Source: Alphaproteobacteria bacterium
GTDB taxonomy: Bacteria; Pseudomonadota; Alphaproteobacteria; Micropepsales; Micropepsaceae
NCBI GenBank assembly: GCA_023259375.1
Contig: JAHFQC010000033.1
Coordinates: 1 to 46,772, forward strand
DNA length: 46,772 nt
Direction of reading: 5' to 3'
The notes under the pieces are model-generated. The model did no database searches. It worked only from the letters and a program-made list of their open reading frames with translations, and was not told the origin of the DNA. The translations under genes were made by a program, and so were the position numbers. Positions 1 to 46,772 of this stretch are shown here, in pieces; position 1 is the stretch's first letter, and each line of letters begins with the position of its first letter.

Positions 1-2983
<2,983 letters not shown>

Positions 2984-2984
<1 letters not shown>

Positions 2985-3592
2985 CAGCTCACCGCCACGC
3001 CTGCACCGGCGCCGACCATGATCACGGCGGCGGTCCGGTTGATGTTTTTGCGCGCCTTGCGGCTGGTCAGGAGTGTCCGCACCTGTGCGGCCGCGGCGGC
3101 ATAGCTGAGCATGATCGTCGGGATCAGCACCGCCGTCGCCAGCACGAGCTGGCCATAGCCCGCCGCATTCAAGTGCTGCAGATCGACCACCTGCGGGAAC
3201 AGGGCGAGGAAGAAGCCCATCGCCTTGGGATTGCCGAGCGTCACCGACAGATGGCTGAAGAAGCTCTGGCTGGCGCTGGCGGGAACGACCGTCGGCATCT
3301 CGCCGACTTCGGCTTTCCAGTACTTGTAGCCCATGTAGGCGAGGTAGAGCGCGCCGGCATATTTGACGATCAGGAACCACGCCCCCATCGCCGCCGCTAG
3401 ACCGGCGAGACCGAACGCCGACAGCGTCATCCAGACCAGATCGCCGACCGCGACACCCACCGCGCCCGGAATGCAGGCGCGAAATCCGTTGCCCAGCGAG
3501 CGCGCCACGATCGCGATGACGCCGGGGCCCGGCACGGCGATGCAGATCGCATAGAGCGTCACGTAGATGAGATAGGAGTGCCAGCTCAGCAT
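2984..3592 (-). CDS. LysE/RhtB-family amino-acid exporter (copy 2)
   Basis: Second of three adjacent LysE-type exporters, about 202 residues with six predicted membrane helices. The N-terminus MLSWHSYLIYVTLYAICIAVPGPGVIAIVARSLGNGFRA matches its neighbours, and LGNPKAMGFFLALFPQVVD is the family's central motif. The C-terminus (RKARKNINRTAAVIMVGAGAGVAVS) closely resembles copy 3, so copies 2 and 3 look like the more recent duplicates. The ATG at 3592 lies 8 bp after the stop of copy 3, and its own stop overlaps the start of copy 1. Three paralogues in one transcription unit could export different substrates or assemble together; nothing in the sequence decides this. Confidence 0.9.
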
Positions 3593-3600
3593 CGCGCCCC

Positions 3601-4209
3601 CTATGCCACGGCCACGGTCGCGCCGGCACCGGCCATCGCCACGGCGGCCGTCCGGTTGATGTTGCGGCGGGCCCGATAGCTGGTCAGGTAGGTGCGCACG
3701 CGCGCGGCGAGGGCGGCGTAGATGAGGCCGATCGCCGGAAACAGAATCCAGGTCGCGGCCGACAGCGCGGCGTAGCCGGTGAAGCTGACATGGCGCATGT
3801 CGATGATGCTGGGCAGCAGCGCCAGGAAAAACACGATCGCCTTGGGATTGCCGAGGCCGAGCGCGAGCTGTCCGAAAAAGCCGTTGCGCAGCGAGGCGAC
3901 GTCGATCTCCGGTTCGGCATGCACCGGCGCGGTCCAGTATTTGTAGGCGAGCCACAAGAGGTACGCGGCGCCGGCGTATTTCACGGCAAGGAAGAACGTC
4001 CCCATCACTTGCGCGATCAGTGTCAGGCCGAACACCGACAACGACATCAGGAACCAGTGACCGGCGGCGATGCCGAAGGCGGCCGGGATCGAGGCACGGA
4101 ATCCGCCGCCCAGCGCGCGCGCCACGGTGGCCACGATGTCAGGCCCGGGCACCGCGATGGCGGCCGCGTAAATCATGCAGAAAACGAGGTAGGAGTGCCA
4201 CGAGATCAT
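3601..4209 (-). CDS. LysE/RhtB-family amino-acid exporter (copy 3)
   Basis: First LysE copy in the direction of transcription, 202 residues. It begins MISWHSYLVFCMIYAAAIAVPGPDIVATVARALGGGFRA, with the PGPD variant of the family's N-terminal motif, and has LGNPKAIVFFLALLPSIID in the centre. Six hydrophobic helices are visible. The ATG at 4209 is 2 bp beyond the recF stop at 4212, so it is almost certainly translated from the recF message. Membrane exporters are not part of the widely conserved dnaN-recF-gyrB block, so this and its two paralogues look like an insertion into that operon in this lineage. Function beyond amino-acid-type export is not predictable. Confidence 0.9.
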   Translation of the reverse strand: MISWHSYLVFCMIYAAAIAVPGPDIVATVARALGGGFRASIPAAFGIAAGHWFLMSLSVFGLTLIAQVMGTFFLAVKYAGAAYLLWLAYKYWTAPVHAEPEIDVASLRNGFFGQLALGLGNPKAIVFFLALLPSIIDMRHVSFTGYAALSAATWILFPAIGLIYAALAARVRTYLTSYRARRNINRTAAVAMAGAGATVAVA

Positions 4210-4211
4210 AG

Positions 4212-5393
4212 CTATTCCTGGACCGTAAACCGGCCGTTGTCCACTATGAAAACGTCGGCGCGACCCTCTAAATTATTGAATAAATTCAAGTCCGTACCGG
4301 TCATCCACGCCTGGGCGCCAAGCTCCAGGATTTCCTCGAACAAAGCGGCCCTGCGGCGGCCGTCGAGATGGGCGGCAACCTCGTCCAGAAGCAGCAGCGG
4401 GGCGCGGCCGTCGCGCTGGCGGGAAAGCTCCCAAGCGTCGGCCAGAATGATCGAAACCAGCAGCGCTTTCTGCTCGCCGGTGGAGCATTCGCGGGCGTCG
4501 GCGCGCTTGACCACGTGGCGGACGGCCAGATCGGAGCGGTGCGGGCCTTTGGTGGTGTGGCCGCTTTCGGCGTCGGCAATGCGGGCGCGGGCGAACACCT
4601 CGCGCAGGCGGTTTTCGGCGTCGCCTTCGGCCACCAGCGCGTCGGTGTCGCCTTCCATCGCCAGTTGCGCCTGCGGGAAGGCGCCCGCCTCGCCGCGTTC
4701 GCTCAGCATCGTGTTGAGCCGCGCCACGGTTTCGCCGCGGGCCAGCGCCAGCGCCGCGCCGGCTTCGGCCATTTCCTTTTCGAGACCATCGAGCCACATC
4801 GGATCGCGCGGGCCGTATTTGAGCAGCTTGGCGCGTTCGCGCATTGCCGTTTCGTAGCGCACCGCGCGGCGGCCGTGGGCGGGATCGAAGCCGAGCACCA
4901 GCCGGTCGATGAAGCGGCGGCGGCCCGAAGCGCCTTCGGAGAACAGGCGGTCCATCGCCGGCGTCAGCCAGGTCATCTGCACGACGTCGCCGAGATCGGC
5001 GCTGGAGGAGGCGGGCACGCCGTTGAGCCGGACCTGACGCCGCTCGCCGCCGCCGGGCCCGACCGACAGGCCGGTGCCGATTTCGTAAGTCTCGCCGCCG
5101 CGCGCGACCGTTGCCGCCACCGCCCACAACGCCTCGCTCGGTGCCGTCGGTCCGCGGCGGATGTGTTCGGAGAGTTTGGCGCCGCGCAGGCCCCGTCCGG
5201 GCGCCAGCAGCGAGATGGCGTCGAGGACATTGGTTTTGCCGGCGCCGTTGGCCCCCGCCAGCACGACAGGCCGTCCGCTGACCACCAGTTCGGCGCTGGC
5301 ATAGGAGCGGAAATTGGTGAGCTGGATGCGCGTCACCGCAAGACGGACCGCGCCTAACGGCTCCGCATTCGGCATCTGACGCTCAGTTTCCAT
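4212..5393 (-). CDS. recF: DNA replication/repair protein RecF
   Basis: SMC-like ATPase that helps load RecA at gaps through RecFOR and supports stalled forks; cytoplasmic. The 393-residue protein carries the Walker A motif GANGAGKT at about residues 47-54, the ABC-type signature within STGEQKALLVSIILA, and Walker B LLLLDEVAAHLD near the C-terminus. The conserved opening RIQLTNFRSY sits at residues 22-31. Two starts are possible: the ATG at 5393 (METERQ) or one six codons later (MPNAEP). The first is used because a purine-rich AGG lies just upstream. It follows dnaN after a gap of about 215 bp holding a large inverted repeat and runs into the LysE genes with a 2 bp gap. Length is slightly above the usual 360-380 because of the leader. 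Confidence 0.96.
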   Translation of the reverse strand: METERQMPNAEPLGAVRLAVTRIQLTNFRSYASAELVVSGRPVVLAGANGAGKTNVLDAISLLAPGRGLRGAKLSEHIRRGPTAPSEALWAVAATVARGGETYEIGTGLSVGPGGGERRQVRLNGVPASSSADLGDVVQMTWLTPAMDRLFSEGASGRRRFIDRLVLGFDPAHGRRAVRYETAMRERAKLLKYGPRDPMWLDGLEKEMAEAGAALALARGETVARLNTMLSERGEAGAFPQAQLAMEGDTDALVAEGDAENRLREVFARARIADAESGHTTKGPHRSDLAVRHVVKRADARECSTGEQKALLVSIILADAWELSRQRDGRAPLLLLDEVAAHLDGRRRAALFEEILELGAQAWMTGTDLNLFNNLEGRADVFIVDNGRFTVQE

Positions 5394-5414
5394 TCACGAC
5401 CTGTCCGCAAAATT

Positions 5415-5583
5415 TGTCATCCCCGGCCGAAGCCGCGTAGCGGCGAAGGGGAAGGGGACCCAGGTCCAACCACCAGGACGGCTCCAACAGAAGGAACCGG
5501 AACCTGTTCTTCAACACCGTAGTGCTCTGCCACCTGGGTCCCCTTCCCCTTGCTGCGCTTCGCTTGCGCGGCCGGGGATGACA
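5415..5583. repeat. Large imperfect inverted repeat between recF and dnaN
   Basis: The left arm (5415-5465) starts TGTCATCCCCGGCCG and ends AAGGGGAAGGGGACCCAGGT; the right arm (5532-5583) is its near-complete reverse complement, with the only large mismatch in the middle of each arm. The arms enclose about 65 bp. This is the form of the intergenic palindromic elements (RIME/BIME-like) seen in alphaproteobacterial genomes, and a transcript would fold into a very long hairpin. It lies between co-directional dnaN and recF, so it could affect mRNA stability or read-through. No second copy was seen in this window. The family label is an inference. Confidence 0.75.
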
Positions 5584-5608
5584 GATCGGGGATACCAGGT
5601 GCGCCCCA

Positions 5609-6727
5609 TCACACCCGCATGGGCATAAGGACGTAGAGCGTGCGCAGGTCGTCCGGGTCCTCGATCACGGTGGGCGAGCCCGCGTCCGACAGCAGGAACC
5701 GCACCGACTTGCCTTCGACCTGGCTGGTGATGTCGAGCACGTACTTGGCGTTGAAGCCGATCTCGATCGGCGTGGCCGAGTAGTTGGCCGCGAGTTCTTC
5801 CGTCGCCGTGCCGCTTTCCGGATTGATCACGGTCAGCGTGACCTTGTCCTTGGCGATGCCGAGCTTCACCGCGCGGGTCTTGTCGGCGGAGATGGTCGAC
5901 ACGCGGTCGACGGCGAGGCCGAATTCCTTGGCTTCCAGCGACAGCGCCTTGTCGTTGCCGGACGGGATCACCCGCTGGTAATCGGGGAAGGTGCCGTCGA
6001 TCAGCTTCGAGGTGAGGTCGACGCCGTTGAAGGCGAACTGGATCTTGGTATCCGACAGCGCGATTTCGATGGCGCCATCGGCGTCGTCGAGAAGGCGGCG
6101 CAGCTCGCCGATGGTCTTGCGCGGCACGATCACGCCCGGCATGTCGCCGGCGCCTTCGGGCAGCTCGAGTTCGAAGCGGGCGAGGCGGTGGCCGTCGGTG
6201 GCGACGGCGCGCAGGGTTTCCTTGTCCTCTTTGGCGGCATGGACGTAGATGCCGTTGAGATAGAACCGCGTCTCTTCGGTGGAGATGGCGAAGCGCGTCT
6301 TGTCGATCAGGCGCTTCAAGTCGTCCGCGGCGAGGCGGAAGCGATGCGGCAGCGCGCCCGCTGCCATCTGCGGGAAGTCTTCCTTCGGCAGGCAGGCGAG
6401 TTCGAACCGCACCGTGCCGGCCGAGACCTGCAGCCGGCCGCTTTCGCCGGCCATCAATTCGACTTGCACCTGCGCCCCGTCGGGCAGCTTGCGCACGATG
6501 TCGTAGAGCATGTGGGCGGGGGCGGTGGCGGCGCCGTTGCGCAGCACGTCGGCCGGCAGCGCCTCGACGATTTCGATATCGAGATCGGTGGCGGTGAGCT
6601 TGACCTGACCCTTGGCCGCTTCGACCATCACGTTCGAGAGAATTGGGATCGTGTTACGCCGCTCGACGACGCTCTGGACGTGGCTCAGCGCCTTGAGGAA
6701 AGCGCCGCGTTCGACATTGATCTTCAT
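5609..6727 (-). CDS. dnaN: DNA polymerase III beta subunit (sliding clamp)
   Basis: Ring-shaped processivity clamp that tethers polymerase and many repair proteins to DNA. The protein is 372 residues, the normal length, beginning MKINVERGAFLKALSHVQSVVERRNTIPILSNVMVEA, and ends with the characteristic RTLYVLMPMRV. The three clamp domains run in order, with the central FYLNGIYVH and ATDGHRLARFELELP motifs. The ATG at 6727 is the natural family start. In the usual order dnaN directly follows dnaA; here dnaA lies more than 4.6 kb away, separated by the deaminase island, a secreted hydrolase and a small secreted protein. Downstream on the same strand come recF, the LysE genes and gyrB. Confidence 0.97.
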   Translation of the reverse strand: MKINVERGAFLKALSHVQSVVERRNTIPILSNVMVEAAKGQVKLTATDLDIEIVEALPADVLRNGAATAPAHMLYDIVRKLPDGAQVQVELMAGESGRLQVSAGTVRFELACLPKEDFPQMAAGALPHRFRLAADDLKRLIDKTRFAISTEETRFYLNGIYVHAAKEDKETLRAVATDGHRLARFELELPEGAGDMPGVIVPRKTIGELRRLLDDADGAIEIALSDTKIQFAFNGVDLTSKLIDGTFPDYQRVIPSGNDKALSLEAKEFGLAVDRVSTISADKTRAVKLGIAKDKVTLTVINPESGTATEELAANYSATPIEIGFNAKYVLDITSQVEGKSVRFLLSDAGSPTVIEDPDDLRTLYVLMPMRV

Positions 6728-7049
6728 ATCTGCCGCCCTGCACCAATGGGGATGACCCGCTGGGGACCCCGAGTGAATTCACGTTACCGTGGGTTTGTTG
6801 GGATGGACGCACCGTCAGCGGTCACTTTTCCCGCCGCGCCCGCGCCGCCACCCGTCAGACCCACCCCCGCTACGCCGAAAGGCGCCGGTAAGTCCTTGAT
6901 TTTCTTGAGGTGGATACCGCCAGACTCAAGTAGGAAACCATAGCAGGCAAAGGGGCAGAATGCTAGCGGGAGCAGGGGGTTAGGGAGGTCAACCGCCAAG
7001 CTTCGCCCGCGAAGGTTTTGCCGTCGTAAAATGGTGAGAATGATGATCG
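6728..7049. other. Non-coding gap upstream of dnaN
   Basis: About 320 bp between dnaN and the deaminase island. It should contain the dnaN promoter, but no clear -35/-10 pair was found. A perfect 10-bp palindrome GTGAATTCAC lies at 6773-6782, some 45 bp upstream of the dnaN start, and a short inverted repeat CTTCG-CCCG-CGAAG near 7004-7017. A 71-codon open frame on the minus strand (6784-6999) has low-complexity Gly/Ala/Pro composition and no recognisable fold, and is not called. This stretch marks the change from high-GC replication genes to the AT-richer island. Confidence 0.5.
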
Positions 7050-7259
7050 CTATTCGTAGCGTCGGACTAAATCGACGATCGCGTCCACGTGCCTAAGACG
7101 TTCTGCGCGCTCACGTTGCTGGATCGCCTCATCAAGCCGAAATATTTGAGCTGATTTTGCAGCCTGCTGTAGGACTGGAGCAGCTGGTGTGGTTTGCGAT
7201 TGGAGCGCGTGGTCGGTCGAGAGGTCAAATCTAAGTTGATCAGGATTTTCCTTACTCAA
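7050..7259 (-). CDS. Small uncharacterised protein coupled to the dCTP deaminase gene
   Basis: A 69-codon frame not recognised as any family. The start is taken as TTG at 7259: a strong Shine-Dalgarno AAGGAGG lies 6 nt upstream inside the end of the deaminase gene, and the TTG overlaps the deaminase stop (TTGAGTAA), a layout typical of translational coupling. The protein begins MSKENPDQLRFDLSTDHALQ, has a Gln/Ala/Pro-rich middle, and ends in a charged, probably helical segment (LDEAIQQRERAERLRHVDAI). No signal peptide or membrane segment is visible. A CGCTA-TTCG-TAGCG hairpin spans the stop (7048-7061). A longer ATG start at 7292 exists but would bury the ribosome site. Its place suggests a partner or modulator of the deaminase, which is inference. 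Confidence 0.6.
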   Translation of the reverse strand: MSKENPDQLRFDLSTDHALQSQTTPAAPVLQQAAKSAQIFRLDEAIQQRERAERLRHVDAIVDLVRRYE

Positions 7260-8862
7260 CGCCAGCCTCCTTTCTCGGCTCAACCGAATCAAAAATTCTT
7301 TTCTCTTTTAGACCCTTTACTACGAAGGCTTCTAGCTCTGGCAATGCCGCAAGCGTTTTGTCGAATCGTGGGGCTGCCGTTTTGGGATCAACTTTCAGCA
7401 TTTTTCCCTCGCTTTTTCTGCTATCGGGAAGAGTCCTGAAGAGTTTCAGAAATCGTGACGGAGCTACTCCGTCATACGGCAGGATGCGAAGTTTTCCGGC
7501 GTCGTTTTCATCTTCTGTAATTGAATCTGAATGCAATTTCGTGGCCAAACTTTTCCTATAAGGTTCAATGTAATAAACTTCAGCAATTCCCGCTGCCACG
7601 ATGTGGCGCGCGCAGGAGTGGCATGGATAAGTCGTGCAATATAATTTTCCGCCACGAATTCTATTTCCAGCTAGATGACCTGCGGCCAAGATCGCTTGCA
7701 TTTCCGCGTGAATAGATCTCGAAAACTCTATTAGGCCGCGGATTTTTTTGTTTCCGAGCACAAGATTTTTTGCCCTCTCGCGGTTCTCGGAAACGAGAAC
7801 TGAACCATTTATCAACTCATCGACAATCAGTTCTGAGAGTCGTTTCTTTTCCTGATCGTTATTGCAGACGCCACCGCTCAGATTCCAGCAACGCTTATCG
7901 TTTTCCGAGCGAGGATCGGCTTTTTCGTCGGCTGAGTAGAGACTCCCCCCGAAACGAGGAACATCGTTCCAACCCACGGAAATCAATTCACCGTTCTCAT
8001 CGCAAAGAGCGGCTCCGACTTGGCGAGATAGACACGCAGAGTTTCCTGCCGCCGATGCCGCCGCATACATGGCCGTCTCGGCGGCGGTCGGTGTCCAGAT
8101 TCTGGTGCCAAGTATGATTTGCAGAAATCGCTCAACCCTGGTGCGAATTTGGGTGTCTGTATCCGAGTCAATCCTCAGAAAAAAATCTGCTTGAGGGAAT
8201 GTGTCTTCGACCGTCTGACCGTATTTGATCTCCTCTCCAGTATTCCTGTTTATGATTTTTAGCTCTTCGCCGGAATCGATATCTATAAGTGAGTGGACTT
8301 CGGTCTGGCTTAGGCCATCACTCGCGAGTGATTTTTCACGAGTGGGTAATGGTGAGTAAACTCCAATAAAATAAAGCATATCTCGATAGACTAGCCTGAG
8401 AACGTCAAGCTCCTGTTGGTTTTTTATCGAGTCAATGATGTGGCAAACTCGTCGACGAGCATGGAAATTTTTTCCAGACCGTTCCCTTTCGATGTCTCGT
8501 TCTATCGCAATTTCGTTTATTGCCAGTTCCGCCAGGACGCCAGCCCCATACTTTCCACGTAATTCATCTCCCGCTTCAATAAGTGCTCGTTTGCGTTCGA
8601 AACCATTTTGTGGGGGTATTGTTCTGCCATATTTCTCTATTAGGCGACTTAAGGTGATTATGTCGCGAGGCTCATAGCCAAAGTCTTCTTCGAGTTTGCT
8701 TTTAATGGCATTAGCAGCACTGTGAATGGGAGAGCCGATTGGTCCGCATAACGCAATGACCAATTCATCGGTATGTGTTGCTTCAATTGCTGCAGTCGTA
8801 TCGAATTTGGATTTCTTCGAACTCGATAGGCTTGACACGCCGCGCGGCGTTGCACCCCCCAT
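7252..8862 (-). CDS. Anti-phage dCTP deaminase (AvcD/DCD-type)
   Basis: Predicted defence enzyme that deaminates dCTP/dCMP on phage infection, draining the cytidine deoxynucleotide pool. The 536-residue protein has the two-part layout of this family. An N-terminal P-loop-like domain shows ELVIALCGPIGSPIHS around residues 33-48; it lacks the Walker A lysine, so kinase activity is doubtful. A C-terminal zinc deaminase domain carries SIHAEMQAILAAG with H385 and E387, and CTTYPCHSCARHIVAAGI with C414 and C417, the complete metal and proton-shuttle set. YYIEPYRKSLATKLHSDSI follows, as expected. Start ATG at 8862 with an AAGGGGGG ribosome site. The gene is visibly AT-richer than its neighbours, suggesting transfer. 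An ordinary dCMP deaminase would be about 150-200 residues and lack the N-terminal domain. The family assignment rests on architecture and motifs recalled, not on a search. Confidence 0.85.
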   Translation of the reverse strand: MGGATPRGVSSLSSSKKSKFDTTAAIEATHTDELVIALCGPIGSPIHSAANAIKSKLEEDFGYEPRDIITLSRLIEKYGRTIPPQNGFERKRALIEAGDELRGKYGAGVLAELAINEIAIERDIERERSGKNFHARRRVCHIIDSIKNQQELDVLRLVYRDMLYFIGVYSPLPTREKSLASDGLSQTEVHSLIDIDSGEELKIINRNTGEEIKYGQTVEDTFPQADFFLRIDSDTDTQIRTRVERFLQIILGTRIWTPTAAETAMYAAASAAGNSACLSRQVGAALCDENGELISVGWNDVPRFGGSLYSADEKADPRSENDKRCWNLSGGVCNNDQEKKRLSELIVDELINGSVLVSENRERAKNLVLGNKKIRGLIEFSRSIHAEMQAILAAGHLAGNRIRGGKLYCTTYPCHSCARHIVAAGIAEVYYIEPYRKSLATKLHSDSITEDENDAGKLRILPYDGVAPSRFLKLFRTLPDSRKSEGKMLKVDPKTAAPRFDKTLAALPELEAFVVKGLKEKRIFDSVEPRKEAGVE

Positions 8863-8889
8863 CTCATCCCCCCTTCAAAGTCAGCGAGA

Positions 8890-8918
8890 AATATATTCTG
8901 TTCCAGTTTTGACTTAAA
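8890..8918 (-). promoter_or_regulatory. Putative promoter of the dCTP deaminase gene
   Basis: Reading the minus strand, a -35-like TTTAAG (8913-8918) is followed after 17 bp by TATATT (8890-8895), a good -10. Transcription would start near 8883, giving a leader of about 20 nt before the ATG at 8862. The -35 match is only partial, so activation by a factor bound just upstream is possible. Confidence 0.45.
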
Positions 8919-8919
8919 C

Positions 8920-8937
8920 GCTCATCCCGATATGAGC
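8920..8937. promoter_or_regulatory. Inverted repeat just upstream of the deaminase promoter
   Basis: Perfect 6-bp arms GCTCAT and ATGAGC separated by 6 bp lie directly upstream of the putative -35 of the deaminase gene. The position suits a regulator-binding site. No regulator gene is present nearby, so the partner is unknown. Confidence 0.4.
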
Positions 8938-9018
8938 TAAAGCGCTGCAACTTGTGACTACATCTAAAACAACAATCGGGTTCAGATCATTTGTACCGTT
9001 GTGAATGTTCCTGAGAGT

Positions 9019-9102
9019 TAGTTGCGATTTTTTCGCGCGAAAAAAACGCGCCAATTTCTCAAGCCGTTTTTTCGGTGGGGCAGCGGGATAGTTGCGATTT
9101 TT
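9019..9102. repeat. AT-rich direct repeat and palindrome upstream of the deaminase gene
   Basis: TAGTTGCGATTTTT occurs twice in the same orientation, at 9019-9032 and 9089-9102, a 70 bp period. The first copy merges into a perfect 18-bp palindrome TTTTTTCGCGCGAAAAAA (9028-9045), extended on both sides by GCG/CGC with one mismatch. A transcript in either direction would form a hairpin with a U-rich flank, resembling a terminator or the end of a small RNA. The function is not known. Confidence 0.55.
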
Positions 9103-9865
9103 GCGATTTAAATTCGCGCTTCTTGTTGCTGTCTTTGCGCAAAATGGGAATTGGATGCGGCGCGCGTTACGTTCTTCAGCGGCAGACCCCCTTCGTCTCG
9201 GCGTTGACGCGCCGGTCGCGGGGCTACGCTGTCGTTACCCGCTCCCCCGCGAACGCGCGGGGGCAGAAAAGAGGGCGGCGGTGCGCGGTCACCTGCGCGC
9301 GCGCGCGTGCAGAAAAGAACATCTCCGCGTCTCCGCGTGCTCTGTCGTTTTCGCGTTCGCACACCAGTGCGCTCCCGCACTGCATCACAAGCTGCGGGCT
9401 GGAATAGCTCCATCTCGCACATTAAATCGTGCGGTCCGGCGCGCGCGGGGCTTGAAGCGGGGCGGGGCGGTTCCCACCTCTTTCACCGAGTGCGGCCACG
9501 CATGGGTCCCACCAATTCAGTGAAGCGAAGGTGCCGACGTCGGCGTCCGGGTGACAACGGACCCGCCGGCCTGCCGTGGCTTCGAAGATATGGCCCGCAG
9601 CGTTTCGCGGGCCGTACTTTATAGGGGGCGGGGAGGGGGGGTGCGGAATTCCGCCAATCAAAGATCAACGGCGTGCGGTATGCGTGGCGGGGCAGGCGAG
9701 ATGTGGTGTCGCTGATCTGTCGCGCGGTTTTGCGGGCGTCGCGGCGGCGACAAAGTGCGAAGGTTTTCAACCGGACAGTGCTGCGGCCGCAATTGGTGCG
9801 GCGGGCGCGGTCGAGTAGCGTTGCCGCCAGCAAAACAAGGCGCTTCGGCGCCGGGAGGGAAACGC

Positions 9866-10855
9866 ATGAAACGTACTCTGATGACCTTGGTCGGACTGAT
9901 GCTGGGCGCCGCCGCGATGGCGCAGGACGCGCCTCCGGGCGTGCCGCAATTTCCCAAGCAGACGCCGGAAGAGCAGGCCCGCCAAGCGGCGATCATGGAG
10001 GCCTACAACAAGACGCCCGACACCGAAGGCACCGGCCCTTATGCGGCGATGAAGGAAGTCGATCCCGGTCTGGCGAACCACGTCGTCTACCGGCCCAAGG
10101 ATCTGTCGAAAGTGGCCAAGGGCCAGCTCGGCATCGTCGCCTGGGGCAATGGTGGCTGCGGCAAGAACGGCGCCGCCGAGCGCATGCATCTGCTCGAGAT
10201 CGCCAGCCACGGCTATGTCGTGATCGCGCCCGGCGGCCTGTATGGCGGTCCCGGCGGCGCGACGGAGCCGGCCGATCCGCCGGATATGCCCAAGATGACG
10301 GTCCGCACCACCACCGCCGACGTCACGGCCGGTTATGAGTGGGCGCTGAAGGAAGCGGGCCGCGCCGGCAGTCCGTATTACGGCAAGATCGATCCGGCCA
10401 AGCTGGCGGTGACCGGCTTCAGCTGCGGCGGTCTGCAGGCGATCGAGCAGGCGGGCGATCCGCGCGTCAAGGCGGTCGTCATCGACAACAGCGGCGTCTT
10501 CCCCGATGACGTCAAGATCCTGCAAGGCATCAGCGCCAAGAAGGCGACGCTGAAGACCTTCCACACGCCGGTGATCTACATTATCGGCGGCAAGAAGGAC
10601 ATCGCCTACGGCAATGCCACCGACGACTTCTCGCGCATCGACCATGTGCCGGTGATGCTGGTGCAGAACGATGCCGGTCACGGCGGCGATTTCTTGAAGC
10701 CGAACGGCGGCGCCTCGGCCGCGGTCGCGGTGAAGTGGCTCGAATGGCAGCTGCGCGGCGACAAGACCGCCGGCGCCTATTTCACCGGCCCCGACGGCAT
10801 CGCCAAAGATCCGCAGTGGAAGGTGGAGAAAAAGAACTTCCCGACGACACCGTAA
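9866..10855 (+). CDS. Secreted alpha/beta-hydrolase
   Basis: Exported hydrolase of 329 residues, substrate unknown. The ATG at 9866 has a GGGAGGGA ribosome site 5 nt upstream and gives a clear signal peptide (MKRTLMTLVGLMLGAAAMA, cut before QD). The frame continues upstream but those residues are Arg-rich noise. The catalytic nucleophile elbow is GFSCGG with Ser186, preceded by LAVTG. An oxyanion-region GNGGCGKNG follows the strand GIVAWG, and GHGGDF near residue 272 supplies the likely catalytic His. The protein resembles dienelactone-hydrolase or chlorophyllase/PETase-like folds; I cannot name a closer family. It is transcribed alone, against its neighbours, and ends at a strong terminator. 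Confidence 0.8.
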   Translation: MKRTLMTLVGLMLGAAAMAQDAPPGVPQFPKQTPEEQARQAAIMEAYNKTPDTEGTGPYAAMKEVDPGLANHVVYRPKDLSKVAKGQLGIVAWGNGGCGKNGAAERMHLLEIASHGYVVIAPGGLYGGPGGATEPADPPDMPKMTVRTTTADVTAGYEWALKEAGRAGSPYYGKIDPAKLAVTGFSCGGLQAIEQAGDPRVKAVVIDNSGVFPDDVKILQGISAKKATLKTFHTPVIYIIGGKKDIAYGNATDDFSRIDHVPVMLVQNDAGHGGDFLKPNGGASAAVAVKWLEWQLRGDKTAGAYFTGPDGIAKDPQWKVEKKNFPTTP

Positions 10856-10862
10856 AAAGAAA

Positions 10863-10900
10863 ACCGCCCGCTCCTTTGATAGGGGCGGGCGGTGTTTTTT
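10863..10900. terminator. Bidirectional intrinsic terminator
   Basis: A 12-bp stem ACCGCCCGCTCC / GGGGCGGGCGGT with a 7-nt loop, followed on the plus strand by GTTTTTT. The minus strand has TTTTCTTTTT after the same hairpin, so it can end both the hydrolase transcript and the convergent small secreted-protein transcript (stop at 10917). Confidence 0.9.
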
Positions 10901-10916
10901 CGTCGCGATGGTCGGC

Positions 10917-11198
10917 TCACCAGTGATCGGTGCGCCAGGTTTTGCTGCTTTCGTCCCACCAGCCTTTGTAGCGGCGCCAGCACCATTCGTGGACTTCGGC
11001 CAGTTTTTCGCGCGCTTTCATGCCGTGGCCGCTATCGGCACCGTATTTGGCGATGACGCGGTCGACCTTCTCCTGCACGCGCTCATAGCGATAGCGGCAG
11101 GTGGCGATGTTGTCGTTGATGACGGTGTCGTCGGCGGCAGATGCCAGCGAACTCAAGGCTAGCAGCGCCACGCCGGCGCAGACGATTTGTTTCAGCAT
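10917..11198 (-). CDS. Small secreted protein of unknown function
   Basis: 93 residues, not recognised as a family. ATG at 11198 with GAGGGGG 8 nt upstream opens a clean signal peptide, MLKQIVCAGVALLALSSLASA, so the product is periplasmic or secreted, with about 72 mature residues. The mature part is highly charged and Trp/Tyr-rich with two cysteines (ATCRYRYERVQEKV and EVHEWCWRRYKGWW) that could form a disulfide. The frame is open further upstream, but that extension is basic and would mask the signal peptide. It lies downstream of dnaA on the same strand but is separated from it by a terminator (11269-11308), so it probably has its own promoter. Confidence 0.75.
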   Translation of the reverse strand: MLKQIVCAGVALLALSSLASAADDTVINDNIATCRYRYERVQEKVDRVIAKYGADSGHGMKAREKLAEVHEWCWRRYKGWWDESSKTWRTDHW

Positions 11199-11268
11199 TT
11201 GGACGTCCCCCTCGACGTTTGTCGTTTTCAACGAGACTAATCCCCGCCGTCGCCGCCCAGCAAGGCAC

Positions 11269-11308
11269 AAAAGAAAACCGCCCGCCTCTCGTTAGAGAAG
11301 CGGGCGGT
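11269..11308 (-). terminator. Intrinsic terminator after dnaA
   Basis: The hairpin ACCGCCCG / CGGGCGGT (11277-11308), with a further internal CTCT-CGTT-AGAG stem, is followed on the minus strand by TTTTCTTTTG. It lies 87 bp past the dnaA stop. The outer stem sequence is the same as that of the terminator at 10863-10900. Confidence 0.85.
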
Positions 11309-11394
11309 CTTGCCCGGAAATTCTTTTCCCCTCCCGGCTGTTACACCGGCCTGAAATGAATTTCGGGTCTTGGGTCCTTTTTAGGTCGCGCTCC

Positions 11395-12840
11395 TTACAC
11401 CGGGCGCGTCAGGACGCTGCGAAGGAATTCGACTTCGGTCTTGAACTCCTTGTCCTCCTGGCACAGCGCTTCGACGCGGCGGCAGGCGTGCAGCACCGTG
11501 GTGTGATCGCGGCCGCCGAAACGCCGGCCGATTTCCGGCAGCGAACGGGTGGTCAGGATGCGGGCGAGGTACATCGCCACCTGACGCGGACGGGCAACGC
11601 GGCGGGCGCGCTGCGGCGAGTGGAAATCGCGCACGTCGAGTTTGTAGTACTCGGCGGTCTTGCGCTGGATATCCTCGATCGAGGTCTTCTTGGTCCCGGT
11701 CGAACGCAGGCCCACGGCTTCCTCGGCCATCTCCGCCGTCACCGGCTTCTTGGTCAGGTCGGCATAGGTCGCGAGCTTGGTGAAGATCGCGATCAGCTCG
11801 CGCGGGGAGGCGTCTTCGATGTCTGCGATGCGCTCGAGCACGTCTTCCGGCATGACCACGCCGGGACGCAGGCGGGCGAACTCGGCCGCACGATGCTTGA
11901 GGATATCAAGCCGCGTATCGCGGTCGGGCTTGGAAAGCTGCAGCACCAGGCCGCCGGAGATGCGGCTCTTGATGTCGGCGCCGAGGCCTTCGAGCTGGGC
12001 CGGGGCACGGTCGGCGGCGATCACCACCTTGCGGCGCAGGTCGGCGAGGGCATTGACCGTATAGAGGAACTCCGAGGCGGTCGCGGCGGACCGGCAGATG
12101 TGCTGCAGGTCGTCGATGATGAGCACGTCGGCCGAGCGCAGCTCTTCCTTAAAGTTCAGCGTGTCCTTGCGATAAAGGGCACCGAGGAAGTGGCGCATGA
12201 AGTCTTCGGCGCGCAGGAACAGCACCTTCTTGGCGCGCTTGCGGAATTCCAGGGCGGCGGCGTTGAGCAGGTGGGTCTTGCCGTAGCCGAAGCCGCCATG
12301 GATGTAGAGGATGGTCAGGTCGTTCGAATTGCCTTCGGCAAACGCCCGCGCGGCGCTGTGGCCGAACTCGTTGGCCTGGCCGGGAATGAAGGAGTCAAAC
12401 GTCTGCTGCGGATGCAGCATGCGGCTCCACAGGCCCTGACCCTGGCCATTGGCGCCTTCCGGCCCGACGTGAGGCATATAGGAGACGTTCGACGGCGGTA
12501 CCGAGGTCGGCTGCGGGTTGATGCGCACCGGCTCCTTCGACACCAGCGGCGCGATCTGCGACGGGGCGGAGGCGACGACGATGGCAATCGAGGCCGGCTC
12601 GGCGTTCTCCATGCGGAAAGCGCGCTCGATGCGGGCAATGTAATGGTTGGCAACCCAGTTGCGGACGAAGGGCTTAGCGGCGCCGATTTTGAGGTCGTCC
12701 TGGTCCCAGCTTTCCAGCGTCAAAGGGGCGATCCAGGCGTCGAAGATCGGATCTCCGAGCTCCTTGCGAAGACGCTCGCGCACACGCACCCAAAGAGTAG
12801 GCCAATCCTTGGAGGTCGGCTTGCTTGTTGTCTGTCCCAT
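11395..12840 (-). CDS. dnaA: Chromosomal replication initiator protein DnaA
   Basis: AAA+ ATPase that binds DnaA boxes and opens the origin. 481 residues. Domain I is the N-terminal WVRVRERLRKELGDPIFDAWIAPL; the variable domain II covers roughly residues 95-145; the AAA+ domain begins at about LHPQQTFDSFIPG, with Walker A GGFGYGKTH at residues 182-190 and Walker B VLIIDDLQHI. The C-terminal DNA-binding domain holds the DnaA signature GGRDHTTVLHACRRVEALC. The ATG at 12840 is the family start. It is not followed directly by dnaN: a terminator and two small transcription units separate them. A rhodanese gene and rpsT lie upstream on the same strand. Confidence 0.97.
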   Translation of the reverse strand: MGQTTSKPTSKDWPTLWVRVRERLRKELGDPIFDAWIAPLTLESWDQDDLKIGAAKPFVRNWVANHYIARIERAFRMENAEPASIAIVVASAPSQIAPLVSKEPVRINPQPTSVPPSNVSYMPHVGPEGANGQGQGLWSRMLHPQQTFDSFIPGQANEFGHSAARAFAEGNSNDLTILYIHGGFGYGKTHLLNAAALEFRKRAKKVLFLRAEDFMRHFLGALYRKDTLNFKEELRSADVLIIDDLQHICRSAATASEFLYTVNALADLRRKVVIAADRAPAQLEGLGADIKSRISGGLVLQLSKPDRDTRLDILKHRAAEFARLRPGVVMPEDVLERIADIEDASPRELIAIFTKLATYADLTKKPVTAEMAEEAVGLRSTGTKKTSIEDIQRKTAEYYKLDVRDFHSPQRARRVARPRQVAMYLARILTTRSLPEIGRRFGGRDHTTVLHACRRVEALCQEDKEFKTEVEFLRSVLTRPV

Positions 12841-13004
12841 AATCCCACACCCGCTATGCCCGACGCGCTGAAATTTTTTTTCTGATACGCGTCGTATGAT
12901 TGTTTGTTCGAAACCCCGGACCCTTCCGTGATCCGGTCTAGTTGCCTCCTAGGCGCCGACCCCGCGGCGCCATCACCCTTCGCATTGCTTCCTCCCTCGA
13001 TTTT
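12841..13004 (-). promoter_or_regulatory. dnaA upstream region
   Basis: The 164 bp before dnaA contain an A/T run (12872-12881) and an inverted repeat ATACG-CGT-CGTAT at 12885-12897, about 45 bp upstream of the start codon. A GC-rich hairpin GGCGCCG/CGGCGCC (12952-12971) lies just past the rhodanese stop and has no T-run. No exact DnaA box (TTATCCACA) was found. This is the likely dnaA promoter region, but the -35 and -10 elements cannot be assigned with confidence. Confidence 0.4.
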
Positions 13005-13442
13005 TTATGTCTGCACCCACGGAAGGTCTGCCGCCTTCCATCCATTGTTCTTGCCGCGGTGGTGTTCGCCGTCGAGATCGCCCTCGAAGCCGCCCGCGAT
13101 GTTGTAGCTGTTCGTGTAGCCCGAGGCCGTCGCCGCAATCGCGGCGGCACGCGACCGCGCGCCCGAACGGCACAGGAAGTAGATGGCGGAGTCTTGCGCA
13201 GGTCCTAACGCGGCGCCGAGTTCAGCCAAGAAATCTGTGTTCGAATCCATCGCCGGGAACGACACCCATTCGATGCAATGCACCCGGCGTCCCAGGGAGG
13301 AGAGGTCCGGCACTCCGACAAACGCCCACTCTGCCGTCGTGCGCACGTCCACCAGCCGGGCGCGTGGGTCCGCCTGAAGCGCTGCCCACGCTTCCGTGAC
13401 ACTGACGTCACCTGCATAGCTGGAGTGAAGGGAAGTGGTCAT
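13005..13442 (-). CDS. Rhodanese-like domain protein (sulfurtransferase)
   Basis: Single-domain rhodanese of 145 residues, cytoplasmic. It carries the active-site loop CRSGARS with the catalytic Cys91, the strand ARLVDVRTTAEWAFVGVPD, and the late NIAGGFEGDLD motif, all in the expected order. It probably transfers sulfane sulfur from a small-molecule donor; the acceptor is unknown. The frame is open for another 41 codons upstream (to a GTG at 13565), but the family alignment begins at MTTSLHSS, so the ATG at 13442 is chosen even though its ribosome site is weak. It lies between rpsT and dnaA on the same strand, 164 bp upstream of dnaA. Confidence 0.87.
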   Translation of the reverse strand: MTTSLHSSYAGDVSVTEAWAALQADPRARLVDVRTTAEWAFVGVPDLSSLGRRVHCIEWVSFPAMDSNTDFLAELGAALGPAQDSAIYFLCRSGARSRAAAIAATASGYTNSYNIAGGFEGDLDGEHHRGKNNGWKAADLPWVQT

Positions 13443-13848
13443 GTTGGGAACAGTCCGAAGAAACGTCCTCGCGCGATCGGGATGGTCCCGCCGCTTTACG
13501 TATTCAATTTCAGTTTTACTTGGTTTTACTGCGAAGTCGTCACATCTGGACTTCGAGATGCACACAACGCCCTTCTCTGTATTTTTATTTTACTAGGCAT
13601 TGTTTTATCTCGTGCCTCCACCGTGGATAACCTTAAGCAAAATCGTGGGGGGGCGGCAAGGGGACATAGCGAGAACATAAAAGATTCTATGACGAATCGA
13701 TGATACCGGGGCTATTCCTAACCGTATGTTCTTTATACTGAAAATCTAACTGTCGTGGTTAATTCCGGCGAATCAGTAGCTTACCGAATCGAATTCGTCA
13801 TGTTGCAGCGCACTGCGGCCTTTTGGAGTTTTCGTCAGCGCACGGACA
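13443..13848. promoter_or_regulatory. AT-rich gap with clustered GANTC sites and one DnaA-box-like site
   Basis: Over 400 bp without a supported gene, distinctly AT-rich for this window. Four GANTC sites (methylated by CcrM in alphaproteobacteria) lie at 13683-13687, 13694-13698, 13770-13774 and 13786-13790. CGTGGATAA at 13622-13630 is one mismatch from the DnaA-box complement TGTGGATAA. GGTTAA near 13758-13763 gives TTAACCAC on the minus strand, close to a CtrA half-site (TTAACCAT). This could be a cell-cycle-controlled regulatory region for dnaA and its upstream gene or part of an origin. Only one near-match DnaA box was found, so an origin call is not justified. Confidence 0.4.
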
Positions 13849-13881
13849 AATAAAAACGGGCCCAAGACAATCTTGAACCCG
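13849..13881 (-). terminator. Intrinsic terminator after rpsT
   Basis: On the minus strand, an 11-bp stem CGGGTTCAAGA / TCTTGGGCCCG (two G-U pairs) with the loop TTG is followed by TTTTTATT. It lies 36 bp past the rpsT stop. Confidence 0.9.
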
Positions 13882-13916
13882 CTTTCACAAAAACTACAAG
13901 AGTCAAGCGATGGCGA

Positions 13917-14183
13917 TCACTTCGCCAGCTTTGCGACCCGCTTGGAGAGGCGAGAAACCTTCCGGGAACCGGTGTTCTTGTGGACAACGCCCTTGGAGAC
14001 GCCGCGCATGATTTCCGGCTCGGCGGCCTTCAAGGCCTCCTGAGCAGCCTTGGCGTCGCCGGAGGCAATGGCTTCCTCAACCTTGCGCACATAACCGCGA
14101 ATACGGGTCTTGCGCGAATGGTTGATGGCCTCGCGTTTGGCGGCGGTCCGGGTGCGCTTTTTGGCTGAGGCGATATTCGGCAT
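13917..14183 (-). CDS. rpsT: 30S ribosomal protein S20
   Basis: Small-subunit protein that binds 16S rRNA early in assembly. 88 residues, the normal length, beginning [43 protein letters not shown] and ending [15 protein letters not shown]; Lys/Arg-rich and helical throughout. The start ATG at 14183 is the family start. It is monocistronic, with its own terminator at 13849-13881. The rpsT to dnaA order on one strand is shared with Caulobacter and related alphaproteobacteria. Confidence 0.97.
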
Positions 14184-14332
14184 TGGTCGGTTACTTCCCT
14201 AAAGAGGCGGCGCGTATAGCCCGTGGGCGGGCCCGGGTCAATGTTCGCCTGAGCGCCGGGCCGCGGCTTTTTTCCGCCATTTGGGCCATCTGTGGCAAGT
14301 CGGCCCAAATCTGGGCCCTGGCGGCTGGTTGG

Positions 14333-14758
14333 TTACTCATCCCGAACCTTGCCGCGGTTGCGCTTGAGGTTGGCGTGCTTCTTCTTGTGCTGCAGCCGCT
14401 CTTCCTTGGCCCCACGGGAGGGTTTGGTCTTGTAGCGCTTTTTGGGCTCGACCGTGGCCTCACGGATCAATTCGGCAAGGCGGGCGCGAACCTCCTCCCG
14501 GTTCCTGTTCTGGTCGCGGAACTTACGGCCTACCAGCACCAGGACGCCGTCCTTGGTGAGGCGGCTTTTGAGGGTCGACATCAGGCGGAAGCGCACCGGT
14601 TCGGGCAGGGACAAGCTGAACGCCACATTGAACCGGAGCTGCACCGCGCTCGACACTTTGTTGACGTTCTGGCCGCCGGGGCCGGTGGCGAGCACGAAGC
14701 TTTCCTCCAGCTCGCGTTCGTCGATGGCGATCTCGGGCGTGATGCGAATCTCAGGCAT
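14333..14758 (-). CDS. arfB: Alternative ribosome-rescue factor / class I release-factor-like protein
   Basis: Peptidyl-tRNA hydrolase that releases stalled ribosomes without a stop codon. 141 residues. The catalytic GGQ sits in ATGPGGQNVNKVSSAVQLRF near residues 25-30, and the protein lacks the codon-recognition domain of RF1/RF2, as expected for ArfB/YaeJ. The very basic C-terminal tail (KKRYKTKPSRGAKEERLQHKKKHANLKRNRGKVRDE) is the part that senses the empty mRNA channel. The ATG at 14758 (MPEIRITPEIAIDE) is preferred over a longer frame because it matches the family N-terminus. It lies back-to-back with the ArsR gene, 57 bp apart. Confidence 0.93.
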   Translation of the reverse strand: MPEIRITPEIAIDERELEESFVLATGPGGQNVNKVSSAVQLRFNVAFSLSLPEPVRFRLMSTLKSRLTKDGVLVLVGRKFRDQNRNREEVRARLAELIREATVEPKKRYKTKPSRGAKEERLQHKKKHANLKRNRGKVRDE

Positions 14759-14779
14759 GGCCAATTTTAGCGCCCTGGC

Positions 14780-14809
14780 TTGACATGCAACCAAATGGTT
14801 GCCTATCGT
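14780..14809 (+). promoter_or_regulatory. Promoter with embedded palindromic operator (ArsR autoregulation)
   Basis: A consensus -35 TTGACA (14780-14785) is followed after 17 bp by CTATCG or one base later TATCGT (-10). The spacer is filled by a perfect palindrome GCAACCA-AA-TGGTTGC (14787-14802). A repressor bound there would block RNA polymerase. Transcription should start at about 14815, essentially at the ATG at 14816, so the mRNA is probably leaderless. Confidence 0.75.
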
Positions 14810-14815
14810 TCACCC

Positions 14816-15139
14816 ATGAGCATGGATGCGGTCTTCAAGGCACTGGCCGACCCGACGCGGCGGCAGCTTCTGGACCGGCTCCAGGCCCAGAACGGGCAGA
14901 CGCTGGCGAGCCTTTGCGACGGCATGCAGATGTCGCGACAGGCAGTCGCCAAGCATCTGTCGCAGCTTGAGGCGGCAAATCTCGTCGCCGTGCAGTGGCA
15001 CGGGCGCGAGAAACTGCACTTCCTCAATCCCGTTCCCATCAACGAGATCGCCGAGCGGTGGATCGGCAAATACGAGCGCCATCGGGTGCAGGCGCTGCAC
15101 GACCTGAAAACCAAACTCGAAGGGAACAGCGATGACTGA
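14816..15139 (+). CDS. ArsR-family transcriptional repressor (SRPBCC-associated type)
   Basis: Winged-helix DNA-binding protein of 107 residues. It opens MSMDAVFKALADPTRRQLLDRLQAQNGQTLASLC, has the recognition helix SRQAVAKHLSQLEAANLV, and ends in the wing and dimer helices. It lacks the CVC metal-binding motif of the arsenic sensors, so it belongs to the metal-independent group that is paired with an SRPBCC/AHSA1 gene. Its stop overlaps the start of that gene by 8 bp. The start ATG at 14816 has no ribosome site and lies at the predicted transcription start; the ATG at 14822 is a possible alternative. The palindrome in its promoter is the likely operator, and the inducing signal is unknown. 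Confidence 0.88.
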   Translation: MSMDAVFKALADPTRRQLLDRLQAQNGQTLASLCDGMQMSRQAVAKHLSQLEAANLVAVQWHGREKLHFLNPVPINEIAERWIGKYERHRVQALHDLKTKLEGNSDD

Positions 15140-15620
15140 GCAGTTCATCTACGTCACCTACATCCGAACCACGCCCGAGAAGCTATGGCAGGCGCTGACC
15201 GATCAGACGTTCGTCCGGCAGTATTGGTTCGGCATGACCCAGGAGTGCTCCTGGGAGAAAGGCGCGCCTTGGACGCTGAAGTTCCAAGACGGCAAGATCG
15301 CCGATGCCGGCGAAGTCCTGGAAGCCGACCCGCCGCGGCGGCTGGTTCTCAAATGGGGTCACGAGCTCATTCCCGAACTGAAGCAGGAAGGTTTTTCGCG
15401 TTGCGTCATGGAGATCGAGGCGAACGGCGAACTCACCAAACTCACGGTGACCCATTCTATCGATAGGGAAGGATCGAAGCTGATAGGTTCCGTTTCCGGC
15501 GGCTGGCCGAAGATCCTGTCGAGCTTGAAGACACTGCTCGAAACCGGCGCGCCGTTACCGGTTCTGGCCAGCGAAGCGACGAAGATGGACGAAATGCGCG
15601 CCAAAGCGGCGGCACATTAA
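15132..15620 (+). CDS. SRPBCC/AHSA1-domain protein
   Basis: 162 residues with a START-like ligand-binding fold. It begins MTEQFIYVTYIRTTPEKLWQALTD and contains WTLKFQDGKIADAGEVLEADPPRRLVLKW and VTHSIDREGSKLIGSVSGGWPKILSSLKTLLETG, the typical run of this family. It is translationally coupled to the ArsR gene (8-bp overlap). Such pairs are common and are thought to sense or bind a small hydrophobic ligand; the actual ligand and role are not known here. No signal peptide. Confidence 0.88.
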   Translation: MTEQFIYVTYIRTTPEKLWQALTDQTFVRQYWFGMTQECSWEKGAPWTLKFQDGKIADAGEVLEADPPRRLVLKWGHELIPELKQEGFSRCVMEIEANGELTKLTVTHSIDREGSKLIGSVSGGWPKILSSLKTLLETGAPLPVLASEATKMDEMRAKAAAH

Positions 15621-15735
15621 AGTGCCGTCAGGGTCTTGAACGTGCCGGGGGCAATACCCACGTCTGTAGTATCACCGTAGCTGTTGAGCAGGTCGCTTCT
15701 CGCCCCCGAGAGCGGCCTGTTCTGTTATGGAAATG

Positions 15736-16605
15736 TCATTTCTGGCATTTCGGGCAGTAGAAGGTGCTGCGGCCGGCTTGGACGATGCGCTTGATGGTGC
15801 CTTGGCAAGACGGGCAGGGCTCGCCTTCGCGGTCGTAGACCCGGAACCGGTGCTGGAAGTTGCCGAGATTGCCGTCGGCCTGACGGTAATCGCGCAAGGA
15901 CGAGCCGCCCGCCGCGATGGCTTCCCGCAAAACCGTCTTGATCGCGTCGGCGAGCATCGAAATTTCTGCCGCGCGCACTTTTCCCGCCAGCCGTTTCGGT
16001 GAGATGCGGGCGCGGAACAGCGCCTCGCAGGCGTAGATGTTGCCGATCCCGGCGATCACACGCTGGTCAAGCAAGGCGGACTTGATCGGCGTCTTCTTGC
16101 CCTTGAGCACGGCCGCCAGATAATCCGCATGGAAATGGTTCGACAGCGGTTCGACGCCGAGGCCTTCGAACAGCTTGTCCTCTTCGAGCGTGTCGGTCGG
16201 AACCAGGGTCATCAGCCCGAAGCGTCGCGGATCGGTGAAGACGATGCGGGCAGGGGCATCGGTCTCGAACACGACATGGTCGTGCTTGCCGGACCCGGCG
16301 CCCACAGGTGCGGCATCGTAGACGTATTGGCCTAGTTTGCGGACGCCGCCCTCGGCATAGACCGCCATCCGCCCGCTCATGCCGAGATGGATCACCAGCG
16401 TTTCGCCGTTGTCGAGTTCGGCCAAAAGGTATTTGGCGCGGCGGCGGAGCGTGTTTACGCGCTTTCCGGTCAACCGCCCGGCGAAGTTGCGCGGAAAGGG
16501 CACGCGCAGGCCCCCGCGCCGGGTTTCGACCTTTGTTAACCGATAGCCTTCCAGAACCGGTGCAAGACCGATACGGACGGTTTCGACTTCTGGCAGTTCG
16601 GGCAT
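15736..16605 (-). CDS. mutM: Formamidopyrimidine-DNA glycosylase (Fpg)
   Basis: Base-excision repair enzyme that removes 8-oxoguanine and formamidopyrimidines and nicks the strand. 289 residues. The N-terminal [10 protein letters not shown] provides the catalytic Pro after Met removal and the essential Glu; [24 protein letters not shown] follows. The H2TH region includes [26 protein letters not shown]. The C-terminal zinc finger CPSCQG...FYCPKCQK has all four cysteines. The ATG at 16605 is fixed by the mature N-terminus. It diverges from ubiE with only 12 bp between the two start codons, an unusually tight arrangement. Confidence 0.96.
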
Positions 16606-16617
16606 TAGACTAAGGCC

Positions 16618-17385
16618 ATGTCTACAGAATCCTCATCCCAGCATACCGCCTCTTTCGGTTTCCGCGACGTCCCAGCCAATGAAAAGGAAAAACTGGTACG
16701 CGGCGTGTTTTCGTCGGTCGCCCGCAATTACGACCTGATGAACGACCTGATGAGCGGGGGCGTCCACCGGCTGTGGAAGGACGCCATGGTCGACTGGCTG
16801 AATCCGCAGCCGAGCTTCAAGTGCCTCGACGTGGCCGGTGGCACCGGCGACATCGCCTTCCGCATCGCCAAAGCGACCCGGCGCAAGAGCCGGGCGGCCG
16901 ACATCACCGTCTGCGACATCAATCCCGACATGTTGGCGGAAGGCGTCAAGCGCGCCGAGGTGCTGGGCGAGAAATCGATCAGCTGGGTCGCGGGCGATGC
17001 CCAGGCGCTGCCGATGCCCGACAACAGCTTCGACACCTATACCATCGCGTTCGGCATCCGGAACGTGACTCGCATCGACAAGGCCTTGGAAGAGGCGCGG
17101 CGGGTGCTGAAGCCCGGCGGGCGGTTCCTGTGCCTCGAATTCTCGCAGGTCGTCGTGCCGGGGCTGGATGCGCTCTACGACAAGTTCTCGTTCCACATTC
17201 TGCCCAAGCTGGGCGAAGTGGTGGCGGGCGACCGCGAGGCCTATCAATACCTGATCGAAAGCATCCGCCGCTTCCCGCCGCAGGCCAAGTTTGGCCACAT
17301 GATCGAAGACGCCGGGCTTTCGCACGTGACGATCCGCAATCTCTCCGGCGGGATTGCCGCCATGCATTCGGCTTGGAAGATCTGA
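16618..17385 (+). CDS. ubiE: Ubiquinone/menaquinone biosynthesis C-methyltransferase
   Basis: SAM-dependent C-methyltransferase of the ubiquinone pathway. 255 residues. The family signatures [18 protein letters not shown] and the SAM-binding [17 protein letters not shown] are clear, as are [26 protein letters not shown] and [35 protein letters not shown]. The ATG at 16618 is used, giving an N-terminus ([31 protein letters not shown]) of normal length. The stop overlaps the start of ubiB (TGATG). The divergent mutM start is 12 bp away, so the promoter must lie at least partly within mutM. Confidence 0.97.
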
Positions 17386-18947
17386 TGGCGGGGCGGCTGA
17401 CCAATCTCTGGCGCGTCTGGAAGATGGCCCGCACGCTGGCCCGTCACGATGCCCTGTTTCCGGCCGAGTATATGGCGCTAATGCCGCCGCGCCTGCGCTT
17501 CCTGCGCCGGATGTTGGGGAGCGGCCGGGTTAAGGACGGTACGTCGCCCGGTGGACGGTTGGCGCGGGCACTCGAAAGTCTGGGACCGGCACACGTCAAG
17601 CTGGGGCAGGTGCTGGCCACCCGTCCCGACATCGTCGGCGGGGACGTGGCGCTGGAATTGGAGGGCTTGCAGGACCGGTTGCCGCCGTTTCCGTCCGCCG
17701 CAGCGCGCGCGGTGATCGCTGCCGAATTCGGCCGGCCGGTCGAAAGCATGTTCACGTCGCTTGGCGAGCCGGTGGCGGCGGCCTCGATTGCCCAGGTGCA
17801 TTCGGCCGAAACCAGTGACGGGCGGCGCGTTGCCGTGAAAGTGCTGCGGCCCGGGATCGAAGACGAATTTGAACGCGATATGGAAACGCTGGCCTATGCC
17901 GCCCATCTCGCCGAACGGTTTTCGTCCGAGGCGCGGCGCTTGCGGACGATGGCGTTGGTACGCACGCTGGCGGAAGCGACGGCGCTCGAACTCGATCTGC
18001 GCATGGAAGCGGCGGCGGCGTCGGAACTCGCCGAGCGCATGGCGGGCGACGAGCATTTCCGTGTTCCGGCTGTCGACTGGAACCGCACTTCGGGACGCGT
18101 GCTGACGACCGAATGGATTGACGGCGTGCCGGTGCGCGATATCGAGCGGCTTAAGGCCGCCGGTCACGATCCCAAACAGATCGCGCTGATCCTGATGCGC
18201 ACGTTCCTCACCCAGGCGCTGCGCGAAGGATTTTTCCACGCCGATATGCATCCGGGCAATCTGTTCGTCGATGCCGAGGGATGTCTGGTGGCGGTCGATT
18301 TCGGCATCATGGGACGTCTCGACGACGGCATGCGCCGGTTCATGGCCGAGACCCTCGCCGGATTCCTGGCGCGCGATTACGTCCGCGTGGCGCTGGTCCA
18401 TTTCGAGGCCGGGTTCGTGCCGCCGCATTTCCCGCTCGATACGTTTGCGCAGGCATTGCGGGCGGTGGGCGAACCGATCTTCGGCCGTCCGGCGCGCGAC
18501 ATGAGTATGGCCAAGGTGCTGCAGCAGCTGTTCGATACCACCCGCCGGTTCGAGATGCAGGCCCAGCCGCAACTGCTGCTGCTGCAGAAAACGATGGTGG
18601 TGGTGGAAGGCGTGGCGCGCCACCTCGATCCGGAGTTCGACATGTGGGAAGCCGCCCGCCCGGTGGTGGAAGCCTGGATGCGCGACCAGCTTTCGCCGCA
18701 GAAGCGGCTGCGCGAAGCGGGCGAGGGGCTGAAGTCGCTGATGGCGGCGATGCGCGAATTGCCGGACTTCGTACGCAATACCCAGGCCATTTCGCTGATG
18801 CTGGCCGAGGGCGGCCTGCGGTTGCATCCCGAAACGGCAAAGGAGATCGCTGCAGCGCAGCTTCAGCACACGCGCTTTTCGCGTTTGTCGCTATGGCTGG
18901 TCGCTGCCGCAGCCGGCATCGGCGCCGTGATCTGGCGTTTTCTTTAG
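17385..18947 (+). CDS. ubiB: Ubiquinone biosynthesis ABC1-family ATPase UbiB
   Basis: Atypical kinase-fold ATPase needed for ubiquinone assembly, membrane-associated. 520 residues from the ATG at 17385, which overlaps the ubiE stop. The family's KxGQ motif is at residues 72-75 (KLGQVLATRPDIV), the alanine-rich loop is AAASIAQVHSAE, the lysine strand is RRVAVKVLRPGI, and the catalytic-loop region is EGFFHADMHPGNLFVDAEGCLVAVDFGIMGRL. A single C-terminal membrane helix is visible (LWLVAAAAGIGAVIWRFL). The pair ubiE-ubiB is a common operon. It ends 1 bp from the convergent stop of the next gene. Confidence 0.96.
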   Translation: MAGRLTNLWRVWKMARTLARHDALFPAEYMALMPPRLRFLRRMLGSGRVKDGTSPGGRLARALESLGPAHVKLGQVLATRPDIVGGDVALELEGLQDRLPPFPSAAARAVIAAEFGRPVESMFTSLGEPVAAASIAQVHSAETSDGRRVAVKVLRPGIEDEFERDMETLAYAAHLAERFSSEARRLRTMALVRTLAEATALELDLRMEAAAASELAERMAGDEHFRVPAVDWNRTSGRVLTTEWIDGVPVRDIERLKAAGHDPKQIALILMRTFLTQALREGFFHADMHPGNLFVDAEGCLVAVDFGIMGRLDDGMRRFMAETLAGFLARDYVRVALVHFEAGFVPPHFPLDTFAQALRAVGEPIFGRPARDMSMAKVLQQLFDTTRRFEMQAQPQLLLLQKTMVVVEGVARHLDPEFDMWEAARPVVEAWMRDQLSPQKRLREAGEGLKSLMAAMRELPDFVRNTQAISLMLAEGGLRLHPETAKEIAAAQLQHTRFSRLSLWLVAAAAGIGAVIWRFL

Positions 18948-18948
18948 T

Positions 18949-19329
18949 TCAGGTCAGCCGAATCCGGCCCGCATCGCAGAAGCGATTGCCGCCTGTTCCG
19001 GGGTAGATCACTTTGATCCACACGACATGATCCCTGAGGTCGGGAATGTCCGGCAGGCGCACATGGACGACGCCGGGAGCGATGGTCCGTTCCGTCACCA
19101 GCACGCCGGCAACGCCTGACGAGGTGTCTTCCCGACCGGGATACATCACCACATTCACGGCTTCGGCCTCGACCTGTTCGACGCTGGGGCAGGCGACATC
19201 GAACGACGCGCCCCGTTTAAGCTCCGGTACCGAAGAGCCGCCGGCCGGATCGTCGTGAATGGCAGCCGGAAACGCCAGCGCTGCGCTGGTGCAAACCGCC
19301 AAGCTTAATAGTGCCCGAACGAGCATCAT
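18949..19329 (-). CDS. Small secreted protein downstream of a MATE exporter
   Basis: 126 residues, not recognised. The start is the ATG at 19329, which overlaps the MATE stop as ATGATG, and gives a signal peptide MMLVRALLSLAVCTSAALA. The mature part contains two cysteines (DVACPSV and NRFCDAG) that could pair, and a beta-rich body with VNVVMYPGREDTSSGVAGVLVTERTIAPGVVHVRLPD. Longer upstream frames are Arg/Pro-rich noise inside the MATE gene. Coupling to the exporter suggests co-expression, perhaps a periplasmic protein of the same stress response. Its 3' end meets ubiB tail-to-tail with 1 bp between. Confidence 0.7.
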   Translation of the reverse strand: MMLVRALLSLAVCTSAALAFPAAIHDDPAGGSSVPELKRGASFDVACPSVEQVEAEAVNVVMYPGREDTSSGVAGVLVTERTIAPGVVHVRLPDIPDLRDHVVWIKVIYPGTGGNRFCDAGRIRLT

Positions 19330-20714
19330 TCCCTCCGCTGGCGGGTTAGCGAGACGAACCGCCAACTCAACAAGAGTGCAGCTGTCATTAAGGCAAAAGC
19401 AAGGCCGGTCCAGACCCCGAAGCCCTGCCAGCCAAGGCCGACTCCCAGTCCGAGGCAGAGCGGGAACCCGATTACCCAATAGGCGGCTCCGGCGATCCAC
19501 ATCGGCATCCGGGCATCCTTGAGACCCCGCAGGCTTAACGATGCCACGACCTGAATGCCGTCAAAGATCTGGAACGCCGCCGCGATCTGCAGGAACCGGG
19601 CACACAGCGCCAGGACATCGGCGTTATCCGCATTGTCGGCGAAGTAGAGGCTGGCGATCTGATGCGGGAACAGCGCCAACACGACGGCCATGGCCGACAT
19701 GAAACCGGCACCGATGCCGATCGCGGTGAACCCCGCCCGGCGGGCACCCACCATGTCCGCAGCACCGGCCGCCAGCCCAACGCGCACCGTTGCCGCTAGC
19801 GCGACGCCGAGCGGCACCATGAAGGTGATCGACGGCACGTTGATCGCGACTTGATGCGCGGCAACGGTGACTGTGCCGAACGTGCCCATCACCAGTGTCG
19901 CGGCATTGAACAGGGCTGCCTCGAACATCATGGTCATGCCGATCGGCATGCCGAGCCGGAACAATTCGGCGAACTTCGGCCAGTCCGGCCGGACGAAGCG
20001 GCGGAAGATGCGATAGGTGCGCAGGTCGCGCGAAACGATCACCACGACCACCATCGCGAAGAAGCTGAAGGTATACGAACTGGCGGTCGCCACGCCCGAG
20101 CCGAACAGCCCGAGTTTGGGGAAGCCGAAATGGCCAAAGATCAGGACGTAATCCGCGAGCGCATTGAAGATGATCGTTGCCAGCATCACCCACAGCGAGG
20201 CGAGCGGCCGTTCCAGCGCCGTCACGTAGCTGCGCAGCACCTGGAAGCCGAGCGAGAACACAAGGCCTATGCTCAAAGGGCGCACGAACTGGCCGGCCGC
20301 CGCCGCCAGCGAAGGCTGCTGCCGCAAAACGACGAGGATCGGTTCCGCGAACAGCAGGAACATCGCCAGTGGAACGCTCAACAGCAGCGTGACCCAGAAC
20401 CCCATCCGCACGACGGCGCGGACGTTGGCTTTGTCGTTGCGACGTGCGCCCAGAATATGCGCGATCATCGGCGAGATCGCTGCCGTCGGTCCCATGCCGA
20501 ACAGCCAGGCGAAATAGAAAATGGTGTTGCCGATCGCGGCGCCGGCCAGCGCTTCCTTCGACAAGCGCCCCAGCATGATGACGTCGGTGGTCAGGATCGC
20601 CATTTGGGCGAGTTGGGTGGCCACCAGCGGCATTGCCAGCTTCATCAGCTCACGTGCCTCGATTACCCAGGGCGAGGCGGCGGTACTATCGGCGGTTTCG
20701 GCGTATTCGGACAT
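19326..20714 (-). CDS. MATE-family multidrug/cation efflux protein
   Basis: Inner-membrane antiporter of 462 residues with about 12 hydrophobic helices in two halves. NorM-like signatures are visible: ELMKLAMPLVATQLAQMAILTTDVIMLGRLS in the first half and ELFRLGMPIGMTMMFEAALFNAATLVMG in the second. It probably expels cationic drugs or metabolites in exchange for H+ or Na+. The ATG at 20714 (MSEYAETADS) is chosen as the first ATG; a GTG at 20750 is possible, with a GGGAG too close to it. It forms a two-gene unit with the secreted protein at 18949-19329. Two short inverted repeats lie upstream. Confidence 0.92.
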   Translation of the reverse strand: MSEYAETADSTAASPWVIEARELMKLAMPLVATQLAQMAILTTDVIMLGRLSKEALAGAAIGNTIFYFAWLFGMGPTAAISPMIAHILGARRNDKANVRAVVRMGFWVTLLLSVPLAMFLLFAEPILVVLRQQPSLAAAAGQFVRPLSIGLVFSLGFQVLRSYVTALERPLASLWVMLATIIFNALADYVLIFGHFGFPKLGLFGSGVATASSYTFSFFAMVVVVIVSRDLRTYRIFRRFVRPDWPKFAELFRLGMPIGMTMMFEAALFNAATLVMGTFGTVTVAAHQVAINVPSITFMVPLGVALAATVRVGLAAGAADMVGARRAGFTAIGIGAGFMSAMAVVLALFPHQIASLYFADNADNADVLALCARFLQIAAAFQIFDGIQVVASLSLRGLKDARMPMWIAGAAYWVIGFPLCLGLGVGLGWQGFGVWTGLAFALMTAALLLSWRFVSLTRQRRE

Positions 20715-21100
20715 GACACATCTCAGGAAATCGACAGACGGAAACGACACCTCCCGAAGCTTGTGCTCGGGAGAGTCTGGCTAAACCGTTTTTCGATTGG
20801 TCTATCCGAGATGGATCTCGCGAGCCGCGACGGCCATTACGCCGTGCTTCGGGGCTTGAATGCGGAACGACGGGGTCATTCTTTGCCAGCTCGCTGTACC
20901 TGCACACAGGCCAATCCTGCGTGCTTAGGACACGCGCACCTAAGCCAGGCTCGATTGGAAGTCAACAGACCCACGCGACTTCCGGCGCGCCGGTGCAAAG
21001 CGGCAACAAAGCGCGACTGCTTTAGGCCTCGAATCGGGTCGCAACGCTTTGTGGCCGGACTGGTTCCCTGTAATATGAATCAACTGGTTGGGATGACGCC
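20715..21100. promoter_or_regulatory. Gap between MATE and GDPD genes with two inverted repeats
   Basis: About 386 bp between divergent genes. CGAGAT-GG-ATCTCG at 20807-20820 is a compact palindrome that could be an operator for the MATE gene. GCTTAGG-N9-CCTAAGC at 20923-20945 has perfect 7-bp arms. Neither is followed by a T-run, so terminators are unlikely. No small gene or tRNA was seen. Confidence 0.4.
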
Positions 21101-22042
21101 ATGGCGCCGTGGAATATTGCCCATCGCGGGGGAGCGCAGCTTCGGCCTGAGAACACCTTGTCCGCCTTCGCGGATGCGGTGTGGCGCGGCTGCGACGGCG
21201 CGGAACTCGATGTTCAGCTGACTGCTGACGGCGAGGTCGTCGTCTATCACGACTGGCGGCTCAAACCCGAGCATTGCCGCGACATCCATGGCTTCTGGAT
21301 CAAGGAGCCAACCCCGCGCATCAAGGATCTGACGCTCAACGAGTTGCGCCAGTTCGACGTCGGCAGCGCCCGTCCGGGAAGCGCCTATGCATCCAATCAT
21401 CCTAATGTGCATTGGCAAGATGAAGAGAGCGTGCCGCTGTTGTCGGAAGTGATCGCGGTGGCCAAGACGGCGCGTCACACCTTTCGGCTGATCGTCGAGT
21501 TGAAGACATCGTTTGCCAATCGCGACGAGTCGGCGGATCCGGAAGTGCTGGCCGAAAAGACGATCGCGGTGCTGCGGGAACAACACTATCTCGACCGCAC
21601 GGTCTTCGTCGGTTTCGATTGGGCGGCCCTGATCGCAGCCAAGAAGCTGGCGCCGGAAACCGAATGCTGGTTCACGACCATGCCGCAGAGTTGGTTCGAA
21701 CCGAGTACCCCGCCGCCGGAAAGTGATCCGCCATCGGAGCCGGCGCTGCAGATGTTGCGCTATTGGGCGCGCGAAGGTGTCTCTCCATGGGCGGCAGGGT
21801 TCGACGCGATCAAGTACAATGGTTCGATCCTGAAGGCGATCAAGGCGGCTGGCGGCGACGGCTGGGACCCGATGTGGGTCGACATCACGCCGAAGAATCT
21901 GAGCGCCGCGCGCGAACTCGGACTTAAGCTTGCAACCTGGACGGTGAACGACCCGGCCGAAATGGTACGTCTTGCCGGCTGCGGCCTGGATGCAATCTAC
22001 ACCGACCGGCCCGATTTGCTGATGGCAACACTGGTCGGGTAG
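21101..22042 (+). CDS. Glycerophosphodiester phosphodiesterase
   Basis: Hydrolyses glycerophosphodiesters to glycerol-3-phosphate and an alcohol, in phospholipid recycling. 313 residues. The N-terminal HRGG (H8, R9), PENT (E17, N18), ELDV (E35, D37) and YHD (H50) form the metal and catalytic set of the GDPD TIM barrel; the late LATWTVNDPAEMVRLAGCGLDAIYTDRPD is the family's C-terminal signature. No signal peptide, so it should act in the cytoplasm. The ATG at 21101 is preceded by GGGATGA. It stands alone. Confidence 0.93.
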   Translation: MAPWNIAHRGGAQLRPENTLSAFADAVWRGCDGAELDVQLTADGEVVVYHDWRLKPEHCRDIHGFWIKEPTPRIKDLTLNELRQFDVGSARPGSAYASNHPNVHWQDEESVPLLSEVIAVAKTARHTFRLIVELKTSFANRDESADPEVLAEKTIAVLREQHYLDRTVFVGFDWAALIAAKKLAPETECWFTTMPQSWFEPSTPPPESDPPSEPALQMLRYWAREGVSPWAAGFDAIKYNGSILKAIKAAGGDGWDPMWVDITPKNLSAARELGLKLATWTVNDPAEMVRLAGCGLDAIYTDRPDLLMATLVG

Positions 22043-22193
22043 TCGCCAATCCTTGCGCGAGAATCGGCAGCGCCAACGCGCAACGCGAGCGGGTGGCTCG
22101 TACGTAGTACACCCAATGCCGCGGTTTCACCCATGTTCGCCCGAAATCGGCCTGCATTCGTTAACGGACGGGTGAGGCGCGCCCGGTACCGTT

Positions 22194-22703
22194 ATGGCGA
22201 CACAGAGTCGGTGCCTCATGGAGATGCTTGCCCGCTGGATCGAGAACGAGAACACCGAGTCCGAATACCGGATCATCGATACTCTCACTCATCCCGATGC
22301 CTCGACCGCGTTACGTTTCTGGGCGCGGCGTCCCCATGACGGTCTGATGATCGGGCGTGATGTGCCTTCGCGTGCCATCGCCCGCCTGCTCAGCCATGTC
22401 ATTGTCTATGCACCGAACGAGGACGGCAGCGATGCCGTTGTGCATCTTGCCGGCAGCGGATTGCGGATGCGGTTCGGCCGTGACGTCACCGGTCTCAAGC
22501 TGTCGCAAATCTTCGTGCCGGAAGATTTCCGGGTGCGCCTGGAAGCGCTTCACGACGTCATCACGCGCGGCGAGCCGCGGCTGGCGGAGATCATCCATCA
22601 CACCAGCGACATCGAATTGCTTCGCGTCGAACTTCTGACCATGCCAGTGACGGCACCCAACGGCATCGATCGCTGGGTGCTCGCCTTCGCGTTCTATTTT
22701 TAG
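22194..22703 (+). CDS. PAS-domain protein (PAS_5/DUF1488-like alphaproteobacterial type)
   Basis: Cytoplasmic protein of 169 residues with one PAS-like domain and no output domain: LRFWARRPHDGLMIGRDVPSRAIARLLSHVIVYAPNEDGSDAVVHLAGSGLRMRFGRDVTGLKLSQIFVPEDFRVRLEALHDVITRGEPRL. The pattern G..LR.RFGRD.TG..L...(F/Y) is that of the stand-alone PAS family common in alphaproteobacteria, whose functions are mostly unknown (I am sure of the PAS type, less of the exact Pfam number). Starts at 22194 or 22218 are both possible. Its stop is 1 bp from the convergent cysK stop. Confidence 0.8.
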   Translation: MATQSRCLMEMLARWIENENTESEYRIIDTLTHPDASTALRFWARRPHDGLMIGRDVPSRAIARLLSHVIVYAPNEDGSDAVVHLAGSGLRMRFGRDVTGLKLSQIFVPEDFRVRLEALHDVITRGEPRLAEIIHHTSDIELLRVELLTMPVTAPNGIDRWVLAFAFYF

Positions 22704-22704
22704 T

Positions 22705-23664
22705 TCACACGCCTTCGAACAGTGCCGTCGACAAATAACGTTCGGCGAACGAGGGGATGATCACCGCGATCACCTTGCCGGCCATTTCGGGACGGGCGCC
22801 GACTTCGAGCGCTGCCGCCAGCGCGGCACCCGACGAAATGCCGACCGGAATGCCTTCGCTCTTTGCCAGTTTGCGGGAGGTTTCGAAGGCCGTCTCATTG
22901 GAGATCGTCACGACCTCGTCGATCACGCTGCGGTCGAGGATCGCCGGAATGAAACCGGCGCCAAGGCCCTGAATCTTGTGCGGACCGGGCTGGCCGCCCG
23001 ACAACACCGGCGAATCTTCCGGCTCGACGGCGATCATTTTGATGGAAGGCTTCTTCGCCTTCAGCACTTGGCCGATGCCGGTGATGGTGCCGCCGGTGCC
23101 GACACCCGAAATCACCACGTCGATCTTGCCGTCGGTATCGTTCCAGATTTCCTCGGCCGTGGTGCGGCGGTGGATGTCGGGATTGGCCGGGTTCTCGAAT
23201 TGTTGCGGCATGATCGCGTCGGGATTGGCAGCGACGAGTTCCTGCGCCTTGGCAATGGCGCCCTTCATGCCCTTTGACGCTTCCGTCAGCACGATGTCCG
23301 CACCGAGGAAGGCCAACATCTTGCGCCGCTCGATCGACATCGACTCCGGCATCACCAGTTTCAGGTGATAGCCCTTGGCGGCGGCGACGAACGCCAGCGC
23401 GATGCCGGTGTTGCCGCTGGTCGGCTCGACCAGGACCGTCTTGCCGGGCGTGATCTTGCCCTGACGTTCGAGCGCCTCGATCATCGACACGCCGATGCGG
23501 TCCTTGACCGATGCCAGCGGATTGAAGAACTCGAGCTTCAGGACGATGTCGGCCTTGACCCCGGCTTCGGCCGGCAACCGGCTGAGGCGCACCAGCGGCG
23601 TGTCGCCGATGGTTTCGGTGATCGAATTGAAGATCCGGCCGCGGCCTGGTTTACGATCCGTCAT
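22705..23664 (-). CDS. cysK: Cysteine synthase A (O-acetylserine sulfhydrylase)
   Basis: PLP enzyme making cysteine from O-acetylserine and sulfide. 319 residues. The PLP lysine is K54 in [14 protein letters not shown], the substrate loop is [13 protein letters not shown], and the phosphate-binding loop is [26 protein letters not shown] and [13 protein letters not shown] complete the family pattern. The ATG at 23664 is the natural start. It is the last gene of the minus-strand run coaBC-dut-rrf2-cysK, 84 bp after the Rrf2 regulator, which suggests that regulator controls it. Confidence 0.96.
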
Positions 23665-23748
23665 GGCTAAGTCCTTCTTCCTGGAGCGCTTCCTGATAAG
23701 CGGGCGACGAGCGTATTGCGCCGACTATCGGAATGGAAGCGCAACAAA

Positions 23749-24201
23749 CTAAATCGTGAAATCCGCAGTATTGTTGTCTTCGACGCTGACACCGGCGGCG
23801 CGCGCCTTCTGGCACAGATCTTCAACGGTTATCGCTTCCAATCGTGCCATCAACTCGTCCTGCAGCGATTGGATGAACGGCGTCACGATCCGCGCACCCA
23901 ATTCGGAGCGGGGCTGGGCGTCCTCTGCGGTCTCGTCCTCGGCGAGTTCCGCCGCGCGAACGATGTCGCCGACCGAAATGCGCCGCCGCTCCTTGGCGAG
24001 ACGATAGCCGCCGCGAGGGCCGCGCACGCCTTTGAGGATGCCGGCGCGCACCAGCTGCTGCATCACCTGTTCGAGATAGCGCTGCGGCACGCCCTGGCGG
24101 GCGGTGATTTCCTTGGCCTGAACAGGTTCGGGCCGGGCGTTGAAAGCGATGTCGATCACCGCTTCGAGGGCGAGAAGGGTTTTGCGGGAGAGTTTGAGCA
24201 T
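23749..24201 (-). CDS. Rrf2-family transcriptional regulator without Fe-S cysteines
   Basis: 150 residues with the N-terminal winged helix typical of Rrf2 (LSRKTLLALEAVIDIAFNARPEPVQAKEITARQGVPQRYLEQVMQQLVRAGILKGVRGPRGGYRLAKE). IscR-type members hold three cysteines in the loop after this; here the loop is AELAEDETAEDAQPRSELGA with none, and the only Cys in the protein is near the C-terminus (DLCQKA). It is therefore unlikely to bind an Fe-S cluster and resembles the CymR type, which controls cysteine synthesis. Its place directly upstream of cysK fits that role. It starts 5 bp after the dut stop. Confidence 0.9.
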   Translation of the reverse strand: MLKLSRKTLLALEAVIDIAFNARPEPVQAKEITARQGVPQRYLEQVMQQLVRAGILKGVRGPRGGYRLAKERRRISVGDIVRAAELAEDETAEDAQPRSELGARIVTPFIQSLQDELMARLEAITVEDLCQKARAAGVSVEDNNTADFTI

Positions 24202-24206
24202 GGTTG

Positions 24207-24656
24207 TTACCGACGATGTGTACCGGTGGACCCGAAACCGCCCGCACCGCGCGCGCTCATCGGAAGTTCGGAGACTTCCTCAAGCTCGGCGATTTCGTGG
24301 CGGGCAATGATCATCTGAGCGATCTTCATGCCGCGCGTAATGTGAAACGGCGCGTCGCCGTGATTGATCATCGGGCATTTGATTTCGCCGCGGTAATCGC
24401 TGTCGATCGTGCCGGGCGCATTGATGAGGGTGATGCCGTGATTGAGCGCCAGCCCCGAGCGCGGCCGCACCTGGGCTTCGTAACCGAGCGGCAGGGCGAT
24501 GGAGAGGCCGGTCGGCACCAGCTTGCGTTCGCCCGGTTGCAGCACGATTTCGGCGTCGACGGCCGCGAGCAGATCGAGGCCAGCGGAGCCTTCGGTGGCG
24601 TAGCTCGGCAGCGGCAGATCGGCGGCGTGGGGCAGGCGGAGAATGGCGAGTTTCAT
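24207..24656 (-). CDS. dut: dUTP diphosphatase (dUTPase)
   Basis: Trimeric enzyme that converts dUTP to dUMP, limiting uracil in DNA and feeding dTMP synthesis. 149 residues. The five family motifs are in order: [43 protein letters not shown] and the glycine-rich C-terminal arm [10 protein letters not shown]. The ATG at 24656 overlaps the coaBC stop by 4 bp (ATGA). It is part of the coaBC-dut-rrf2-cysK unit. In cells with a dCTP deaminase defence, the dUTP produced would be handled by this enzyme. Confidence 0.97.
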
Positions 24657-25849
24657 GCGTGTTCCAGAGTTTTGATCATGCGCGCCACCAGGCGCGATGC
24701 GATTTTGTGTTTGTCCATTTCGGGCCATTCCTCGTGCCCGGCGGCATCGATGATGTGCACCTTGTTGCGGTCGGCGCCGAACACGCCGTCTGCCACCGCA
24801 CCGCCGACCTCATTGGCAACGATCCAGTCGCAGTCCTTGTTCGAGCGCTTCTGCGTCGCCTGCGCCACCACGTCGTTGGTCTCGGCGGCAAAACCGATCA
24901 CCAGACGCGGGCGCTTTTCGGCGTGCGCGATCGTGGCCAGGATGTCGGGATTGGTGGCCAGCCGGATTGCCGGTGGCGCGCCTGAGGTCTTCTTGATTTT
25001 GCCCGTCGCGAATTCTTCCGGGCGCCAGTCCGCGACCGCGGCGGTGAACACGGCGATATCGGCGGGCAGGGCGGCTTCGGTGGCCGTCAGCATGTCGCGC
25101 GCCGTCTCGATTTTGACCAGCTTCACGCCTGCGGGCGGATCAATCGCAACCGGCCCGGAGATCAGCGTCGTCTCGGCTCCCGCTTTGGCGAGCGCGGCCG
25201 CGATGGCGTAACCCTGCTTGCCCGAGGAGCGATTGCCGAGGAAGCGTACCGGATCGAGGGGTTCATGCGTCGGCCCTGCCGTCACCAGCGCCTTCATGCC
25301 CTTCAGCGGACGCGGCCCGGAAATCAACGCTTCGATAGCGTCGAGAATTTCGAGCGGCTCGGCCATGCGTCCGGGGCCGTATTCGTTGCACGCCATGGCG
25401 CCATCGTTGGGGCCGATGAAATGCACGCCGTCTTCGCGCAGCCGCGCCACGTTGCGCTGGGTGGCTACGTGCTGCCACATCCGCACGTTCATCGCGGGCG
25501 CCATCAGCACCGGCTTGTCGGTCGCCAGCAGCGATGTCGATGCGAAGTCGCTCGCCAGCCCGTTCGCCGCCTGGGCAATCAGATTGGCGGTCGCGGGCGC
25601 CACGACCACCAGATCGACTACGCGCGTGAGCTGGATGTGTCCCATCTCGGATTCGCTGCCGAGATCGAACATGTCGGTGTGCGCCTTGTGGCCGGAGAGG
25701 GCCGAAACCGTCATCGGGGTCACGAATTGCGTACCGGCTTGGGTGATGATCACGCGGGAATCGATGCCGCGATCCTTGGCGCGCCGGATCAGGTCGAGGC
25801 TTTTGTAGGCAGCGATTCCGCCGCCGATGATCAGAAGGATACTGGGCAT
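24653..25849 (-). CDS. coaBC: Bifunctional phosphopantothenoylcysteine decarboxylase/synthetase
   Basis: Two consecutive steps of coenzyme A synthesis: ligation of cysteine to 4'-phosphopantothenate and decarboxylation. 398 residues. The N-terminal flavoprotein CoaC part shows [42 protein letters not shown] with the catalytic His, and [10 protein letters not shown]. The CoaB part begins at about [35 protein letters not shown] and includes [20 protein letters not shown]. The ATG at 25849 ([11 protein letters not shown]) is chosen over the longer open frame because the extra N-terminus has no family match. First gene of the minus-strand run toward cysK. Confidence 0.96.
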
Positions 25850-25972
25850 ATGGGTTCCAAAATCCGCGAATGTGATCGGATTATTTAAATATAACGGCTC
25901 GCTGATGTAGTTTCCAGTATTTTCCAGGCGGGTTCTTAACGACCTGCTTACCTTCCCGTGGTGGAATCGGCA

Positions 25973-26209
25973 ATGTCCGCGAGAAAGGCGCTCTTCATGG
26001 CCATTTCCGCTTCCGAGCTTTGCCATCTGGCCGGCGAATTGGCCGCCGAGCATGGCTTCCTGGCACGCGATTACGCTCAGCGCGCGTATCGCACCCTCGA
26101 CGTCGAAGGACAGCACGACCGCGCCCAATTCTGGTTCGCACTTTCGATTCTGGTCGATGACGTGCTGTCACACGGATTGGACCCAAATTCCGATCCCTCC
26201 ATTCAATAG
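25973..26209 (+). CDS. Small conserved-looking cytoplasmic protein
   Basis: 78 residues from the ATG at 25973 (MSARKALFMAISASELC); a GTG five codons earlier and an ATG at 25997 are alternatives. It is helical and acidic (ELAAEHGFLARDYAQRAYRTLDVEGQHDRAQFWFALSILVDDVLSHGLD) and reads like a real protein, with no low-complexity bias. No domain is recognised and no signal peptide is visible. It lies divergent from coaBC and 66 bp before a hydrolase gene on the same strand. Confidence 0.6.
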   Translation: MSARKALFMAISASELCHLAGELAAEHGFLARDYAQRAYRTLDVEGQHDRAQFWFALSILVDDVLSHGLDPNSDPSIQ

Positions 26210-26275
26210 TTCCGGTCTTGCGCGGCATCGCGCGGCCTGTTCAGACTGACGAAGCGGTTAACTAGCGGCGCAGCC

Positions 26276-27211
26276 ATGCCTCTCGACCCTTTGGTGCGGA
26301 CGTTTCTCGACCAGCTTCCGCCCCGGCCTAAAGCCTGGGAGGTCTCCGATGAGGCGGCCCGCGCCGGCTATGCGGCGATGGTGAAGGCCAATACGGCCAA
26401 AGATGTGCCGATCGGGAAAGTCGAGAACGCCACCATGCCGGGGCCGGGCGGGCCGATCGCCCTCAGGCTCTACACACCCGTTGCGGCGGGCGGCGAAGCG
26501 CTGCCGGCGCTGATCTATTTTCACGGCGGGGCGTTCCGGATCGGCGACTTCGAAACCTATGAAACCACATGCCGCCTTCTGGCGGTCGAGACCTGCAGCC
26601 GTGTGATCGCCGTCGATTATCGCCGCGCACCGGAGCATCCGTTTCCGGCGGCCATTGACGATGCAGTCGCGGCGGTCGCTTGGATCGAAACCAATGCGGT
26701 GACGCTGGGCGTCGATCCCAATCGCGTTGCGTTGGGCGGCGATTCCGCGGGGGCCAATCTAGCAACTGTGGTTTGCCAACGTGCGACTGCCGCGGGCCAG
26801 CCGCACATCGTCATGCAGATGCTGCTGTTCCCTGTGACCCAACCGGGCGCGCGCTTCCCCTCTGTGGCGGCCTACGGCGAGGGCTACGGCCTCGACATCG
26901 ATTCCGTCGAATACTGCTACGGCCTCTATGCGCCGAAAGAGCAGTGGAACGATCCCCGCGTGTCGCCGCTGCTGGCCGAAAAACTCGCCGGATTGCCGCC
27001 CGCCTTCGTCTTGCTGGCCGAATGCGATCCGCTGCACGACGAGGGTCTCGCTTATGCCGAAAAGATGCGGGCGGCGGGTGTCGACGTCACTCTGGTCGAC
27101 TGGCCCGGCGTGATCCACGACTTCGTGCTTTATCAGGCGATGCTGCCGCAGGCGCGCGAAGCCCTGGTGGAAGCGGCGCGGGCGGTGAAGGACGCGTTCG
27201 ACCGGTTCTAG
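26276..27211 (+). CDS. Alpha/beta-hydrolase of the hormone-sensitive-lipase (esterase) family
   Basis: Carboxylesterase-type enzyme of 311 residues, probably acting on short-chain esters. It has the HSL oxyanion motif HGGAF (H83-G85), the nucleophile GDSAG with Ser157, the acid in LLAECDPLHDEG and the His in PGVIHDF near residue 281. The YRRAPEHPFPAAIDDAVAAVAWI segment is typical of the family. No signal peptide. Its TAG stop shares the CTAG sequence with the stop of the convergent deacetylase gene. Confidence 0.9.
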   Translation: MPLDPLVRTFLDQLPPRPKAWEVSDEAARAGYAAMVKANTAKDVPIGKVENATMPGPGGPIALRLYTPVAAGGEALPALIYFHGGAFRIGDFETYETTCRLLAVETCSRVIAVDYRRAPEHPFPAAIDDAVAAVAWIETNAVTLGVDPNRVALGGDSAGANLATVVCQRATAAGQPHIVMQMLLFPVTQPGARFPSVAAYGEGYGLDIDSVEYCYGLYAPKEQWNDPRVSPLLAEKLAGLPPAFVLLAECDPLHDEGLAYAEKMRAAGVDVTLVDWPGVIHDFVLYQAMLPQAREALVEAARAVKDAFDRF

Positions 27212-27879
27212 GCCGCCCACAGGGCGGCATTGCCGGTGTGGCGCCAGATGCGCAGAAAGGTGAGGGCGGCCTCGGCGGCATCCGGCTTGCGCGTGATGAT
27301 CGCGCGGATTTCTTGAGAGCCCATGTCGGCCGTGATGCAGTCGCGCCGGACAAGCCAAGCGTTGTCGGCGTAGGGGCCGCGGAAACTCGAATAGACGCGT
27401 CCGATTCCGATCTGGCGCAGAACGGCGAGCACGCGGCGGTCGCAATAACCGTAGGGAATGGCGACGGAGCGCACCGGCGCTTTGATGATGCCCGTCAGCC
27501 GCTCGATGGAGCGCATCACGTCATTGGCAATTTCCGCATCTCCGGCTTTGAGCCAGTTGAGATGGGCGCTGCCGTGCGAGGCGATCTCCATCCCCGACTG
27601 ATGTAATTCGAGAATGTCATGCTCGGTAACGTAGCCCGGCGTACCGATGCGATCGGACGGAATGAAGAAGACAGCGGTAAGCCCGGCCTCGACCAGTTTT
27701 GGCAATACGATCCGCGCATCGGAATCGTTGCCGTCGTCGAGCGTGAGGCGGACGTTCTGCGTCCTCATTTCCGAAATCACGAACGCAAGCGTGCTTTCGC
27801 TGATCCAGTAAGGCCGTTCGTCGGGTTCGACGCGCTCCGGCGCCGGACCGATCCCGTGCAGCATCAGGCAGATGCTCAT
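27208..27879 (-). CDS. Polysaccharide deacetylase (NodB-homology) family protein
   Basis: 223 residues with a NodB-like barrel: MSICLMLHGIG, VRLTLDDGNDSDARIVLPKLVEAGLTAVFFIPSDRIG and EIASHGSAHLNW. The metal-binding D-D and SxxxxH-type motifs are present (DDG and SHGSAH), but the sequence is short and divergent from typical chitin/peptidoglycan deacetylases. No signal peptide, so it would act in the cytoplasm, perhaps on a lipid-linked or nucleotide sugar. Its ATG overlaps the stop of the upstream acetyltransferase by 4 bp, indicating a joint function in polysaccharide modification. Confidence 0.83.
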   Translation of the reverse strand: MSICLMLHGIGPAPERVEPDERPYWISESTLAFVISEMRTQNVRLTLDDGNDSDARIVLPKLVEAGLTAVFFIPSDRIGTPGYVTEHDILELHQSGMEIASHGSAHLNWLKAGDAEIANDVMRSIERLTGIIKAPVRSVAIPYGYCDRRVLAVLRQIGIGRVYSSFRGPYADNAWLVRRDCITADMGSQEIRAIITRKPDAAEAALTFLRIWRHTGNAALWAA

Positions 27880-28691
27880 ACGGCTGCTCCCGCCGCGTTG
27901 CCGCCCGAGCGGAATTCGGCGCCGATGCGCGCGATCAACGACAAGGCCAGCCGGCCTTTGAGCGTCAGCGGCACGACGGCATCGTAGGTATCGGCAAAAC
28001 GGCCGCCGAACGACTGCTTGAAATGGGCGATGTTCATCTGCTCGCGGTCTTCGGTGCCGCGATAGACGCCGCCGAAATCATAGGTCTTCACGCCTTCCGC
28101 CTTGAAGCGGAGCATGTCCTGCCAATGGTGCAGGCGATGGGCGCGTCCCACCATGTTGTTCCATGTCGAGTCGCGCGACGGGTCCATATCCGAAATCGTC
28201 GTGTGCAGACGCATCCGTTCGGACGTGCGGACGTAGGCGTGCCACGACAGGATTTGGCCATCGGTGCTGCGGCTGACCGTGAGTTCGAACCGCTCCCGCG
28301 CGACGAGATCGCGGATCTGCCCAATGCCGAGCGCGCCCGCGTTGCTCTTGCGCCGCCACAATTTCCAATAAGCTTCGAGGAAGGTGTTCCAGATGTCTTC
28401 GCTGAGCGGCATGACCGACGCCACCGTGACGCCTTCGCGCGTGGACTGCCGCAAGGCCTTGCGCGTGTGTGTACTGACGGCCGCTTGGAGTTCGTCTTCG
28501 GATTGCGTGAGGTCGATCAGGATCGTCGGCCGGTACTCGTTGGCAACGCCGGGATAAGCGTCGGGCAAGTCGCACAGTTTCAACACGTCCGCTCGCGGCA
28601 GCGATGCGGGCACGGCGAAATACGCTACTTCTGTCCGCACCAAGCGGCGCCAGATGCGCCATGCAAGCGACGTGGGTGGTACGAAAGACAT
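27876..28691 (-). CDS. GNAT/FemAB-like acetyltransferase (BcsL/CelD type)
   Basis: 271 residues. The layout resembles the Acetyltransf_6 (BcsL/FemAB-like) group used in polysaccharide and peptidoglycan modification: RPTILIDLTQSEDELQAAVSTHTRKALRQSTREGVTV, then FLEAYWKLWRRKSNAGALG, then GQILSWHAYVRTSERMRLHTTISDM and YDFGGVYRGTEDREQMNIAHFKQSFGGRF. The ATG at 28691 is used; a TTG two codons upstream is possible. Translationally coupled to the deacetylase gene downstream and 114 bp after the lipid-kinase-like gene upstream. The acceptor substrate is unknown. Confidence 0.8.
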   Translation of the reverse strand: MSFVPPTSLAWRIWRRLVRTEVAYFAVPASLPRADVLKLCDLPDAYPGVANEYRPTILIDLTQSEDELQAAVSTHTRKALRQSTREGVTVASVMPLSEDIWNTFLEAYWKLWRRKSNAGALGIGQIRDLVARERFELTVSRSTDGQILSWHAYVRTSERMRLHTTISDMDPSRDSTWNNMVGRAHRLHHWQDMLRFKAEGVKTYDFGGVYRGTEDREQMNIAHFKQSFGGRFADTYDAVVPLTLKGRLALSLIARIGAEFRSGGNAAGAAV

Positions 28692-28805
28692 GTCCAACGA
28701 GCCGGGTTTTCGCTCTCCAATCTACGCGTGCGGGTGGTAATGGATGGTTAAGGAGAGGGCTGCTGTCGGTTAACCGCGCGTGCCGGGAGGGGCACATTCC
28801 TGTGA

Positions 28806-29732
28806 CTACCAGCGCACGTTCAAGGCGCGCGGCAGGATTTCGAACGTCGCGGGCAGTCGGCCGACGCATTGGCCGTCGGTTTCGACCAGAACGGGACGGC
28901 CGTGGGTGTCGGCCACCGGCGCGGCGACGACTTTGCGACCCCGCACCACGCGCACATTGGGATTGCCGATGTGTTCGCCGGTGTAGATCAGCTTCATGTC
29001 CTTGATCATCCCGAAGCCGGCGTCGATGACGACGACGTCGAACTGGCCGTCGTCCGGCTCGGCGTCGGGAGCGACGTGCATGCCGTCGCCGAAAATGCGC
29101 CCGTTGGCGACCGCCACCGTCGAGACGTTGAGGATCTCGTCGATGGCGTCCTCGACGATCAGGCGCACCGCGCGGCTGCGGTAGCGCAACAAGGCCAGCA
29201 TGCTATGGGCTCCGAACGCAAAGCTCGGGCCGAAGCGGCGCAAGACGTGCGAACGGTTTACGGAATCGACGATCAGTCCGGACAGACCGAACGAGGCGAC
29301 GTTCGCGAAATAGCGCATCCGCGGTATGCCGTCCCGCGAAAGGAAGCGCACCCGGCCGACATCGATCGAGCGGATGTGCGCCTTGCGCAAATGGGCGACG
29401 GCATCATCGTCGTGCACATCGCGATTGCGGCCGAAGGTTTTCTCGAAATCGCCGCCGACCGGTGCCAGCACGGCATCCGGCGACACCGCGCCATCGGCAT
29501 CGAAGAAGCCGTTAATGGCTTCGCTGATCGTGCCGCCGCCGCCGACCGTGACGATTTCCGAATGGCCTTCCTTTAACGCAGCGGCAACAAGCTCGGTGAT
29601 CTCGCCGCGCCGTCGCGCGAACGCGACTGACATGTAGGGATAGACGGCCGCCAGCGCCGGTTCGAGCGTGCGCCAGTTGCGGCGCCCATTGCCGCCGGAA
29701 GACCGCGGATCGACGATAACGAAGGCACTCAT
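28806..29732 (-). CDS. Diacylglycerol-kinase-like protein with altered GGDGT motif
   Basis: 308 residues with the fold of the DAGK/sphingosine-kinase catalytic domain. The frame starts at MSAFVIVDPRSSGG (ATG at 29732); the N-xx-GG opening is present as DPRSSGGNG. The nucleotide-binding motif, normally GGDGT, reads GGGGT at residues 64-68 (Asp replaced by Gly66), and the usual GTGND segment is changed to PVGGDFEKTFG. The rest follows the family: YFANVASFGLSGLIVDSVN, VAVANGRIFGDGMHVAPDAEPDDGQFDVVVID and LVETDGQCVGRLPATFEILPRAL. It may phosphorylate an undefined lipid or have lost activity. It is the first gene of a unit with the acetyltransferase and the deacetylase. Confidence 0.85.
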   Translation of the reverse strand: MSAFVIVDPRSSGGNGRRNWRTLEPALAAVYPYMSVAFARRRGEITELVAAALKEGHSEIVTVGGGGTISEAINGFFDADGAVSPDAVLAPVGGDFEKTFGRNRDVHDDDAVAHLRKAHIRSIDVGRVRFLSRDGIPRMRYFANVASFGLSGLIVDSVNRSHVLRRFGPSFAFGAHSMLALLRYRSRAVRLIVEDAIDEILNVSTVAVANGRIFGDGMHVAPDAEPDDGQFDVVVIDAGFGMIKDMKLIYTGEHIGNPNVRVVRGRKVVAAPVADTHGRPVLVETDGQCVGRLPATFEILPRALNVRW

Positions 29733-29862
29733 GCAAAGCGAAGGCTCGTTTCGCTGCGATCTCTTGTCAAGCACGACGTCGCCATCGACACTCACCCTGA
29801 CGTGCTTTCTGAAATGCAGCAGCCGGTTTCCGGCCAAAAGCGTGGTAAGCCGCGGAGATTTG

Positions 29863-30759
29863 ATGACGCGATTTCATGTCAACGGCGTGGAGATCGACGC
29901 CGATATCACCGGTCCGGCGGACGGCATTCCTCTTCTGATGATCCATGGCTTCGGCCAGCAGTCGATTTCCTGGAGCGACGACTGGACCGGCGGCTTTACC
30001 CGCGCCGGATTCAAGGTGATCACGTACGATCATCGCGACACCGGCCTGTCGCAGAAGTGGGATGGCGTGCTGCCGGATTTCGCGGCGATCACACGGGCGA
30101 TGCGGGAAGGGCGCAAGCCTGAAGTGCCGTACACGCTGTCGGATCTGGCGGACGATGCCGCGCGTCTGCTCGATGCGCTCGGAATAGACAGCGCACACAT
30201 CCTCGGTGCGTCGATGGGCGGGAAGATCGCCCAGCTCGTGGCACTCGATCATCGTGCCAAGGTGCGCTCGCTGACCGCGATTTTCTCGACCACCGGCGAC
30301 CGGGATTTGCCGCCGTCGACCCGCGAGGCGCAGGTCGCGCTGCTGTCACGGCCGGAAGGTTCGGATCGCGCCGCGGTGATCGCGCATGTGCTGTCGAGCC
30401 GGCGCGCCTATGCCTCGACCGGCTTCGCCAGCGACGAGGCGAAATCCGCCGCGCACATCGGCGAGTGCTATGACCGCATGTATTATCCGGAAGGGTCGCT
30501 GCGGCACTGGGCGGCGCTTCTGGCTTCGCCGCCGCGCGGCGAGCGGCTCAAGAGTCTCGATGTTCCGGCACTGGTCCTGCACGGCAGTGCCGATACGCTG
30601 ATTCCGCCCGAACACGGCCGGCGGCTGGCGGCGCGCATCCCCGGCGCGCTCTATCACGAGATCCCAGGCTGGGGGCACGACATGCCGCCGTCCCTGATTC
30701 CGCGTCTGCACGATCTGATCGTGCCGTTCCTGAAAGACGTGGAGGGGGCCCGAAAATGA
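29863..30759 (+). CDS. Alpha/beta-hydrolase (class I, GASMGG nucleophile elbow)
   Basis: 298 residues. The ATG at 29863 has GGAG 7 nt upstream; the long open frame before it is unrelated. The oxyanion motif is IHGFGQQS, the nucleophile elbow is LGASMGGKIAQLVALDHRAKV, the acid lies in LHGSADTLIPPEHG and the His in IPGWGHDMPPSL. It resembles pimeloyl-ACP-esterase-like or haloalkane-dehalogenase-like hydrolases without a specific match. It is convergent with rpmG; both share the terminator at 30750-30784. Confidence 0.9.
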   Translation: MTRFHVNGVEIDADITGPADGIPLLMIHGFGQQSISWSDDWTGGFTRAGFKVITYDHRDTGLSQKWDGVLPDFAAITRAMREGRKPEVPYTLSDLADDAARLLDALGIDSAHILGASMGGKIAQLVALDHRAKVRSLTAIFSTTGDRDLPPSTREAQVALLSRPEGSDRAAVIAHVLSSRRAYASTGFASDEAKSAAHIGECYDRMYYPEGSLRHWAALLASPPRGERLKSLDVPALVLHGSADTLIPPEHGRRLAARIPGALYHEIPGWGHDMPPSLIPRLHDLIVPFLKDVEGARK

Positions 30760-30784
30760 AAACGGCCGCCGAGAGGCGACCGTT
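30750..30784. terminator. Bidirectional terminator between a hydrolase gene and rpmG
   Basis: A 10-bp stem AACGGCCGCC / GGCGACCGTT (one G-T pair) with the loop GAGA lies at 30761-30784. The plus strand continues TTTTGC; the minus strand continues CATTTTC after a TTTT. It can end both convergent transcripts. Confidence 0.85.
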
Positions 30785-30823
30785 TTGCTGGCGCTAAAGG
30801 CGCCGAATTCTGAGAAAGGCAGA

Positions 30824-30991
30824 TTACTTGATCTTGCCTTCCTTGAACTGCACGTGCTTGCGCAGGACGGGATCATACTTTTTGACCGAGAACTTCTCGG
30901 TCATGGTGCGGGTGTTCTTCTTCGTCACGTAGAAAAAGCCCGTGCCGCCCTCGCTATTGAGCCGGATTTTTGCCGTTGTCGGCTTCGCCAT
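30824..30991 (-). CDS. rpmG: 50S ribosomal protein L33
   Basis: Large-subunit protein of 55 residues. The translated sequence, [20 protein letters not shown] then [20 protein letters not shown] and [15 protein letters not shown], matches L33 throughout. The ATG at 30991 has GGAG 7 nt upstream. It lacks the CxxC pairs of zinc-binding L33, so it is the zinc-independent form. Terminators stand on both sides (30750-30784 and 31002-31024), so it is monocistronic; the promoter must lie within the short space after the upstream terminator or inside it. Confidence 0.97.
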
Positions 30992-31001
30992 AGGGATCTC
31001 C

Positions 31002-31024
31002 AAAAGAAAAACGCCCGAAGGGCG
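31002..31024 (-). terminator. Intrinsic terminator immediately before rpmG
   Basis: On the minus strand, a 5-bp stem CGCCC-TTC-GGGCG is followed by TTTTTCTTTT. It ends 10 bp upstream of the rpmG start, so it lies inside the leader of rpmG. It may end the upstream DUF2007 gene, or act as an attenuator in the rpmG leader. Confidence 0.75.
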
Positions 31025-31087
31025 CGTAACCTACTGACAGGACGCTGGAAGTCAAGGCGGCGAGACACAAAAGAACCGGCCTTTCGG

Positions 31088-31636
31088 TCACAGGCAGGGA
31101 AATTGGCCGTAGCAGCCAAAAACCTTGTTAAACCAAACCTGTAGCGTGAGCAACCCGATAACGACTGCAACCATGGCCGTGCCCGCCAGGACCAGTTTGG
31201 CGACTGAAACGGGCCGGTGCGGCGCCCGGTACTCCTTGAAACAGCGTTCGCAGCGGAGAATCCATCCAGTCGGTGGGAAGACGCTGTACGCCAGACGCGA
31301 CAGCAATATCGCCACGACCGCCCGAAGAAACGGCCGCCGTTTGCGGTATTCGGTGCCGCCGCAATAGGGGCAGACGGGATCGTCGAGATCGCCCAGCTCC
31401 TGCCGCAGCATTTCCCGGTATTCGCCGCGGCAGCAGGCGCGTTCGACCTCGCGCGCCAATTCGATCTCGTCCGTAGAGACTTGCACCTTCACGCCGCCGA
31501 GGGCGTTCGATAGCACCCATTTGTTGGCGACATGCATCTCGTGGGAAACGACCGCGAAAATACCTTCCGCCTCCAGCCGTCCGCGGAAGAGATGCGCTTC
31601 ATAAGGTTCGCGAAAAGCCGAAACCGTGACCAGCAC
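31088..31636 (-). CDS. DUF2007-domain membrane protein with zinc ribbon
   Basis: 182 residues. The N-terminus (VTVSAFREPYEAHLFRGRLEAEGIFAVVSHEMHVANKWVLSNALGGVKVQVSTDEIELAREV) is the DUF2007 putative signal-transducing domain. A zinc-ribbon follows, with CPYCGG and, after a hydrophobic segment, CERCFKEY. Two membrane helices are likely (FLRAVVAILLSRLAYSVF and LVLAGTAMVAVVIGLLTLQVWF). The start is a GTG at 31636, with a GGGGGCGCC region upstream; no ATG is available before the conserved part. Cys-Cys pairs and membrane location suggest a sensor or scaffold; the function is not known. Confidence 0.82.
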   Translation of the reverse strand: MLVTVSAFREPYEAHLFRGRLEAEGIFAVVSHEMHVANKWVLSNALGGVKVQVSTDEIELAREVERACCRGEYREMLRQELGDLDDPVCPYCGGTEYRKRRPFLRAVVAILLSRLAYSVFPPTGWILRCERCFKEYRAPHRPVSVAKLVLAGTAMVAVVIGLLTLQVWFNKVFGCYGQFPCL

Positions 31637-31690
31637 GCCGGCGCCCCCGCCACGATGCGGCGCAACTATAGCGGGATTTGGAAGCGATGG

Positions 31691-32206
31691 CTAATTGCAG
31701 CCTTCGGCGGCGGCGATCACCGGCGTCAGGCCGGCGCGAATGCTTTTGACCGTCTTGCCGTTGGTCTCGAAGACGATGCCACGGCTCTTGTCGGGCGTCT
31801 GTACCACGATGGAATGCCAGCTCGGGTCGGCCGGATTGCGCTTGATGACGGCGCCTGGATAGGCCGCCAGCACGTCTTCTTCTTTTGAGCGGAGCGCGAT
31901 GCCCTTATCGGTTTGTGCCGAGGTCTCGACCGTGCCGCTGTCGAAATCGATGTCGATGCGGACGAGCTTCTGCTCTTCCACCATGAAGCGAAGGCCTGCC
32001 GCCTTGAACTGCGGCAGCGCAATCTGCTCGCACGCGTTAGAGGCCGCGGTGTTGTAGGGCTTTTCGTTTTGCAGGACGCGCAGCATGTGTTCGGCCGACA
32101 TGCCGAACTTGAGCGGGCCGTATCCGTCGAGCGAAAGCGCCGGGTCGGCGGCACTGGGACCGGCGAGGAGAAGGGCTGCGAAGAAACACGACAGGGCAGG
32201 TTTCAT
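31691..32206 (-). CDS. Secreted protein, tandem paralogue A
   Basis: 171 residues with a signal peptide MKPALSCFFAALLLAGPSAA. The mature protein opens DGYGPLKFGMSAEHMLRVLQ, a pattern seen in small periplasmic proteins with a G-x-LKFGM-type repeat, and ends VFETNGKTVKSIRAGLTPVIAAAEGCN. Two cysteines (SNACEQ and EGCN) may pair. It shares strong similarity with the neighbouring gene at 32221-32745 (for instance DPSWHSIVVQTPDKSRGIVFETNGKTVKS). The stop of that gene lies 14 bp upstream of this start, so both are likely one transcript. Function unknown. Confidence 0.8.
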   Translation of the reverse strand: MKPALSCFFAALLLAGPSAADPALSLDGYGPLKFGMSAEHMLRVLQNEKPYNTAASNACEQIALPQFKAAGLRFMVEEQKLVRIDIDFDSGTVETSAQTDKGIALRSKEEDVLAAYPGAVIKRNPADPSWHSIVVQTPDKSRGIVFETNGKTVKSIRAGLTPVIAAAEGCN

Positions 32207-32220
32207 AGGTTCCCGTTCGT

Positions 32221-32745
32221 TTAGTTGCAGGCGTCGGCGAATGCGATGGCCGAGTACATGCCGGCCCGCATGCTCTTGACCGTCTTGCCGTCGGTCTCGA
32301 ACACGATGCCTTTCGCATGGTCCGGCGTCTCGACGATGATGGTGTGCCAGCTCGGATCGCCCGGGTTTGGCTTCACGCGCGCACCGGGATAGGCCTTAAT
32401 GACGTCTTCTTCGGTGGAGCCGAGGCCGACGCCGGCATCTGTTTTGATCGTCTGGGGAAGTTCGCTCTTGCTGAAATAGTCGACATTGACGCGGGTCAGA
32501 ATTTTGGATTCGACCATCACGCTGATGCCCAACGGCTCCAGCTTCTTGGTGGTGAGCAGCGAACAGCCGCCGTGTTCGTACTGGTTATAGCCGAGCTTTT
32601 CGCCGATCTGCAGTTCGACCTTTTCGAACGTCATACCGATTTTGAGCTTGCCAAGCCCGTCCGGGCTGAGATCGTTCAGTGAATCGTCGGCCAATGCGGG
32701 TGCTGCCGCGGCCAGAACGATCGAGAGAACCAACGCGTACTTCAT
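32221..32745 (-). CDS. Secreted protein, tandem paralogue B
   Basis: 174 residues with a signal peptide MKYALVLSIVLAAAAPALA. The mature part has LSPDGLGKLKIGMTFEKVELQIG and, as in paralogue A, DPSWHTIIVETPDHAKGIVFETDGKTVKSMRAG, ending FADACN. Its two likely paired cysteines are GGCSLL and DACN. The upstream open frame is basic and does not belong to the gene. The pair is inserted between rnr and the DUF2007 gene and looks like a local duplication. No family name is recognised. Confidence 0.8.
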   Translation of the reverse strand: MKYALVLSIVLAAAAPALADDSLNDLSPDGLGKLKIGMTFEKVELQIGEKLGYNQYEHGGCSLLTTKKLEPLGISVMVESKILTRVNVDYFSKSELPQTIKTDAGVGLGSTEEDVIKAYPGARVKPNPGDPSWHTIIVETPDHAKGIVFETDGKTVKSMRAGMYSAIAFADACN

Positions 32746-32839
32746 CGCCAACTCCCAACATGCGGACGGGCCATATTTATGTGATGCCCCGGCGGAAGTC
32801 CTGTCCGCGGTACTCGTATTTACACGATTTGCGACAATC

Positions 32840-35038
32840 TTACCGCCGCCGTTTGCTGCGGGGACGCACCACCGGTGTGCGGCGGTGCTGACGCGGCGCC
32901 TCGTTCGCTTCGGCAAGATCGAAGCGCAATCCTCCGGTCAGCGGCGCTGCTTCCGCGAGTTTGACGCATAGTGTGTCGCCGAGGGCATAACTGGTGCCGG
33001 TGCGGTCGCCGATGAGGGCGTGACGGCGTTCGTCGTGGCGGAAATACTCCATGCCCAGCATGCGTGCCGGCAGCAATCCTTCGGCGCCGGTATCGGCGAG
33101 CCGCACGAAGAGGCCGAACCGCGTCACACCCGTTACGCGGGCACTGAACGTGGCACCGACGCGGTCTTCCATGAAAGCGGCGACATAACGATCGGTGGAG
33201 TCGCGTTCCGCCGCCATGGCGCGGCGCTCGGTCATCGAGATGTGCTCGGCGGTTTCGGAGAGGCGCACGATTTCCTTGTCGGTCAGTCCGCCATCGCCGA
33301 GTTTCAGGCCGCGGATCAGGGCGCGATGCACCACGAGGTCGGCGTAGCGCCGGATCGGCGAGGTGAAATGTGCGTACTTCGCGAGATGAAGGCCGAAATG
33401 GCCGATATTGGTGTCGTCGTAGATCGCCTGAGCCTGGGTGCGCAGCACGACATCGTTCATGACCAGCTCGTGCGGCCCGCCCTTGGCATTGGCGAGGATG
33501 CGGTTGAACACCGCCGGCTTCATCACCTGACCCTTGGCGAAGCTGACGCCGATGGTGCGCAGGTAGTCCGAGAAGCCGAACAACTTTTCTTTGGAAGGCT
33601 CTTCGTGCACGCGATAAATCAGCGGCGTGCGGGCTTTCTCGAGTGTCTCGGCGGCGGCGACGTTGGCCAGCACCATGAACTCCTCGATGAGCTTCATGGA
33701 TTCCAGCCGTTCCTTGAAGGCGATCGAAGCGATCTTGCCGTCGGCACCGATCTTGATCTGGCGTTCGGGCAGGTCGAGTTCGAGCGGATCGCGGGCGCCG
33801 CGTTCTTTCAGCAGCGTCAGATAGGCCGTCCACACGCCCTTCAGCGCGTTGCGCACCGTTTCCGACATATCGGCATCGGGTTTGCCGTCGAAGGCGCGCT
33901 GTGCCTGGGAATAGGTGAGGCGGGCGGCCGAGCGCATCATGCCTCGCAGGAATTCGTGGCGCTTCTTACGGCCGTTGGCGTCGAACACCATGCGCACGGC
34001 CATGCACGGACGGTCGACGCCTTCCTTCAGCGAGTTGAGATCGGCCGACAGCTTTTCCGGCAGCATCGGCACGACGCGGTCGGGGAAATAGACCGAGTTG
34101 CCGCGCTTATAGGCTTCGCGGTCGAGCGCACTGCCGGGCGTGACGTAATGGGCGACGTCGGCAATCGCCACCATGGTGACGAAACCGCCTTTGTTGGTTG
34201 GGTCGGTATCGGGCGCGGCCCAGACGGCATCGTCGTAGTCGCGGGCATCGTCGGGGTCGATGGTGACCAGCGGGATGTCGCGCAGATCGGTGCGCCCGGC
34301 CATTGCCGCAGGACCGGATGCATTGGCTTGGTCGAGAACTTCTTTGGGGAACTCGGTCGGAATGCCGTGGGCATGGATGGCGATGAGCGAAACCGCCTTG
34401 GGCGCATCCATCGAGCCGATGCGCTCGACCACACGCGCACGCGGGAAGCCGGAGGCGCGGCCGGCGAGGGGCTCGCACACCACCAGCTCGTTGTTCTCGG
34501 CGCCATTGAGGTCGCGCTTGTCGACATTGAATTCGGATTTCGATTTGCGGTCGATCGGCGCGATGCGGGCGAGGCCGCCGTTGATCCGCACCACGCCGAG
34601 GACCTTGTGCGCCGACGCGCCCAGCCGCTTGATGACCTTGGCTTCGAAGGTTTCGCCGACCGGCGTCAGCCGCGCCAGCACGCGTTCGCCGCGGCCGATG
34701 GCTTCCTCGGTCAGGACGATGATCTGCGGCGGTTCTTCGTTGGAATCCCACCGGCTCGGCCGCGCCAGGATTTCGCCATCCGGGTCCTGGCCGACGATAT
34801 CGAGTACCGCGATCTCTGGAATGGTGCCGGGCCGGACATAGCCGCGCTTGCGCGAACCTTTCAGCAGCCCTTCGCCTTCGAGCTGCTTGAGGATCTTCTT
34901 GAGAATAATGCGGTCTGAACCCTTGATGCCGAGCGTCTTCGCCAGATCGCGCTTGGTCGCGCCGGGGTCGGCTACCAACGCATCAAGCACGCGCTGCCTG
35001 TCGATCGACGGCGCGTTCTTGGCGGGTCCGCGTGGCAT
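32840..35038 (-). CDS. rnr: Ribonuclease R
   Basis: 3'-5' exoribonuclease that degrades structured RNA and helps in tmRNA-linked decay. 732 residues. In order: an N-terminal winged helix (RQRVLDALVADPGATKRDLAKTLGIKGSDRIILKKILKQLEGEGLL), cold-shock domains, the RNB catalytic domain with TIDPDDARDYDDAVWAA, VPMLPEKLSADLNSL and TSPIRRYADLVVHRAL, and a C-terminal S1 domain (VGATFSARVTGVTRFGLFVRL). A short basic tail (VVRPRSKRRR) ends it. The ATG at 35038 lies 2 bp after the topA stop, so it is co-transcribed with topA. Confidence 0.96.
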   Translation of the reverse strand: MPRGPAKNAPSIDRQRVLDALVADPGATKRDLAKTLGIKGSDRIILKKILKQLEGEGLLKGSRKRGYVRPGTIPEIAVLDIVGQDPDGEILARPSRWDSNEEPPQIIVLTEEAIGRGERVLARLTPVGETFEAKVIKRLGASAHKVLGVVRINGGLARIAPIDRKSKSEFNVDKRDLNGAENNELVVCEPLAGRASGFPRARVVERIGSMDAPKAVSLIAIHAHGIPTEFPKEVLDQANASGPAAMAGRTDLRDIPLVTIDPDDARDYDDAVWAAPDTDPTNKGGFVTMVAIADVAHYVTPGSALDREAYKRGNSVYFPDRVVPMLPEKLSADLNSLKEGVDRPCMAVRMVFDANGRKKRHEFLRGMMRSAARLTYSQAQRAFDGKPDADMSETVRNALKGVWTAYLTLLKERGARDPLELDLPERQIKIGADGKIASIAFKERLESMKLIEEFMVLANVAAAETLEKARTPLIYRVHEEPSKEKLFGFSDYLRTIGVSFAKGQVMKPAVFNRILANAKGGPHELVMNDVVLRTQAQAIYDDTNIGHFGLHLAKYAHFTSPIRRYADLVVHRALIRGLKLGDGGLTDKEIVRLSETAEHISMTERRAMAAERDSTDRYVAAFMEDRVGATFSARVTGVTRFGLFVRLADTGAEGLLPARMLGMEYFRHDERRHALIGDRTGTSYALGDTLCVKLAEAAPLTGGLRFDLAEANEAPRQHRRTPVVRPRSKRRR

Positions 35039-35040
35039 CT

Positions 35041-37734
35041 TTATTCCGCCGCCGCTTTGACGGGCTTCTTCTTCGGCGCCGCCTTTTTCTTCACGACCTT
35101 TTTCTTGGCCGCGGGCTTCTTGGCGGCTGGCTTTTTCGCTTCGGCTTTCGGCTTGGCGGTCTTTTTGGCGTCCGCTTCGGCCTTCTTCGCCGCCGCTTTG
35201 GCTGCCTTTTCCGCTTTCTTCTTCTGCTTGGGCGAGGGCCCCTTGGCGGCACGTTCGGCGATCAGCTTGAGGGCCTGTTCCAACGTTACGGCCGTCGGCT
35301 CGGTGCCGTTCGGGACCGTGGCGTTGGTGGTGCCGTCGGTGACGTAAGGCCCGTAACGGCCCTTCATCAGCTTGATGGCCACGCCTTCGGCATTGTTGCC
35401 GAGTTCCTTCAGCGCCTCGGCGCCACGACGGGCACCGCCGCGCGCCTTCTTCTCGGCGAGGAGGGTCACCGCGTGGTTGAGACCGATGGTGAAGACGTCG
35501 TCCGGCGACTCCAGCGAGGCATAGGTGCCGTCATGCGCCACATACGGTCCAAAGCGGCCGAAATTCGCGGTGATCGGCTTCTGCGTCTCGGGATGGATGC
35601 CGACTTCGCGCGGCAGCGACAACAGCCTGACCGCGTATTCGAGCGTCACGCTCGACGCATCGGTGCCTTTGGGCAGGCCGGAGCGCTTGGGCTTGTCGGC
35701 TTCGCCGAGCTGGACATAAGGCCCGAAACGGCCCGAGCGCAGCGACACGTCTTCCTCGGTGCCGGGGAATTTGCCGAGCACTTTCGGTTCGGCCGAGCCT
35801 TCGCCGTTACTCTGGCCAAGCTGGCGGGTGTAGCGGCATTCGGGATAGTTTGAGCAACCAACGAACGCGCCGAAACGCCCTAATTTCAGGCTCAATTGGC
35901 CGGTGCCGCAGGTCGGACAGACGCGCGGATCGGAGCCGTCGGCCGGGGCCGGGAAGATGTGCGGCCCGAGCACTTCATTGAGCGAGTCGATCACCTGGGA
36001 GATCTTGAGGTCCTTGGTGTCGCCGATGGCGGTGGAGAAATCGCGCCAGAACGCTTCGAGCAGCTTCTTCCAGTTGAGATTGCCGGCCGACACTTCGTCG
36101 AGCTTTTCCTCGAGATCGGCGGTGAAGTCGTATTCGACGTAGTGGGTGAAGAAGTTGGTCAGGAACGCGGTGACGATGCGGCCCTTGTCTTCCGGAATGA
36201 AGCGGTTGCGCTCGAGACGCACATAGGCGCGCTCGCGCAGCACCGACAGGATCGAGGCATAAGTCGACGGCCGGCCGATGCCGAGTTCTTCCAGCTTGCG
36301 CACCAGCGAGGCTTCCGAATAGCGCGGCGGCGGCTCGGTGAAATGCTGCTCGGGCACGGTCTTCTCGATTGTCGCCGGATTGCCGACTGCAACGCGCGGC
36401 AGGCGATTGCCGTCTTCGTCGGAGGCGTCGTCCTGGCCTTCCTGGTAGAGGGTGAGGAAGCCGTCGAACAGCACCACGCTGCCGGTGGCGCGCAGGATCA
36501 CCTGCTTGTCCTCCGACGTGACGTCGACCGTCGTGCGTTCGAGTTCGGCGCTTTCCATCTGACTGGCGATGGCGCGTTTCCAGACCAATTCGTAGAGCTT
36601 GGCCTGCTCGGCATCGAGGTATTTGGCCACGCTTTCCGGCGTGCGATGGAAGCTGGTCGGGCGGATGGCTTCGTGCGCTTCCTGGGCGTTCTTGACCTTG
36701 GAGGCGTAGTGGCGCGGCGCCTGCGGCACGTACTTCGCGCCGTAACGTTCGCCCACCATCGCGCGCGCCTCATTCACGGCGCTGCCGTCCATGGTGACGC
36801 CGTCGGTACGCATATAAGTGATGAGACCGACCGTCTCGCCGCCGACATCGACGCCTTCATAAAGGTGCTGGGCGATCTGCATCGTCCGCTTGGCCGAGAA
36901 GCCGAGCTTGCGGCTGGCTTCCTGCTGCAGGGTCGAGGTGATGAACGGTGGGGCGGGGTGGCGCTTGATCGGCTTGGATTCGACCGCGCCGATCGCGAAC
37001 TTGCGCGACTTGATCGCTTCTACGGCTGCTTTGGCATCAGCTTCGTTGGGGATGCCGAGCTTGTCGAGCTTCTTGCCGGCGAGATGGGTCAGGCGGGCGG
37101 TGAACGGCGTTGGCGCGGCGTCTTCGCCATAGGCGAGCACGTTGGCATCGACCGTCCAATACTCGTCGGTCTTGAACTTCTCGATTTCGAGTTCGCGGTC
37201 GACCACCAGGCGCAGGGCCACCGACTGGACGCGTCCGGCCGAGCGGGCGCCCGGCAGCTTGCGCCACAACACCGGCGACAGGGTGAAGCCGACCAGATAG
37301 TCGAGGGCGCGGCGGGCGAGATAGGCGTCCACCAACTCGCCGTTGATCTGGCGCGGGTTGGCGATCGCGTCCAGCACCGCGTTCTTGGTGATGGCATTGA
37401 AGGTCACCCGTTCGACCGACGCGTGGCCAAGCGCCTTCTTCTGTTTCAGCACCTCCAGCACGTGCCAGGAAATCGCCTCACCCTCGCGATCCGGGTCAGT
37501 GGCGAGGATCAGTTTGTCGGCGGTTTTGACCGCGTCGATGATGTCCTTGATCCGCTTCTGGGCCCGCTCGTCGACATGCCAGTCCATGGCAAAGTCCTCG
37601 TCGGGCCGAACCGAACCGTCCTTGGCAGGAAGGTCGCGGATATGGCCGAAGCTGGCGAGGACCGTATAGCCGGGGCCGAGATACTTATTGATCGTCTTGG
37701 CCTTGGCCGGGGATTCTACAACGAGAACGTTCAT
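35041..37734 (-). CDS. topA: DNA topoisomerase I
   Basis: Type IA topoisomerase that relaxes negative supercoils. 897 residues. The TOPRIM domain opens MNVLVVESPAKAKTINKYLG and includes ATDPDREGEAISWH. The catalytic tyrosine lies in VGLITYMRTDGVTMD. A zinc-binding CPTCGTGQL...CSNYPECRY segment follows, then the repeated C-terminal modules with GRFGPYV (three to four copies). The tail is a Lys/Ala-rich stretch of about 60 residues (KKAEADAKK, KKPAAKKPAAKK), likely DNA-binding and typical of alphaproteobacteria. The ATG at 37734 is the family start. It is followed by rnr after 2 bp. Confidence 0.97.
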   Translation of the reverse strand: MNVLVVESPAKAKTINKYLGPGYTVLASFGHIRDLPAKDGSVRPDEDFAMDWHVDERAQKRIKDIIDAVKTADKLILATDPDREGEAISWHVLEVLKQKKALGHASVERVTFNAITKNAVLDAIANPRQINGELVDAYLARRALDYLVGFTLSPVLWRKLPGARSAGRVQSVALRLVVDRELEIEKFKTDEYWTVDANVLAYGEDAAPTPFTARLTHLAGKKLDKLGIPNEADAKAAVEAIKSRKFAIGAVESKPIKRHPAPPFITSTLQQEASRKLGFSAKRTMQIAQHLYEGVDVGGETVGLITYMRTDGVTMDGSAVNEARAMVGERYGAKYVPQAPRHYASKVKNAQEAHEAIRPTSFHRTPESVAKYLDAEQAKLYELVWKRAIASQMESAELERTTVDVTSEDKQVILRATGSVVLFDGFLTLYQEGQDDASDEDGNRLPRVAVGNPATIEKTVPEQHFTEPPPRYSEASLVRKLEELGIGRPSTYASILSVLRERAYVRLERNRFIPEDKGRIVTAFLTNFFTHYVEYDFTADLEEKLDEVSAGNLNWKKLLEAFWRDFSTAIGDTKDLKISQVIDSLNEVLGPHIFPAPADGSDPRVCPTCGTGQLSLKLGRFGAFVGCSNYPECRYTRQLGQSNGEGSAEPKVLGKFPGTEEDVSLRSGRFGPYVQLGEADKPKRSGLPKGTDASSVTLEYAVRLLSLPREVGIHPETQKPITANFGRFGPYVAHDGTYASLESPDDVFTIGLNHAVTLLAEKKARGGARRGAEALKELGNNAEGVAIKLMKGRYGPYVTDGTTNATVPNGTEPTAVTLEQALKLIAERAAKGPSPKQKKKAEKAAKAAAKKAEADAKKTAKPKAEAKKPAAKKPAAKKKVVKKKAAPKKKPVKAAAE

Positions 37735-37845
37735 CAGATAGGGAACTCGGAGTGGAGCGTGACAGGGGGATATGTAGGGAGGGGGGACACTGGGGGAAGG
37801 GGTAGAACAGTGTCAACGCGCGATTTGGGGGTGTGACAAGTATCA

Positions 37846-37870
37846 AAAATTGTAAAATTGTCGAAAATTG
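37846..37870. repeat. Three AAAATTG repeats in the topA upstream region
   Basis: AAAATTG occurs at 37846-37852, 37854-37860 and 37864-37870, with centres 8 and 10 bp apart. It sits in an AT-rich stretch between topA and the small gene at 37947, just upstream of that gene's promoter. The arrangement could be a binding site for a regulator or an UP-like element. No family is suggested. Confidence 0.35.
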
Positions 37871-37889
37871 CCATTTCTATAACTTGTAG

Positions 37890-37918
37890 TTGCAGTCGCC
37901 GCGCAAATTTTCTATCTT
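37890..37918 (+). promoter_or_regulatory. Putative sigma-70 promoter of the small gene at 37947
   Basis: TTGCAG (37890-37895) and TATCTT (37913-37918) with an exact 17-bp spacer. Transcription would begin near 37925, about 22 nt before the ATG. It is the clearest promoter in this part of the window. Confidence 0.6.
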
Positions 37919-37946
37919 GGCACTAACGTAAACATTGGGAACCGCC

Positions 37947-38138
37947 ATGTCCCCATCTTCTCTGTCGGGGTTTTCGCCCGCCGAAACAGCCCGCTACACC
38001 GAAGAAATGCTCGGGAGCCTGAGCCGGATCGCCCTGCGGCAGGGGCAATCGCTATTGGCCCATCTGCTCGAATTGGCCGCGGTTGAAGCCAAGATTCAGG
38101 GCACTCACGTGGCCCACGACACCGAATTACCGGGGTGA
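37947..38138 (+). CDS. Small helical protein of a conserved-looking alphaproteobacterial type
   Basis: 63 residues from the ATG at 37947 (MSPSSLSGFSPAETARYTEE), with GGGAA 6 nt upstream and a promoter further up. The centre reads MLGSLSRIALRQGQSLLAHLLELAAVEAKIQG, a pattern of hydrophobic residues at helical spacing that I recall from small hypothetical proteins of other alphaproteobacteria. No domain name is known. The last 34 bp overlap the convergent dprA 3' end, which may give antisense pairing between the two transcripts. Confidence 0.7.
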   Translation: MSPSSLSGFSPAETARYTEEMLGSLSRIALRQGQSLLAHLLELAAVEAKIQGTHVAHDTELPG

Positions 38139-39208
38139 CGGGTCAGCTTTCCTGCCAGTTCCAGCTCCAGCAGCACGGCGATGACCGCCGGCGGAGCCGC
38201 ATCGCACACCCGAATCAGTTCATCGACCCGGACGGGTGATGGCCCCAGCGCTTCTTCTACTATCCGGCGCACCCTGTCGGCGTCGGCATCCGTCAGGGCA
38301 TCCGGCGCGGTGATCCCCCCGCGCATCGGCTCGTCGAACCCGGCGCCGAGGATCGGACGCAGGACCGCGAGCACGTCTTCGGCCGTTTCGGTCAGGGTGG
38401 CGCCGTCGCGCAACAGGCGATTGGCGCCGCGGGCGCGCGGATCGAGCGGCGAACCCGGTACGGCGAAGACTTCGCGGTTCTGCTCCAGGGCATAGCGGGC
38501 GGTGATCAGCGAGCCGGAACCTTCGGCTGCTTCCACCACCAGAACGCCTCGCGCCAGTCCGGAGATGATGCGGTTGCGGCGCGGGAAGTGTCTTGCTTGC
38601 GGCTGCTCGCCGAGCGGCATTTCGGAAACGATGGCTCCTTCGTGCCGCAGCCTGTCGTACAGCGGACGGTTCTCGGGCGGGTAGATGATGTCGGCGCCGC
38701 CCGCCACCACCGCGACGGTGCCGGAAGCGAGGGCGCCTTCATGCGCCGCCGTGTCGATGCCGCGCGCCATGCCGGAGACGACGACCAATCCGCTTTCGCC
38801 CAGCGCTGCCGCCAGTGTTTGCGCCAGTTTGCGGCCGAGCGCGGAGGCATTGCGCGCGCCCACCATGGCAATCATCTCGCGCCGCAGAAGCGTGGCGTGG
38901 CCGAGCACCGAGATCGCCGGCGGCGGGGTGTCGAGCGCCTTGAGCCCATGCGGGAACTCGTCCTCGCAACTGGCGATCATGCGGCCACCATAGGCTGCCA
39001 GCATTTCCAGTTCGCGGGCGATCTGGTCCCGATCCGGCGCCTTGGGCGGGACGCCGCCGCCGCGCAGCGCCAGCCGCGGCACCGCGTCGAGCGCCGCCGC
39101 CGCCGATCCGAACCGTGCCAGCAATTGTGAGAAGGTGACCGGCCCGACGTTCGGCGTCCGCGCCAGTTGCAGCCATTCGATGTGCTGCTGAAGGCTCAGC
39201 TGCGTCAT
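38105..39208 (-). CDS. dprA: DNA-processing protein DprA
   Basis: Protects incoming single-stranded DNA and loads RecA during natural transformation. 367 residues. The Rossmann-like core includes IAMVGARNASALGRKLAQTLAAALGESGLVVVSGMARGIDTAAHEGAL, VVAGGADIIYPPENRPLY and FPRRNRIISGLARGVLVVEAAEGSGSLITARYALEQNREVFAVPG. An N-terminal SAM-like segment (WLQLARTPNVGPVTFSQLLARFG) and a C-terminal winged helix are also visible. The ATG at 39208 is the family start. It lies 72 bp after plsY. Confidence 0.96.
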   Translation of the reverse strand: MTQLSLQQHIEWLQLARTPNVGPVTFSQLLARFGSAAAALDAVPRLALRGGGVPPKAPDRDQIARELEMLAAYGGRMIASCEDEFPHGLKALDTPPPAISVLGHATLLRREMIAMVGARNASALGRKLAQTLAAALGESGLVVVSGMARGIDTAAHEGALASGTVAVVAGGADIIYPPENRPLYDRLRHEGAIVSEMPLGEQPQARHFPRRNRIISGLARGVLVVEAAEGSGSLITARYALEQNREVFAVPGSPLDPRARGANRLLRDGATLTETAEDVLAVLRPILGAGFDEPMRGGITAPDALTDADADRVRRIVEEALGPSPVRVDELIRVCDAAPPAVIAVLLELELAGKLTRHPGNSVSWAT

Positions 39209-39280
39209 GGCACATCACTCGCTTTCGGCATTGGTCCCCCCATTCGCCTAAAAGCCAGATGTTCGCCTGTGCGCCAGGTC

Positions 39281-39895
39281 TTAGTTTTTCTTTTGCCCGA
39301 TGCGCGGCTCGGTGCCGTGCCAGAGACGGTAGATGTTCTCGTGATGGGTGATGAAGATCACAATGGTGAGCAGAAGCGCGAACACCGCCCAGGTCAGTTC
39401 GCCGAACGCTATCATGTAAGCCGGGGCGAGAGCGGCCGCGGTCAACGCCGACAGCGACGAGTATTTGAGGACGACCGCCATCGTCAGCCAAGTGATGATG
39501 ACCAACAGGCCGACCGGCCAATAAATGCCGAGCAGCACGCCGATAAAGGTGGCGACGCCTTTGCCGCCTTTGAATTTAAGCCAGAGCGGAAAAACGTGTC
39601 CGAACACCGCCGCCAATCCGGCGACCATCGCTCCGGACGCGCCGAACAGGGCGCCTGCGGTCAGTACCGCCGCCGCACCTTTGCCGCCGTCGAGCAGAAG
39701 CGTGAGCGCTGCCGCCCATTTCTTGCCAGTGCGCAGCACATTGGTGGCGCCGATATTGCCGGAGCCGATCTTGCGCACGTCGCCGAGGCCGGCGGCCAGG
39801 GAAATCAGAAGTCCGAACGGAATGGAGCCGAGGCCGTAGCCGATCAGCGTTGCCAACCCCGCGCCGGTCCAGGTGAGGGCGGCCATGCCATTCAT
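39281..39895 (-). CDS. plsY: Glycerol-3-phosphate acyltransferase PlsY
   Basis: Inner-membrane enzyme that transfers the acyl group of acyl-phosphate to glycerol-3-phosphate, the first step of phospholipid synthesis. 204 residues with several membrane helices. The conserved motifs are GYGLGSIPFGLLISLAAGLGDVRKIGSGNIGATNVLR, FGHVFPLWLKFKGGKGVATFIG and FITHHENIYRLWHGTE. The ATG at 39895 (MNGMAALTW) overlaps the stop of the upstream dihydroorotase-like gene by 4 bp; the second ATG, three codons later, is a possible start. Confidence 0.95.
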   Translation of the reverse strand: MNGMAALTWTGAGLATLIGYGLGSIPFGLLISLAAGLGDVRKIGSGNIGATNVLRTGKKWAAALTLLLDGGKGAAAVLTAGALFGASGAMVAGLAAVFGHVFPLWLKFKGGKGVATFIGVLLGIYWPVGLLVIITWLTMAVVLKYSSLSALTAAALAPAYMIAFGELTWAVFALLLTIVIFITHHENIYRLWHGTEPRIGQKKN

Positions 39896-41193
39896 CGTGG
39901 CGCTCCGCGGTCGAAGACGCACTCGCCGCCGACGAAGGTCTTCATCGCCTGGCCTTGGAACAGGCGGCCCTTGAACGGCGTGTTCTTGGAACGCGAGCGC
40001 AACAGGTCAGGCTCGACCACGAACGGCCGGTCGGTATCGATCAGCACCAGATCGGCAGGGGCGCCTTTCTTGAGAACACCGCAATCAAGTCCGAGCAGTT
40101 TCGCGGGCGTAGAGGTCATCCGCTTCAGGATGTGCCTCAGGTCGGCACTGCCGTCATGATAAAGCCCGAGCGCGACCGGCAGCAGGGTTTCGAGACCCGC
40201 GGCACCGAATGCGGCTTGCGCAAACGGCTGGCGCTTAGTGTCGGCGGCTTGCGGATCATGGCTCGACACGATCACGTCGATGATGCCCGAGGCGACGCCT
40301 TCGACCATAGAAAGGCGGTCGGATTCCGACCGCAGCGGCGGCTTCACCTTCATGAAGGTGTAGTAGGTGCCGACGTCGAGTTCGTTGAGTGCAAGGTGAT
40401 GGGCTGAGACACCGCAGGTGATCGGCAGGCCGTGTGCCTTGGCCTTGGCGATGGCTTCGAGCGAAGCGCGGCAGGAAATCTGGCCGAAGTGATAGCGCGC
40501 GCCGGTCATTTCGACGAGGCGAATGTCGCGCTCGACGATCATGGTTTCGGCGAGGGCCGGGGCGGCGGGCAGGCCCAGCCGCATGGCGTATTCGCACTCG
40601 TTGACCGCGGTGCCTTCGGTGAGGTTCGGGTCTTCGGCATGGCCGACGACGAGGGCGTCGAACGACGAGGCATATGACAGCGCCCGGCGCAGCACACGGG
40701 TGTTGGAAATCGTGCGATCGCCATCGGTGAAGGCGACGGCTCCGGCTTCCTTGAGAAGGCCGATTTCGGTCATCACTTCGCCGGCGAGGTGGCGGGTCAG
40801 CGCCGCCATCGGCAGTACGTGCACTTTGGCGGTGACTTCGGCGCGGCGCCGGATGAAGTCGACCAGCGACGGCTCGTCGATCACCGGATCGGTATTGGGC
40901 ATGACGATGATGGTCGTGATGCCGCCCGCCAAGGCCGCGCGCGAGGCGCTTTCGAGGGTTTCGCGGTGTTCGCTGCCGGGTTCGCCGGTGGACACCCGCA
41001 TGTCGATCAGGCCGGGCGACAGCACCAAGCCATGACAGTCGATCACGTCAGGCGCGTTGCGGTCGATATCGGCGAACATCCCGGCGCCGACATCGGCGAT
41101 CTTGCCGTCCTCGACCACCAGTCCGCCCTTGGTATCGAGCTTGCTCGCCGGATCGATCAGGTGCGCGTTGCAGAAGATGGTGCGCTTGCTCAT
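39892..41193 (-). CDS. pyrC: Dihydroorotase-like protein lacking metal ligands (PyrX-type)
   Basis: 433 residues with the amidohydrolase fold of class I dihydroorotase. The key metal-binding HxH, normally in GLIDxHxH, is replaced: residues 61-68 read GLIDMRVS (R66, S68). The later His ligand in the C-H-V-S position is Gln238 (FGQIS), and the TDHAPH motif reads SHDPQ at 311-315, so the catalytic Asp aligns with Ser311. His185 (GHAEDP) and the Asp in AFTDGD are kept. The protein is therefore probably not an active enzyme but a PyrB partner, as known for PyrC' of Pseudomonas. Its ATG overlaps the pyrB stop by 4 bp. An active dihydroorotase would have to be encoded elsewhere. Confidence 0.9.
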
Positions 41194-42152
41194 ACGATGC
41201 GCCCCCCAGCCGCAAGTCCGCGCCCCAAGGCGTCCAGCACCGCCATGCGGATGGCGACGCCCATTTCGACCTGCTCATGGACCAGGCTGACTTCGATGTC
41301 GTCGGCGACGGCGGAGTCGATTTCGACGCCGCGGTTCATCGGGCCGGGATGCATCACCAGCGCACCCGGATTGGCGTAGGCGAGTTTCTCGCGGTCGAGG
41401 CCCCAATAGCGGAAATATTCGCGCGTCGACGGCACGAAGGCGCCGCTCATGCGCTCCAACTGCAGCCGCAGCATCATCACGATGTCGGCGCCTTGCAGGC
41501 CTTCCTTCATGTCGGTGAAGGTTTCGACGCCGTAACGCGTCACTTCGGCCGGCATCAGCGTTTTGGGGCCGATGAGGCGGACCCGCGCGCCCATCTTACC
41601 GAGCAGATAGATATTGGACCGCGCCACGCGGCTGTGCAGGACGTCGCCGCAGATTGCCACCGTCAAGCCTTGGAACGACTTGCCGCGGCGGCGGATGGTG
41701 AGGGCGTCGAGCAGCGCCTGGGTGGGGTGCTCGTGGGAACCGTCGCCGGCGTTGACGACGCAGCAATTAACCTTGCGCGCCAGCATCGACACCGCGCCGG
41801 AATTCTGGTGGCGGACAATCAAAATGTCCGGCCGCATGGCGTTGAGGGTGGTGGCGGTGTCGATCAGGGTCTCGCCTTTGGTCACCGACGAGGTCTTGAC
41901 CGACATGTTCATCACGTCGGCGCCGAGCCGCTTGCCGGCCAGTTCGAACGAACTCTGGGTCCGGGTGGAGGGCTCGAAGAAGAGGTTGATGACGGTGCGG
42001 CCCTTCAGGACGGCAACCTTCTTATCCTTGGCGCGGCCAAGAGCGACATATTCCTCGGCGAGATCGAGAAGTTTGGTGATTTCGCCGACAGAAAGCCCTT
42101 GGATGCCAAGCAAATGGCTGGACTGCAGAATTGGCGGATAGGCCGTGCTCAT
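41190..42152 (-). CDS. pyrB: Aspartate carbamoyltransferase catalytic subunit
   Basis: First committed step of pyrimidine synthesis, carbamoyl phosphate plus aspartate. 320 residues. The carbamoyl-phosphate site [22 protein letters not shown], the [11 protein letters not shown] loop, [12 protein letters not shown] and [10 protein letters not shown] are all present. The ATG at 42152 ([15 protein letters not shown]) is preferred; a TTG one codon earlier exists. It is followed by the dihydroorotase-like protein in an overlapping arrangement, as expected for a PyrB/PyrX complex, then plsY. Confidence 0.97.
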
Positions 42153-42269
42153 CAAGGGGCGGTTATATCAGGCGGACCGGGGTGGGCAAGATGGCTTGCC
42201 GACCGGCTAACAGGTTTTAAGCCAGTGCCGGATCGCGGGATGGGCCAAATTGGGGTTCTTCAGTTCCTT

Positions 42270-43037
42270 TCACCGCGCCTTTCCCGTCAGCCGGTAGACG
42301 AGGACGCCGATGCCTTCATGGATTGCCAGATCGGAGCGTTTGAGGTTTTCGGGGAACTCCCGGAACTGGTAATGGCTGTTGGCTGCCGTCATGTAGTCGG
42401 AGGGCCACGGGAGCATCGGCCAGTTCACTTTCGCGGCGATCTTCATGGCGCGTGGCATGTGGAAGGCGGAGGTAACCAGGACCCAGCGCTCGCCGTTCTT
42501 CGGCTTCACGATCGCTTTCGCAAAGCTGAAATTCTCCCAGGTATTGCGCGAGGTATCTTCCAAAGTGATCCGCTCCGGCGGCACACCGAGTTCGACGAGG
42601 ATTGCCTTCGCCGCACGCGCTTCCGAGGCCCAATGGCTGACCGGAAGCACTCCGCCGGAGAACACGACACGGGCTTCGGGGTGTTTTTGTGCCAGTCCGG
42701 CTGCAGCTGCCAGTCGCGCGAAGCCGTAACCGGCATTGGGTGCTCCGCGCGAAGCAAAGGTTTCGCTGTCGGTGCCGCCACCGAGGATGAGGATGCCGTC
42801 GATGTGCGCCGGTAGCGCCGGCCGAGGATACAGATTCTCCACCGGGTGCATCAGCCACACGCTCACTGGCGTGAACCCGAACACGATCAGGATCGCAGCC
42901 GAGGCGACCGCGCAGCGGCGGGCGGCGCGCACCCGGTTCCGGCGGTAGAGCAGCACTGCGGCAGCCAGCACCAGCCAGACGGCGAGATGACTCGGCGCGC
43001 ACAGAAACCAGAAGGTCTGAGCGAGATAAAAGAACAT
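42270..43037 (-). CDS. YdcF/ElyC-like DUF218-domain membrane protein
   Basis: 255 residues. Two hydrophobic helices at the N-terminus (FFYLAQTFWFLCAPSHLAVWLVLAAAVLLYRR and CAVASAAILIVFGFTPVSVWLM) precede the DUF218 domain: IDGILILGGGTDSETF, VVFSGGVLPVSHWASEARAAKAILVELGVPPERITLEDTSRNTWENFSFAKAIV and WVLVTSAFHMPRAMKIAAKVNW. Related proteins (ElyC, SanA) take part in envelope and lipid-carrier metabolism. The ATG at 43037 has a GGGGGAA ribosome site; the open frame upstream is a shadow of the MFS gene. It lies 53 bp after the MFS gene. Confidence 0.88.
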   Translation of the reverse strand: MFFYLAQTFWFLCAPSHLAVWLVLAAAVLLYRRNRVRAARRCAVASAAILIVFGFTPVSVWLMHPVENLYPRPALPAHIDGILILGGGTDSETFASRGAPNAGYGFARLAAAAGLAQKHPEARVVFSGGVLPVSHWASEARAAKAILVELGVPPERITLEDTSRNTWENFSFAKAIVKPKNGERWVLVTSAFHMPRAMKIAAKVNWPMLPWPSDYMTAANSHYQFREFPENLKRSDLAIHEGIGVLVYRLTGKAR

Positions 43038-43090
43038 GATTCCCCCATAACGCTTCTCCGGTGTCGGACGAGAAGCGCGACAACAATGAG

Positions 43091-44398
43091 CTATGCATGG
43101 TCCGGTTGCATGGCGATGTCTTCGAGTTCCCGCCCCGCCGGTTCCGGCAGCGAGAGCAGGGCGATGATCGCGACCGGCATGACCGAAATCAGCAGCAGCG
43201 ACGCCGGGCCGTGGCCGTGGAAAAGATCGTAAAGCGGGCCTTCTAGCGCCAGGCTGACCGCGCCCGACAGGATCGCCACCAGATAGCGCAATCCCGAGAC
43301 TGTTGCGCGATAGGCCGTCGGCACCAGTTCGGCGGACAATCCGGCGATCAGCGCGTCGGCGATCAAGAAGCCGAGGAAGGCCGGAATCCAGCTCAGCCAC
43401 ATATTGGGAATGTGCCAGCCGCCGTAAAACCCGATGAACCCGGCGGTCGACAGCACGCAGCCTGCCGAGGCCATGATGCGGCGGCCGACCTTGTCGCTCA
43501 GCCGTCCGGCGAAAATGGTGATGGCCACCGCCAAAAGACCGCCCGGAATGATCAGCATGGTGACTTCGTGCGGGGCGAGACCGTAATTGCTCTGCAGGTA
43601 TTTCGGCCACAGGAATTCGGCCGGCCAGATCGCGAACCCGAACGCGCCCGCCGCGATCAGAATACCGGCCAGCCGCCGCGGATGTTCGTGTCCCAGCCGC
43701 CGCGTCTGTTCGAGCGCCTTGCCGACGCGCGTCGACAGTTTCTCGACCTTCTGTTCGACTTCGAAGCGTTTGGTCTCGGGCAGGCGCCGGCGCATATAGG
43801 CGACCAGGAACAGCGGGATCGAGCCGATTACATACATGCTGCGCCAGCCGAACGGCATCAGGGTCACGGCCGCGAACACCGCCGAGGCGATGCCGCCGCC
43901 CATATAGTTGAGCGAGGCGAGGGTGCCGGTCGACCAGCCGCGCGCCGCCGCGCCCATCTCCTCGGCGATCACGACGTAGCACAGCATCTCTTCGGCATAG
44001 CCGAACACCCGCGTCAGGATCTGGCAGAGAATGAACTGCGGGGCGGTGGCGACGAAACCGGTAGCCAGCGTCGCGATGGCCTGTCCGAAAATGGTGATCA
44101 GCAGCAACCGCCGCCGTCCCACCATATCGGCGGACCACGCCAGCACCAGGGCCGCGATGGTGGCGAGCCGGATGAAGGCGAGGGTGAGCGACAGCTTGTC
44201 TTCGGGAATGCCGAGGCTGGCCTGGATCTGTGGTGCCGCCAGCCCGAACACGTTCATGTCGTAGCCGGCGAACAGCATCGCCACGCCGACCAGCAGGAAC
44301 ACGCGCTCCTGACGGACCGTCATGCCGCCGGGCGGCCTCAGGATGGGCGGCAGCCAATGGATGTTGATGAGACGATCGTCTCCCGCGGAGCCGCTCAT
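43091..44398 (-). CDS. Major facilitator superfamily transporter
   Basis: 435 residues with about 12 membrane helices in two halves of six and the MFS motif A in both loops 2-3 (WSADMVGRRRLLLIT) and 8-9 (GRLSDKVGRRIMASAG). The first helix region reads FAGYDMNVFGLAAPQIQASLG, as in sugar- or aromatic-acid-type MFS proteins, and a central cytoplasmic loop is ETKRFEVEQKVEKLSTRVGKALEQTRRLGHEHPRRL. The substrate cannot be assigned. Start ATG at 44398; an internal MTVRQERV is an alternative. It lies 18 bp after ruvX on the same strand. Confidence 0.9.
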   Translation of the reverse strand: MSGSAGDDRLINIHWLPPILRPPGGMTVRQERVFLLVGVAMLFAGYDMNVFGLAAPQIQASLGIPEDKLSLTLAFIRLATIAALVLAWSADMVGRRRLLLITIFGQAIATLATGFVATAPQFILCQILTRVFGYAEEMLCYVVIAEEMGAAARGWSTGTLASLNYMGGGIASAVFAAVTLMPFGWRSMYVIGSIPLFLVAYMRRRLPETKRFEVEQKVEKLSTRVGKALEQTRRLGHEHPRRLAGILIAAGAFGFAIWPAEFLWPKYLQSNYGLAPHEVTMLIIPGGLLAVAITIFAGRLSDKVGRRIMASAGCVLSTAGFIGFYGGWHIPNMWLSWIPAFLGFLIADALIAGLSAELVPTAYRATVSGLRYLVAILSGAVSLALEGPLYDLFHGHGPASLLLISVMPVAIIALLSLPEPAGRELEDIAMQPDHA

Positions 44399-44416
44399 GT
44401 GTTTCCCCGCACTCCT

Positions 44417-44881
44417 TTATATATGTCGGAGTCTGTCGAGTGCGCCTTGGAGAATATAGGCCGCCGCCATTTTGTCCACGACCGCCGCCCGGCGCTTGCG
44501 GGAGACGTCGGCGTCGAGAAGGGTGAGAGTGACCGCGGCGGTGGAAAGTCGCTCATCCACCAAGACCAGCGGCAGCGGCGAGCGGGCGGCGAAGTTGCGG
44601 GTGAAGGCGCGGGCCGATTGGGCCGATGGCCCGTCGGTGCCGTCCATGTTGAGCGGCAGGCCGATCACCAGTCCGCCGACGCCTTGCGCCGCGATGATAG
44701 TGTCGAGCTTGGCCGCATCGACGCTGAACTTGCCGCGCTTCAGCGTCTCCATCGGTGTCGCCACCGTGAGCAGCGTATCCGATAGCGCCAGACCGATGGT
44801 CTTCTCGCCAAGATCGAGGCCGAGAAGGCGGCTGCCTGCCGGCAGGGCCGATTTGAGATTTTCGAGGTCCAGAAGGGGCAT
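44417..44881 (-). CDS. ruvX: Putative Holliday junction resolvase / pre-16S rRNA nuclease
   Basis: RNase H-fold nuclease (YqgF/RuvX) involved in 16S rRNA 5'-end maturation. 154 residues. Motifs [20 protein letters not shown] (with the catalytic Asp), [41 protein letters not shown] and [14 protein letters not shown] are all typical. The ATG at 44881 gives the normal length. It diverges from gatC (195 bp apart) and is followed on its own strand by the MFS gene. Confidence 0.95.
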
Positions 44882-45024
44882 CCCGGCCGTTTAGCCCACC
44901 CTTTGCCGCTTTGCTAGGCGCCCGGCGCGGGCCAGCGCACAATTTGTCGCGGGTCGGGCACCGGAGGGTGTGGGGATCGCGCCAAAGCGGCTTGCCACGT
45001 CTGCCCCCTCGCGATAGCAAGTCA

Positions 45025-45044
45025 TTGAAGGGGAAGGCCCCTTC
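45025..45044 (+). promoter_or_regulatory. Perfect hairpin in the gatC upstream region
   Basis: TGAAGGGG-AAGG-CCCCTTCA, an 8-bp stem with a 4-nt loop, 32 bp before the gatC start. It is not followed by a T-run. It may be an operator or an element of the gatC leader. Confidence 0.4.
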
Positions 45045-45076
45045 ATTCCGGGATTGGCTTTCGAGGATTTGGCGCC

Positions 45077-45364
45077 ATGTCTGTAGACAAAGATACCGTC
45101 CGGCGGATCGCCCGGCTCGCCCGGCTGAAGATCGAGGAAGAACGTGTCGAGCCGATGATGGCCGAGCTGAACGGCATCCTCGAGTGGATCGAGCAATTGA
45201 AAGAAGTCGACGTCGAAGGCGTCGAGCCGATGACCAGCGCGGTCGCGCACAAGCTGAAGATGCGCGACGACGTCGTCGCCGAGCCGAACCATGCCGACGC
45301 GCTGATGACCAACGCGCCCAGCAGCGAGGACCATTTCTTCGTCGTGCCGAAGGTGGTGGAGTAA
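45077..45364 (+). CDS. gatC: Aspartyl/glutamyl-tRNA amidotransferase subunit C
   Basis: Small subunit that holds GatA and GatB together in the indirect route to Gln-tRNA or Asn-tRNA. 95 residues, beginning MSVDKDTVRRIARLARLKIEEERVEPMMAELNGILEWIEQLKEVDVEGVEPMTS, the full family pattern. The ATG at 45077 has GAGGAT upstream. It is followed by a double-GNAT gene and then gatA, so the gat operon is interrupted. Confidence 0.97.
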   Translation: MSVDKDTVRRIARLARLKIEEERVEPMMAELNGILEWIEQLKEVDVEGVEPMTSAVAHKLKMRDDVVAEPNHADALMTNAPSSEDHFFVVPKVVE

Positions 45365-45367
45365 GCC

Positions 45368-46291
45368 TTGCAGGTCTCGATCGCCCTCGAAGAAGCGCTT
45401 TCAGAGGACGTGCGCGCGTTGATCGCGGCGCTCGATGCCTATCTGCGCTCGATCGAGGACGAAGGGTATTTTATGTCGGCCGAGGAGTTGGCCCAGACGA
45501 ATGCGGCGGTGTTTGTCGCCCGTGTCGACGGCAAGGCCGTGGCGTGCGGTGCCATGCGTCGCCATCCCGGCGGCATCGGCGAGTTGAAGCGCATGTTCAC
45601 CTTGCCGGAATACCAGGGCAAAGGCATCGCCGGCCGGATCGTTCGCGAGATCGAAGCGCTGGCGCGGCGCGAAGGGCTCTGTCAGCTGGTGCTGGAAACC
45701 GGCAGTCATCATCCCTGGGCTTGGCGGCTCTACGAGCGCGAAGGATTCACGCGCTGCGGTCCGGTGCTGGATTACCCGGACGTGGCGTGGTCGGTTTTCT
45801 ACGAAAAGAAAATCGAGCCGGCGCCGGTCACGATCGCCGTCGAAAGCCCGTTACAGGATGAGGTCCGGACGCTGATCGCCGACCTCAATGCGTATCTTCT
45901 GTCGCTGACCCCGCCGGAAGGGTGCCATCATCTGACGGTGGAACAGATGGCTGAGCCCGATACGACGGTGTTCGTCGCCCGCGAAAACGGCAAAGCGATT
46001 GCCTGCGGAGCGTTGAAGCGTCACGCCGAAGGCATCGGCGAGGTCAAGCGGATGTGGACCAATCCCGCCTATCAAGGCCGGGGTATCGGCGGGCGGGTGC
46101 TCGACGAGGTCATGACGCTGGCCAAGCAGGAAGGTTTGACCAAGCTGGTGCTGGAGACGGGCGACCGTCATCCCGCCGCCTGGAGAATTTACGAACGCGC
46201 CGGGTTCCGGCGTTGCGGTCCGGTGCTCGATTATCCCGACGTGCACTGGTCGGTTTTCTATGAAAAAGAACTTGAGAGGACGCCGGCATGA
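45368..46291 (+). CDS. Double GNAT-domain acetyltransferase between gatC and gatA
   Basis: 307 residues made of two consecutive GNAT domains of about 150 residues. Repeat 1 has [38 protein letters not shown]; repeat 2 has [38 protein letters not shown]. Both keep the acetyl-CoA pyrophosphate-binding QGxGI. The ends of the repeats are nearly identical ([19 protein letters not shown]), showing a recent internal duplication. The start is a TTG at 45368: GGAG lies 6 nt upstream and the resulting N-terminus aligns with that of the second repeat. Its stop overlaps the gatA start by 4 bp (ATGA). The substrate is unknown. Confidence 0.88.
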
Positions 46292-46772
46292 GCGATCTCA
46301 CCGAACTCACATTGGCAGAGGCCCGCGATGCAGTCGCGTCCAAGAAGGTATCTTCGCGCGAGCTGACGCAAGCCTTCCTCAAGGCGATGGAAGAGGCGCG
46401 GGCGCTGAACGCCTACATCACGGAGACGCCCGAGATCGCGCTCCGGATGGCCGATGCCTCCGACAAGCGCATCGCGGTGGGCGAGGCCCGTCCGATGGAA
46501 GGTCTGCCGCTCGGCATCAAGGACCTTTATTGCACCAAGGGCGTCAAGACGACCGCGGCCTCCAAGATCATTTCCAATTACGTGCCGCAGTATGAATCCA
46601 CCGTCTCCCAGAACCTGTGGGATAACGGCGCCGTGATGCTGGGCAAGCTCTCCTGTGACGAGTTCGCCATGGGCTCGTCGAACGAGACCAGCGCCTTCGG
46701 TCCGGTCATCAGCCCGTGGCGCGCCAAGGGTTCGACCGCGCAGCTCGTGCCGGGCGGTTCGTCGGGCGGTTC
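46288..46772 (+). CDS. gatA: Aspartyl/glutamyl-tRNA amidotransferase subunit A (C-terminus cut by window edge)
   Basis: Amidase subunit that releases ammonia from glutamine for transamidation of mischarged tRNA. 161 residues are visible from the ATG at 46288, which overlaps the GNAT stop. [22 protein letters not shown] carries the catalytic Lys78, and [17 protein letters not shown] and VPGGSSGG, containing the cis-Ser, are readable just before the edge; the nucleophile Ser, some 20 residues further on, lies outside. About 330 residues are missing at the C-terminus. There is no sign of a frameshift. Confidence 0.95.

What the first reader, a model, noticed from the sequence alone, without database searches (positions are those of the whole stretch)
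7050..9110. Probable phage-defence island (AvcD-type dCTP deaminase) inserted in the dnaA-dnaN interval
A 536-residue protein with a degenerate P-loop domain and a complete HAE/PCxxC deaminase domain, the architecture of anti-phage dCTP deaminases, sits in DNA visibly AT-richer than the rest of the window, between dnaN and dnaA, which are normally adjacent. A short promoter with an inverted repeat and a strong ribosome site are present. A defence gene in a replication operon region is unusual and makes this the best candidate for a new or divergent system.
Basis: partly seen in the sequence, partly recalled or inferred. Interest (0 to 1): 0.75.

Follow-up and report, generated by a model that had tools for sequence, protein, structure and literature searches.

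The report
Anti-phage deaminase with unannotated small partner
A known kind of anti-phage enzyme that destroys a DNA building block sits in a gene-insertion hotspot beside the replication genes, and it appears to come with a tiny, unannotated companion protein that travels with it across bacterial groups and carries a motif resembling those that dock onto the DNA replication clamp.

Summary
ORF 7252-8862 (-) is a 536-aa anti-phage dCTP deaminase (NCBIfam NF041025, 462 bits, cut-off 400) in a low-GC insert between dnaN and dnaA. In this genus the two genes are usually about 0.25 kb apart, but three close relatives carry other cargo at the same dnaN-side boundary: a HerA-like ATPase, an Xre-RES pair, a split type IIG-like R-M gene.

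A like-placed small ORF follows 82 of 82 deaminases of this clade that I examined and 11 of 11 classed in viral contigs. No such motif-bearing ORF follows 21 AvcD-like ones. Ten of ten close pairs show pN below pS; Pfam, NCBIfam and PADLOC know no such family. It has an N-terminal QL[S/E]LDF-like motif (broad form 69 of 82; published clamp consensus 40 of 82; controls 2-5%) and a predicted C-terminal helix.

Best reading: a two-gene variant of this defence, in which a cognate small protein, instead of or besides the AvcI RNA, controls the enzyme and links it to the sliding clamp. Regulation and clamp binding are inferred, not shown.

The parts
7252..8862 (-). Anti-phage dCTP deaminase, 536 aa: N-terminal P-loop-kinase-like domain and C-terminal zinc deaminase domain
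   Evidence: NF041025 462 bits, cut-off 400; PADLOC dCTPase 1.5e-161; PF00383 residues 261-432; AF2 pLDDT 84 with Foldseek hits to T4 dCMP deaminase and an adenylate-kinase-related protein
7050..7259 (-). Unannotated small partner gene, 69 aa, TTG start overlapping the deaminase stop
   Evidence: like-placed ORF in 82 of 82 clade loci and 11 of 11 viral-contig clade members; pN < pS in 10 of 10 close pairs; profile hits in 398 genomes clear only where this deaminase type is present
7221..7238 (-). QLRFDL, clamp-binding-like motif of the partner (residues 8-13)
   Evidence: Broad motif in 69 of 82 partners, 98 of 3750 control ORFs. The window's own copy has F instead of L/M at position 4 and so misses the published consensus
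7056..7136 (-). Predicted C-terminal helix of the partner (residues 42-68)
   Evidence: AF2, ten-residue block means of pLDDT 94-97; no structure predicted before it
7266..7273 (-). Putative ribosome-binding site AAAGGAGG of the partner gene
   Evidence: Read by eye
8868..8875 (-). Putative purine-rich ribosome-binding site (AAGGGGGG) of the deaminase
   Evidence: Read by eye
9019..9102 (.). Upstream region with 14-nt direct repeat AAAAATCGCAACTA (9019-9032, 9089-9102) and palindrome (9028-9045); possible operator
   Evidence: Read by eye; function inferred
6986..9366 (.). Insert, between the points where DNA similarity to the closest relative stops and resumes; its low-GC core is about 7001-9000
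   Evidence: blastn against L120: window 5512-6985 and 9367-9613 match, nothing between; GC profile
5609..6727 (-). dnaN (sliding clamp), flank
   Evidence: Homologues in 36 of 41 genus genomes, best full-length ones 78-98% identical; name by recall
11395..12840 (-). dnaA, flank
   Evidence: Homologues in 39 of 41 genus genomes searched; name by recall

Best explanation
A mobile two-gene anti-phage module. The deaminase converts dCTP/dCMP to dUTP/dUMP when a phage replicates, starving phage DNA synthesis (inferred from family and intact catalytic residues). The overlapping 69-aa gene is its cognate regulator. Its C-terminal helix most likely binds the deaminase and holds it in check, and its N-terminal QLxLxF-like motif most likely docks on the sliding clamp, so that control is tied to replication. 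Shown: gene overlap, conservation, selection as a protein, motif enrichment, clade specificity, insertion at a hotspot. Inferred: deaminase binding, inhibition, clamp binding, trigger.
For: Deaminase identity. Partner ORF in 82 of 82 clade loci, 11 of 11 viral-contig clade members and 2 of 2 E. coli loci read. In 398 Pseudomonadota genomes the partner profile scores clearly only in the two that carry this deaminase type (E 2.3e-15 and 1.2e-11; next 0.007). pN < pS in 10 of 10 pairs. Motif enrichment 69 of 82 against 98 of 3750, and 40 of 82 against 79 of 3750 for the published consensus. The motif lies in a part predicted unstructured, followed by a confident helix. A second, different partner type in another clade carries QxLLF or QLSFNL-like strings. 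Insert absent from relatives.
Against: No binding or activity was tested. 13 of 82 partners (10 of them Bacteroidota by record title) lack the broad motif, so it cannot be essential to the partner's core role. The window's own motif departs from the published consensus at position 4. Four of the 82 (L069, L075, L088, L095) match the partner profile only weakly (E 0.02-0.23). The relaxed motif in the second partner type is only weakly above chance (per-protein shuffled rate 0.13-0.56). AvcI-like RNA cannot be excluded, because AvcD-like loci also show little upstream conservation.
Confidence: 0.5

Rival explanations
1. The partner is a plain labile protein antitoxin (or activator) of the deaminase; the QLxLxF motif binds the deaminase or another protein, not the clamp.
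For: Gene order, overlap, small size, unstructured N-terminus plus helix are antitoxin-like; 13 of 82 lack the broad motif, several of them keeping central and C-terminal resemblance.
Against: The consensus QL[S/E]LDF is close to measured clamp motifs such as QVELEF and QVEMEF (PMC13254535, passages), and a different partner type carries a similar string.
Confidence: 0.3
2. The partner is itself a clamp-binding effector, like SocB or RipA, that stalls replication while the deaminase drains dCTP.
For: Clamp-targeting toxins of toxin-antitoxin pairs exist: SocB (PMC9690074, passages) and RipA (PMC12795458, abstract and section list).
Against: The motif is missing in 13 of 82. A third gene that would be its antitoxin was not looked for systematically.
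Confidence: 0.1
3. The deaminase is a housekeeping dCMP deaminase and the insert an ordinary metabolic gene.
For: The C-terminal domain is related to dCMP deaminases.
Against: NF041025 above cut-off and PADLOC dCTPase over both domains; low GC, no close copy in 36 genus genomes; a separate short deaminase-like gene, possibly the housekeeping one, exists on contig 118.
Confidence: 0.04
4. The downstream region acts as an RNA (an AvcI moved to the 3' side), not as a protein.
For: AvcD is controlled by an RNA antitoxin (PMC10511110, abstract, introduction and passages).
Against: pN < pS in 10 of 10 pairs and a shared peptide motif across distant hosts.
Confidence: 0.04

Closest known systems
AvcID (AvcD deaminase and AvcI RNA antitoxin, type III toxin-antitoxin)
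   Same: Same enzyme family and domain order, same catalytic motifs, expected dCTP/dCMP depletion
   Different: Clade apart from AvcD-like plasmid copies; a conserved protein partner downstream; no AvcI-like RNA found (not excluded)
Anti-phage dCTP deaminase (NF041025; PADLOC dCTPase)
   Same: Scores above the NCBIfam equivalog cut-off over residues 33-477
   Different: No model for the small partner was hit in Pfam, NCBIfam or PADLOC (7 partners tested)
SocB and RipA, clamp-targeting toxins of toxin-antitoxin pairs
   Same: Small-locus system with a protein that meets, or may meet, the sliding clamp
   Different: No sequence comparison was made; here the clamp-like motif is on the putative regulator beside a nucleotide-depleting enzyme

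Membership tests
Anti-phage dCTP deaminase (NF041025) | Score above curated cut-off | tested here: met
   462.2 bits against 400
Anti-phage dCTP deaminase (NF041025) | Zinc deaminase motifs HAE and PCxxC | tested here: met
   Residues 385-387 and 413-417; H, E, P, C, C invariant in 102 aligned rows
Anti-phage dCTP deaminase (NF041025) | N-terminal P-loop-kinase-like domain | tested here: met
   AF2 model and Foldseek hits to adenylate-kinase-related 3lw7; Walker A degenerate, as in the clade consensus
Anti-phage dCTP deaminase (NF041025) | Protection from phage, dCTP depletion | not testable with these tools
   Needs bench work
AvcID type III toxin-antitoxin | AvcI RNA encoded beside avcD that inhibits the enzyme | tested here: inconclusive
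   No Rfam hit in the window (whether Rfam holds AvcI was not checked). Upstream fold z mean -0.24 in 20 clade loci, against -2.5 to 0.4 in 6 AvcD-like ones; no upstream DNA similarity in 8 of 11 clade pairs, present in 3. AvcD-like loci show little upstream similarity too. Start positions are uncertain
AvcID type III toxin-antitoxin | Membership of the AvcD-like clade | tested here: not met
   Window lies in a 74-row clade (SH-aLRT 98) apart from the 6-row AvcD-like clade (SH-aLRT 100). Which clade holds the experimentally tested V. cholerae AvcD was not checked; the Vibrio plasmid copy L019 served as stand-in
Sliding-clamp-binding proteins | Motif Q-phi-x-[LM]-[FL] or Q-phi-x-[LM]-x-[FL] | tested here: not met
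   Window copy QLRFDL has F at position 4; family-wide 40 of 82 meet it, 69 of 82 meet a broader form
Sliding-clamp-binding proteins | Physical binding to DnaN | not testable with these tools
   Needs two-hybrid, calorimetry or a complex prediction
Type II toxin-antitoxin antitoxin | Protein that binds and neutralises the toxin | not testable with these tools
   Only gene order, size and predicted helix known

The most novel reading that the evidence does not exclude
A large clade of anti-phage dCTP deaminases is controlled not by the AvcI RNA but by a clamp-docking small protein that couples nucleotide depletion to the replisome. A further clade solved the same problem with a different, larger partner that also carries a clamp-like motif.
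Probability: 0.35. Interest if true: 0.8.

Novelty: new variant of a known kind. Interest (0 to 1): 0.6.

Why it matters
As I recall, dCTP deaminases are usually detected as single-gene defences. If this clade needs a small protein that annotation skips (as in the two E. coli records read), cloning the deaminase alone would misjudge its toxicity and activity. A clamp-docking regulator would suggest how nucleotide-depleting defences without a detected AvcI know that a phage is replicating, which a few gene constructs in a laboratory E. coli strain could test.

Tried and rejected
Housekeeping deaminase: rejected on model scores and patchy distribution. Known RNA family: no Rfam hit in the window. 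AvcI-like RNA upstream: fold z-scores and pairwise upstream comparison gave no clear sign, but the test is weak. Integration repeats at the insert edges: no shared string over 9 nt between the two edge regions compared. Known family for the partner: none in Pfam, NCBIfam, PADLOC for 7 small partners and one larger one (one weak PAS_2 hit at E 0.16 ignored). Plasmid tblastn with the window's partner: one chance-level hit, E 2, although the same collection holds a partner ORF on the Pantoea plasmid, so plain BLAST is too weak for this fast-evolving protein. An early count (61 of 82) rose after widening the start window and correcting five deaminase ends that my script had read past a stop. The tree was built before that correction: five rows carry read-through tails and L040 is still labelled as lacking a partner; one search shows it has one. 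The count of 82 rests partly on a permissive profile built from most of the same loci; the viral-contig set and the 398-genome search are the independent tests, and only up to 14 first-look candidates per genome were scored. Dropped rows: L159 (nearest clade member only 34% identical) from the viral counts; L164-L168 (weak hits) not examined; L113-L115, L118 and L119 of the 19-genome sample not put in the tree; L092 left out of the tree as a copy of L091. In one search one of six genomes known to carry the pair gave no profile hit, so the profile misses divergent partners.

Full report
What is there. The minus-strand ORF 7252-8862 codes for 536 aa. It scores 462.2 bits on NCBIfam NF041025 'anti-phage dCTP deaminase' (cut-off 400, residues 33-477), 1.5e-161 on the PADLOC dCTPase model, and above cut-off on Pfam PF00383. 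HAE and PCxxC are intact and invariant in 102 aligned family rows; the P-loop is degenerate in this protein and in its clade consensus. An AF2 model (mean pLDDT 84) gives Foldseek matches to T4 dCMP deaminase and to an adenylate-kinase-related protein; none of the 50 matches printed is a full-length structure of this family, and by sequence only the deaminase part finds solved relatives (6 sequences).

Where it sits. GC falls to 47-49% at 7001-9000 against roughly 60-70% over most of the window. Compared with the closest relative of the genus (G457, dnaN 98% identical), DNA similarity stops at window 6985 and resumes at 9367; between those points G457 has a different low-GC insert with a 629-aa HerA-like ATPase. 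G007 (16.6-kb gap) has an Xre/MbcA-type antitoxin and RES toxin gene next to dnaN, and G010 a split type IIG-like R-M gene; both share the dnaN-side boundary at 6984-6985. By my arithmetic on the places printed, dnaA and dnaN lie on one contig in 31 relatives (two of them with a partial copy of one gene): the gap is 0.21-0.29 kb in 21 of 31 and 1.2-16.6 kb in 10 of 31; the window has 4.67 kb. None of 36 genus genomes searched holds a close copy of the deaminase; three have a full-length homologue at 31-33% identity. So the gap is a variable hotspot and the deaminase probably a recent guest.

The missed gene. A TTG-started ORF of 69 aa (7050-7259) overlaps the deaminase stop and has AAAGGAGG upstream. 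With the Pantoea plasmid copy and the window this makes 82 loci. After correcting five deaminase ends, 82 of 82 have a 47-113-aa ORF starting from 58 nt before to 40 nt after the deaminase stop, 49 of 82 overlapping it. Some starts are uncertain, four ORFs fit the partner profile only weakly, and several loci are near-copies (L091/L092, L059/L060). In 10 of 10 close pairs pN is below pS, and in 9 of 10 the partner's pN exceeds the deaminase's: a real but fast-evolving gene. A Shine-Dalgarno-like string precedes 22 of 82 starts, against 167 of 1575 chance ATGs: enriched, but not general.

Motif. A broad form, Q[LMIF]x[LFIM] then F or x[FLIMV], occurs in 69 of 82 partners, 98 of 3750 other ORFs of like size in the same loci and 4.5% of shuffled partners. 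The published clamp consensus (Q-phi-x-[LM]-[FL] or Q-phi-x-[LM]-x-[FL]; PMC13254535, passages) occurs in 40 of 82, against 79 of 3750 controls and 2.5% of shuffles. The broad form was drawn up after seeing the partners; the published one was not. The commonest letters are Q-L-[SE]-L-D-F. The window's own copy, QLRFDL, meets the broad form only. AF2 predicts no structure before residue 42 and one confident helix at 42-68.

Independent tests. In viral contigs (31 of 36 loci examined) I classed each deaminase by its nearest labelled relative: 11 of this clade, 15 AvcD-like, 4 of a third group, one (L159) too distant to class. A small partner ORF follows 11 of 11 of this clade (published motif in 6, broad motif in 2 more, neither in 3). 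A motif-bearing ORF follows 0 of 15 AvcD-like ones and 0 of 6 AvcD-like ones from plasmids and genomes; an ORF of any kind in the same span occurs in 3 of these 21 (L019, L103, L146). These 21 include near-copies, and L104 and L150 are the same sequence. In one sample of 398 Pseudomonadota genomes, 19 have the deaminase family at E <= 1e-40, two of them of this type. The partner profile scores clearly only in those two (2.3e-15 and 1.2e-11; the next, 0.007 and 0.009, look like chance, at most 14 candidates scored per genome). The profile missed the partner in one of six genomes known to carry it.

Family structure. A quick tree of 102 deaminases (SH-aLRT only) puts the small-partner rows in a 74-row clade (98) and an 8-row clade (99), six AvcD-like rows without partner in a clade (100), and a third group of six in another (100). 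In the eight rows outside these no motif-bearing small ORF was seen. The joining fork is unresolved. Of the third group, five have a different, overlapping partner and the sixth is cut by its contig end; in viral contigs 3 of 4 such loci have it, L158 not. The eight larger partners have 153-202 aa; 2 of 2 tested have no Pfam hit. All eight carry Q-x-x-[LMF] strings such as QALLF, QPLLF or QLSFNL, at roughly aligned spots before the folded part. With that relaxed pattern shuffles match in 13-56% of trials each, and the eight are related, so this is a hint only.

A testable copy. Seven of 5426 E. coli genomes have a match to this clade's deaminase, over 40% of the query at 67% identity. In the two records read it lies in a Qin-like prophage region (dicABC-type, hokD and rem neighbours; the name Qin is by recall). 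In SJC33 the deaminase is annotated whole, 98% identical to the Pantoea one over the stretch aligned, and the partner ORF is present but not annotated.

Literature. Searches of the held library (0, 20 of 25, 20 of 24, 15 of 1558 and 15 of 15 papers listed) showed no title or abstract start that describes a small protein partner of anti-phage dCTP deaminases. Full texts of those listings were not read apart from the passages named here, and the original reports, as I recall them, are mostly in subscription journals. Of PMC10511110 I read the abstract, introduction and passages: AvcI is an RNA antitoxin that is lost when phage stops host transcription. Of PMC9690074 and PMC13254535 I saw passages; of PMC12795458 the abstract and section list.

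Verdict. Ordinary as an enzyme, well supported as an inserted defence gene, and new in having a conserved protein partner. That the partner regulates the deaminase is likely but inferred; that it binds the clamp is a motif-based proposal.

Noticed in passing
L006, L020, L108, L111, L116, L160, L161, L162: Another clade of the same deaminase family has a different overlapping partner of 153-202 aa with a shared domain (about ..FDLRxxPRFDLxG..) and a QxLLF or QLSFNL-like string before it.
   Followed up: partly
L120, L121, L122 (dnaA-dnaN gap of genus relatives): The gap holds different cargo in each: HerA-like ATPase, 16.6 kb with an Xre-RES pair, split type IIG-like R-M gene; some other relatives (L123-L129) hold genes of mostly normal GC, by eye TPR-like or ABC-transporter-like in several.
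   Followed up: partly
L131 (E. coli SJC33) 5383-7238; L132: A copy of the deaminase with unannotated partner ORF in a Qin-like prophage region; in L132 the deaminase region is annotated in two pieces.
   Followed up: partly
window 9019-9102: 14-nt direct repeat, 70 bp apart, and an A/T-flanked CGCGCG palindrome upstream of the deaminase; possible operator.
   Followed up: no
L018 2724-2909, L021 705-887: Small annotated ORFs of about 60 aa directly upstream of AvcD-like deaminases on E. coli plasmids; they may lie over the AvcI RNA.
   Followed up: no
window 9869-10855 and 10917-11270: A dienelactone-hydrolase-like gene and a small ORF lie between the insert and dnaA; parts of this stretch are shared with G457 and G007.
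   Followed up: partly
window 13001-14500: A second, milder GC dip (55%) beyond dnaA.
   Followed up: no
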